Part shown: positions 1 through 38,730 of the stretch, piece by piece | Layout: every line of letters begins with the position of its first letter | How positions within the stretch are numbered: the first letter of the stretch is position 1 | Virus record (IMG/VR): IMGVR_UViG_3300043331_002300 | Location: 1 to 38,730 of that record | Origin: a virus | Strand: one strand, 5' to 3' | DNA: 38,730 nt | Made by a program: the position numbers and the translations under genes | The notes under the pieces: generated by a model | Told to the model about the DNA's origin: nothing | What the model saw: the letters and a program-made list of their open reading frames with translations, nothing else | Database searches by the model: none

Positions 1-1091
1 TCGATCGCCGGGAAGAGCGACAGGAAGGGGTAGAGCACCCCCAGGCCGTCCCGCTCGGGGGTGCGGGCCGCGGTGGTCACCCCGAAGGCGGGGAAGTAGG
101 GGCCCCGCAGCGTCCGGGTGTAGGGGTCGCCGTAGCCGTGCTTGACCGGGTTGCGGACGAGCGTCGTCCCCGCCGTCGCGCCGTAGGCCGTGGCGTCGCG
201 CTTCTGGCCGGGGCCCCCGAGGCAGTAGTAGCAGACGTCCCACCACCAGACCTCGTACAGGGTCAGGGTGGGCACCCCGCTCATCACCTGCTCCCACTCG
301 CTGCGGGGCAGGCCGAGCTCCTCGTAGCGGGTGACGCTCCCCTCACGGTCCAGCCCGGCGCCGTAGCGCTCCAGGGCCTCGAGGTAGGGCACCTCGCTGA
401 TCTCCGCGGCCACCCGCAGGCCGTCGAGCGAGCGCCAGTAGTAGAACTGGTCGGCGGGGACGTCGGTCGAGGCCACAGGGTAGGGCGCGGTGCGCTTGAA
501 GCGCTCGGTCGCCTGGTCGTAGGCGCCCCGCTTCTTGTCCTCGTCGCCCGCCTCGGCGAGGTCGCCGTACTCCGGGTCGTCGGGGTCGTCGAGGCGCTTC
601 TGGAGGGCCTTCGAGTAGGCGGTGTAGCCCCGCCAGGCGCTCTTGCTGCGCTCGATCGTCTTGAGCACGCCCAGGCCCCGGGCCACCATCGACCACAGGA
701 AGAGGCGCAGGAGCTGCCGGCCGCTCTCCTGCTCCTGCCGGCGCCAGGAGGCCTCGAAGAAGGCCTGGCGCAGCTCGGCGTTGAGCTGCCCCCCCGAACC
801 CCTGCCGACGGGCTCGAAGCTCACCTGGGGCGGGTTGACGGAGAGCGCGGCGGCGATGGTGTTGACGATGTTGAGCTGCAGGGGGGAGCGGATGACGCGG
901 GTCGTCGACTGGTAGGCCTCGGGCACCGCGACGGGGTAGGTCGACCAGAGGACGGAGTCGTTGTAGCGGTACTGCCGGTCGCGGGCGTCGAACTCGCTCT
1001 GGAGCTGGCGCACCGTCTCGGTGACGAGGCTTTCGTAGTAGGCGTCGTCCTGGCGGACGGGGGCGCTCGAGCTGCGTCGACGCTCGGCCAC
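1..1091 (-). CDS. Phage portal protein (partial, runs off left edge)
   Basis: Portal proteins form the ring at the capsid vertex through which DNA is packaged and ejected. The frame opens at GTG 1091, with AGGGAG four bases upstream, and stays open for 363 codons to the left edge, so the C-terminal part is missing. The call rests on position, directly downstream of the large terminase in the same direction with a 94-base gap, and on portal-like content. That content includes a conserved N-terminal segment (YNDSVLWSTYP, about residues 43-53), a hydrophobic helix region (FLWSMVARGLGVLK, about 131-144), an acidic linker rich in DDPDDPEYGD (about 168-177) and VASTDVPADQFYYW near residues 206-219. 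The gap upstream holds an 18-bp sequence that recurs ahead of the capsid gene. The style resembles P22-type portals. The alternative is another large head protein, which the gene order makes less likely. Confidence 0.8.
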   Translation of the reverse strand, partial: MAERRRSSSAPVRQDDAYYESLVTETVRQLQSEFDARDRQYRYNDSVLWSTYPVAVPEAYQSTTRVIRSPLQLNIVNTIAAALSVNPPQVSFEPVGRGSGGQLNAELRQAFFEASWRRQEQESGRQLLRLFLWSMVARGLGVLKTIERSKSAWRGYTAYSKALQKRLDDPDDPEYGDLAEAGDEDKKRGAYDQATERFKRTAPYPVASTDVPADQFYYWRSLDGLRVAAEISEVPYLEALERYGAGLDREGSVTRYEELGLPRSEWEQVMSGVPTLTLYEVWWWDVCYYCLGGPGQKRDATAYGATAGTTLVRNPVKHGYGDPYTRTLRGPYFPAFGVTTAARTPERDGLGVLYPFLSLFPAI

Positions 1092-1124
1092 GGGGCTCCC
1101 TGGACGTGACGGGTGGGGCGCGCC

Positions 1125-1142
1125 GCCGCCGTCCTGCACCGG
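1125..1142 (-). repeat. 18-bp direct repeat, copy 1, upstream of portal
   Basis: The minus-strand sequence CCGGTGCAGGACGGCGGC lies in the terminase-portal gap, 33 bases upstream of the portal start codon. An identical copy lies at 30085-30102, 28 bases upstream of the major capsid start. Both copies are intergenic and in the same orientation relative to the downstream gene. The function is unknown; a shared late promoter element, RNA-processing site or translation enhancer is possible. Confidence 0.75.
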
Positions 1143-1185
1143 GGCTGGCCCCAGCATACCGGATCGGTCGAGCCCGCCGGCCCCG

Positions 1186-2739
1186 TCAGCCGAAGCGGGC
1201 CGGCGTGGGCGCCGCCCGCACCCGCCCGGCGGTGGCCCCCAGGCACATCACCATCGCTCCCGAGAGGGCGTCGACGCAGTCGTCGTGGGCCGCCAGGGGG
1301 AAGGCGAGCAGCTCCCGCTCCATCGCCCCCCACAGGGGCAGGGCCTTGTCCACACACAGGAGGCCGGCCTCGGCCCGGGCGGCCGGGAGCCGGGCCCGCA
1401 CCACCTTGTCGCTCGAGACGGGGACGCCCTGCACGTCGACCGCGAGGCGCCCCAGCAGGCGCTGGCGCAGCTGGAGCACCAGGCCCCCCACGGCCTCCTG
1501 GCGGAAGGCCGGGATCTCGACCCCGACGGCGTGGGGGCGCACCACGAGGAGGTGCTCGGCCAGGGCCCGGGCCAGCCCGTCCTCGTTGACCTGCTTACGG
1601 AACAGCGCGGTCAGGTAGGTGCGCCGCTGGACGTCCCGGGGGTCATAGGCCAGCGTCACCGCCGCGGTGTAGTCGGCGCTGGCCGTGTCCGAGAACGCGG
1701 TGTCGACGAAGGTCATCCGCACGGCCCCGGGGGCGATGGTGGCGAGGTACGTCTCCGGCAGGGGGCGGAACCACGACGCCGCCCGGAAGATGTCGCCCCC
1801 CAGCTCGAGCACCGAGCCCTGGTGGAGGAGGGCGAACTGGGCCGTGCCCAGGCGGGCCTGCTCGGCGGCGACCCACTCGAGGGGGAAGCGGGCCGGCCAC
1901 AGCGGGACCCGCCCCTCGGCGTCCCGCGCGGGGCCGGGGTAGTCCACGGAGAGCTGCGGCCAGACCTCGGTGCGCCAGCCCTGGGCCTGGAGGTGGGCGG
2001 CCACGTCGGCGTCCGAGAAGCGGGTCATCACGGCGACGGCGCTCCCGCCGGGGTGGAGCCGGGTGAGCAGGGTCTGGTCGAGGTAGCGCCGGACCCGGCG
2101 CATCTCGGCCTCGGACTGGGCCATCTCCTGGGTCACGGGGTCGTCGAGGACCAGGAGGTGGCACCGCGAGCCGATCACGGAGGCCCCGATCCCGCTCGAG
2201 CGATACGAGGGGTCTTTCGTCTCCGGGGGCACCCCGGCCAGGTAGAGCCCGTCCGACGACCAGCCCCGGGCGGGATCGGGCCGCTGAGCCGGGTCGGGGA
2301 AGACGGCCCGGCGGGCCTCGTTGGCGAGCAGCGCCAGGGCCACCACGCCGTGGAACTCCGAGGCCATCACGTCGGAGGAGGTGACGGCCAGCACCGCCCG
2401 GTCGGGGTGCCGGCCGAGGTACCACAGGGGCAGCACCAGGGACGCGTACGCCGATTTCCCGCTGCCCGGCGGGGCGACCAGCAGGAGGCGCCCGCCGGGG
2501 GTGGTGACCGTCTCCCGGATGGCCTCGAGCCAGGCCCGGTGGTGGCGGGCCGGACGCAGGCCGTGGGCGACGAAGGCGTAGGCCTCCGGCCGGCGCCGGG
2601 CCAGCTCCAGGGCCACGGCGTCCCAGGATTGGGGTACCGAGGCCCGCTTCCCGGCCACCTCGCCGGGCGGCAGCTGCCCCGCGCCCGACCGGGCGCCGGC
2701 GGGCCCCCGGTCGGCGTCAGGGGCCCGGCTGCGGGTCAT
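1186..2739 (-). CDS. terL: Terminase large subunit
   Basis: ATP-driven DNA packaging motor and nuclease that translocates DNA through the portal and cuts it into genome units. The 517-residue product has an N-terminal ATPase domain with Walker A APPGSGKS (residues 89-96), Walker B LLVLDD (195-200) and a likely coupling motif VMTRFSD (about 237-243). The C-terminal RNase H-like nuclease has D346 in FVDTAF, E408 in VGVEIP, and D486, D487 and D490 in HDDCVDALS. All expected catalytic residues are present and the length is normal for the family. The start at ATG 2739 overlaps the small-subunit-like gene by 23 bases, indicating translational coupling. Confidence 0.95.
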   Translation of the reverse strand: MTRSRAPDADRGPAGARSGAGQLPPGEVAGKRASVPQSWDAVALELARRRPEAYAFVAHGLRPARHHRAWLEAIRETVTTPGGRLLLVAPPGSGKSAYASLVLPLWYLGRHPDRAVLAVTSSDVMASEFHGVVALALLANEARRAVFPDPAQRPDPARGWSSDGLYLAGVPPETKDPSYRSSGIGASVIGSRCHLLVLDDPVTQEMAQSEAEMRRVRRYLDQTLLTRLHPGGSAVAVMTRFSDADVAAHLQAQGWRTEVWPQLSVDYPGPARDAEGRVPLWPARFPLEWVAAEQARLGTAQFALLHQGSVLELGGDIFRAASWFRPLPETYLATIAPGAVRMTFVDTAFSDTASADYTAAVTLAYDPRDVQRRTYLTALFRKQVNEDGLARALAEHLLVVRPHAVGVEIPAFRQEAVGGLVLQLRQRLLGRLAVDVQGVPVSSDKVVRARLPAARAEAGLLCVDKALPLWGAMERELLAFPLAAHDDCVDALSGAMVMCLGATAGRVRAAPTPARFG

Positions 2740-3088
2740 CGTCTCGCCCTAACAGGGCCCGGGTGAGACGCTCCACGTCCGCCTCGTCGACGTGGGCGCG
2801 GACGGCCTCCAGCTGCGTCACCGTGGCGTCGACCGTGGCGCTGACCTGGGCGTCCAGCTGCACCACGGCCTTGCCGAAGCCCCGGTCGGCGAGCCACTGG
2901 GCCGCCTGCATCCGCAGCGGCGTGGGCTGCTTCGGGTTGCGGAGCACGCCGAGCATGAACGCCACCAGCTCGGCCCCGCTACGGGTTTCGTCCCGGATCA
3001 TGGCGCCGAAGCCCGGCGGCCTCCCGGTGGGGTTGCCGCTCACCCCCGGCATGAACCGCCCTGAAACGCCCCTGTTAGCAGGGGTCAC
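2717..3088 (-). CDS. Small terminase-like protein (DUF5681-type N-terminus)
   Basis: Probably the DNA-recognition partner of the large terminase. Near the N-terminus is the motif GRFMPGVSGNPTGRP, the PGxSGNPxGRP signature typical of DUF5681 proteins encoded just ahead of terL in many phages. The rest is predicted helical. I chose GTG 3088 because GGAGG lies six bases upstream; this gives 123 residues and a 14-base overlap with the preceding gene. ATG 3127 (136 residues) has GAGG directly abutting the start, and ATG 3052 would cut into the conserved motif. The stop lies inside terL. The role as a small terminase is inferred from the motif and position. Confidence 0.72.
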   Translation of the reverse strand: MTPANRGVSGRFMPGVSGNPTGRPPGFGAMIRDETRSGAELVAFMLGVLRNPKQPTPLRMQAAQWLADRGFGKAVVQLDAQVSATVDATVTQLEAVRAHVDEADVERLTRALLGRDDDPQPGP

Positions 3089-3290
3089 GCCCGTCCTCCC
3101 ACCGCCACAGTGCGAGCGCGGTGCCATCCTCGTGGCGCTGCAGGACGGCCGGCACCCAGGCGCCCGGCGCCTCCCGGGGCGCCGGCCTCGGCCAAGGCAC
3201 CGACACGCGGCGCCCCGTCGACGCCTCCACCAGGGTGGCCACGCCGGGGTCGATCCGAAGGAGCGCGAAGCGGGGCGCGATCCGCCTCAC
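3075..3290 (-). CDS. Hypothetical small protein, 71 residues
   Basis: Not recognised. The GTG at 3290 overlaps the upstream TGA stop in a GTGA junction, and the stop at 3075 lies inside the next gene, so the frame fits the coupled operon exactly. The product begins VRRIAPRFALLRIDPG and looks beta-rich (VATLVEASTGRRVSVPW, then a region with LALWRWEDG at the end), perhaps a small SH3- or OB-like fold. There is no membrane segment. A longer frame opens upstream at 3476, but that part is the antisense-like shadow of the preceding gene. It sits between the coiled-coil/winged-helix gene and the small terminase, so a packaging or regulatory accessory role is possible but unproven. Confidence 0.6.
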   Translation of the reverse strand: MRRIAPRFALLRIDPGVATLVEASTGRRVSVPWPRPAPREAPGAWVPAVLQRHEDGTALALWRWEDGRDPC

Positions 3291-3868
3291 GCCTGCGCCT
3301 CCGCTCCCGTCTCCCGCTCGACCAGTCGGTAGCGCCCCGGCTCGACCTTCTCCATGACGCCCGTGGTCACCAGGCCCTTCACCCCGGTGAGCGCGCGGTA
3401 CACGCTCGACGCGTACAAGGTAGAGGTTTCCCGGAAGTCCCGCAAGACCAGCTCGCCCCCGTGGGACTCGGCCCACCCCAGCAGCTGCCCGTGGGTCACC
3501 TCGCGCTGTGCCTTCGCCCGAGCCGTCTCGCTCTTCGCGTGCCGCAGCGCCCCCGTCGTCGGGGTCGGTCCCGGCGTCCCCGCGGTGAGCCCTAGGGCCC
3601 GCCGGAGGAGCACCACCTCACGCCGGCGCGCGGCCAGAGCCTCCCGCAGCTCGGCCCGCATCCGGAGCATCTCCTGGTGGAGGGAGGCCAGGCGCCGCTC
3701 GAGACGCAGCAGGTCCAGCGCGGCCCGCTCGAAGGCCTCCTCGTAGGCGTCGCGCCCCTCCAGCCCGTTCCACGCAAAGGCTTCGGGATCGGGCTCCGGC
3801 ACCCAATTCGGGTCAAAATCGTCGCCCAAAACCGCCGACCTGTCTGTTCTGCCTAACGATTTCGTCAT
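3287..3868 (-). CDS. Coiled-coil protein with C-terminal winged-helix-like domain
   Basis: Specific function not recognised. The N-terminal 40 residues are acidic (DDFDPNWVPEPDPEAF), followed by a long charged helix, about 45-100, rich in L, E, R and A (LLRLERRLASLHQEMLRM) that should form a coiled coil. The last 70 residues (VTHGQLLGWAESHGGELVLRDF and onward to VMEKVEPGRYRLV) read as a winged helix with a final beta hairpin. This suggests DNA binding as a dimer, for example a terminase-associated or regulatory protein. I chose ATG 3868 because GAGGG lies nine bases upstream; ATG 3877 sits directly on that GAGGG. The gene follows a 190-base control region with repeats and may be first in a packaging transcript. 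Confidence 0.7.
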   Translation of the reverse strand: MTKSLGRTDRSAVLGDDFDPNWVPEPDPEAFAWNGLEGRDAYEEAFERAALDLLRLERRLASLHQEMLRMRAELREALAARRREVVLLRRALGLTAGTPGPTPTTGALRHAKSETARAKAQREVTHGQLLGWAESHGGELVLRDFRETSTLYASSVYRALTGVKGLVTTGVMEKVEPGRYRLVERETGAEAQA

Positions 3869-3927
3869 TCGGTGCATCCCTCGGCACTGCTCAGATGGGC
3901 AGCTTTTCCAGGAGGGGCATGACCCAT

Positions 3928-4062
3928 ATGAATGATATGAACCTTCTCCGGGGTTAAGTTGCCGGAGATTTTTCTATGGAGGTGATAAGGGGGTCCATCA
4001 TTCATAAGGTTCATCCAAAGACCCCCTACCAGGAGAAAACGCCCCCGACGGCGATGAACCTT
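3928..4062. promoter_or_regulatory. Repeat-bearing AT-richer control region
   Basis: The gap between the helicase gene end and the start at 3868 is visibly richer in A and T than its surroundings. The 9-mer ATGAACCTT occurs on the plus strand at 3937-3945 and 4054-4062 and on the minus strand at 4006-4014. The related 8-mer ATGAATGA occurs at 3928-3935 (plus) and 3998-4005 (minus). In both clusters two ATGAA cores lie nine bases apart, close to one helical turn. This is typical of operators or iterons. Its position beside the replication helicase makes an origin possible, but a promoter/operator for the downstream packaging genes fits equally well. Confidence 0.45.
3946..3975 (+). terminator. 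U-tailed hairpin, reads rightward
   Basis: CTCCGG (3946-3951) pairs with CCGGAG (3962-3967) across a 10-base loop and is followed by ATTTTTCT. This is a short intrinsic-terminator form on the plus strand, although all nearby genes lie on the minus strand. It may stop antisense transcription or be part of the control region. Confidence 0.4.
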
Positions 4063-4065
4063 GGC

Positions 4066-6630
4066 TCACGGTCGGCGCAAGGCGACCCCCGTCCAGGCGT
4101 TCCCGGCCATGGTGTGGACGCTCCCGAACCCCCGGTCGGTCAGCCGGAGCCCGAGCCAGCGCTGGGAGCGGGCCGTCTCCCCGGTGTCGGCGCACCAGGT
4201 CTGGAAGGCGGCGAACAGGGCCCGTGCCGGGGTCTGGGCCTGGGGGTTCAGCTCGCAGGCCTCCTCGAGGAAACGTCCCACCACGTCCATCGCCTCCCGG
4301 TAGGCCTCCGTGGCCGAGCGGACCGGCTCCGGCTCGGACAGCCCCCGGATGCGCCACTCGACGCAGCCCCGCAGGGCCCAGCCCAGGATCCCGGGCAGCT
4401 CTTCCCGGAGCTTGTTGGGCAGCTGCCGGTCGACCTCGTCGTCCCTGAGCCGCTCGGTGAGGGGGGTGAGCTTGATCCGGTCCCAGATGCCCTGGTCGTC
4501 CCCGCGGACGGTGGGCCGGGAGTTGGTGGCCAGCCAGGGGGTGAACTGGGGCTTGAAGTCGAACCACTCCCCCCGCATGAACCGGGCGCTGATGGTGTCC
4601 CCGCCGGTGATCCGCTTCACCAGGGCCTCGGCGAGGTGCTGGTCCTGGTCGGTCTCCGAGACGGCCACCAGCCTGACCCCCTTGAGCATGGCCAGGTCGT
4701 TGGGGATGGCCCCGTCCCGGCGCTCGAGGAGCGTCTCCGGGGGCGCCACCCGGGCGTAGTCCGGCCCCAGCGCCGCCAGGAGCGCCTCCACCAGGGTCGA
4801 CTTGCCGTTACGCCCGGGGCCGTAGAGCACGGCCAGCACCCGCTCCGTCTCGTCCCCCACCAGGGTCTGTCCGGCCATCCGCTGGAGGTAGCAGCGCACC
4901 GTCTCGTCGGGCACGATCCGGCTCAAGAACTGCTCAAACAGGGGCGCCGGCGCGTCCATGTCCCCCGAGCTGGCGGCGAGCTTGGTGAGCAGGTCGCCCC
5001 GGCGGTGGGCGTACTTGAGCCCGGTGCGCAGGTCGACCGTGCCGTCTGGGCAGTTGAGCAGGTGGGGGGAGCAGTCCAGCTCGTCCGGGCGCACCGGGAC
5101 ACCCGGCAGGGCCTGGGCGATCGCCAGCAGGGCCCGGAGCCTGGCTTCGGACTGGCTGTCGGCGGCCCACTTGCGGAGCTTCCCGGCGCGGTCGTCGTCC
5201 TCCGTCGCCCGGGCTTCCGCACGGATCGCCCGGACGGTGCGGATGGCGAAGCGCAGGATCGCGCCCTCCTCGTCCCGCTGCCAGCGCCGCCCGTCCCACA
5301 GGAGCCAGGAGCGCCAGGGGGCGCAGTAGCGGAGGTCGCGCCCGAAGCGGGCTACCAGGCGCTCGGCGTTGCCCACGTCGGAGGGCTCGTAGAGGGTCGG
5401 GGCGGCGGGCACGACGACGGCGGCCGGCTCGAGCGTCGTCGCGTGGTTCACGGTCTGGTTCCCGGCGGGGGGCTCTTCACCGACCCAGTACCCCGTCACT
5501 TCGACGGCCGGCGCAGCGGCCTCGCCGGCGGGAGCGTGGGGGACGGCAGGCTCCGCGTCCAGCCCGAGCCACACCCGCACCCGGTCGCAGGTCCGGCTGC
5601 CGAGCAGATCGGCCAGGGTCTTCCAGCCGGTGAGGCGCTTCCCCGAGGCGACCCCCCGCACGCTGTCGCCGGCGGCGTGGGCCCGGTCGAAGGCCTCGGG
5701 GTCGCCGGCGGCGTGGGCCACCCGGGAGACGAAGGCCTCCACGTCGACCCACACCCACCCCCCGCGGGCGAGCACGGCGCCCAACGCCAGGGCGCAGTCG
5801 TGGCGGGCGCCCTCGCCGGGCCAGTGGCGAGCAAGCAGGGACGCGGTGGCCAGACGCCCCACGGCGGCGGCGAGCTTGCCCCCATCGATCGCCGCCGGTA
5901 CCCCGTCCTCTTCCCAGGTGATCTCCTCACCGGACGGGTGGACGCTGCCCGGAAAGATCGTCTGGGCGCCGGTCGAGCGCAGCTCCACCAGGCACGTCCG
6001 AGTCGCCCCGCCGCCCGTGTCCTGATACCGGGTCGTCTGGGGGAGCGTCTCCGGGGGAGCGGCGACGTAGAGCCAGTGCGAGCCGGGCTTGCTCTCCCGG
6101 CCGAAGACGGCGGGCGTGGGGGGCAGGAAGCCCCCGGCCAGGGCGATCGCCTCCGGGCTGTCCAGGTCGACGTCGACCAGGCACCCGGAGGGCTCCCCGA
6201 GCAGGACGCCGGCGTTGTGCTCCTGGCCGTCGCCGAACTGCGCCCGCACCTCGCCCGGCCCGAGGCGCATGGTTTGCCAGGCTTTGCCCTTCGGCGCCTT
6301 CTGGCCCCGCGGCACGGGGATGGGGCACCACCCCCGGCGGAGGTACTCGAGCGCCGTGCGGGCGACCTCGGGCAGGAGGGCCTCGGCGGCCCGGGCGAAG
6401 GCGGCCTGGGCCTCGAGGGAGAGGGTCGATCGGAGCGTATCGGACAGCACGCCCTGCCCGACGAAAGACACGACGTTGGCCGGGACGAGCGTGCCCAGCG
6501 CGTCCAGGCGGGCCAGCTCCCGGGCGTCGGCCTCGGCCACCCCGGCGTCCCGGAGCGCCCGCAGGACGGGGACGTCGATCTGGACCCGGCCGGCGTCGCC
6601 GAGGGGCTGGCCGTCGTCCTCAGCGGTCAT
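4066..6630 (-). CDS. Bifunctional primase-polymerase / SF3 helicase (D5/P4 family)
   Basis: Replication protein combining primer synthesis and DNA unwinding in 854 residues. The N-terminal archaeo-eukaryotic primase domain (about 90-260) has the catalytic LVDVDLD (D153, D155), GSHWLY with H185 and the third acidic site LVELRS (E216). A low-complexity Ala/Pro linker follows (about 358-415), then a D5_N-like region (about 425-600, with LLNCPDGTVDLRTG at 524-537). The helicase has Walker A GPGRNGKS (604-611), Walker B-like VSETD (657-661) and the sensor motif WLATNSRP (699-706). All core residues are intact. ATG 6630 overlaps the methyltransferase stop in ATGA. Such fused enzymes usually start phage or satellite replication, so an origin is likely nearby. 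Confidence 0.92.
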   Translation of the reverse strand: MTAEDDGQPLGDAGRVQIDVPVLRALRDAGVAEADARELARLDALGTLVPANVVSFVGQGVLSDTLRSTLSLEAQAAFARAAEALLPEVARTALEYLRRGWCPIPVPRGQKAPKGKAWQTMRLGPGEVRAQFGDGQEHNAGVLLGEPSGCLVDVDLDSPEAIALAGGFLPPTPAVFGRESKPGSHWLYVAAPPETLPQTTRYQDTGGGATRTCLVELRSTGAQTIFPGSVHPSGEEITWEEDGVPAAIDGGKLAAAVGRLATASLLARHWPGEGARHDCALALGAVLARGGWVWVDVEAFVSRVAHAAGDPEAFDRAHAAGDSVRGVASGKRLTGWKTLADLLGSRTCDRVRVWLGLDAEPAVPHAPAGEAAAPAVEVTGYWVGEEPPAGNQTVNHATTLEPAAVVVPAAPTLYEPSDVGNAERLVARFGRDLRYCAPWRSWLLWDGRRWQRDEEGAILRFAIRTVRAIRAEARATEDDDRAGKLRKWAADSQSEARLRALLAIAQALPGVPVRPDELDCSPHLLNCPDGTVDLRTGLKYAHRRGDLLTKLAASSGDMDAPAPLFEQFLSRIVPDETVRCYLQRMAGQTLVGDETERVLAVLYGPGRNGKSTLVEALLAALGPDYARVAPPETLLERRDGAIPNDLAMLKGVRLVAVSETDQDQHLAEALVKRITGGDTISARFMRGEWFDFKPQFTPWLATNSRPTVRGDDQGIWDRIKLTPLTERLRDDEVDRQLPNKLREELPGILGWALRGCVEWRIRGLSEPEPVRSATEAYREAMDVVGRFLEEACELNPQAQTPARALFAAFQTWCADTGETARSQRWLGLRLTDRGFGSVHTMAGNAWTGVALRRP

Positions 6631-8147
6631 GCATCTACCGCCACGAGGTCACAGCCGAGGAACCGACGCCCCATCCTCCGAGCCACCCGCAGCGTCGTGC
6701 CGCTCCCGGCGAACGGGTCGAGGACCACGCCTGCCTCACGACATCCGTGGCGGATGGCTCGCTCGACCAACTCCTCAGGGAAGGGTGCCAGGTGCCCCTT
6801 TGCCCCGCCGCGCTGGCCCACCGCGATACGCCACACGTCGTCACGACTCGGACGCCGGTCGAAGTAGGCATGCTCGGCGCGCGTCAAAACATAGATTGGC
6901 TCCCAAGCTTGCGTCAGCCGGTCGTGCACGTTCTCCGGCGCATGACCGAGCTTGTGCCAGACGATCTTGCCGGACAACCGCCACTTCAGTCCCCGTACCA
7001 GCACGCTCACGATGCGCTCGGGGATGAGGCAGAAACTCTTGTCGGGCACGTCGAATTCGCGGGAGGCGCCGGCAGTCCCATTGGCCCGAACCGCCACCTC
7101 GGAGATGCCCCGCGCCCGGTCCGGATCGCCCCGGTATTGACCCGGTTGGGAAGCGAGCGTGTCGCCGAGATTGAGGAACAGGCAGCCGTCCTCTTTGAGC
7201 ACCCGCCCGACCTCAACCAAGACAACACCGAGGTTCGCGACGTAGTCCTCCGGCGTGGCCTCCTGACCTAGCTCGAGGGGCTCACCGGGCACGTAGGTGC
7301 GCTTCTTCCAGTAGGGCGGACTCGTGACGCAGACATCGACACAGGCGTCGGGCAGAGCCTTCAGGTAGGTGAGGGCGTCGGCCCCATAGACGACGCGGTC
7401 GAACGGCAGCTCGGCCATGTCGGGCAACGCCGCCCGCCCGCTTTGCCGTTCCCGGGAGGCCGCCATCCGCTCACCGTGCGCCTCTTCGTGGGACTTCCTC
7501 CCGTCCTGCTGGGCCTTGACCCTGGCCGCGGCCCGCCGGACGGCGGCTCGCTGGGTCTGCACGATGCCGCTGATGCGCGCCTCGGACACGCCGTATGCCC
7601 CTGCGATGCTGGCCTGCGTCTCCCCCGCCTCCACCCGCTCGAGGATGCTCTGCCACTGGTCCTCCGGGATCTTGACCTCCGGGGCACGGGGCACCGGAGG
7701 GGGGAGTTGCTTGTGTTCTCGCACCCGCTCTCGCAGTTCTCGCGTTGACCAGCCTTGCTCAGCGGCTCCCTCCAAGAACCGCGTTTGCTCCTCCGGCCCA
7801 AGGGAGGCGATCTCTCGGTGGTGCGACCAGGAGAGGTTATTGCGGCGCCGCAATAATCCGACCTGCTTCGCCACCCACACGTCAGCCAAGAGCGACTGGT
7901 AGTTGGTGCCCTCTGGATCGAGCGCCTGGGCATACATCTCGCCGTAGGTGCGCTCGCCATAGCACAGCCAGTCGCCCCGCCACCAGTGAACGCTCTCCCG
8001 GATGCGGTCGAGCGTCCTCCCGACCTCCTCCCATTCTTCGAAAGGCATGGCCTCCGGAAGCTCAAGACTCGTCGCCGTGACCGTTCCGGGGAGGCGGAGG
8101 CCCTGGTCGGAGCGCGGCAGCAGGGCGGCGCTGCTCAGTCGCTCCAC
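6627..8147 (-). CDS. DNA methyltransferase with ParB/KorB-like N-terminal domain
   Basis: Predicted to methylate an amino group of A or C in DNA. The C-terminal half is a beta-class amino-methyltransferase: TSPPYW (275-280, catalytic motif IV) precedes the S-adenosylmethionine motif DPFAGSGTT (477-485). TSPPY suggests N4-cytosine, but N6-adenine cannot be excluded. The first ~220 residues are a separate DNA-binding module found in phage and mobile-element proteins, with GDWLCYGERTYGE (58-70), NNLSWSHHREIASL (103-116) and a helix-turn-helix around GETQASIAGAYGVSEARIS (175-193). The GTG 8147 start has GAGG seven bases upstream and overlaps the nuclease gene by 13 bases. Base use is less GC-rich than the flanking genes, a sign of acquisition. 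It may protect DNA from the adjacent nuclease or from host enzymes. Confidence 0.9.
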   Translation of the reverse strand: MERLSSAALLPRSDQGLRLPGTVTATSLELPEAMPFEEWEEVGRTLDRIRESVHWWRGDWLCYGERTYGEMYAQALDPEGTNYQSLLADVWVAKQVGLLRRRNNLSWSHHREIASLGPEEQTRFLEGAAEQGWSTRELRERVREHKQLPPPVPRAPEVKIPEDQWQSILERVEAGETQASIAGAYGVSEARISGIVQTQRAAVRRAAARVKAQQDGRKSHEEAHGERMAASRERQSGRAALPDMAELPFDRVVYGADALTYLKALPDACVDVCVTSPPYWKKRTYVPGEPLELGQEATPEDYVANLGVVLVEVGRVLKEDGCLFLNLGDTLASQPGQYRGDPDRARGISEVAVRANGTAGASREFDVPDKSFCLIPERIVSVLVRGLKWRLSGKIVWHKLGHAPENVHDRLTQAWEPIYVLTRAEHAYFDRRPSRDDVWRIAVGQRGGAKGHLAPFPEELVERAIRHGCREAGVVLDPFAGSGTTLRVARRMGRRFLGCDLVAVDA

Positions 8148-8821
8148 AACTCGACCTCAACGTTGAGGGCCGTCAGTGCCGGGATCATCCCTGCGGTTTC
8201 CTTCGTCTCGCGCCCAAAGACCACGAGCCGCATGGGCGGACCCTCGCCTCGACCGACTTGATAGACCATCAATTGCCCGACGGCCTCGAACAGACAATCC
8301 CGGGTGAGGAAGGTCTTGACCTCATAGATCGTGTCCGGCGTGAGCACGTCGATGATCCCCGTAGCTACCCGCACCTGGCGGCGCACAGCCATATCCTGCG
8401 CCATGAGCCTCACGACCAGAGCGTCCTCAGTCTCCCGCTCCAGGCGCCGGATCTGGACACTCGCCCCGTCCTTCACGAGCGCGTACTTGCGGACGTAGCT
8501 GAGGCCCAGTACGTCACCCGGCTTGCTCCCCAACCAGCGGGCGTGGATTTCGTCGCCTGGCTGCGCCCGGCAGCGTGCCTTGATCCACCCCCCTAAGTCG
8601 ACCGCATGGTGGCTTCGGAAATTCTTGAAGTGCGTGCCGCTGATCTTTACCTCGAACTCGCCGCCGTCGTCGGTCTGGCACAGGAAGGGGGCTTGCCCCA
8701 AATACGCCGCCTTTGCCTGGTCGACGTTGAGGTACGCATCGAGAACATCGCGCCGGCGGCCCCCTTCCCTCAGATTGTTCTCCGTAATGACAAAGACGAT
8801 GCCCGGCTCGATCACGGTCAT
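8135..8821 (-). CDS. PD-(D/E)XK endonuclease with possible B3-like DNA-binding domain
   Basis: Likely DNA endonuclease of 228 residues. The C-terminal part carries the PD-(D/E)XK pattern: GIIDVL with D158, IYEVK with E167 and K169, then EAVGQLMVYQ with Q183. The N-terminal 100 residues (EFEVKISGTHFKNFRS, then VDLGGWIKARC and PGDEIHARWL) resemble the layout of B3-like sequence-recognition domains seen in some restriction enzymes; this fold call is by pattern only. ATG 8821 has AGGAGG two to four bases away, with an 11-base gap after the vWA gene. It overlaps the methyltransferase start, which suggests a restriction-modification pair. As with the methyltransferase, codon use is more AT-rich than its neighbours. 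A phage recombination nuclease is the main alternative. Confidence 0.75.
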   Translation of the reverse strand: MTVIEPGIVFVITENNLREGGRRRDVLDAYLNVDQAKAAYLGQAPFLCQTDDGGEFEVKISGTHFKNFRSHHAVDLGGWIKARCRAQPGDEIHARWLGSKPGDVLGLSYVRKYALVKDGASVQIRRLERETEDALVVRLMAQDMAVRRQVRVATGIIDVLTPDTIYEVKTFLTRDCLFEAVGQLMVYQVGRGEGPPMRLVVFGRETKETAGMIPALTALNVEVELWSD

Positions 8822-8832
8822 CCACCCTCCTG

Positions 8833-9393
8833 TCACACCCCCGCCAGCAGCGGCCGCACCGCGTCGGCCAAATCCACCGCCCGGGCCGACGCGGCCGCCG
8901 TCCCCCGCCCGAGCTTCGCCAACCGCTCGAGGAAGCGCCTCGCGCCGGTATCCCCTTCTGGCCCCACGTGCACACAGGAGATTGAGTCGACGAACTCCCG
9001 GGCCACCTCCAGCGCGAAGTCGGGGTTGTCCGGCAGCCCGTCCGAGATGACGACGAACGCCACCCCCGTCCCGTCGACCTGTTTGGCGAAGCGCAGCGCC
9101 CCGGCCAGGTCGGTGTTCGAGTCCGGCTCGGGGGGCACCCCGCCGGGGATCCAGCGGTGCCACCCGGAGAAGCAGAGGAGGGCCAGCTTGCCGGGGTGCT
9201 CCGCCTGGAGCCGGGCCAGCTCCTCCCGGGCGACCTCCACGCGGCGGCGGCCCCCTCGGCTATCGCGCTCATCCATGCTGGCCGAGACGTCCACGATGCA
9301 GACGTGAGTCACCCCCAGCCAGGCGGCGGCGAGGCCCTCGCTCCGCTGCCGGGCGACCTGGGCCAGGGACCCGGCGACGATCGGCTCACTCAT
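8833..9393 (-). CDS. von Willebrand factor A domain protein
   Basis: A cytoplasmic vWA protein of 186 residues; such domains bind partners through a metal-ion-dependent adhesion site. The MIDAS is complete: D35-x-S37-x-S39 in VDVSASMDE, T94 in SNTDL and D118 in ISDGLPD. No signal peptide or membrane segment is seen. ATG 9393 forms a TGATG junction with the upstream transglycosylase stop, and GGGGAGG lies nine bases ahead. The partner is unknown; vWA proteins often pair with MoxR-type AAA ATPases, which are absent here. Its place directly before the nuclease and methyltransferase raises the possibility that all three act together. Confidence 0.85.
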   Translation of the reverse strand: MSEPIVAGSLAQVARQRSEGLAAAWLGVTHVCIVDVSASMDERDSRGGRRRVEVAREELARLQAEHPGKLALLCFSGWHRWIPGGVPPEPDSNTDLAGALRFAKQVDGTGVAFVVISDGLPDNPDFALEVAREFVDSISCVHVGPEGDTGARRFLERLAKLGRGTAAASARAVDLADAVRPLLAGV

Positions 9394-9794
9394 CAACACC
9401 AGCCTCCCCAATGCGAGAGTCCACCCTGGGAGGCCCGGGGGTTGGCGATTGCCCACGCGGCGACGTGGGCAGCGGCCCAGGCGTCGTAGCGCCAGCCCGG
9501 GTCGCTCGGGTAGCCCGCCATCCCGGCCATCCAGCGGTAGGTTCCCGGCTTGAACTGCATCAGGCCCCCGGCGCCCGATCCCTGGTAGTTGTCCACCCAG
9601 GGGCGGAAGCCGCTCTCCCGGCGGGCGATGTTCCACAGGCAGCGCCGGTTCACTCCGTTGGCGTCGGCGGCGTGGTCGAGCGCGTACGCCACCTCGGCCG
9701 ACTGGGCGTGCCCCTGGATTGCGGCGGCCGACAGATAGGTCCCGGCGATCAGGCCCCCGATGAAGGCCGCCGCTGCGAGGAGCTGTTTACTCAC
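9393..9794 (-). CDS. Membrane-anchored lytic transglycosylase-like protein
   Basis: Probable peptidoglycan-cleaving enzyme of 133 residues. Residues 5-27 form an N-terminal hydrophobic segment (signal anchor). The SLT-like domain follows, with the catalytic glutamate E60 in ARRESGFRPW and the conserved GAGGLMQFKPGTY (74-86). It is shorter than cellular Slt enzymes but normal for phage forms. GTG 9794 has GGAGG seven bases upstream and overlaps the preceding gene by eight bases. Its position among early genes rather than with the lysis cassette is unusual and suggests action during infection or on the lysogen envelope rather than only at lysis. Confidence 0.78.
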   Translation of the reverse strand: MSKQLLAAAAFIGGLIAGTYLSAAAIQGHAQSAEVAYALDHAADANGVNRRCLWNIARRESGFRPWVDNYQGSGAGGLMQFKPGTYRWMAGMAGYPSDPGWRYDAWAAAHVAAWAIANPRASQGGLSHWGGWC

Positions 9795-10071
9795 GGCCGT
9801 ACCTCCGGCGCCGATACTCGTCGACCATCCGCCGCTCCCGCTCGATCACGGCCTCCGTCGCCCCCAGCCGGCGGAGCCGTTCCTCGTGCCGGCGCTGGAG
9901 CGTCTCCCGCGAGAAGACCGAGCTGGCCTGCTCCGCCAGGAGCCTCGTCGTCTCCGCTGCCAGGGCCTCGTCGAAGCACCAGGGGCACAGCCCCGGGCAG
10001 GGATCATCCCGCGTCTCGTAGCCCTCGGCCCCGCATTCCCGGCAGGTGATGTGCAACAACTGCTCAGGCAC
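9787..10071 (-). CDS. Small zinc-ribbon protein with C-terminal helix
   Basis: Ninety-four residues beginning VPEQLLHITCRECG. Two CxxC pairs (CREC and CPWC, with a further C in between) should bind one zinc ion. The second half is a basic, charged helical region ending YRRRRYGRE. This suggests nucleic-acid or protein binding. GTG 10071 is chosen because GGAGG lies seven bases upstream; a TTG six codons earlier is weaker. It overlaps the J-domain gene by eight bases. No specific function can be given. Confidence 0.65.
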   Translation of the reverse strand: MPEQLLHITCRECGAEGYETRDDPCPGLCPWCFDEALAAETTRLLAEQASSVFSRETLQRRHEERLRRLGATEAVIERERRMVDEYRRRRYGRE

Positions 10072-10969
10072 GGACCCACCTCCGCTCAAAGGCGTCGGCC
10101 CCCGCCGGCCAGCTGGTGACGAGCACCTCGCCGGCGGGGTTCACGATGTCCTCGAACTGCAGGATCTCTCGGACCCAGAACTGCCCCAGCCGGCGCTCCC
10201 CCCGGGCCAGCACCAGCCCGCAGGGCAGGGGCGCCCGGTACTGGATCGGCGCCCGGACGGCGGCCGCCGCGTCCGCCCAGGTTCCGTCCGGGCCCCGAGT
10301 GACGCCGGCCTCGAGCCGCAGCCCTACGTCGTAGCGCTTGCGGGTGGCCGGGTCGATCAGCACGTCGTAGGCCCGCTTGACCCGGATGAAGCGCTCGGCG
10401 GCGTCCGGCTCCTTGCACACGTCCGGGTGGGTGGCCCGGGCCAGCCGGCGGAACGAGGCCCGGAGCTCATCCTCGCTGGCGCCCTGGCCGACGCACAGCA
10501 CGGCGTAGAGCGTCTGGGGCGCGTTCGGCCGGCCGTCTCCGTCCGCCTTCGAACGCTCTGGCGCCCCGGGCTCGAAGTAGTTCCGGAGGGCCTCGACCGG
10601 GAAGACCACGTTCCAGCCCCCGTCGGCCCAGCCCGACGCGGTGACGCTCCCGTCGGGGCGCTCCCGGGCGGCGCCGACGTACTCGATCGTCAGCAGCGCC
10701 ACCTCGAGCGAGGGAGGCGCCGGGACCGAGACGGTCGGGAGCTGGGGCCGGACGCCGAGGTAGCGCTCGCACAGGTCGGCGACGTTCATCGCCTGCGCGG
10801 GATCGATCAGCCAGGCCCGGCGTTGCCCGTCCCAGCGCCGGGTGTCGGCCGGGAGGTGGCGTTTCAGGGCCTCGACGAGCCCCTGGTGGTAGGTCGAGTA
10901 CAGGACGAGCGTCCCGTCCCGCTCGGCGACCAGCCGGGCCGACGGGGGCACGGTCCGAGTCGCGCGCAT
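10064..10969 (-). CDS. J-domain (DnaJ-like) protein
   Basis: A co-chaperone-like protein of 301 residues. The J domain spans about 152-214 with the invariant HPD at 181-183 (RATHPDVCK), so it should stimulate host DnaK. There is no G/F linker, zinc centre or DnaJ C-terminal domain. The N-terminal 70 residues (TLVLYSTYHQGLVEALK, then RRWDGQRRAWLID) resemble the small HARP-like repeat seen in some phage and SMARCAL1-type proteins; this is a pattern-level match. ATG 10969 has AGGAGG seven bases upstream and forms TGATG with the upstream gene. Lambda and other phages need DnaJ/DnaK for replication, so recruitment of host chaperone to replication or recombination is a reasonable inference. Confidence 0.82.
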   Translation of the reverse strand: MRATRTVPPSARLVAERDGTLVLYSTYHQGLVEALKRHLPADTRRWDGQRRAWLIDPAQAMNVADLCERYLGVRPQLPTVSVPAPPSLEVALLTIEYVGAARERPDGSVTASGWADGGWNVVFPVEALRNYFEPGAPERSKADGDGRPNAPQTLYAVLCVGQGASEDELRASFRRLARATHPDVCKEPDAAERFIRVKRAYDVLIDPATRKRYDVGLRLEAGVTRGPDGTWADAAAAVRAPIQYRAPLPCGLVLARGERRLGQFWVREILQFEDIVNPAGEVLVTSWPAGADAFERRWVRA

Positions 10970-11205
10970 CACGCCACCTCCTGCAGGTCCGTCTCGGAGC
11001 ACAGCGGGAGCTGCAGGGCGGCCGACTCGTAGATCGTCACCAGGAGCCGTTCGACCTGCGCCGGCGTGAGCGAGCACCCGGCGCTACAGCGGGCGGGCTC
11101 GTCCACCCACACGCTCCGCCTTGGCCCCAGCGCCGACGGCCAGGTCGAGGCCTGCACGTGTACGACGCCGCCGGTACAGCGGGGACAGGCGGCCCAGATC
11201 TTCAC
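10969..11205 (-). CDS. Small zinc-binding protein
   Basis: A 78-residue protein starting at GTG 11205 in a GTGA overlap with the previous stop. CPRC near the start (residues 7-10) and C-x3-C further on (ARCSAGC) supply four cysteines for a zinc ribbon. A helical end follows (TPAQVERLLVTIYESAAL). It belongs to a run of four small zinc-ribbon or cysteine-rich proteins in this operon. The function is unknown; DNA- or RNA-polymerase-binding factors are the usual guess. Confidence 0.62.
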   Translation of the reverse strand: MKIWAACPRCTGGVVHVQASTWPSALGPRRSVWVDEPARCSAGCSLTPAQVERLLVTIYESAALQLPLCSETDLQEVA

Positions 11206-11450
11206 CGGTCCCCTCCCACCAGGGTCGCCGACCGTACCGAGACGACCCGGAATTGGGGCTTGCGCGGCTCCGGCCTGGGCCTCGTCGGGCGCCGGATCAC
11301 CGCCATCCCGGTGAGGACCTCGTACGTCGTCCACCGCGCCCCGCACTGGCGGCACGACCGGCGCCGGCGCAGCCCCCCCGGCGTCCTGCGCGTCTCCACC
11401 ACCAGGCTCGCCCCGCCGCAGGCGCAGGTCGTCGGATCGCTACCGGTCAT
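11202..11450 (-). CDS. NrdR-like zinc-ribbon protein
   Basis: An 82-residue protein whose first half copies the NrdR zinc ribbon: CACGG, then VVETRRTPGGLRRRRSC and CRQCGARWTTYE. The RRRRxCxxCxxRxTTYE string is the hallmark of the repressor of ribonucleotide reductase genes. The ATP-cone domain that normally follows is absent and is replaced by a short basic tail, so it cannot sense nucleotides as NrdR does. It may bind DNA alone or interfere with host NrdR. ATG 11450 has GAGG seven bases upstream and overlaps the nuclease gene by 11 bases. Confidence 0.7.
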   Translation of the reverse strand: MTGSDPTTCACGGASLVVETRRTPGGLRRRRSCRQCGARWTTYEVLTGMAVIRRPTRPRPEPRKPQFRVVSVRSATLVGGDR

Positions 11451-12339
11451 CGGTCGCCTCTCGGGGAGGGCCCAGGCAGGCGCCCGAGGCCCGCACGGCG
11501 CAGCCGTAGTCGCAGCGCCAGGTGCTGGTGTTGGGGACGAAGGCCCCGGCGACGATCCCCGTCCACGCGGCGCGCACCGTCTCGGCGGCCAGCTCCAGGT
11601 CGTCATCGGTAAACGCCGTGGTGTGAATGCTCACCTGGATCGAGGGGCGCCTCGACCACACGTAGTGCGAGAACACCCACTTGCCGAGGTAGGACCGGCG
11701 CAGGGGGTAGCCCTCCTCGCGCAGGGCCAGGAGGTAGAGCCGGGGCTGCAGCTCCTTGAAGGGCTTGTCCTTGCGCCAGGGCCGGCGAGCGGTCTTGAAG
11801 TCGACCGGGGTCCCGTCCTCGAGGATGGCGTCGACGAAGCCGATCACCGGGACGGGCACGCCCGGCACCCGCAGCTCGATCCGGCGCTGCAGGGCCGCCC
11901 GGCGCCGGCCATCGGGCGCTGTCTCCACCGCGACGCGCAGGTCGTGCAGGGTGGCGATCGTCTGCCCGGCGGTGGCCAGCGCGCGTCCCTCGGCTTCGAG
12001 GTCTTTGGGCAGCTCGCCCTCCCAGTCGATCGGCTCGGGCGCGCGCTCCCGATGGGGGGTGCCTTCGCGCCCACCGTGGCCGGTGAGCTCCTCCCGCCAG
12101 GCCGCCCGCCACCGCGCCTCGAGGACGGCCGGCGAGATCGCCGGCGCCGTCTCCGACTCCGTGGCTGCCCGTAGGGTGCGTTCCAGCACCGCGTCGAAGG
12201 CCGACCCTAAAACGAGCGCGCCGCTGCGCGTACGGGGCAGGTGGTCGACGTAGGACCCCCGCCAGGCGCGACCGCAGTCGGCGTAAAGCGCCACGCTCGA
12301 ACTGCTCAAGTGGCTGACCATCGCCCGGTCAGTGGGCAT
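11440..12339 (-). CDS. Cas4/RecB-like PD-(D/E)XK exonuclease with Fe-S cysteines
   Basis: Probable DNA exonuclease of recombination (299 residues). The nuclease core has GFVDAI with D170, PVDFKTARR with D180 and K182, and the downstream LQPRLYLLAL with Q198 and Y202, matching the RecB/PDDEXK_1 pattern. One cysteine near the start (C22, ADCGRAW) and three near the end (C276, C280, C288) are placed like the four ligands of an iron-sulfur cluster in Cas4 and AddB. It neighbours a RecT-like annealing protein, a common exonuclease/annealase pairing in phages. It overlaps both adjacent genes by 11 bases. No CRISPR array is present, so a Cas4 role in spacer acquisition is not suggested. Confidence 0.85.
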   Translation of the reverse strand: MPTDRAMVSHLSSSSVALYADCGRAWRGSYVDHLPRTRSGALVLGSAFDAVLERTLRAATESETAPAISPAVLEARWRAAWREELTGHGGREGTPHRERAPEPIDWEGELPKDLEAEGRALATAGQTIATLHDLRVAVETAPDGRRRAALQRRIELRVPGVPVPVIGFVDAILEDGTPVDFKTARRPWRKDKPFKELQPRLYLLALREEGYPLRRSYLGKWVFSHYVWSRRPSIQVSIHTTAFTDDDLELAAETVRAAWTGIVAGAFVPNTSTWRCDYGCAVRASGACLGPPREATDDR

Positions 12340-12652
12340 GGCTCAGGGCCTCGTCTGCCCCGATGTCACCTTCGAGCTCGTCCAGGAGGTCGAGGGCCAC
12401 CGCTGCCGACACCGACCATTCGTGCCCGGGGAACGAGGTGAGGTCGTCGACCGCGTACGCGAAGGCGGCGGCCCAGTCGGGCAGCCGGCGCCACTGGCCC
12501 GGCGCTTTCGCCGTCCGGCCGTCCACCTGCCACCCCCGTCCCAGGTAGCGGGCGAGGGGGCAGCCCGTCACGCTCCAGGTGACGCCGACGGCCGCGTCGG
12601 GGGGTTGCTCCCGCAGCCAGCGCCGGAAGGCGTGCCGATCAAGCCGGCTCAT
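12329..12652 (-). CDS. Conserved-looking small phage protein, 107 residues
   Basis: Begins MSRLDRHAFRRWLREQPP and contains GCPLARYLGRGWQV; the layout F-x2-WL-x3-PPD, then CPLA-x-YL is one I associate with small unnamed proteins in GC-rich phages. An acidic C-terminus (LLDELEGDIGADEALS) follows. ATG 12652 is chosen for the GGAGG six bases upstream and sits within the end of the RecT-like gene. A longer form from 12694 would add a very basic run of arginines that looks like read-through of another frame. Function unknown; it lies between the annealing protein and the exonuclease. Confidence 0.68.
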   Translation of the reverse strand: MSRLDRHAFRRWLREQPPDAAVGVTWSVTGCPLARYLGRGWQVDGRTAKAPGQWRRLPDWAAAFAYAVDDLTSFPGHEWSVSAAVALDLLDELEGDIGADEALSHAH

Positions 12653-13352
12653 CGGCTTCCTCCGCCGCCGCTTCCGCCGGCGCCGGCTCGCCATCCGGCT
12701 GGCCGGTCGCCCAACGGTGCGCCAGCTCCTCGGCCACCCGGAGCAGGTCGTCCGCCGAGAAGGGGATCGCCCCCCCGTTGGCGTCCAGGATCGCCTGTTC
12801 GCCGTACTCGGCGACCAGCTCGTCCAGCGTCACCACCGGGGCCGGCGGGGCCACCGGCGGGACGACCGGCACCTCATGCTCGCCCTCGAGCTCCTCCGGG
12901 GTGTAGGCGGCCCCGGCGAGCACGTCGGGGCAGTACCAGCGCGCCCCGTTCGTCAGGGCCCGGGCCAGCAGCAGGTTGCGGGGGAAGCGCTTCCAGGTCG
13001 GCGAGGCGGTGAGCCCCGCCCGCTGGGCGTCCTCCAGGGTGAAGGTCGAGGTGCCGATCACCTCCCAGTGCTCCCCCTCCCGCTCGAGGAAGTCGATCCG
13101 GGCGACCGTGTCGTCGTGCTCCCGGACGCGGTAGGAGTAGCGCCCGCTGCGCCGCAAGAGGGCTCCCACCAGGGCCGCCCCGAAGGCGGGCTTGCCCTGG
13201 ATGATCGACACGTTGGCCAGGGCGGTGGTCGCGCCGATACCTAACTCGGCGCCGATGCACACCACCGCATAGGCGTGTTCGGCGGATTGGGTCTTAAACA
13301 GGCGGCTCGCGTGCAGCCGTTGGGCCTGCAGCCAGAGCCGGTCGTCGCTCAT
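12639..13352 (-). CDS. RecT-like single-strand annealing protein
   Basis: Predicted to anneal complementary DNA strands during phage recombination (237 residues). The hallmarks of this phage family are present: GAELGIGATTALANV (about 31-45), VSIIQGKPAFGAALVGALL (about 46-65), FTLEDAQRAGL, WKRFPRNLLLARALTNGAR and CPDVLAGAAYTPEEL. The last third is an acidic Ala/Pro-rich tail, typical of a protein-interaction region. ATG 13352 forms ATGA with the ERCC4-like stop and has GGAGG seven bases upstream. The long open frame continuing to 14048 is a shadow of the neighbouring gene. It likely works with the adjacent exonuclease. Confidence 0.8.
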   Translation of the reverse strand: MSDDRLWLQAQRLHASRLFKTQSAEHAYAVVCIGAELGIGATTALANVSIIQGKPAFGAALVGALLRRSGRYSYRVREHDDTVARIDFLEREGEHWEVIGTSTFTLEDAQRAGLTASPTWKRFPRNLLLARALTNGARWYCPDVLAGAAYTPEELEGEHEVPVVPPVAPPAPVVTLDELVAEYGEQAILDANGGAIPFSADDLLRVAEELAHRWATGQPDGEPAPAEAAAEEADEPA

Positions 13353-14098
13353 CGGGGCACCTCCAGCAGCGACTCGGTCGCGTTCACGGCCAGGAAGAAG
13401 CCGTCCGGCAGGTCCAGCAGCCGCCGGGCGCGCTCCCGGAGCGAGGCGCTGATCCCCCGGGGCAGCTCGCTCGTGGCCCCTTCTTCGGTGAGGCAATGCA
13501 GGACGAAGGCGGGGGAGCCGCAGTAGTCCAGCAGGGCCCTGGCCGTCTGGGGCCCGACCCCGGGCAGCCCACACAAGAAGGCCTCGCGGTCGTCCACCGT
13601 CGTCGCCGGGCGCAGGGGCCACAGGCGCACCGCCCCGCGATCGCGCCCGACCAGGCGCCGCACCGTCTCCCCGTAGGCGTCGTCCCCGGCGCAGGACACG
13701 ACTCGGGCCCCGAGGTCTTGCACCGTCAACAGGGCCCCCTGGATGGCGTCGAAGCCCCACGAGGTGGGCAGCGGGGCGGTGCCGTCCTCCCCCTGCCAGC
13801 ACACCGCCCGGCCGTCGGGGCGGGGGAGGAAGTGGCCCGTGACCACGAGGTAGGCCGACGGTGTCACGTCGCGGAGGCCGGCGATCTGACGAAAGAGTCG
13901 GTCCTCCCGCAGGCTCCCGAGGAAATCGGTCGGGGTCGTGCGCTCGACCGCGACCACGGTGCCGTCGGCGCACGTCGCCCAGAGGTCGCCCGCGGGCAGA
14001 TAGTCCACCGTCACCGGAGCCCCCCCGAAGGAGAGCTCGCGCACCCACTCGGCTTCACGGGCATCGATCACCACCGCCTGGGGCGCCGCCGTGGCCAT
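13349..14098 (-). CDS. ERCC4-like nuclease with HhH domain; catalytic Lys replaced
   Basis: Resembles the XPF/ERCC4 nuclease fold followed by helix-hairpin-helix DNA binding (249 residues). The fold markers are IDAREAEWV (D12, R14), PAGDLW (D38), VERTTPTDF (E52, R53, D58) and SLREDRLFRQ (D66, R67, Q71). The family motif is ERKxxxD; here the lysine is threonine (T54), so activity may be reduced or lost. The HhH is FLCGLPGVGPQTARALL (about 174-190). It probably handles branched DNA in recombination. ATG 14098 follows the upstream gene by 11 bases. Confidence 0.82.
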   Translation of the reverse strand: MATAAPQAVVIDAREAEWVRELSFGGAPVTVDYLPAGDLWATCADGTVVAVERTTPTDFLGSLREDRLFRQIAGLRDVTPSAYLVVTGHFLPRPDGRAVCWQGEDGTAPLPTSWGFDAIQGALLTVQDLGARVVSCAGDDAYGETVRRLVGRDRGAVRLWPLRPATTVDDREAFLCGLPGVGPQTARALLDYCGSPAFVLHCLTEEGATSELPRGISASLRERARRLLDLPDGFFLAVNATESLLEVPR

Positions 14099-14109
14099 CG
14101 GCAGCGCTC

Positions 14110-14868
14110 CTACGGCTGCGCCGGGGCCGGGGTCCCGCCGGCGGGGGCGGGGGCGTCCTGGCCGCCGATCACGGCCAGGACTTCATCGGACCCGATGCTG
14201 AAGTGGGCCGAGAGGAGGGCGTTGCTGGCCAGCAGCTCCTCCAGCTTGCCCACGTCGTGCCCCGCCTGCTCCCACAGCGCGGGGAGGAAGCGGGCCGCCG
14301 TCGCCCGGGACGGGGCGGTGCCCGCGGGGGAGGCGGTCGACGAGGCGGCCGGCGCGATCCCTCCCGATGCCGGGGGCTGGCCGTCCGGAGTGCGCCCGGC
14401 CTGCTGCTCCCGGTACGCGTCCAGGCAGGAGGCCTCGTCCGGGAACTGGCGGACGAGCTTGATCGTGGTCGACTGCCGGGGCAGCCCGGTCGTCTTGTCG
14501 GTGTAGGTGCGCCCGTCCGGGGCCAGCGTCATCTCCACCCAGGCCCCGTCGAGGCGGCGCAGGTCGGTGCCGGCCGCGGTCAGGCTCGGCCGGACGATCT
14601 CGACCCACGGCTTGCCGTTGGCCAAAAGCTCCCGGGTGATCACCCCCCGGGCCGGGTCGACCGGGGTCAAGGTCAGCGTGATCTCCAGGATCTGCCGCCC
14701 GTGCTCGTGGCGGGTGGGGTCGAAGACCACCCGGCCCTGCCCCGGCTCGAAGACGATGTCCCGGAACCCGACGCCGGCCTGGCCGAAGTAGGCCGTCGGG
14801 GGCGGGACGTACTCGGAGCGCATGGCCGCCTCGTAGGGGTCAGCGGAGGGAGTAGCGCGCTGCGTCAT
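14110..14868 (-). CDS. Conserved-type phage protein of the recombination operon
   Basis: Function not recognised (252 residues). The first ~160 residues look beta-rich (GQILEITLTLTPVDP does not occur exactly, but RQILEITLTLTPV and ITRELLANGKPWVEIV do), compatible with an OB-like fold. An Ala/Ser/Pro/Gly-rich linker (about 170-195) leads to a short helical domain (ARFLPALWEQAGHDV and SAHFSIGSDEVLAVI). This beta-domain/linker/tail layout and its place next to the annealing protein and nuclease would suit a single-strand-binding role, but the sequence does not show one. ATG 14868 has AAGGA eight bases upstream; a GTG seven codons earlier (14889) is less likely. Confidence 0.62.
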   Translation of the reverse strand: MTQRATPSADPYEAAMRSEYVPPPTAYFGQAGVGFRDIVFEPGQGRVVFDPTRHEHGRQILEITLTLTPVDPARGVITRELLANGKPWVEIVRPSLTAAGTDLRRLDGAWVEMTLAPDGRTYTDKTTGLPRQSTTIKLVRQFPDEASCLDAYREQQAGRTPDGQPPASGGIAPAASSTASPAGTAPSRATAARFLPALWEQAGHDVGKLEELLASNALLSAHFSIGSDEVLAVIGGQDAPAPAGGTPAPAQP

Positions 14869-14892
14869 ACGGGGAGTCCTTTCACCCACATT

Positions 14893-15258
14893 TCACTCGG
14901 GAGGGGTGCGCCCGCGGATCACCTCGGGGCGCCACCGGCGGTAGGGGCCCTCCCCCGCGGTCGAGGCCTCGAGGGCGTCCTTGACCTGCTGCCGGGCGAG
15001 CGGCCGGGCGTCGATCAGGCGCACCCGCCGGGGCCCCGGACGGCGCAGGCGCTTGCGGTCCAGTCGCCGGCCCAGGGCGTCCACGAAGACGAAGCGCGCC
15101 GGGGGCGGGGGGACCAGCCGCAGCACGGTCGAACGGGGGGGCGACGGGGGAGGACGGTGCGCCGCCCGCCACTTGGCGACCGAGGCACTGAGGGCGGGCG
15201 GGCCGACGAGGACGAGGAGGAGGACGGACACCCAGACGAGCAGGTCGACCGGGGTCAC
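14893..15258 (-). CDS. Single-pass membrane protein, 121 residues
   Basis: Starts at GTG 15258 in a GTGA junction. Residues 4-24 form a strong transmembrane helix (LLVWVSVLLLVLVGPPALSA), followed by a basic, proline-rich cytoplasmic-type tail (RAAHRPPPSPPRS, VLRLVPPPPARFVFVDALG). No catalytic motif is visible. It lies near the start of the early operon, where small membrane proteins sometimes provide superinfection exclusion; that is only a possibility. Confidence 0.62.
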   Translation of the reverse strand: MTPVDLLVWVSVLLLVLVGPPALSASVAKWRAAHRPPPSPPRSTVLRLVPPPPARFVFVDALGRRLDRKRLRRPGPRRVRLIDARPLARQQVKDALEASTAGEGPYRRWRPEVIRGRTPPE

Positions 15259-15473
15259 CTTCCGACGCTCCGACGCCGCTGACGCCTGGCTTTGCGGGCG
15301 ATCGCCGGCTCGTCGGTGTCCTCCGTCAGGTCGGGCTCCGGCCACGGCGGAGGGATCGACCGGGCCGCGTCGAGCAGGAAGGCGCCGACGTCCGCCGCCA
15401 ACTCCCTGGCCAGTCGTGCCCGCTCCGGTTGGGTGAGCGGGGAAGGGTCATGCGTCGGGCGTGCCGCGGCCAC
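15255..15473 (-). CDS. Small hypothetical protein, 72 residues
   Basis: Not recognised. GTG 15473 has GGAGG six bases upstream, an excellent site that fixes the start. The N-terminal half is helical and charged (LTQPERARLARELAADVGAFLLDAAR), the middle is Pro- and acid-rich (PPPWPEPDLTEDTDEP) and the end is very basic (ARKARRQRRRSVGR). It is the second gene of the early leftward transcript, after the Cro-like gene. Confidence 0.6.
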   Translation of the reverse strand: MAAARPTHDPSPLTQPERARLARELAADVGAFLLDAARSIPPPWPEPDLTEDTDEPAIARKARRQRRRSVGR

Positions 15474-15502
15474 AGTCCACCTCCGAGACCTCCTGATCAG
15501 CG

Positions 15503-15511
15503 GTTGTCAAC
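15503..15511. promoter_or_regulatory. GTTGTCAAC site, second copy
   Basis: The odd-centred palindrome GTTGTCAAC lies in the 99-base gap between the Cro-like gene and the next gene. The same 9-mer in the same orientation sits inside the main operator at 16173-16181. On the minus strand it also gives TTGACA, a perfect -35 hexamer, but no matching -10 is visible at 16-18 bases. A secondary operator for the repressor or Cro-like protein is plausible. Confidence 0.4.
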
Positions 15512-15545
15512 TGCCCCGGGGCTCCACCCGGTCGTCGGGCGAGCG

Positions 15546-15562
15546 CCGGAGCGTAGCTCCGG
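15546..15562 (-). terminator. Hairpin after Cro-like gene
   Basis: CCGGAGC and GCTCCGG pair across a GTA loop, 11 bases past the Cro-like stop. There is no U-tract, so it may be a weak attenuator or an RNA-stability element rather than a full terminator. Confidence 0.35.
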
Positions 15563-15572
15563 TCGTGTCCGC

Positions 15573-15953
15573 TCAGGGCGAGTGCGCGTCCGGGCCGGCG
15601 ATCGGCTCGGCCCGGCGGTACCGGGTCAGGCACAGGGCGATGTACGCGTCCCGGGCGTCGTCGTGCCGCTTACAGACGCCCTCCACGACGGCCCGGGACA
15701 GCCCGTGACGCCGGCCGGCCTTGGCGTTGACGTAGTGCGGGCGCGAGAGCCCTCGCCAGGCGGCGTAGTCCGTGTCGGTCATCCCCCGTTCCGCCTGGTC
15801 CTCGGCCAGCCAGTCGAGGAAGCGGTCGAACCGCGGGTGCCCCAGCTTCCGCCCCCTGGCCCGAGCCGCTCCCGCGGCCGGCTGGTCCTCGAGCCCCCCG
15901 GCCATGACGGTCAGTCCGTCCTCTGCGCGTACCGCTGCGAGCGCCACTGGCAT
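15573..15953 (-). CDS. Cro-like helix-turn-helix regulator
   Basis: First gene of the leftward early operon (126 residues). The C-terminal ~75 residues hold the DNA-binding region: RFDRFLDWLAEDQ, then MTDTDYAAWRGLSRPHYVNAK with the recognition helix near GLSRPHYVN, then LSRAVVEGVCKRH. The N-terminal 50 residues are Ala/Gly-rich linker. ATG 15953 is chosen because it lies downstream of the promoter at 16041-16070 and has GGGGGACAGG close ahead; the frame is open further up to 16085 but that overlaps the promoter. It faces the XRE repressor across a shared control region, as Cro and CI do in lambdoid phages. The role is inferred from that arrangement. Confidence 0.66.
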   Translation of the reverse strand: MPVALAAVRAEDGLTVMAGGLEDQPAAGAARARGRKLGHPRFDRFLDWLAEDQAERGMTDTDYAAWRGLSRPHYVNAKAGRRHGLSRAVVEGVCKRHDDARDAYIALCLTRYRRAEPIAGPDAHSP

Positions 15954-16040
15954 CGTGCCTGTCCCCCGCTGCCTCGCCGGGTGTGCTCGGGGCGCCCGTG
16001 GTGATCGGCAGGGCCCCCGTCGTACCGCCGTGAGGTGCGC

Positions 16041-16070
16041 ATCATAGAGCCGCGTTTCATTGAGAGTCAA
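16041..16070 (-). promoter_or_regulatory. Leftward sigma70-type early promoter
   Basis: On the minus strand, TTGACT (16065-16070) and TATGAT (16041-16046) are separated by 18 bases; each matches the consensus at five of six positions. Transcription would start near 16034, about 80 bases ahead of the Cro-like gene, and read the whole early operon. It lies about 80 bases from the operator palindromes. Confidence 0.65.
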
Positions 16071-16150
16071 GGTCTTGCGGGGCACTAGGCCAAGCGTCTA
16101 CAAGATAGGACTTTGTGAAGAGATGACGGAAGTCGACGACGTGTCGGAAG

Positions 16151-16185
16151 TGAAACCTGGTAGTGTTTCAAAGTTGTCAACACTA
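16151..16185. promoter_or_regulatory. Overlapping operator palindromes in immunity region
   Basis: Two inverted repeats overlap. TGAAAC (16151-16156) pairs with GTTTCA (16165-16170), and TAGTGTT (16161-16167) pairs with AACACTA (16179-16185). The direct repeat CTGGTAG occurs at 16157-16163 and 16186-16192. The core GTTGTCAAC (16173-16181) recurs at 15503. This lies between divergent regulators and is the likely binding site of the XRE repressor and the Cro-like protein. Confidence 0.6.
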
Positions 16186-16222
16186 CTGGTAGAGTCCTAC
16201 CTCGCGGGCCGCCACCGAGGCG

Positions 16223-16247
16223 CACCGGCCGACCCCTCGGACCGGTG
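16223..16247. other. Inverted repeat ahead of repressor gene
   Basis: CACCGG (16223-16228) and CCGGTG (16242-16247) are complementary, with partly matching inner bases. It lies in the untranslated leader of the repressor gene and could be an RNA hairpin or a further binding site. The rest of 15954-16287 shows no convincing gene. Confidence 0.3.
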
Positions 16248-16287
16248 TTCGAGATAGTACGGATGGGTCCGCAGGGGGGGGCGTCGC

Positions 16288-16698
16288 GTGGCCGACGAGC
16301 TGGCCCGGTCGCGGGGAGGAGACGGTCATGAAGCGGACGCCGGTTTCAGGATCCGGGGCTTCCCGCGCCTGGGGGGAGGCCGGAGCCGGACGGGGGGCTG
16401 GGCTAGCCCGGACCCGGACTGGTGGCGGAAGACCCCGGCGGGGCTCTTCGCCCGGGCCGTGCTCCTGATCCGGCTCGGACGCGGGGTCGACCAGCGCGAC
16501 CTCGCGATCCGGTCGGGGGTGTCCACGGGGCAGCTGAGCAAGATCGAGAACGCGACCTACCCGACCTGGCGCAACGCCGCCGACCGGATCGCCCGGGGGC
16601 TGGACTTCCCGAGCGCCCTGCTGCTGCTGTACGCCTTCTACGGGCAGGACCTCCCGGCGACGGAGGAGGCGCTGGGGCTGGAGGAGCCGGAAGGGTGA
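16288..16698 (+). CDS. XRE-family repressor (CI-like, no peptidase domain)
   Basis: The probable lysogeny repressor (136 residues). The helix-turn-helix spans about 55-110: VLLIRLGRGVDQRDLAIRSG, then the recognition helix STGQLSKIENATYP and RNAADRIARGLDF, which is the classic XRE pattern. No LexA-type self-cleaving peptidase domain follows, so induction would not use RecA-driven autocleavage. The first 45 residues are Gly/Arg-rich and poorly conserved looking; GTG 16288, preceded by a G-rich site, is the best start I see in frame, but a later start is possible. It is the only plus-strand gene in this part and is convergent with the integrase. Confidence 0.75.
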   Translation: MADELARSRGGDGHEADAGFRIRGFPRLGGGRSRTGGWASPDPDWWRKTPAGLFARAVLLIRLGRGVDQRDLAIRSGVSTGQLSKIENATYPTWRNAADRIARGLDFPSALLLLYAFYGQDLPATEEALGLEEPEG

Positions 16699-16701
16699 CG
16701 G

Positions 16702-16728
16702 GGCGGCCCGGGAGGTCGCCGGGCCGCC
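16702..16728. terminator. GC hairpin between repressor and integrase
   Basis: GGCGGCCCGG (16702-16711) and CCGGGCCGCC (16719-16728) pair perfectly over a seven-base loop in the 42-base gap between convergent genes. It lacks a U-tract; such U-less hairpins are reported as terminators in high-GC bacteria. It could serve both directions. Confidence 0.5.
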
Positions 16729-16740
16729 GCCCGCCGGGGA

Positions 16741-18582
16741 TCAGGGGGCGGGGACGAGGAGGGTGAGGGGCGCGAGCCAGGGACACTCTTGGGCGTTCTG
16801 TTTCACCGGAACGCCCATAAGTGGAGGACGCACCCAGGCCCCCTCGGGTACCCCCAGCAGGGCCGCCCCCGCGTCCGTCGGCAGCCACCCCGACAGGCGC
16901 ACCGCCCGGCCCCGCCCGTGCCCATCGCCGTCGACCTCGAGCTTGGTGAAGAACCACCCCAGGAACTGCCGGTAGCGGGCCGGGTCGCGCTCCCCCAACA
17001 GGGCCACGTACTCGGGCACCCGCCCCCGCAGCGCCTCCGCCAGCGCCAGCGCCTCCCCCGAGGTGGCCACGGTCGCCTCCAGCTTCGCCAGCCGGGCCTC
17101 CAACCGCGCCTCCTCGGCGTCCAGGGCCATTCGCCGCTCCCGCACGTCCTGCACGGTGAGGGCTCCCGCCTCGGCCAGCTCCACCAGGCGCTTACGGCGC
17201 AGCCGGGCGTCCCCCAGCGCCGCCTCGACCTCGGCCCGCTGCCCGGCCTGGGAGCGCTCCCGCTCCCGGCGCACCTGCTCGTCCAGCATCCCGTCGACGT
17301 TGATCGCGGCGAACAGTCCGGCGAGGGCCTCGTCGACGGCCCACCGGGCCAGGGCATCGGTCACGAAGAACCCGCCCTCCGGGCACCCCCTCCCCGGCGT
17401 CCGCCCGAAGCGCCGGTAGGGCAGGCAGTCGTAGCGCCGGACGAGCCCGGCCTCCCGGATGGCCATGTGGCCCCCGCAGCGGGGGCAGACGAGCAGCCCC
17501 TGGAGGGGCCGCTTGGGGGCGGCCAAACGCCGGGGGCCCGCCGCCCGGGCCTCGCGGATGCGGGCCACCTTGAGCCACAGGGCGGCGTCGACGATCCGCA
17601 CCTCGGGGTCGAACACGTCGGCGGGGCCCAGGTCGCGGACGTAGGGGTTGCCCCGCTTCCTGGCCTTCCGTCCCCCGCCCCAGGCGCGGTAGCCGGCGTA
17701 GATGCGGGCCTCCAGGATGCGCCCCACGTCCTTGACCTCGAACGGGCGGGGGCCGGCCGCCTCGGCGGGGTCGCGCCGGCGCCGACCCGGCAGCCGGTGA
17801 CCGAGCGCGTCGATGACCCGGCAGAGGGCCCCGAGGGTCAGGGGCTCCCAGGTGCCGTCGGGGCCGGTATGGCCGTCCGCGTACAGGGCGTAGATGAGCC
17901 GGACGACGCCGGCCTGGCCGGGGTGAATGACCAGTCGCCCGCGCGGGCGCCCGTCGGCGTGGGGCACGTCCATCACCAGGTCGTAGCCGTAGGGCACCGT
18001 CCCGCCCACCCAGGCGCCGGCGTGGGCCTGTTTGTACAGGCCCCGGCTGACCGCCTTGACCGTCTTCTGCTTCTGGCTCCCGGAGATGAGCAGCTCGAAC
18101 CCGGCCAGCAGCTCATCGGTGTCGCTCTGGAAGTCGTAGGTCTTGCCGGGGGTCAGGATGAGCGCCCCGCCGTCCTTGCACGCTTTCTTGATCCGCAGCC
18201 CGTCGATCACGTCCTGGTCGCGGGACAGGCGGTTCAGGTCGACGCAGATGATGGCCCGCAGGGTGGCGCCGGTGGGGACGGGCAGTCCGTCGACGTCGGC
18301 GGGCTTGGAGATGCGCCCGTGCTCGAGGTCATACAGCAGGGCGGTCATGTCCGGTCGGTCCTCGATCGTCTCGCCGGAGATGCCCAGGTCGCCGTCGTAG
18401 AGCACGACCCGCATCCCCAGGTCCTTCCCGAGGCGGGCCAGGGCGAGCTGGTCCTTGACGCTCCAGTTGTCCTTCTGGCGGTCGGTCGAGACGCGGGGGT
18501 ACAGGGCGGCGTAGCGGTCGTCCGCCTGCGCGGGGCTGTCGAGTCGAATGGAGACGGCAGCATAGCGGTCGTCAGCGCTCAT
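16741..18582 (-). CDS. int: Large serine recombinase (phage integrase)
   Basis: Catalyses site-specific integration and excision of the phage (613 residues). The resolvase-like catalytic domain has YPRVSTDRQ with the nucleophile S32 and the arginine-rich DLNRLSRDQD (115-124). The recombinase domain (about 185-340) includes GAWVGGTVPYGYDL. A zinc ribbon follows with C366, C369, C386 and C400 (VCPRCGGH, DCLPYRR, RGCPEGG). A coiled coil (about 425-510) then precedes a C-terminal extension. This is the full domain set of phiC31/Bxb1-type integrases. ATG 18582 overlaps the upstream gene by 11 bases. No gene for a recombination directionality factor can be named. The attP site is not proven; candidates lie near both ends of the gene. 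Confidence 0.95.
   Translation of the reverse strand: MSADDRYAAVSIRLDSPAQADDRYAALYPRVSTDRQKDNWSVKDQLALARLGKDLGMRVVLYDGDLGISGETIEDRPDMTALLYDLEHGRISKPADVDGLPVPTGATLRAIICVDLNRLSRDQDVIDGLRIKKACKDGGALILTPGKTYDFQSDTDELLAGFELLISGSQKQKTVKAVSRGLYKQAHAGAWVGGTVPYGYDLVMDVPHADGRPRGRLVIHPGQAGVVRLIYALYADGHTGPDGTWEPLTLGALCRVIDALGHRLPGRRRRDPAEAAGPRPFEVKDVGRILEARIYAGYRAWGGGRKARKRGNPYVRDLGPADVFDPEVRIVDAALWLKVARIREARAAGPRRLAAPKRPLQGLLVCPRCGGHMAIREAGLVRRYDCLPYRRFGRTPGRGCPEGGFFVTDALARWAVDEALAGLFAAINVDGMLDEQVRRERERSQAGQRAEVEAALGDARLRRKRLVELAEAGALTVQDVRERRMALDAEEARLEARLAKLEATVATSGEALALAEALRGRVPEYVALLGERDPARYRQFLGWFFTKLEVDGDGHGRGRAVRLSGWLPTDAGAALLGVPEGAWVRPPLMGVPVKQNAQECPWLAPLTLLVPAP
16791..16816. repeat. Inverted repeat in the 3' end of the integrase gene
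   Basis: GGGCGTTC (16791-16798) and GAACGCCC (16809-16816) are perfect complements 10 bases apart within the last codons of the integrase. It could be an RNA hairpin or part of an attachment site; there is no direct proof of either. Confidence 0.35.
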
Positions 18583-18919
18583 CGCCCGCCTCCCGCTCCT
18601 GAGCCTGCCAGGTCAGCCGGGGCGCCGCGGCGCCCACGGGCCACTCCGATCGAAGCACCGCTCCGGAGGGCCCCATGATGGGTTGCCAACAGAGGACCTC
18701 CGCCACGTGGTAGGCAGCCCGCCCGGGCCGTCCCCGCACGAGGAACAACCCGCTGGTCGGGGGTGACGAGTCCGGCCACCGGTGCCGGAGCACAGGCTCG
18801 GGGAGCCATGCGCCCCAGAAGCCATCGATCCAGGCCCGGGCGCCCTGGGAGCCGGGTTCGAGGTATTCCACCACCAGGAGCCGGCTGTCGAGCGGCTCGC
18901 TCTCGAGTACACTGGGCAC
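18572..18919 (-). CDS. Hypothetical protein upstream of integrase, 115 residues
   Basis: Not recognised. GTG 18919 is chosen because AAGGAG lies nine bases ahead and because an earlier ATG at 18979 would place the start inside the terminator hairpin. The product begins VPSVLESEPLDSRLLVVEYL and has a compact, aromatic-rich centre (ARAWIDGFWGAWLPEPVL, then TSGLFLVRGRPGRAAYHVAEVLCW), suggesting a small globular beta/alpha fold. It overlaps the integrase start by 11 bases and is presumably co-expressed. A role as recombination directionality or control factor is conceivable from position only. Confidence 0.58.
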   Translation of the reverse strand: MPSVLESEPLDSRLLVVEYLEPGSQGARAWIDGFWGAWLPEPVLRHRWPDSSPPTSGLFLVRGRPGRAAYHVAEVLCWQPIMGPSGAVLRSEWPVGAAAPRLTWQAQEREAGDER

Positions 18920-18954
18920 GTAGGTCTTCTCCTTGGTTGGGGTGGGGTCTACTG

Positions 18955-18990
18955 CCCCGGTGCCGTTCTTGCGCGGCACCGGGGTCTTTT
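18955..18990 (+). terminator. Intrinsic terminator, rightward
   Basis: CCCCGGTGCCG (18955-18965) pairs perfectly with CGGCACCGGGG (18974-18984) over an eight-base loop, followed by TCTTTT. The U-tract is on the plus strand, so it would stop rightward transcripts, for instance read-through from the repressor gene. On the minus strand the hairpin also lies just past the ribbon-helix-helix stop and may act weakly there. Confidence 0.65.
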
Positions 18991-19007
18991 CGTGTCATTT
19001 CGTGTCA
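18988..19007. repeat. Tandem 10-bp repeat at the RHH gene end
   Basis: TTTCGTGTCA occurs twice in a row (18988-18997 and 18998-19007), overlapping the terminator tail and the stop codon of the RHH gene. One repeat per helical turn is typical of protein-binding sites. Confidence 0.4.
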
Positions 19008-19157
19008 GCGGCCGTCCCGGGGCTCCCTGGCCCGACGAGCCCTGAGGGCGTCCTCGAGGATCCGGATGACCTGCCTCGACAAGCTCCGGTCTTCGTCGTC
19101 GGCCCACGCCTTCAAGCCGTCATGCGTCTCCACGGAGACGCGAATGGTGATCGCCAC
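19005..19157 (-). CDS. Ribbon-helix-helix (Arc/CopG-like) regulator
   Basis: A 50-residue DNA-binding protein. The beta strand VAITIRVS is followed by helix A (ETHDGLKAWADDED) and helix B (SLSRQVIRILEDALRAR), the standard RHH layout; such proteins bind as dimers to repeated or palindromic operators. GTG 19157 has AAGGAG nine bases upstream; GTG 19178 would add seven residues and lacks such a site. It is transcribed away from the small plus-strand gene cluster, sharing a 140-base control region that contains AACGGCCGTT, a likely operator. It probably represses its own promoter and the divergent cluster. Confidence 0.75.
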   Translation of the reverse strand: MAITIRVSVETHDGLKAWADDEDRSLSRQVIRILEDALRARRAREPRDGR

Positions 19158-19234
19158 GCGCTTTTGCTCCTTGGTCACAAATCGCCAGTGTAGCGCTGCC
19201 TTTCCGGCAGGGGAACCCTTCTGGCGTCTTCGTA

Positions 19235-19263
19235 AGAATAGCGGAAGAACGGCCGTTTTGCAA
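19235..19263 (-). promoter_or_regulatory. Leftward promoter with palindromic spacer
   Basis: On the minus strand TTGCAA (19258-19263) and TATTCT (19235-19240) are 17 bases apart, each matching four of six consensus bases. The perfect palindrome AACGGCCGTT (19248-19257) fills the spacer next to the -35, a good place for autorepression by the RHH protein. Confidence 0.45.
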
Positions 19264-19285
19264 CATATTCGCTCCACTTTGCTGC

Positions 19286-19297
19286 TATAATTGAGGT
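19286..19297 (+). promoter_or_regulatory. Rightward -10 TATAAT six bases from ATG (leaderless type)
   Basis: A perfect TATAAT lies at 19286-19291, six bases before ATG 19298, so transcription would begin at or next to the start codon. No strong -35 is seen at 16-18 bases. The same -10/six-base/ATG spacing occurs at 34313. Leaderless genes of this form are common in actinobacteria and Deinococcus. Confidence 0.55.
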
Positions 19298-19447
19298 ATG
19301 AGCGAGCGCACGGCGGAGCAGGAGCAGCGGGCGGTCGAGTGCCGGCTGTATGTCGACGGCAAGGTGATCGAATTCCGGATCCCCGGTCCTCTGGTGGCGC
19401 TGCGACCGGCGCCGGCGAAGGCCCGTAAGGGCAAGGAGTCGAGGTGA
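19298..19447 (+). CDS. Small hypothetical protein, 49 residues
   Basis: First gene of the plus-strand cluster: starts MSERTAEQEQRAVECRLYV, continues with VDGKVIEFRIPGPLVAL and ends in a basic tail (KARKGKESR). The short beta-rich middle and charged ends suggest a small binding protein. Start ATG 19298 is fixed by the adjacent TATAAT. The stop overlaps the next gene in GTGA if the latter begins at 19444. Function unknown. Confidence 0.6.
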   Translation: MSERTAEQEQRAVECRLYVDGKVIEFRIPGPLVALRPAPAKARKGKESR

Positions 19448-19449
19448 TC

Positions 19450-19797
19450 ATGCCCCCGGAGGAGCTGCGCCGGCGCGCGATCTCCCGCGCCCTGGCCAAC
19501 GGCGGCGCGGCGGCCGTCAGGCGCGAGCGGTACGGCCTGTATTTCGTCAGGAGCGCGACCCGGTTCGGGATCTGGCACCGGGTCTCGGTCGTCGGCCAGA
19601 ACTGGTTCTGCACCTGCGAGGCGGCCCTGGCGGGGAAGCCCTGCTGGCACCAGGCGGCGACCTACATCGCCAAGGTCGAGTCGGGTGGGGGCCGGGTCAC
19701 CGGTCCCTCCGTCTCCCCGGCTCCCGCTTCCCCGACCGAGCCTGCCAGCAGGCGTGCCTGGCCGGTCGACACGACCCCGCTGCGGTGGGTGGCGTGA
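19450..19797 (+). CDS. SWIM zinc-finger protein
   Basis: A 115-residue protein with the SWIM pattern CxC-x8-CxH: C54, C56, C65 and H67 in WFCTCEAAL and KPCWHQAA. SWIM domains bind DNA or proteins, often in recombination or helicase partners. The preceding beta strands (RYGLYFVRSATRFGIWHRVSVV) are the usual lead-in to the finger. The tail is Ser/Pro/Thr-rich. ATG 19450 and GTG 19444 are both possible; AAGGAG lies just upstream of either. Stand-alone SWIM proteins of this size are not assigned a function. Confidence 0.72.
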   Translation: MPPEELRRRAISRALANGGAAAVRRERYGLYFVRSATRFGIWHRVSVVGQNWFCTCEAALAGKPCWHQAATYIAKVESGGGRVTGPSVSPAPASPTEPASRRAWPVDTTPLRWVA

Positions 19798-19808
19798 GGA
19801 GGCGTGCG

Positions 19809-20003
19809 ATGGGGGCCCGAGGGAACTGGCCCGCGGGGCGCCGCTCGCTCGCGGCGACGGGGCACCAGGGGCGCCTCCGCCGGCGGCAGCAGCCCGCCGT
19901 GGACCCGGGGCTGCTCGCCTTGATCCGGCGCGTGCCGTACTGGCGTAACGGCTTCGCCTACGTACGCGACGAGGCCGGCGTGGAGCACCCGTGGCGCCCA
20001 TGA
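19809..20003 (+). CDS. Small basic hypothetical protein, 64 residues
   Basis: Third gene of the cluster. ATG 19809 has GGAGG six bases upstream. The N-terminal half is strongly basic (RRSLAATGHQGRLRRRQQP), and the C-terminal half ends VPYWRNGFAYVRDEAGVEHP, which looks like a short beta hairpin. Nucleic-acid binding is possible. The stop overlaps the next gene's ATG in ATGA. Confidence 0.5.
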   Translation: MGARGNWPAGRRSLAATGHQGRLRRRQQPAVDPGLLALIRRVPYWRNGFAYVRDEAGVEHPWRP

Positions 20004-20191
20004 AGCCCGAGATCGGCCTCTTCGTCGACCGTCTGCGGCTGGTGATTGCCCGGCTGCGTGGAGCACTCGCGTTCGCCAGGAGCGTCATCAAGTCCGGCGA
20101 GCCGTGGTCGACGACGTGCGATCAGGTGATCGACGGGGCGCTCCAGGCCGAGCGTCACGGCACGTATGGCGCGAGAAAGGCGGTTCCATGA
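19991..20191 (+). CDS. Small helical hypothetical protein, 66 residues
   Basis: Mostly helical: EIGLFVDRLRLVIARLRGAL, then FARSVIKSGEPWSTTCDQVI. GTG 19991 has GGAG five bases upstream, while ATG 20000 forms an ATGA junction with the previous stop; I used the former. The stop at 20191 overlaps the next ATG. Function unknown. Confidence 0.5.
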   Translation: MAPMKPEIGLFVDRLRLVIARLRGALAFARSVIKSGEPWSTTCDQVIDGALQAERHGTYGARKAVP

Positions 20192-20412
20192 CCGGGCGCA
20201 TCCGCACCCACCACGCCGACGACGAGACGCTCAAGTACCTGATCGCCCTGGAGGACGAGAACGTCCGGTTGCGGAATGCCCTGGAGGAACTCTACGGAGC
20301 GACCCACGGCTACCTGAGCCAGACGAACGGCCGGGGCCAGATGCGGGCCGGCACGCCGCGTCTGAACGCCGCGCTCGGGGACGCCTTCAAGGCCCTGCAC
20401 CCGGACGGGTGA
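20188..20412 (+). CDS. Small coiled-coil hypothetical protein, 74 residues
   Basis: Last gene of the cluster. ATG 20188 is in an ATGA overlap and has AAAGG seven bases upstream. A leucine-rich coiled-coil segment (LKYLIALEDENVRLRNALEEL, residues about 15-35) suggests a dimer; the rest is polar. It ends 28 bases from the stop of a convergent minus-strand gene, with no clear terminator between. Confidence 0.55.
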   Translation: MTGRIRTHHADDETLKYLIALEDENVRLRNALEELYGATHGYLSQTNGRGQMRAGTPRLNAALGDAFKALHPDG

Positions 20413-20440
20413 CGCAAGCTAGCTCGCACTAAGGCGCCCG

Positions 20441-20581
20441 CTAGGGGAAGAGCAGGGCCCCAGCCAGGAAGGCCAGACCGGCGGCGGTGAGGTTGCCGCG
20501 CGCCGGGGCGTAGCCCACGGCCGCGACGGCGAACAGCACGATGGCGATCAGCAGCAGCAGGGAGCGGGGGGCGAGGATCAT
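20441..20581 (-). CDS. Small membrane protein (holin-like), 46 residues
   Basis: A short gene that fits the operon exactly: ATG 20581 overlaps the peptidase stop in ATGA. Two hydrophobic segments, SLLLLIAIVLFAVAAVGY and LTAAGLAFLAGALLF, are separated by a short APARGN turn. Tiny two-helix membrane proteins of this pattern are common next to phage lysis genes. A role in membrane lesion or lysis timing is inferred from position. Confidence 0.65.
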   Translation of the reverse strand: MILAPRSLLLLIAIVLFAVAAVGYAPARGNLTAAGLAFLAGALLFP

Positions 20582-21405
20582 CCGGTCACGGACCACTGCC
20601 CGTCCCGCAGCCGGTAAAAGAGACAGCCGCTGTCATACTCGACCCAGACGCCGGCGTCCTCCCCCTGCCCGTAGGGGCGCTCCTCCGTCCGCGGGCGCCC
20701 CAGGTACGTACCCGCCCGCAGCGCCTCGACCCACCCCTGGGCCGTCCCGCTCTCCGGGTTATAGGGGATGCCCGCCCAGCTGTAGAGGTCGGCCAGCACC
20801 CAGCCCTTGATCTGCCAGTCTTCCAGCAGCATGATCTCCTCCGGCTCCGGGGGCAGCGCCAGGGGCACCAGGGCCAGGGCCTGCACCCCGCCCACGTTGG
20901 CCACGCCCTGTTTCGTCGAGGCCTCGGTGTAGAAGTACGGCCCCCCGACGTAGTAGGACAGCGGGTCGCTCGAGTAGCGGTCGACGTCCTCGGTCGCGGT
21001 GAGCAGGATGAAGTGGTTCGCCGCCCAGTTGGGGTCGTTCGGGTACTGGCGGGGGGTGAGCACCCGGTTGTCCAGGAGGATGATCACCGGCTCCTGGCGA
21101 CGGATGCTCTCGTCGATCTGGCTCCAGGACACCGGCCACCAGGTGGCCTGCCCGTACCAGGAGGCCACCATCGCGAGCTGGTTGAGGGTCGTGTAACCGC
21201 CGACCTCCCCGACATCGTTCGACAGCCCGTCCCGGGCGATGTCGGCCACCTCGAGCATCGCCTCCTGGGTGGCGGGGATCACCCCGCGGTGGGCGAGGGT
21301 CATGCTCAGGCATGCTGGTCCACAGTTGTTTCCCCCGGTGGCGGGGTTCCCCATAAGCTGCGAAATGTACGGGACGGAGAGGCGCACGGCCGCCGCGGGG
21401 CTCAT
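20578..21405 (-). CDS. C39-like cysteine peptidase, probable endolysin
   Basis: Probably cleaves peptidoglycan peptides during host lysis (275 residues). The domain follows the C39-like pattern: LSVPYISQ at the start, the catalytic cysteine in NNCGPACLSM (about 27-36), the Gln oxyanion residue in ISQ, and the catalytic histidine in NHFILLTATEDVD near 130. An extra region after ~170 holds KGWVLADLYSWAGIPYNPES and may be a second, substrate-binding module. There is no signal peptide, so it would need the neighbouring holins. ATGA overlaps connect it to both membrane-protein neighbours. A domain for a different endolysin class is not seen. Confidence 0.75.
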   Translation of the reverse strand: MSPAAAVRLSVPYISQLMGNPATGGNNCGPACLSMTLAHRGVIPATQEAMLEVADIARDGLSNDVGEVGGYTTLNQLAMVASWYGQATWWPVSWSQIDESIRRQEPVIILLDNRVLTPRQYPNDPNWAANHFILLTATEDVDRYSSDPLSYYVGGPYFYTEASTKQGVANVGGVQALALVPLALPPEPEEIMLLEDWQIKGWVLADLYSWAGIPYNPESGTAQGWVEALRAGTYLGRPRTEERPYGQGEDAGVWVEYDSGCLFYRLRDGQWSVTG

Positions 21406-21587
21406 CGGGTTTCCCGGCCGAAGATGTAGCCGACGGCGCTGGAGAGGACGATCAGGGCGGCCTTGTTCGTCTCGTCGCTGTACGGCGAGAGCACGATCCA
21501 GGTCATCCCGACGATGAGCACCACGGCGATCACGACCGTGGAGATGACCTTCGCCAGCTCCAGGCGCTCCCTGGCGGGGTCGCTCAT
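21402..21587 (-). CDS. Holin-like membrane protein, 61 residues
   Basis: ATG 21587 lies in an ATGA overlap with the upstream gene. One long helix (ISTVVIAVVLIVGMTWIVL) and a second, weaker one (AALIVLSSAVGYIFG) with a charged start (SDPARERLELAK) match small class II holins. It is coupled to the C39-like peptidase, which supports a lysis role. Confidence 0.7.
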   Translation of the reverse strand: MSDPARERLELAKVISTVVIAVVLIVGMTWIVLSPYSDETNKAALIVLSSAVGYIFGRETR

Positions 21588-21895
21588 CGTCCCCGGCTCC
21601 GGAAGAAGTTGGTGATCAAGTCGATCCCCAACAGGTAGCCCAACACGATCACGCCCAGCCCCTGGTACCAGCCGGGCAGGACGCCGCTCCCCCGCACGAA
21701 CCAGTCCCAGATGAGGCAGGCCATCCAGACCACCACGAACAGGGTGGCGATGACCGCCCGTAGCCAGGGCCACTTGTCCAGGCCCACCGAGGCGCGGTGC
21801 AACGGGTCGCTGGCCAGCTCCCCCCCGGGCTCCGGGCCCGCCGCGCCCGAGTCTCGGGGGAGGAGGGGGGCGTCCGCGGGCGGCGCCTCGTCCAC
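21584..21895 (-). CDS. Two-helix membrane protein (holin or lysis accessory)
   Basis: A 103-residue product with a long acidic/proline N-terminus (DEAPPADAPLLPRDSG) and two membrane helices, AVIATLFVVVWMACLIWDWF and GLGVIVLGYLLGIDLITNF. It starts at GTG 21895 with a poor ribosome site (GGCGG), so translation may rely on coupling with the 23-codon frame before it. Together with its neighbour it may form a holin pair. Confidence 0.65.
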   Translation of the reverse strand: MDEAPPADAPLLPRDSGAAGPEPGGELASDPLHRASVGLDKWPWLRAVIATLFVVVWMACLIWDWFVRGSGVLPGWYQGLGVIVLGYLLGIDLITNFFRSRGR

Positions 21896-21902
21896 CCGCC
21901 GC

Positions 21903-21974
21903 TCACGACGGCCCCGCGCTGGGCCGCTTGACGGAGCAGACGTCCTGGTCGGACCGGGTCGAGCGCGGCGTCAT
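21903..21974 (-). CDS. Possible 23-codon leader gene
   Basis: ATG 21974 shares a TGATG junction with the upstream stop and has GGAGG seven bases ahead, a better site than most genes here. The product would be MTPRSTRSDQDVCSVKRPS plus AGPS, basic and without a known fold. It ends eight bases from the next GTG, so it may serve to couple translation of the lysis genes. It is too short for sequence alone to prove it is made. Confidence 0.35.
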   Translation of the reverse strand: MTPRSTRSDQDVCSVKRPSAGPS

Positions 21975-22342
21975 CAGGGGGCCTCCGGGGCGGTGGTGCG
22001 GTCGAAGGTGCCGTGGCTGTGGGTGTGGCTCAGCAGGGTGGTCACCTGGGCCTCGAGGGCGGCCACCCGGGCGCTGAGGGCGTCGACGGCGGCCTGGGTG
22101 GGGGCGCCCACATCGGCGGCGTCGAGCACCACGTCTCCGGTTTCGCCGTTGACACTCGTCACCGCACCGCCGCCCCCGCCACCCGCTACGGGCACACCCA
22201 TCAGGCCCCCGGAGTGGTCGTGCTCCGACAGCCGGCGCACATCGAGCCAGTAGCCCCCGTCGGCGATCAGTCCCTGGGCCCACAGGGGCAGGGGGTCGCC
22301 GACCTCCGGCTGGGAGAGCGCCATCGCGCCGACGCGGAGCAC
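21974..22342 (-). CDS. Tail fibre-related protein sharing the fibre N-terminus
   Basis: A 122-residue virion-type protein. Its first part (LSQPEVGDPLPLW, YWLDVRRLSEHDHSGGL) is clearly similar to residues 9-46 of the large fibre gene at 24426. Then come a glycine run, a short beta segment typical of fibres (SVNGETGDVVLDAADVG) and a coiled-coil end (VDALSARVAALEAQVTTLLS) finishing in a His-rich HTHSHG. It probably docks to the same tail site as the fibre. GTG 22342 has purine-rich GGAAGG upstream; ATG 22324 is possible. Confidence 0.7.
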   Translation of the reverse strand: MLRVGAMALSQPEVGDPLPLWAQGLIADGGYWLDVRRLSEHDHSGGLMGVPVAGGGGGGAVTSVNGETGDVVLDAADVGAPTQAAVDALSARVAALEAQVTTLLSHTHSHGTFDRTTAPEAP

Positions 22343-22356
22343 GCCCTCGCCCTTCC

Positions 22357-22629
22357 CTACCCCCTCGTCCCGGGCGCCGCTGGCCCCGCGCACTCGACCC
22401 GGACCAGGGTCAGGTCGCCGATGCGCAGCGACCAACCGTCGCCCACCGAGGCGCCGGCCTGCTCGAGGAGGGCCGTCCACACCACCGCCAGTTGCTGCTC
22501 CAGGAGGCGGGCGGCGGCGGCCGCCGTCGAGTCCCCGACCCGGATGACCGTGGGGGACACCCGGGACTCCGCGGGCGCGGCCCCGTCGGGCGGCGAGGCC
22601 GCTAGGCGCCCCACGTCTTGGAGATCCAT
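22357..22629 (-). CDS. Hypothetical protein, 90 residues
   Basis: Not recognised. Starts MDLQDVGRLAASPPDG and has an Ala/Leu-rich helix (STAAAAARLLEQQLAVVW) followed by GDGWSLRIGDLTLVRVE, which looks like a beta pair. It overlaps the upstream gene by 28 bases, and the ribosome site is weak, so the exact start is uncertain. Its place between fibre and fibre-like genes suggests a virion or assembly role. Confidence 0.5.
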   Translation of the reverse strand: MDLQDVGRLAASPPDGAAPAESRVSPTVIRVGDSTAAAAARLLEQQLAVVWTALLEQAGASVGDGWSLRIGDLTLVRVECAGPAAPGTRG

Positions 22630-22877
22630 TGCAGCCCGTCGACCACGGCGGTCACGGACGGCACCTCCCCGCACGCCGACTTGAACAGGTTCGCTTCCTC
22701 CGGGGTGAACCCGTAGAGGTCGCTGAGCTGCTCGGCGGTGTAGGCCGCTGCCCAGTCGTTCAGGTCGGCCAGCCCGATGGCGGCCTTCTTGAGCGACTGG
22801 GCGTTGGCGCCCATCTTGGCATTGAGCGAGGCTTTGTCTACCGTGACCCCTACCTGGGGTGGGGACGCTGCGGCCAT
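22602..22877 (-). CDS. Hypothetical protein of tail region, 91 residues
   Basis: ATG 22877 has AGGAGG five bases upstream, a very strong site. The product is helical and acidic (NAQSLKKAAIGLADLNDWAA, YTAEQLSDLYGFTPEEANLF, SVTAVVDGLQWISKTW). It has no membrane segment or known motif. It follows the fibre gene by 10 bases and could be a fibre chaperone or a minor virion protein. Confidence 0.6.
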   Translation of the reverse strand: MAAASPPQVGVTVDKASLNAKMGANAQSLKKAAIGLADLNDWAAAYTAEQLSDLYGFTPEEANLFKSACGEVPSVTAVVDGLQWISKTWGA

Positions 22878-22887
22878 GGGCTACCTC

Positions 22888-24426
22888 CTACGGTGTCTCG
22901 AGGGCGGCCAAACGGGTGTCGATGTCGCGCAAGGCGCCGAGGATGATCCCTACCGAATTCGAGGGGTTCGTCTGGCCCTCGCCGGTCCTGAAGAGGTCGG
23001 CGCACGGGTAGGAAGGATCATCCAGGACGACTCCGGCCTGGTGGCGGGCCCCCGCCTCCAGGGGCGCCGCCGTCAGGCGCTGTAACAAGACGGCTTCCGC
23101 CTGCTCCGGGTCGTCCGGCAGGTCGTACCACTCGGCCCCCCTCTCGGGCGGGCGGTAGTCGAAGGTCACGGGCTGGGTGTTGCGGACGGCGGCCATCGCC
23201 TGGGCAGGGTCCAGCGGCGTGATGGCGGTCTTGCTGTCCGCCAGCGAGGTCTGGATGGTGCCGTTGACGGCGTAGAAGGCGGTGAACCGGTTGCTGGGGT
23301 GGCCGAAGTACAGCACGTTGTCGGCGCTGGGGTGCCAGTAGCCGCTCGCCGCCGAGAGCGTGACCGACGACGAGGGAGAGTGGATGCTCAGGTTGCCCGC
23401 GGTGGGGGTCAGGGTGCCCGCCCCGGCGACGGAGAGCGCCGCCTGCCCCGCGTCCGGGGTCAGGGTGAGGGTGCCGGTGGGTGAGAGCAGGAGGCGTTGG
23501 GTCTGGGTCTGGTTGGCCCCCGCGGCGGCGCTCGGCATGGTGTAGTAGTAGAGGCCGCCGTCGCTGTTCAGGTTCAGTTGCGAGCCGGCACCCGTGACGA
23601 TGGCCTTGGCGGCGCCGCCCGCGCTGTAGGTGTTGTTCCCGAGGACGGTGATCGCGCTCGCATTCAGCCCCACCAGGGAACCGGTTTGCCCTACCTGCAC
23701 GGCCCGCACCGAGGCGTCCCACGCCGCCGGGGTGACCCCCACCCCCAGGTGAGTGTCCACCCGCAGCGCGCCCACCCCCGTGCGGGTGAGGGTGGTATCG
23801 CCATTGATCGACACCGCCGCCTGCGCCGCCACCGGGGACAGGCCGAGCGTCCCGGTGGCGGCGCCCCAGGACGCCCGCTGGGCGTACCCGGCGCGGGCGT
23901 CCAGAAGCAAGAGATCGCGGGCGCCCGCCGAGCCCCCGAGCCCGAAAAACCACTGCTCGGCCCCGTCGTCGGCCCGGAGGCGGAGGTTCCCTCCGGTGCC
24001 CGCCCCGGTCTTGCCGATAGTCACGGCCACGTCGTCGACGGTGAGCCTGGCCCCGAGGGTCAGCTCACCGGCCGCGGTCCGCGCCAGCGTGGCGTCCGGG
24101 GCCAGGGCCGTCCCCTGCTGCCCGAATAAGAGCGCGTCGCGGATGACGGCGTCCGCCAGGAACTCCTGGGGCCCGGTGAAGGGCTTCGAGCCGTCGACGA
24201 AGGTCAGCGGGGTGTAGACGGACGGGTCGAGCTTGCTGGGGGTGATGCTCCCGTCCGGGATCGTCGAGGCGGTCAGGGTCTTCCCGTTCAGCCCACCCGT
24301 GTGGTCGTGCTCGCTCAGGCGGGTGAGGTCCGTCCAGTACGCCCCGCCCGTGTTGGTGAAGAAGGGCTCCATGGGGTCGCCGAGCTCCGGCTTGGACAAT
24401 TGCATGGTTGGGGTCTGGATGACCAC
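22888..24426 (-). CDS. Tail fibre with S74-type self-cleaving chaperone domain
   Basis: Receptor-binding fibre (512 residues). The N-terminal 50 residues (LSKPELGDPMEPFF, YWTDLTRLSEHDHTGGL) are the docking domain shared with the gene at 22342. A long beta-rich shaft follows, rich in Thr, Gly, Ala and Ser. The last ~119 residues match the intramolecular chaperone of endosialidase-type fibres: S394-x4-K399 in QTSLADSKTAITPLD with the spacing of the Ser/Lys dyad, then QPVTFDYRPP. Cleavage just before S394 is expected after trimer folding. GTG 24426 has AGGAGG upstream. It determines host range. Confidence 0.85.
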   Translation of the reverse strand: MVIQTPTMQLSKPELGDPMEPFFTNTGGAYWTDLTRLSEHDHTGGLNGKTLTASTIPDGSITPSKLDPSVYTPLTFVDGSKPFTGPQEFLADAVIRDALLFGQQGTALAPDATLARTAAGELTLGARLTVDDVAVTIGKTGAGTGGNLRLRADDGAEQWFFGLGGSAGARDLLLLDARAGYAQRASWGAATGTLGLSPVAAQAAVSINGDTTLTRTGVGALRVDTHLGVGVTPAAWDASVRAVQVGQTGSLVGLNASAITVLGNNTYSAGGAAKAIVTGAGSQLNLNSDGGLYYYTMPSAAAGANQTQTQRLLLSPTGTLTLTPDAGQAALSVAGAGTLTPTAGNLSIHSPSSSVTLSAASGYWHPSADNVLYFGHPSNRFTAFYAVNGTIQTSLADSKTAITPLDPAQAMAAVRNTQPVTFDYRPPERGAEWYDLPDDPEQAEAVLLQRLTAAPLEAGARHQAGVVLDDPSYPCADLFRTGEGQTNPSNSVGIILGALRDIDTRLAALETP

Positions 24427-24442
24427 GCGTCGCTCCTCCTGC

Positions 24443-26668
24443 TCACCAGGCGCTCAGATCGTCGAAGACGGCGTCGTCGAGGTCGCCGAAGGTCGTGAGA
24501 TTGAGCCGGTCGAAGATCCCGAACACCGACTGGGTGCGGTACTGCACCGCGCTGATGGCGATGTCCCAAGCCGGCCCCCGCCGGCGGAAGGCCCCGTCCG
24601 GGGGGAGGCCCTCCTGGTACTGGATCATGGCGAAGCGCCCCACCGTCTCGTCCGAGAGCGTCAGGAAGGTGTGCCCGGGATCCTGGGCCGCGGCGACCAC
24701 CAGGTTCCGCGTCTGCACCGGGGTCAGCCTCGAGCTCCCGCCGTCCCGCCGGGCCACCTTCCAGTGGGCCAGGATCGTCCCGGCGTACTCCAGGCGGAAG
24801 GCCGGGCGCACCTGCTCCCGCAGCGTCAGGGTGGCCACCACCGGCCCCGGCACCCGGTCGAGGTCGGTGCTCCGCCCGGCGGCGGACCCCCGAGGGGCGA
24901 CCCGGTCGGTGAGGGCCGCCGCCCCGGTGGGCGCCGGCGCCAGGGTGGCGTAGACCTCGCGGACGTCGAGCACCCGGCCCCAGCTGTCGTCGGGGAAGAG
25001 GACGCGCTGGCCGCTCTCGGTCAGGGGCACGGCGAGGGAGTACCAGGGCGAGGCCTCGCCGACGGGGTCGATCCGGAACTCCGGGCGCACCGCCCGGGCC
25101 CCGTCGAGCACCGGCCCGGTGGCCGCGAAGGAGAGGAAGGCCTTGGTGTCGCCCGGGGCCATCAGGGTGTGCCTCGGCCAGCGGGTGAAGCTCGTCTGGT
25201 CGGTGAAATCCGAGGGACCCAGGTGGGCCGCCGGCGACCAGGGGTTGGCCCCGTCCCGGGGCAGCAGGCAGTAGCCGTAGGTGCCGTCGGCGAAGCCCAG
25301 GAAGAGCAGCGGGTTCCCCCGGTCGGTCGGCTGGTTGGGGTTGGCCGGGTCAGGGGCGCCCACGACGGCCTCGAGCTGGCTGACCGCCAGCGCGGTGATG
25401 CGCCGGCCGGCCAGGTCGAGCATGGAGCCCTCCCAGGCCGGGGCGAAGCGGAAAGCCCCGGCGTCCGGGGAGGCCTCCTCGGTGGGCACCCAGGTGCCGT
25501 ACCCCAACAGGAAGGCGGCGTCCTCGCTCGCGTTGTGGACGGCCCCGTAGGCCCCGTAGGCGTCGTAGCCGCAGAAGGCGGTCACCGGGCCCCGTACGGG
25601 GGAGGTGTTGTCGACCAGGCGCTCCGGGCCCACCCGGTCGACGGTCACGCCGGCGCCGGTGCTGGTCAACCTCCAGAACCCGGAGGCCACCGCGAAGTAG
25701 AGGGCCCCGTCCCAGAAGGCCGGGCGGCGCCCGTTGGCCACCCCGGCGGTGACCGCCAGGCCGGGGGCGACGTTCCGGGCCCGGCCGACGTCCGCGCCCC
25801 CCTGGAGCGTCCAGACCGTGCCGTCCTGCTTGAAGACGAAGAGCTGGCCCCAGAGCTGGCCCAGGCCACTGATCGGGATGTCGGCGTCGCCGACGGGGAT
25901 GTCCGCCGTCCAGGACGCTGCGGTGCCGGGGTCGCCCTCGCACTTGCTGACGGCGTTGCCCTCGGCCCGCCAGAGCTCCACCCCGGTCGAGCAGACGAAC
26001 CGGCAGGCGGGGGCGGCGGCCGTGCCGGTGAGGTCGGTCCACGTCCCCAGCTTGTGGCGCCACAGGTGGGCCCGGCTGTCGGTGAGGAAGAGACCGTCCC
26101 CGCCGGCGATCCCGGCCGCCGTCCAGCGAGTGGCCGTCTCGACGGCGACGCCGGCGCCCAGGTCCAGCGACAGGGCCTGGGTGGCGTCGGTGAGGCCGGT
26201 CACCCGGCGGACGTAGCGCCCGGCCAGGGCGAACAGGACGGTGACCCCGGCGGTGCCCCCCTCGGCCTCGACGAAGCCGGCGTGCTCCCCCGCGGCGCCG
26301 CCCACGGGGACGACCGGGTGGAAGCGGGGCCCCTGGCCCCGGAAGGCCCCGACGTGCCAGGCATTGCTCGCGTAGAAGTACCGCGGGGGGCTCCCGTTGC
26401 TCTGCTGCGAGGCGTCCCCCATGCCGGCGTAGGCCCGCCGGAAGACGTAGCTCCGCTCGAGGTAGAGGTCGTCGGTGCCGTACTCCTGTCCGGTGGCCTG
26501 GAACTTCTCCATCGGCAAAATACGCTTGCCGATGATCCCCTCCCGTAGCCGGACCCCCTGCCCGTTGAGGAGCATGTCCCAGGGGTACGGGGCGCGCCGC
26601 GACGAGACGCTCCCGGTGGCGACGAGGTTGTCCTCGGGGGCGGAGACGGGGGGCTCGCTCGAGGCCAC
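24443..26668 (-). CDS. Large tail hub/nozzle-like protein
   Basis: A 741-residue virion protein rich in short beta motifs with many W and G residues (for example SRAHLWRHKLGTWTDL, LWGQLFVFKQDGTVWTLQGG, ALYFAVASGFWRLTS), suggesting beta propellers. This size, composition and place between adaptor and fibre resemble the nozzle (tail tubular protein B type) of short-tailed phages. GTG 26668 directly follows the upstream TAG with GAGG nearby. A receptor-binding propeller is the alternative. Exact function is inferred. Confidence 0.6.
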   Translation of the reverse strand: MASSEPPVSAPEDNLVATGSVSSRRAPYPWDMLLNGQGVRLREGIIGKRILPMEKFQATGQEYGTDDLYLERSYVFRRAYAGMGDASQQSNGSPPRYFYASNAWHVGAFRGQGPRFHPVVPVGGAAGEHAGFVEAEGGTAGVTVLFALAGRYVRRVTGLTDATQALSLDLGAGVAVETATRWTAAGIAGGDGLFLTDSRAHLWRHKLGTWTDLTGTAAAPACRFVCSTGVELWRAEGNAVSKCEGDPGTAASWTADIPVGDADIPISGLGQLWGQLFVFKQDGTVWTLQGGADVGRARNVAPGLAVTAGVANGRRPAFWDGALYFAVASGFWRLTSTGAGVTVDRVGPERLVDNTSPVRGPVTAFCGYDAYGAYGAVHNASEDAAFLLGYGTWVPTEEASPDAGAFRFAPAWEGSMLDLAGRRITALAVSQLEAVVGAPDPANPNQPTDRGNPLLFLGFADGTYGYCLLPRDGANPWSPAAHLGPSDFTDQTSFTRWPRHTLMAPGDTKAFLSFAATGPVLDGARAVRPEFRIDPVGEASPWYSLAVPLTESGQRVLFPDDSWGRVLDVREVYATLAPAPTGAAALTDRVAPRGSAAGRSTDLDRVPGPVVATLTLREQVRPAFRLEYAGTILAHWKVARRDGGSSRLTPVQTRNLVVAAAQDPGHTFLTLSDETVGRFAMIQYQEGLPPDGAFRRRGPAWDIAISAVQYRTQSVFGIFDRLNLTTFGDLDDAVFDDLSAW

Positions 26669-27598
26669 CTACGTCCCCCTCGAGGGGGCCATCCCGGTAG
26701 GCCCGTTCACCCATGACGACGCGAGGGGGGAGGCCGCCGACGTGCCCCACAGCGGGGCGAACCGACCCTGTCCGCGGCCCCCGAAGCGCCCGCCGGGCTG
26801 GAAGAGCCAGGGGCAGGTGGCCACCGAGATCCGGGTGAAGTCGGCGGCCGTCTCCTTTTGGGTCGGCATCCGCTGCTCGGCCGAGGCGGCCTCCAGCTTG
26901 TCCCGGTCGACGCGCCAAGCCTCGATGTGCCCCGCCGCCGCCAGCAAGTCGAGCGGCCCCAGGAGCTCGTCGGCGTCGGCCGTCGGCCCGCCCGGGACGT
27001 AGGTGCCGTTGACGTAGTCGGCCTGGGCCCGGCGCGCCCAGACGGCCAGGGGCGCGCCGGAGGAGGGGGCGGTCGACCCGCGGACGACGAGCCAGACGTG
27101 GCCGGCCCGCATCACGGCGTCCCAGTCGGCGACCGGCACCAGCGTCTGCGAGACGACGACCTCGAGCACCTGCTCGGGCAGGCGCAGCCAGGGGGCCAGG
27201 GCGGTCAGGTCGACGCCGGCGCCGGAGGAACCGGTCAGGGCCAGCTCGTCGCGCAGCCAGGTGCGGGCCAGCCCGAGGCGCACCGCCCGGCGCAGCGCGT
27301 CGGGGGGCAGGTGGTGGAGCTCGACGTCCTCGCCCGTCGGCGGGACGCTGTCCCGGTAGCTGCGGTCGACCTGGAGCGTCCCCGTCGGGGCGTCGAAGGC
27401 CACCACCTGGACCACCCGGTCGTCCGGCTGGATCGCCTGGCGCCGGAGCAGGTAGAGATCCTCGTAGCCCCCCACGGGGAGCGAGGAGCGGAGCGTGGGG
27501 ACGACGACGGCGTCCGGGGCGCCGGAGGACGCCCGGACGGCGAAAAAGGGCCCCAGGCGCGCCGCCGTCGCCTGCTCGATCTGGGCGAGGGTGACCAC
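26669..27598 (-). CDS. Head-tail adaptor or tail tubular A-like protein
   Basis: 309 residues. A helical N-terminus (LAQIEQATAARLG) is followed by mixed segments with LPVGGYEDLYLLRR and VQVVAFDAPTGTLQVDRSY, then helices (DALRRAVRLGLARTWLRDEL) and a long loop region. It occupies the adaptor position between small head genes and the nozzle-like gene. GTG 27598 begins one base past the previous stop. The C-terminal 50 residues are Gly-rich and unstructured looking. Assignment is from order and size. Confidence 0.5.
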   Translation of the reverse strand: MVTLAQIEQATAARLGPFFAVRASSGAPDAVVVPTLRSSLPVGGYEDLYLLRRQAIQPDDRVVQVVAFDAPTGTLQVDRSYRDSVPPTGEDVELHHLPPDALRRAVRLGLARTWLRDELALTGSSGAGVDLTALAPWLRLPEQVLEVVVSQTLVPVADWDAVMRAGHVWLVVRGSTAPSSGAPLAVWARRAQADYVNGTYVPGGPTADADELLGPLDLLAAAGHIEAWRVDRDKLEAASAEQRMPTQKETAADFTRISVATCPWLFQPGGRFGGRGQGRFAPLWGTSAASPLASSWVNGPTGMAPSRGT

Positions 27599-27599
27599 G

Positions 27600-27920
27600 C
27601 TACCCCCGCCCGCTGCCCGGTCCGGGCCAGGGGAGCCCGCCGAGGCGGGGCATCAGGCGCCCCTCGCGCATCGCCTCCACCAGCTCGCGGGTGCGCCCCC
27701 GGCGTTCGAGGGCCTCCATGGAGGCGTGGAGCAGGAGCTGGGCCTCGACCACCACCAGGCGCTTCAAGACCTGGCGGGTGAGGTCGACCCGGGCCGAGTA
27801 GGGCACCCGGTCGAGCATGCCCTCGATGTCCTTGGCGATGATGGCCCCCACCCGGCGGTTGAGGGCCTCGAGCTCCTCGTCCCCGGGCAGATCGGCGACG
27901 ACGAACGACGTCGCGGTCAC
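27600..27920 (-). CDS. Hypothetical head/adaptor-region protein, 106 residues
   Basis: Mostly helical: EELEALNRRVGAIIAKDIEGML, then RVDLTRQVLKRLVVVEAQLLLH and MEALERRGRTRELVEAM, ending in a Gly/Pro tail. GTG 27920 lies in a GTGA overlap. No known motif. The helices and length suit a head-completion or adaptor protein, but this is not established. Confidence 0.6.
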   Translation of the reverse strand: MTATSFVVADLPGDEELEALNRRVGAIIAKDIEGMLDRVPYSARVDLTRQVLKRLVVVEAQLLLHASMEALERRGRTRELVEAMREGRLMPRLGGLPWPGPGSGRG

Positions 27921-28174
27921 TTCACCGTCTCGGGCGGGAGCTGCTTGACCGAGGCCTGGGGGCCCTTGGCCTTCGCCGCCTTCATGGCGTCGGCCATCAC
28001 CTTGTCGACGATCGCCGTCGAGCCGTCGGGCAGCTCGACCTCCACCTGATCCCCGGCCAGGGGCACCGGCTCCGGCGCGACCGGGGCGGGGGCCGGCTCG
28101 GCGACGTCGGCCCGGCTGACGACGGGGGTCTTCTCCTCCGGCGGCGGGGCGTCTTCGGACTTACGCGCGGGCAT
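27917..28174 (-). CDS. Small Pro/Ala-rich protein, 85 residues
   Basis: ATG 28174 has AGGAG six bases upstream. The N-terminal half is charged and proline-rich (APPPEEKTPVV, EPAPAPVAPEPVPLAG), and the C-terminal half has VEVELPDGSTAIVDKVMADAM plus a Lys-rich helix. It resembles short head-associated proteins of phages, whose role is usually unknown. Confidence 0.6.
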   Translation of the reverse strand: MPARKSEDAPPPEEKTPVVSRADVAEPAPAPVAPEPVPLAGDQVEVELPDGSTAIVDKVMADAMKAAKAKGPQASVKQLPPETVK

Positions 28175-28188
28175 GGACGTCTCCTCTC

Positions 28189-28596
28189 TCAGGCGTGGCG
28201 TCCCTTCGTCCACGCCGTCCCGTTCCAGCTGACCTCGCCGTCCCGCTGGGTGACGATGTACTGCCCTGCCGTCCAGTTGGTGGCCGGGGTCGCGTTCGGG
28301 GCGTCGGCGATGCGCGCGGGGACGATGCACCCGGCCGGCGTCCAGGTGGCGGGCGTGCCCCCCGCGGTGGTGCCGGTGGCGTCGGCGTTCTTCGCCGCCA
28401 GCGCCGTGGCGAAGGGCGTGTCGGCCGACTGCCCGGCGCGCCCGTCGGGGACGCTGACGCCACTCGTCAGGGGTGGGGAGGCCACGGCGGCCCGGGCGGA
28501 GGCCCCGTAGGTGCCCGGCGCGCCCAGGGAGGTGGGGGTGTTCAGGCTCGGCGTGGTCGTCCCGGCGATGGCCGTCGACCCGAGGGGTGCAGGCAT
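28189..28596 (-). CDS. Hypothetical virion protein, 135 residues
   Basis: A low-charge, Ala/Thr/Gly/Pro-rich protein (GSTAIAGTTTPSLNTPTSLG, then DGEVSWNGTAWTKGRHA at the end). The composition and place just downstream of the capsid genes fit a head decoration or surface protein, but no family is recognised. ATG 28596 directly follows the preceding stop, with GAAGGG ahead. Confidence 0.55.
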   Translation of the reverse strand: MPAPLGSTAIAGTTTPSLNTPTSLGAPGTYGASARAAVASPPLTSGVSVPDGRAGQSADTPFATALAAKNADATGTTAGGTPATWTPAGCIVPARIADAPNATPATNWTAGQYIVTQRDGEVSWNGTAWTKGRHA

Positions 28597-28782
28597 CTAC
28601 TTTCCCTTCGCCGCGTCCCGGCGGCCCTTCTGGCTCAACTGCGTCATGCGCTTCTGGCCGTACTTGGCCCGCCCGATGGCCGCGGCCACGGCCCCGGGGT
28701 CGCGGGCCCCGCCCGCCTTCGCCTGGCGCTCGATCGCGGCGAACCGCTGGCCGCTGCCGAGGGGCGGTTTCTTCGCCGCCAT
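28597..28782 (-). CDS. Small basic phage protein, 61 residues
   Basis: Lysine- and arginine-rich: begins MAAKKPPLGSGQRF and contains AVAAAIGRAKYGQKRMTQL. The motif AIGRxKYGxK(R)xxxL is one I associate with small proteins near phage head genes. ATG 28782 has AAGGA eight bases upstream; GTG 28788 is too close to that site. Nucleic-acid or capsid-interior binding is plausible. Confidence 0.65.
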   Translation of the reverse strand: MAAKKPPLGSGQRFAAIERQAKAGGARDPGAVAAAIGRAKYGQKRMTQLSQKGRRDAAKGK

Positions 28783-28795
28783 CGTCACCGTCCTT

Positions 28796-28933
28796 TCACT
28801 TGCCCTTGCGCTTCATGCGCCGCTGGTTCTCCAGGGCGGCCGCGACCGCCTGGCGCTGCGGGTGGCCGGCCTTGATCATCTCCCGGATGTTGGTGGACAC
28901 CGCCTTCTTGCTGCTCGACTTCTTCAGCGGCAT
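28796..28933 (-). CDS. Small basic phage protein, 45 residues
   Basis: A frame shorter than usual gene-finding limits: begins MPLKKSSSKKAVSTNIREM and ends in a Lys/Arg-rich helix after GHPQRQAVAAALEN. The NIxxxIxxGxPxxQAVAAAL pattern is frequent in small phage proteins beside the capsid gene. ATG 28933 has GAGGGGG six bases upstream. The role is unknown. Confidence 0.65.
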   Translation of the reverse strand: MPLKKSSSKKAVSTNIREMIKAGHPQRQAVAAALENQRRMKRKGK

Positions 28934-29017
28934 CGCGCCCCCTCTACCCTCTCTGCGCCGGAATCGAGCTCCCGTGTAGTGCGGCGCGCACAAACTTTTC
29001 GCCTCTCCCCCTCCCGA

Positions 29018-29053
29018 GCGCCGGCGCGGGGCGAGGGTGTCCCGCGCCGGCGC
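29018..29053 (-). terminator. Perfect 13-bp GC hairpin after capsid gene
   Basis: GCGCCGGCGCGGG (29018-29030) and its complement (29041-29053) form a stem with a 10-base loop, 22 bases past the capsid stop. There is no U-tract. It may be a partial terminator that lowers expression of the small downstream genes relative to capsid, or it may protect the capsid mRNA. The rest of 28934-29075 shows nothing else. Confidence 0.5.
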
Positions 29054-29075
29054 CACCGCGGGGAGACGGGAGCGT

Positions 29076-30056
29076 CTAGGCCGGCTTGACGACGCTCGCC
29101 GGGTAGCGGGTCGCCGCCGTGGGGTTGACCCGGTTCGCGGGGTTGGCCACCTGCCAGGCCAGGCGCATGACGACCCGGACGGCCTTCATGTCCTGCTGCA
29201 TCAGGTTGACCAGCACCGCCCCCGCGCCGTCGGTGATCACGCCCTCCTTGAACATCTCGAAGCGAATGTCCTCCCGGACGGCGGCGTAGAACATGCTGGT
29301 GTCCAGCAGGAAGGCGGTGGCCGTCGGCGTCCCCGAGAAGCCGGCCATGCCGAGCATCGACACGAAGGCGGGGACGTTCCAGATCGACCCGGCCCACCCG
29401 GCGTCGGCGCCCCCGGTGTTCGCCGGTCCGGAGGGCGGGTACAAGAACCCCTTGTTCGCGTCGCGGGTGTTCCGGATCACCCCCTTGAACGACGGCGAGA
29501 TGACCCACCGGCGGGGGGTGTAGCCGTCCGTCTCGACCTGGGTCATGGCCGTGTTCAGGTCGTCGAAGGTGTCCGGCGTCCCCGCCCCGGGAGTCGTGGC
29601 CGTCACGGTGTTGCCGGCGTTCGTGGCGCCGGTGAAGATCCCCACCGGCCAGGTGGTGGGGCGGTTGAGGCCGAAGAAGACGGCGTTGTCGATGACGGCG
29701 GCGACGGCCTCGGTGAGCTCGGGCTTGATCTCGGCCCACAGATCGATCCCGCTGTCGGCGACGACGTCGTCGGGGATGGGGACGATGACGGCGATCGGCT
29801 CGGCGTTCAGGGTGAGCGTCGACCACTTGACGTCGGTGGTCTGCTTCAGGCCGGTGTCGTGCGGGTTGACGAAGTAGGCGTAGGGCTTGGCGTCCAGCAC
29901 GGGGCGGGTCTGCTGGAGCCGGGTCATCGTCTTGCGGGTGAACATCGACAGCACGGCGGACTTCTCGGTCGCCGTCTTGATCACCTCGTTGACGTGATCG
30001 GGCGGGATGGTACTGCCGGCGTCGACCCTATCGATCGACTGGTCGTAGATGGCCAT
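29076..30056 (-). CDS. Major capsid protein (HK97-like fold)
   Basis: Forms the capsid shell (326 residues). The N-terminal region (STIPPDHVNEVIKTATEKSA, then VLSMFTRKTM) is typical of capsid N-arms. Central features are VPIPDDVVADSGIDLW (about 92-107) and AVAAVIDNAVFFGLN (P-loop/E-loop region), and the C-terminal part has DIRFEMFKEGVI, a common mark of such capsid proteins. The size and location directly after a scaffold-like gene agree. ATG 30056 has GAGGGAAG upstream at a long distance. The 90-base gap before it holds the 18-bp repeat also found ahead of the portal gene. Confidence 0.88.
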   Translation of the reverse strand: MAIYDQSIDRVDAGSTIPPDHVNEVIKTATEKSAVLSMFTRKTMTRLQQTRPVLDAKPYAYFVNPHDTGLKQTTDVKWSTLTLNAEPIAVIVPIPDDVVADSGIDLWAEIKPELTEAVAAVIDNAVFFGLNRPTTWPVGIFTGATNAGNTVTATTPGAGTPDTFDDLNTAMTQVETDGYTPRRWVISPSFKGVIRNTRDANKGFLYPPSGPANTGGADAGWAGSIWNVPAFVSMLGMAGFSGTPTATAFLLDTSMFYAAVREDIRFEMFKEGVITDGAGAVLVNLMQQDMKAVRVVMRLAWQVANPANRVNPTAATRYPASVVKPA

Positions 30057-30084
30057 GGCGCGGTCACTTCCCTCGAGAGAGGTG

Positions 30085-30102
30085 GCCGCCGTCCTGCACC
30101 GG
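30085..30102 (-). repeat. 18-bp direct repeat, copy 2, upstream of major capsid
   Basis: Minus-strand CCGGTGCAGGACGGCGGC, 28 bases upstream of the capsid ATG and identical to the copy at 1125-1142 ahead of the portal gene. No third copy was found by eye. Flanking bases differ, so this is a small exact element rather than a larger duplication. Confidence 0.75.
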
Positions 30103-30146
30103 CGAACGGGTTACTGCTGCTGCTGCCGTCTGGGCGTGCTGCCGGT

Positions 30147-31181
30147 CTACCCGACGCGCTGGCCGAACCCCCGTCTGATGAGCGCGTCCATGGGGGACTT
30201 CCCGTCGCGGGGGCGGGGGCCCGAGGAGCGCCGGTCGGCGCCCAGCTCGGGCTCGTCGTCCTCGGAGGAGCCGTCGGGGGTTACGGGCTCGCCCCGCATC
30301 GAGGCGAGCACCTGCTTGCGGAAGGCCGGGGAGCGGAGGAGGCGCTTCGCCTCGTTGGCCTTGATGCGCTGCACGGCGTGCTCGGTGACGTACTTGCGCC
30401 CGTCCATGCTGGGGGGCATCGCCTCCAGCAGAGCCGTGCGCTCCGCCTCCGGCAGGGCCAGCAGCAACGGGTCGAGGCTGACCCGGTCGTAGGCCTTGAC
30501 CATGTTGGCCAGGAAGTCGTCCTGGGCCTGCATGGCGTCGACCTGGTCGCGCAGCCGGGCGGCCGCGTAGGCGTCCGTCTCCCGGACGGTCTGCTCCTGG
30601 GCGATCAGCGCCTGGCGCTGCTGGAGTCGGGTCTGCTGGCCCCGTTCGGCGAGCTGGCGCTGGGCGACCGCCTGGCGGCGGGTGAGCTCCTCCTCGACCA
30701 GGCGCTTGACCGGCCCGTCGACTCCGGCCAGCGCGGCCAGGTCGTCCGGGGCCAGGGCCTTCAGCTGCCCGATGGCCCGCTTGGCCTGGGGGGAGAGTTC
30801 TACCCGGGCGACCGGCGGGGCGTCGGTCTGGGCCCCGGGGGGTGGAGCGTCCGAGGGCCGCTGCGGCTCTCCGGCGGACGGAGCGGCGGTTGCCTCGTCG
30901 GGGGCCTCGGGCTCGGCCTCGGGGTCGACCTCGGCGGGTTCCTCGAGCCGGCCGTGCCCCCGCACGATCCGGTCGAGGAAGCGGCCCATGCCCTCCCCGG
31001 GGCGGCCGTCGGCGCCGGACGGGGCGCGCCGGGGCTCCCGCGGAGCGGGGGCCGGCAGCGGGGCCTCTTCGGACGCACGATCGGAAGGCGACGGCGGCGG
31101 GGCGGGATCGCCGGGGCGCCACGTCGGCGGGGGGTTGGCCTCCACCCACTCGGCGCCCGCGGGCCGCGCGTCCGTCGTCAC
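30147..31181 (-). CDS. Scaffolding protein-like, coiled-coil
   Basis: Directs capsid assembly and is normally removed before packaging (344 residues). The first ~125 residues are disordered and Pro/Ala/Glu-rich. A long coiled coil (about 125-240) follows, with KRLVEEELTRRQAVAQRQLAE and Gln-rich stretches, and the basic end (ADRRSSGPRPRDGKSP, DALIRRGFGQR) suits capsid binding. It lies directly upstream of the capsid gene. GTG 31181 has AGGA 11 bases ahead. A head-maturation protease domain is not visible. Confidence 0.78.
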   Translation of the reverse strand: MTTDARPAGAEWVEANPPPTWRPGDPAPPPSPSDRASEEAPLPAPAPREPRRAPSGADGRPGEGMGRFLDRIVRGHGRLEEPAEVDPEAEPEAPDEATAAPSAGEPQRPSDAPPPGAQTDAPPVARVELSPQAKRAIGQLKALAPDDLAALAGVDGPVKRLVEEELTRRQAVAQRQLAERGQQTRLQQRQALIAQEQTVRETDAYAAARLRDQVDAMQAQDDFLANMVKAYDRVSLDPLLLALPEAERTALLEAMPPSMDGRKYVTEHAVQRIKANEAKRLLRSPAFRKQVLASMRGEPVTPDGSSEDDEPELGADRRSSGPRPRDGKSPMDALIRRGFGQRVG

Positions 31182-31199
31182 GGCGCTCAGTGTCCTACC

Positions 31200-31231
31200 G
31201 GCCGCCCCCGTCCGTCAAGACGGGGGCGGCC
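31200..31231. terminator. Perfect 13-bp GC hairpin upstream of scaffold gene
   Basis: GGCCGCCCCCGTC (31200-31212) and GACGGGGGCGGCC (31219-31231) pair over a six-base loop. There is no U-tract in either direction. It lies in the leader of the scaffold/capsid transcript and may be a terminator of upstream transcription or a 5' stabilising stem. Confidence 0.5.
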
Positions 31232-31244
31232 ACGTAGCAGTGCG

Positions 31245-31267
31245 TGACACACGTCAGTGTGTGTCAA
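31245..31267. promoter_or_regulatory. Palindrome overlapping TTGACA, possible late promoter/operator
   Basis: TGACACAC (31245-31252) and GTGTGTCA (31259-31266) form a perfect inverted repeat with a six-base spacer. On the minus strand the sequence TTGACA (31262-31267) is an exact -35, but no good -10 follows at 16-18 bases, so an activator or a non-standard sigma factor would be needed. It is ahead of scaffold and capsid. Confidence 0.45.
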
Positions 31268-31280
31268 GTACACTCAAGCA

Positions 31281-31318
31281 CCCCCGCCCGTCGCTGCCTG
31301 CACATCGTCGGGCGGGGG
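31281..31318 (-). terminator. Hairpin after internal virion protein gene
   Basis: CCCCCGCCCG (31281-31290) pairs with CGGGCGGGGG (31309-31318) over an 18-base loop, shortly past the stop at 31350. There is no U-tract. It separates the ejection-protein genes from the scaffold/capsid transcript. Confidence 0.45.
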
Positions 31319-31349
31319 TCGCCCTTCTCGGGCACGAACCGGGCCACGC

Positions 31350-33164
31350 TTAGCCCGGGATCCGCCAGTCCGGCAGCCACGTCGACCCGGTCGGCCCCAA
31401 GTAGGTGCGGGCGTACCCGGTGCCTAAATCGACCGCTTCCCGGCCCGGGGTGGGGAGCACTCCGGCGGGGGCCTGGGGCACGACCCCGGTGTAGGGCACC
31501 CGGGCGAGGAGGGCCTCCATGTCCGGCATCCCCGGCAGGGCGGGGGCGGCGTAGCCGCTGCGCATGGCCTGGGCCGGGGCGATCGCCGCCAGGGCCCGCT
31601 CGCGGGCGGCGGCCGCGATCTGGTCGGGCGACGGCATGACCGCCACGATGTGCTGGGGCGCGAACGCGGCCCCGGTGTAGCCCGGCCCCCGGGGGGCGGC
31701 CATCCGCTCCTCGGCCGTGCGCCCGCCGGCGCGGTTGGCCATCGCCGCCACGTTGGCCCCGTACGCTCTCGCGAACTCCGGCGATCGAGCGCTGGGGAAG
31801 GTGGAGATGAGTTGGTCGCGAGCCCGCTCGCCGTACTGCTGGGCCAGCTGCTCGCGCTGGGCGTTCGCCTGCTGGACCCGGATGTCCTCGAGGCGGTTGC
31901 GCTCCTCGACCTGCTGGCGCTCCTGACGCTGGGCCTCCTCGGCGGTCGCCCGCAGCCCGGCCAGGGGCCCGGTGACGTTGGTCTGGAACCAGGAGCCGAA
32001 CTGGGACGAGGCCTGCTCGGCGGAGAGCGCCCCCTGCTCCTGGAGGCCTTTCAGGCGGTCGAGCTCCTGCTGGGCCCGGCCCTGGAGGCGGGTCGTCTCC
32101 TGCTGCAGGGCGGCGTAGGCGTTGGCCGGGAGCGTCCCCCGGCGGGCCTCCTCGAGCTTGAGCCGGTCGAGCTCCTCCTGCCGGGCGCGCCCCTCCGGGG
32201 TCAAGACGTCGGTGGAGAACACCTGCCGGCCGGTCAGGGGGTCGATCCCCACCACCCGCCCATCGACCGTCTGGGTCGTGGGGACGCTCGGCAGGCCCTG
32301 GGCCGGCTCCCAGGTGGCGCCCCCGTCCTTGGAGATGTAGCTGTTCCCGCCCCGCTGCTGGACCTGGACGGCCCGGCCCACGCCGCCGATGGGGGTGGCG
32401 CTCGTCCCGTCCTCGGACAGCGTGTACCACTGCCCGTCCTGCCCCTGGATCCGGGTCTGGGTGGCGGGGAGGCCGCTCGTCGGCTGCCAGGTGCGCCCCT
32501 GGTCGGTCGAGAAGTACGTCCGCCCGTTGCGCTGCTCGACCTGGACGGCGGGGCCGACCCCGGCCAGGGGGGTGGCCGTCTTGCCGTCCGCCGAGAGCGT
32601 GTAGACCTGGCCGTTGGCGGTGATCCGCTCCCCGGCGCCGAGGTCCATCGGCTCGACCCCGGCGGTGCCCTTGGTCGCGTCCAGGGTCTTGCCCCCGACC
32701 CCATCGGCCGTCCAGTGGACGCGGTACTGGCGCCCCCCGTACGTCTCGATCGTCTCGATCGGCGACCCCTTGGCCGGGTGCTGGGTCCGGGCCTGCTCGG
32801 TGGCGACCTGGTTGTTGACCTTGTTGATGTCGTCGGCCGCGGCGTCGACCTTCTTCTGGGCCTCGTCGCGCGTGGCGGAGGAGTACTTCGGGTCGTTGGC
32901 GATGCCCCGCCAGTAGTCGCGGTCCTGGGTGTAGCCGTCCAGGTCGTTCAGCAGGCGCTCGGTGTTGTTCGAGGGGTTGGCGTAGGGCGCGGGCCGGCGG
33001 ACCTGGGGCGGGATCGACGTGGTCGCGCCGGTGCCCGCCTCCTCGGGAGGCGGCGCCGGCTCCGGCGCCGAGGCCGTGCCGGCGTCGGGGGCGCTCACGG
33101 CCCCCCGCGCCATCAGTTGCCGGATCCAGTCCGCGACCGTCAACGCGCCGGGCACCATGGCCAT
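31350..33164 (-). CDS. Internal virion/ejection-type protein with Asp-box repeats
   Basis: A 604-residue structural protein. It begins with a disordered Pro/Ala region, then helical QKKVDAAADDINKVNN. Two tandem repeats of about 59 residues (185-243 and 244-302) each carry an Asp-box: STDQGRTW (219-226) and SKDGGATW (278-285), with shared flanks such as LSADGKTATPLAGVG and LSEDGTSATPIGGVG. A long Gln/Glu/Arg-rich coiled coil (about 320-450) and a Pro/Ala-rich end follow. Large helical proteins in this place are typical podovirus ejection proteins. ATG 33164 has GGAGG nine bases upstream. Two Asp boxes alone do not make a sialidase. Confidence 0.65.
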   Translation of the reverse strand: MAMVPGALTVADWIRQLMARGAVSAPDAGTASAPEPAPPPEEAGTGATTSIPPQVRRPAPYANPSNNTERLLNDLDGYTQDRDYWRGIANDPKYSSATRDEAQKKVDAAADDINKVNNQVATEQARTQHPAKGSPIETIETYGGRQYRVHWTADGVGGKTLDATKGTAGVEPMDLGAGERITANGQVYTLSADGKTATPLAGVGPAVQVEQRNGRTYFSTDQGRTWQPTSGLPATQTRIQGQDGQWYTLSEDGTSATPIGGVGRAVQVQQRGGNSYISKDGGATWEPAQGLPSVPTTQTVDGRVVGIDPLTGRQVFSTDVLTPEGRARQEELDRLKLEEARRGTLPANAYAALQQETTRLQGRAQQELDRLKGLQEQGALSAEQASSQFGSWFQTNVTGPLAGLRATAEEAQRQERQQVEERNRLEDIRVQQANAQREQLAQQYGERARDQLISTFPSARSPEFARAYGANVAAMANRAGGRTAEERMAAPRGPGYTGAAFAPQHIVAVMPSPDQIAAAARERALAAIAPAQAMRSGYAAPALPGMPDMEALLARVPYTGVVPQAPAGVLPTPGREAVDLGTGYARTYLGPTGSTWLPDWRIPG

Positions 33165-33167
33165 CGT

Positions 33168-34262
33168 CTAGTTCCTCCCTCCCGCGCTGGCGTACGCGCG
33201 GAACCACTCGGGGGCGTCGTTCCCGGCTCGTGGCGCCGCCGGCGGGCGCGCCGCCGCGCCGGCCGTGATGTCGACGAAGTGCCCCGGCCGGTCGAACTTC
33301 TCCGCGTCCAGGTGGGGGCCCGTCGTGTTCCCCGAGACGCCCACGCGACCCAGCGGCTGCCCCGCCTCCACCCGCTGGCCGGGGCGGACGAGGAGGCCCG
33401 GTTGCTGGTGGGAGAGGCGGTAGAAGTAGCCGTTGTCGCCCTGGAGCAGCACCATCCCACCCCAGCCGGAGTTGAGGTTGCGGTCGGTCTCGTTCGGGGC
33501 GTCGAAGGTCTGCACCACCGTGCCCGTCGTGGGGGCCACCACGGGGTCGCCGTAACTCGCGGTCAGGTCGGCGCCCACGTTGCTCGAGGGCAGGGGGACG
33601 GTCGCCCCGGCGCTGCGGGACTGCCGGCCCCCGAAGGGGTTGTTGACCTGGCCCCACCGGTGGCCGGCCACCGGCCAGACCTCCTCCCCGCCGCGGGTGG
33701 CCGCTCCGGGGGCAGACGGTGCCCCTCCGGCGGCGGTATAGGCGCGGTACCACGCCGGCGCGTCGGCCCCGGGTTGGGCGTCCTGGGTGACACCAGGGGC
33801 ACGCGCGGCGGGGGTCGCCGATCGCCCCTGGGTGAGCAGCGCGTTGACGCTGCGGGCGTAGTCCCCGGGGTCGGCGGGGCGCTGGGCCAGGGCCGCCCAC
33901 GTCCCCCGGTCGGCGGTCGGGCTCCGCTGCCGGATGGCCTGGAACTCGGCGATCGCCCGCTCGGTGGCCGCGGCCACGTCCCGGCGGCTCTCGACCGGGA
34001 TCCCGGCCCCCCGGCCCCGGGAGTGCTCCTGGAACACGCCGTAGCTCTGGCCCTGGTCGCCGACGGCCGACGGGTCGAGCGAGCTCTCCTGCCGGGCGGT
34101 GGCCACCAACAGGTCGGGGTCGGCGAAGCCCCGCGCGGCCGCCACCCGGCGGATGGTGTCCTCGACGCCCCCGGGGCCGGCCCCGGGAGGGGTCGGGGGT
34201 CGCGGGCTCCCCCCGGTCGCGGCCAGGTAGCCGCGCAGCCAGTCGGGGACGACTTCAGCCAT
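33168..34262 (-). CDS. Virion lysin: transglycosylase plus degenerate M23 domain
   Basis: Probably a particle-borne wall-degrading protein (364 residues). The transglycosylase-like domain (about 35-140) has E59 in ARQESSLDPSA and QGQSYGVFQEHSRGRG. The M23 domain (about 200-335) is recognisable from NNPFGGR, GDPVVAP, VRPGQRVEAGQPLGRVG and TGPHLDAEKF. The expected HxGxD is NVGAD (N228, D232) and HLH is HLD (H317, D319), so two zinc/catalytic histidines are missing and activity there is doubtful. A W-x-R-x-Y motif occurs three times (P6-G18, P169-G180, P351-G362). ATG 34262 begins beside a CRP-like palindrome. Confidence 0.78.
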   Translation of the reverse strand: MAEVVPDWLRGYLAATGGSPRPPTPPGAGPGGVEDTIRRVAAARGFADPDLLVATARQESSLDPSAVGDQGQSYGVFQEHSRGRGAGIPVESRRDVAAATERAIAEFQAIRQRSPTADRGTWAALAQRPADPGDYARSVNALLTQGRSATPAARAPGVTQDAQPGADAPAWYRAYTAAGGAPSAPGAATRGGEEVWPVAGHRWGQVNNPFGGRQSRSAGATVPLPSSNVGADLTASYGDPVVAPTTGTVVQTFDAPNETDRNLNSGWGGMVLLQGDNGYFYRLSHQQPGLLVRPGQRVEAGQPLGRVGVSGNTTGPHLDAEKFDRPGHFVDITAGAAARPPAAPRAGNDAPEWFRAYASAGGRN

Positions 34263-34275
34263 CGGGGCCCCCGAG

Positions 34276-34324
34276 TGTGACGGGCGTCACAGCGCCCCCC
34301 GCCCCCGGCGCGGATAATCCGCTC
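34276..34324 (+). promoter_or_regulatory. CRP-like site and leaderless promoter
   Basis: TGTGA-N6-TCACA (34276-34291) matches the CRP consensus exactly. GATAAT (34313-34318) lies six bases before ATG 34325. If transcription starts at that ATG, the palindrome centre (34283.5) is at -41.5, the class II activator position. It also lies 14-29 bases upstream of the divergent lysin start. Confidence 0.55.
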
Positions 34325-34549
34325 ATGACCGACCGTGCCCGCCACGGCCCCACCCGCCGCCTGCTCGAGGGTCTGGGCGTCGTGCTGGTGAGCCCCCTGA
34401 TCCTCCTCGTCCTCCTCGGCGGGTTCGCCGAGATGGGGCTGGGCACCCCCGGCGTCTGGCTGGCCGGGGCCGTGTACCTCGTCATCCTCGGGCTCATCCT
34501 GACCAGCCTCCGGGGCGTCGCCCGCGACTGGTGGCGGTCGCTCGGCTGA
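34325..34549 (+). CDS. Small two-helix membrane protein on the opposite strand
   Basis: A 74-residue protein with a basic start (TDRARHGPTRRLLEG), two membrane helices (LGVVLVSPLILLVLLGGF and GVWLAGAVYLVILGLILTS) and a basic end (RGVARDWWRSLG). ATG 34325 is fixed by the leaderless promoter just ahead. It breaks into a minus-strand virion operon and has its own control, like a gene expressed from the prophage. It could be a holin, an exclusion protein or a host-membrane modifier; the sequence does not decide. Confidence 0.65.
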   Translation: MTDRARHGPTRRLLEGLGVVLVSPLILLVLLGGFAEMGLGTPGVWLAGAVYLVILGLILTSLRGVARDWWRSLG

Positions 34550-34562
34550 GCCACCCACGGCG

Positions 34563-37481
34563 TCATCGCGTGATCCCGTACTTGCGGTCGATGGCCGCCC
34601 GGCGCTCCTTGAGCTCGTCGGCGCGCTCCGGACGCCGGCGGGTCAGCTCGTACTGGCGGGGCCAGTCCCGCTCGAAGCGGGCCTCCCCGGCGTCGTCCCC
34701 GTACCGCTGCTTGTAGGCCGCGAGCTGGCGCCGGCCGTCCCGGACGGCGGCGTTCCCCCGCCGGATCTGGTCGGGCGTCCCCTGCACGGCGTCGAACTGG
34801 GGGACGGCGGCGTACTCGAAGTCGGCCCGCCCCTTGGCGTCGCGGGCCACCTGGGCGCCCGCCTGGATGTCGGCCAGGTCGTAGGCGTACAGCAGCCGGG
34901 AGCGCAAGAGCGCCGCCTTCTCCGCGTCGGTCGCCCGCTGGTAGACCGGGCTGGCCAGGAGCTCCCGGGTGGCCCGCCCCACCTCCGAGCCGTAGGCCCG
35001 CTGGAGGACGCGGCGCTGGGCGGGCGTCTGCGTCGCCCCGGCGTAGGCCTCCCGGCGGGCGTAGTCCCGCACCCCCACCCGCGCCGCGGTGAGGAGGGCG
35101 TCCCGCTCCGCCTGGGTCGTGGCCCGCCGGTAGGCCGGGCTCGCCAGGGCCTCCTCCCGCAGGGCGCGGTTGAGCCGGTCGACCTCCGTCCGCCCGGGCG
35201 AGGGCTCGGGGGGCGTCGTGCCGCCCAGGCGCTCCAGCGGCGTCCCGCTGGCCACCAGGGGCTGCCCCGTGGTGGGGTCGATGCGGGCCGGCAGGCGCTC
35301 GCGCAGGCCCGGGATCCGCTCCTGGGCCCGCTCCAACGGGTTGCCCCGCTCGACCTCCCGCAGGTAGGGGTCGGTCGCCCGGGCCAGGGGCGCCGCCGCG
35401 GCCAGGGGACGCCCGACCAGCCCCCCCAGCGTCTCGGCCGAGGCCTCCAAGAACTGCCCCCGCCCGGCCCGCTCGGCGAAGCGGGTGAGGTCGTCCAACC
35501 AGGAGTCGCCCAGCGCCGTGGCGGCGACTTCGTTGATCAGGGCCTTCCCGCCGGCGAAGCCGGCCTGCACGCCCGTGCCCCCCCTGGCGCTCGCACGGCG
35601 GTAGGCGTCGACGGCGTTGGCCACCAGGTCCATCTGAGTCCCGACCGCGCCCAGGGCCCGGTTCGGGAACCAGAAGACGCGCGAGGTGCCCCGCGGCCCG
35701 GCCCCGGGCACCTCCACCTTCCAGCTGTTGCGCCGCCACAGCGGGTCGCCGGCGGCGTTGCGCTGCCCCTCCAGGGCGGCACGCTCGTTCGGGTCGTCCG
35801 GGCCGTCGCCGGTGATGGCCCCGTGGGCGGCCTGGTAGCCCAGCGCCAGGGTGGTGCCCAGCGCGGCCCCGATCCGCCCCCGAGCCTGGGCCACGATCGC
35901 CGGGTCACGGGCGAGGAGGTCTGGCACGTGGACGGCCCCGCCGGTGGTCAGGTCGAGGGCCTGGCGCAGGATCCGCTCCGGGACGCGCACGTAGGGGGCC
36001 AGGGCGTAGGCGAAGCCGCCCCAGAGGCGATCGGGCAGCGGGGCGTCCGGGTCGGCCAGCTTCGCCCGGGCCCCGCTGAAGAGCTGGCCCAGGGCGGAGG
36101 GCTTCCCGGCGTAGGTGGCCTCCTCGGCGTAGCGCCGGGCGAAGTCGTCGAGCCCGGTCCCGTCGAGGCCGATCTGTTCGCCCAGCGCCCGCCCGCCGGC
36201 CTCGTTGAGGCTCCAGATGGCCCGGTCGGTCGCCGCGTTGGCCCGGGTCGCCCACGTCCCCAGGACGCGCCCCAGCCCGGGGCCCTCGGACAGCCCACCG
36301 GAGAGGGCCAGCTCCTGGGTCGTCCCGCCCAGGGCGGTCCCGGGGGCCTGCGTGCCCTCGAAGAAGACCCGCCGGCCCTCCCGCAAGGCCTCGGGGAGGG
36401 CCCCGGCCACGCCCCGGGCGTAGCGCGCGGCCCCGGCCGGGCCCCCCGCGCCGACCGCCTCGGCCACGTTGAGCCCGGTCTGAGCCAGCCCGCTGGTGAG
36501 GTTGGTGAACAGGCTCATGGGCCCGGCCAGGCTGTAGTTGTTGACGACCTCGAGCACGCTCCCCAGGGCCCTCGACCCCCGAGCGGCCTCCGGCCCGGCC
36601 GCTACGGCGCCCTGTAAGGCCTCGAGCTGCGCGGCGACCTCCGGCGGCGGCTCCCGCCCGACCGCCCGCGCCCGGCGCACCGCCTCCCGCTCGGCGGGCC
36701 CGAGCCCTCGAGCGACTCGCCCCGCCGCCGTCACCGCCTCCTCGGCCGGGGGCCCGGCCAGGCCCCCCACCTGCTCGAAGGCGCTCCCCGCCGCGCCGCG
36801 GGCCTGCTCGGGGGTCATCCCCATGGAGGTGCCGAAGGCCTCGAAGGGCCGGCCCACGACGTCGCCGATGGCCCCGGTGAGGCCCCGGGCCTGCTCGGCC
36901 AGCGGGGAGGTCTGCTCGAACTCGGCCCGAGGCGCGGCCCCGGCGGCCGCGGCCCGGCCCAGGGTGTCCCACGGCGTGGGGTGGGGGCCCCCCGACTCGC
37001 GCCAGGCCTGGAAGCCCTCCCCCAGCCCGCTGATCTGCTCCTGGGCCTGGGACGCCCAGTCCCCTGCCCCCTCGGCCGCCTCGCCCACGCCGGTAGCCGG
37101 CCGGGTAACGGCCCCACCCAGACGGGCGCCGGCCACGTCCAGGCCTCCCCGCACGGCCGTGCCCATATCGCTGGCCGTCTGCCCCACGCCCCGGGCGAGG
37201 CCCCCGGCGAGCTCGCCCAGGCCGCCGGTGACCGGCGCCGGGGCCCGGGACGGGGGCTCCTCGGCGGGCGCGGCCTCGGGCTCGAGGGGCGGCGGGGGTG
37301 GCGGGGACGGCGGCGGGGGGACGAAGGCCCGGGCCTGGTCGGCGAGCTCGTGGAGGCGGCGCTGAGCGTCCAGGGCCCAGGAGGCGTGGGTCAGGTCGTC
37401 GACCAGGGGCTGCGTCGTCTCCGTCCACTTGCGAGTCGCCCAGTCGCGGAAGCGGTCGAGCGGGATCGGGGGCAACGGCAT
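34563..37481 (-). CDS. Very large internal virion (ejection-type) protein
   Basis: A 972-residue structural protein, mostly helical. Starts MPLPPIPLDRFRDW, has a proline run (PPPPSPPPPPPLEP) near 55-70, glycine/alanine-rich amphipathic stretches in the middle that may insert in membranes (GLARGVGQTASDMGTAVRGG), a central region with SLAGPMSLFTNLTSGLAQTG, and charged helices to the end (ELKERRAAIDRKYGITR). Composition, size and location between virion genes match podovirus proteins ejected with DNA. ATG 37481 is preferred; the frame is open to 37517. No enzyme motif is recognised. Confidence 0.65.
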   Translation of the reverse strand: MPLPPIPLDRFRDWATRKWTETTQPLVDDLTHASWALDAQRRLHELADQARAFVPPPPSPPPPPPLEPEAAPAEEPPSRAPAPVTGGLGELAGGLARGVGQTASDMGTAVRGGLDVAGARLGGAVTRPATGVGEAAEGAGDWASQAQEQISGLGEGFQAWRESGGPHPTPWDTLGRAAAAGAAPRAEFEQTSPLAEQARGLTGAIGDVVGRPFEAFGTSMGMTPEQARGAAGSAFEQVGGLAGPPAEEAVTAAGRVARGLGPAEREAVRRARAVGREPPPEVAAQLEALQGAVAAGPEAARGSRALGSVLEVVNNYSLAGPMSLFTNLTSGLAQTGLNVAEAVGAGGPAGAARYARGVAGALPEALREGRRVFFEGTQAPGTALGGTTQELALSGGLSEGPGLGRVLGTWATRANAATDRAIWSLNEAGGRALGEQIGLDGTGLDDFARRYAEEATYAGKPSALGQLFSGARAKLADPDAPLPDRLWGGFAYALAPYVRVPERILRQALDLTTGGAVHVPDLLARDPAIVAQARGRIGAALGTTLALGYQAAHGAITGDGPDDPNERAALEGQRNAAGDPLWRRNSWKVEVPGAGPRGTSRVFWFPNRALGAVGTQMDLVANAVDAYRRASARGGTGVQAGFAGGKALINEVAATALGDSWLDDLTRFAERAGRGQFLEASAETLGGLVGRPLAAAAPLARATDPYLREVERGNPLERAQERIPGLRERLPARIDPTTGQPLVASGTPLERLGGTTPPEPSPGRTEVDRLNRALREEALASPAYRRATTQAERDALLTAARVGVRDYARREAYAGATQTPAQRRVLQRAYGSEVGRATRELLASPVYQRATDAEKAALLRSRLLYAYDLADIQAGAQVARDAKGRADFEYAAVPQFDAVQGTPDQIRRGNAAVRDGRRQLAAYKQRYGDDAGEARFERDWPRQYELTRRRPERADELKERRAAIDRKYGITR

Positions 37482-37512
37482 CTCAACGGCCCCCCGGTAC
37501 ACTCGAAGCGCA

Positions 37513-37542
37513 GCCACCAGGGGGCTCTACCCCCCTGGTGGC
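37513..37542. terminator. 12-bp perfect hairpin between virion gene and HNH gene
   Basis: GCCACCAGGGGG (37513-37524) and CCCCCTGGTGGC (37531-37542) pair across a six-base loop, upstream of both the minus-strand virion gene and the plus-strand HNH gene. There is no U-tract. It may mark one edge of the inserted HNH gene. Confidence 0.45.
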
Positions 37543-37566
37543 CACTTCGCCACAAGGAGTTGGCTT

Positions 37567-38079
37567 GTGACGCCGGACGATCCTACCGAACGCTGGTTGC
37601 CCGTCGTGGGGTACGAGGGACTCTACGAAGTCAGCGACCAGGGGAGACTGCGCTACGCCGACGGCCGGCTGGTCAGCCCCGAGTACGTGCGGGTCAAGCT
37701 GCACCACGGTGGGAAGACCCGCCACTTCCAACTCCACCGCCTGATCGCCGCCGCCTTCCTCGGCCCCATCCCCACTGACCAGGAGGTCAACCACCGGAAC
37801 GGGCTGAAGAACGACAACGCCCTGGCAAACCTGGAGTACCGCACCCACGCCGAGAACATCCGTCACGCCTACGCGACCGGCATCGCCGTCCGGCCTCGGG
37901 GCGACCGTAACCACCGCACCCGCTACAGCGAGGCGACCAAGGCGTCCTGGCGTCGGCGATACCTCGCCGGGGGCGTGACGATCAAGCAGTTGGCGGCGGA
38001 GGCCGGCGCGTCGTTCTGCACGGTTCATGTCGCCGTCACCGGGTGGGAGCGTCGTCGTCTCCGTCGTCGTCGACCCTAG
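37567..38079 (+). CDS. Free-standing HNH endonuclease (NUMOD4/HNH_3 type)
   Basis: A homing-type endonuclease of 170 residues. The NUMOD4 motif ERWLPVVGYEGLYEVSDQGR is near the start. The HNH_3 core has FQLHRLIAAAFLGP, DQEVNHRNGLKNDN and LANLEYRTHAENIRHA. A helix-turn-helix-like end (GVTIKQLAAEAGASFCTVHVAV) gives sequence binding, as in NUMOD1-type tails. GTG 37567 has AAGGAG seven bases upstream. It lies on the strand opposite to its neighbours and its stop shares bases with the stop of the convergent gene, as expected for an inserted mobile gene. Confidence 0.88.
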   Translation: MTPDDPTERWLPVVGYEGLYEVSDQGRLRYADGRLVSPEYVRVKLHHGGKTRHFQLHRLIAAAFLGPIPTDQEVNHRNGLKNDNALANLEYRTHAENIRHAYATGIAVRPRGDRNHRTRYSEATKASWRRRYLAGGVTIKQLAAEAGASFCTVHVAVTGWERRRLRRRRP

Positions 38080-38730
38080 TACCGCAGGGTGCCGGCGCTC
38101 GGCCCGGAATACCGCGGCGCCGCGTTTTGGAGCGCCTGGAGGAAGTCGTTCTCGTCGTACCCGGCGGCGCCGTACAGCCCGGTCACCATGGCCTTCTGCG
38201 AGGTCGGCAGCGCACTCCATGACGCCAGATTGAATTGGTTCGGGGAGCGGAGGGCGTAGTCGCCGGCGCCCTGGCCGGTGGCTTGTGTCGGTGCCCCACC
38301 CGTCGTCGAGGTCAGGTCGCCGATGCGACTCTGAAGGGTCGCCGGCCCAGGCGTCCCCTGGGCCTGGCTCCCAGCGATCTGGTAGTTCCCCGCCAGGGCC
38401 CGGAGCGCGTCCTGGAGGCCGCCGGGAGTGCTCTGCGAGAGCTGGGCGTACCGCGCCCAATCCTTCGGCCCTTGGAGCCCGGCTTGCAATTGCAAGAGGC
38501 TCAGCGCCCCCGCCTGCTGCTGCCCCCGCTCTTGGAAGCCCTGGCTCCAGAGCTGCTGCTGCTTGGCGAGCGTGTCCGCCCCCTGGTACGTCCCGGTGAG
38601 GCCGGCCGCCGTCACCCCTTCGGTGAACCGCTGCTTCGCCTCATCGAACGTGCGCTGCCACGCCTCCTGTGCTTTCTGCATCGCGAGCTTCTCGTCGCCG
38701 ACCGCCATGGTCCACTCGGAGTACGCCTGC
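38076..38730 (-). CDS. Virion protein, helical, Gln-rich (partial, runs off right edge)
   Basis: The frame is open to the right edge, so the N-terminus is missing; ATG 38708 lies inside it and is probably not the start (the reading before it is QAYSEWT). Visible are a coiled coil (KAQEAWQRTFDEAKQRF), Gln-rich repeats (KQQQLWSQGFQERGQQQ), then Thr/Gly/Pro-rich linkers and a C-terminal part with LPTSQKAMVTGLYGAAGY. Composition resembles ejection or tail proteins of podoviruses. The stop overlaps that of the HNH gene. The function is inferred from location. Confidence 0.6.
   Translation of the reverse strand, partial: QAYSEWTMAVGDEKLAMQKAQEAWQRTFDEAKQRFTEGVTAAGLTGTYQGADTLAKQQQLWSQGFQERGQQQAGALSLLQLQAGLQGPKDWARYAQLSQSTPGGLQDALRALAGNYQIAGSQAQGTPGPATLQSRIGDLTSTTGGAPTQATGQGAGDYALRSPNQFNLASWSALPTSQKAMVTGLYGAAGYDENDFLQALQNAAPRYSGPSAGTLRY

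What the first reader, a model, noticed from the sequence alone, without database searches (positions are those of the whole stretch)
34276..34327. CRP-consensus site exactly at -41.5 of a leaderless promoter
TGTGA-N6-TCACA sits 41.5 bases from ATG 34325, and GATAAT sits six bases before that ATG. If the transcript is leaderless, this is a textbook class II activator geometry driving a small membrane protein that runs against the virion operon. This would connect host cAMP or redox state (CRP/FNR-family regulator) to a prophage membrane gene. The palindrome also lies next to the divergent lysin start.
Basis: partly seen in the sequence, partly recalled or inferred. Interest (0 to 1): 0.62.

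Follow-up and report, generated by a model that had tools for sequence, protein, structure and literature searches.

The report
CRP-type promoter for prophage membrane gene
Inside the virion-gene block of an uncultivated temperate phage lies a small membrane-protein gene, read in the opposite direction, whose promoter has the layout of one switched on by a bacterial cAMP-receptor-type activator; the same layout occurs at the same spot in three diverged relatives, which suggests that the phage lets a host regulator control this gene.

Summary
TGTGACGGGCGTCACA (34276-34291) is centred exactly 41.5 bases upstream of ATG 34325, with GATAAT at -12 to -7. By chance about 0.005 such sites are expected in the window.

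Four diverged virus records carry a short antisense hydrophobic ORF between the same two virion genes. In all four a TGTGA-N6-TCACA-like site (0, 1, 1 or 2 mismatches) lies 21 or 22 bases before a -10 hexamer. Simulated gaps give this in at most 4 of 30,000 trials each. Two relatives that lack the insert lack the site. In 396 Actinomycetota genomes the full leaderless pattern occurs 6 times, against 0 for the reversed pattern and 0 with the spacing lengthened by 10 bases.

Leaderless output fits the window and one relative; the other two keep the promoter but have short leaders. The site is CRP-type, not FNR-type, so the redox half of the reading has no support. Most likely it is a class II promoter, activated by a host CRP-family protein, driving a moron-like two-helix membrane protein. 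Host, regulator, transcription start and protein function are unknown.

The parts
34276..34291 (.). CRP-type operator TGTGACGGGCGTCACA, centred at -41.5
   Evidence: conserved in L005, L006, L016
34292..34312 (+). 21-bp spacer; no recognisable -35 hexamer
   Evidence: spacer 21, 21 and 22 in L016, L006 and L005
34313..34318 (+). -10 element GATAAT (5 of 6 to TATAAT)
   Evidence: CATACT, GATACT, TACACT in relatives
34325..34549 (+). 74-aa two-helix membrane protein gene, predicted leaderless, antisense to the virion operon
   Evidence: homologue in L005; codon-position and frame test; model
33168..34262 (-). divergent neighbour: M23 peptidase with weak SLT match, probably a virion-associated hydrolase
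34563..37517 (-). convergent neighbour: 984-aa virion-type protein; its stop lies 13 nt from the end of the small ORF

Best explanation
34276-34324 is an activator-dependent promoter of class II geometry. A host CRP-family dimer (most likely a CRP/GlxR-type cAMP receptor) binds TGTGACGGGCGTCACA at -41.5, makes up for the missing -35 contact and recruits RNA polymerase to GATAAT. Transcription starts at or next to A34325, giving a leaderless mRNA for a 74-aa two-helix membrane protein. The unit is a moron-like insert, antisense within the virion operon, that would be expressed from the prophage according to host state. Shown here: sequence, geometry, conservation at the same place, absence from uninserted relatives, coding signal of the ORF. 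Inferred: identity of the activator, cAMP dependence, transcription start, expression in the lysogen, and any benefit such as superinfection exclusion or changed host physiology.
For: Exact consensus site at exactly -41.5 with a -10 at -12 to -7; chance about 0.005 for the site alone. Same architecture in the same gap of L016, L005 and L006, with spacers 21, 22 and 21; simulated gaps reach the observed quality in 0, 2 and 4 of 30,000 trials, and 0 of 30,000 for the window. No insert and no site in L003 and L021. No such match with 1 mismatch or fewer in 890 kb of prokaryote loci. In 396 Actinomycetota genomes the leaderless pattern occurs 6 times, against 0 reversed and 0 with the spacing lengthened by 10; three of the six are the same promoter ahead of orthologous pyridine-nucleotide oxidoreductases. 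Consensus matches that of mycobacterial Crp proteins (PMC7739888). ORF is coding and has an L005 homologue.
Against: No expression or binding data. The host is unknown, so the presence of a CRP cannot be checked. L006 has 2 mismatches to the consensus. Leaders differ: only window and L016 are leaderless. Products of L006 and L016 are not recognisable homologues. No terminator was found. The statistics were run after the pattern was seen.
Confidence: 0.68

Rival explanations
1. A real activator promoter, but the activator is not a cAMP-receptor protein: another CRP/FNR-superfamily member or an unrelated dimeric activator with a similar half-site.
For: Geometry and conservation do not identify the protein; the host is unknown.
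Against: All ten consensus positions of CRP are matched in the window, and the site resembles those of actinobacterial Crp proteins (PMC7739888; PMC4117774).
Confidence: 0.15
2. The site is mainly a repressor or roadblock site: a protein bound there lowers transcription or translation of the hydrolase and the rest of the virion operon, and the antisense promoter is secondary.
For: The site lies 13-23 nt upstream of the hydrolase start in all four loci, inside an operon.
Against: The distance to the antisense -10 is nearly fixed (21-22) whereas the distance to the hydrolase start varies; uninserted relatives L003 and L021 do without it.
Confidence: 0.07
3. The palindrome is an operator of the phage's own Xre-like repressor (16288-16698).
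For: The phage encodes an HTH protein next to a serine recombinase.
Against: No second copy with fewer than 2 mismatches in the window, including the region around the repressor; the repressor was not found in the relatives that keep the site (a search without a positive control).
Confidence: 0.05
4. The palindrome acts as an RNA hairpin in the leader of the hydrolase mRNA.
For: 6-bp stem with 4-nt loop possible in the window; folding of the L006 stretch is better than most shuffles (z -2.3).
Against: The hairpin is not the predicted fold in the window, L005 or L016 and folding there is no better than shuffles; arms shrink to about 4 bp in L005 and L016.
Confidence: 0.03
5. Chance: a palindrome and a hexamer picked out of a long sequence.
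Against: The same architecture recurs in the same gap of three relatives whose flanking 984-aa-type protein is only 31-60% identical.
Confidence: 0.02

Closest known systems
Class II CRP-dependent promoters (E. coli paradigm; position -41.5 from general knowledge)
   Same: TGTGA-N6-TCACA site centred at -41.5 relative to the predicted start, a -10 element, no good -35
   Different: In a phage, with the start codon at +1 in the window and L016; activation untested
Leaderless genes of Actinobacteria (M. tuberculosis: PMC3898074)
   Same: -10 hexamer ending 6 nt before the start codon, no Shine-Dalgarno
   Different: Paired with an upstream activator site; two of four relatives have leaders
Phage morons (general knowledge)
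   Same: Extra gene with its own promoter between two genes that abut in relatives
   Different: Promoter apparently under a global host activator; no terminator recognised; expression in the lysogen untested
Host regulators reading into phage genes (LexA in phage GIL01, PMC4551915, abstract; HapR/CRP acting on CTXphi through the sRNA CisR, PMC13250501)
   Same: A host regulator controls a phage function
   Different: There LexA represses the lytic programme or CRP acts through a host sRNA; here a CRP-type site is on the phage itself and would activate one small gene

Membership tests
Class II CRP-dependent promoter | site matching TGTGA-N6-TCACA | tested here: met
   exact in the window; 1, 1 and 2 mismatches in L005, L016, L006
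Class II CRP-dependent promoter | site centred near -41.5, overlapping the -35 region | tested here: inconclusive
   met relative to the start predicted from the -10 and ATG; the real start is not mapped
Class II CRP-dependent promoter | -10 element present and no strong -35 | tested here: met
   GATAAT; no sigma-70-type promoter called
Class II CRP-dependent promoter | binding and activation by CRP | not testable with these tools
   needs gel shift and reporter assays
FNR-type promoter | TTGAT-N4-ATCAA site (general knowledge) | tested here: not met
   the site is TGTGACGGGCGTCACA
Leaderless gene | -10 hexamer 5-7 nt before the start codon, no Shine-Dalgarno | tested here: met
   window and L016; L005 and L006 not leaderless
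Leaderless gene | transcript 5' end at the start codon | not testable with these tools
   needs 5'-end mapping
Moron | inserted between two genes that are adjacent in relatives | tested here: met
   L003: flanking genes 1 nt apart; L021 appears the same
Moron | own promoter and terminator | tested here: inconclusive
   promoter by sequence; no terminator-like site found at 33000-36000
Moron | expressed from the prophage | not testable with these tools
   needs RNA from a lysogen

The most novel reading that the evidence does not exclude
A lineage of uncultivated temperate phages keeps a CRP-driven antisense promoter inside the virion operon as a two-way switch: when host cAMP-CRP is active it makes a small membrane protein in the lysogen and, by convergent transcription into the 984-aa virion gene, damps virion expression. 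The promoter is kept while the encoded protein changes.
Probability: 0.15. Interest if true: 0.75.

Novelty: new variant of a known kind. Interest (0 to 1): 0.57.

Why it matters
Temperate phages are known to read host damage signals through LexA. A conserved promoter that appears to read a global metabolic regulator from inside the virion gene block would be a direct route from host carbon or energy state to a prophage gene. The prediction is sharp (one operator, one -10, one start base) and can be tested with a small reporter construct.

Tried and rejected
Direct searches for the small protein in viral contigs and isolated phages found nothing; relatives were reached through the flanking genes instead. 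No convincing family hit for the antisense products in the libraries scanned (window and L005: Pfam, PHROGs, NCBIfam, PADLOC; L006: PHROGs, NCBIfam, PADLOC; L016: NCBIfam, PADLOC). A pattern hit for the exact palindrome in an unrelated viral contig (L002) sits in a long perfect hairpin and a different context. A perfect site in the L004 record (TGTGATCCTCCTCACA) overlaps a Shine-Dalgarno and start codon elsewhere and is not comparable. A search for related prophages in 396 Actinomycetota genomes found none, and the single hit among 301 genomes of the phylum of a Chloroflexi genome was set aside because no other gene of this phage lies near it. Host assignment failed: capsid relatives are mostly actinobacteriophages at about 40% identity, and a capsid scan of genomes gave mainly Actinomycetota with some Chloroflexota and others. 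The RNA-hairpin reading was tested and not favoured. No fold search was made with the two-helix model, because such a simple fold would match by chance.

Full report
WHAT IS THERE. The window is a 38,730-base virus record, 73% GC, with terminase, major head protein, primase, a serine recombinase and an Xre-like HTH protein, hence probably a temperate phage. The reported palindrome is exact: TGTGACGGGCGTCACA at 34276-34291, centre 34283.5. GATAAT is at 34313-34318 and ATG at 34325; the centre is at -41.5 if transcription starts at the A of the ATG, and GATAAT then spans -12 to -7. No sigma-70-type promoter with a -35 is called there. No Shine-Dalgarno precedes this ATG, whereas many other genes of the phage have one. 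The exact site is expected about 0.005 times per window and is the only one with fewer than 2 mismatches.

IS THE SMALL GENE REAL. The 74-aa ORF has GC by codon position 0.76/0.51/0.96, like the phage's other genes. A homologue (51% identity over 51 aa) lies in the same place and orientation in L005. Over the aligned codons, differences are most frequent at third positions, and identity in this frame is 52% against 30-34% in the other five. Two hydrophobic stretches and a two-helix model (pLDDT 74, alignment of only two sequences) indicate a small membrane protein. No family library names it.

COMPARISON. Relatives were found through the flanking proteins. Four loci carry an antisense insert between the 984-aa-type virion gene and the hydrolase gene: window, L005, L006 and L016. 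On the antisense strand they read: window TGTGACGGGCGTCACA-21-GATAAT-6-ATG; L016 TGTGATGGGCGTCACC-21-CATACT-6-ATG; L005 TGTGACGCACCTCACC-22-GATACT-22-ATG; L006 AGTGACGGGGGCCACA-21-TACACT, then about 70 nt to the ATG. In simulated gaps of the same composition, a match this good on the antisense strand with spacer 20-22 occurred in 0, 0, 2 and 4 of 30,000 trials for window, L016, L005 and L006. These tests were made after the pattern was seen; the sites in the relatives were first noticed by eye. L003 has the flanking genes 1 nt apart, with no insert and no site; L021 appears the same. L004 and L015 are cut off before the gap. In whole-record searches, exact TGTGA-N6-TCAC occurs only at this gap in the L005 and L016 records.

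PROMOTER VERSUS PRODUCT. L005's product is a homologue; those of L006 (63 aa) and L016 (26 aa) are short and hydrophobic but not recognisably homologous. The cassette phages form one clade in the tree of the neighbouring 604-aa protein (100/100) but not in the tree of the 984-aa protein, where L016 groups with loci that lack the insert or whose state is unknown. The promoter therefore seems to have persisted while a neighbour was exchanged and the product diverged. This inference rests on seven sequences.

BACKGROUND AND HOST CONTROL. In 890 kb around 55 prokaryote capsid loci, no site with 1 mismatch or fewer plus a -10 at spacing 20-23 was found; 15 with 2 mismatches were. In 396 genomes of the phylum of a Solirubrobacteraceae genome (Actinomycetota), TGTGA-N6-TCAC-N21-23-NATAMT-N5-7-RTG was found 6 times, against none for the reversed pattern and none when the spacing was lengthened by 10. 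Three of the six are the same promoter in front of orthologous pyridine-nucleotide oxidoreductases. So this exact arrangement exists in bacterial chromosomes at places consistent with function, though it is rare.

LEADERLESS. The window and L016 have the ATG at the predicted +1; L005 and L006 have leaders with Shine-Dalgarno-like GAGG or GGAGG. Another gene of the window, starting at 31181 on the minus strand, has TTGACG-N18-GACACT-N7-GTG, matched in L006 by TTGACA-N18-GACACT-N6-GTG, so leaderless starts may be in wider use in this lineage. In M. tuberculosis 26% of genes with a primary start site are leaderless, with a TANNNT -10 and no -35 consensus (PMC3898074).

WHICH REGULATOR. The consensus is that of E. 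coli CRP (PMC4005916) and of both M. smegmatis Crp proteins (PMC7739888); CRP of M. tuberculosis binds a similar motif in vivo (PMC4117774). FNR-type sites differ, so the redox reading is dropped. The host is unknown: capsid relatives are mainly actinobacteriophages at about 40% identity, and no related prophage was found in the genomes searched. An operator of the phage's own repressor is less likely because no second copy exists in the window and the repressor was not found in relatives; that last search had no positive control.

RNA OR HYDROLASE-SIDE FUNCTION. The site is 13-23 nt upstream of the hydrolase start in all four loci, but that distance varies while the distance to the antisense -10 hardly does. 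The hairpin weakens in L005 and L016, and RNA folding is no better than shuffles except in L006. A side effect on virion-operon transcription is not excluded.

VERDICT. Observation confirmed. The reading is well supported on promoter geometry, partly on leaderless transcription, and not on redox control. Most likely mechanism: a host CRP-family protein activates a class II promoter for a moron-like membrane gene. What the membrane protein does is open; superinfection exclusion or altered host physiology are guesses from known prophage-expressed proteins, not results. Each component (class II CRP promoters, leaderless genes, morons) is known; the combination, conserved in this phage lineage, was not found in the literature searched, which covers open-licence papers only.

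Noticed in passing
window 31181-31220 (minus strand): Likely leaderless sigma-70-type promoter for the 344-aa gene: TTGACG-N18-GACACT-N7-GTG, matched in L006 near 8841-8877 (TTGACA-N18-GACACT-N6-GTG).
   Followed up: partly
window 31245-31266 (minus strand): Inverted repeat TGACACAC-ACTGAC-GTGTGTCA in the gap upstream of that promoter; no clear counterpart in L006.
   Followed up: partly
window 19286-19300 (+): TATAAT-TGAGGT-ATG, another leaderless-like arrangement.
   Followed up: no
window 10064-11077 (minus strand): 337-aa protein with a DnaJ domain (E 9e-18) in the phage.
   Followed up: no
L006 5464-5655 (minus strand): A different antisense two-helix ORF (63 aa) occupies the same gap in a phage whose capsid is 95% identical to the window's.
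   Followed up: partly
L002 1298-1332: The exact palindrome recurs in an unrelated viral contig within a long perfect hairpin (GGGCTACTGTGACGGGCGTCACAGTAGCCC), perhaps a terminator.
   Followed up: no
L092 and L093 (one Actinomycetota genome): Two DUF222/HNH-type genes with a CRP-like site at class II spacing and a GAAC-N4-GTTC element, resembling an SOS box, overlapping the -10.
   Followed up: no
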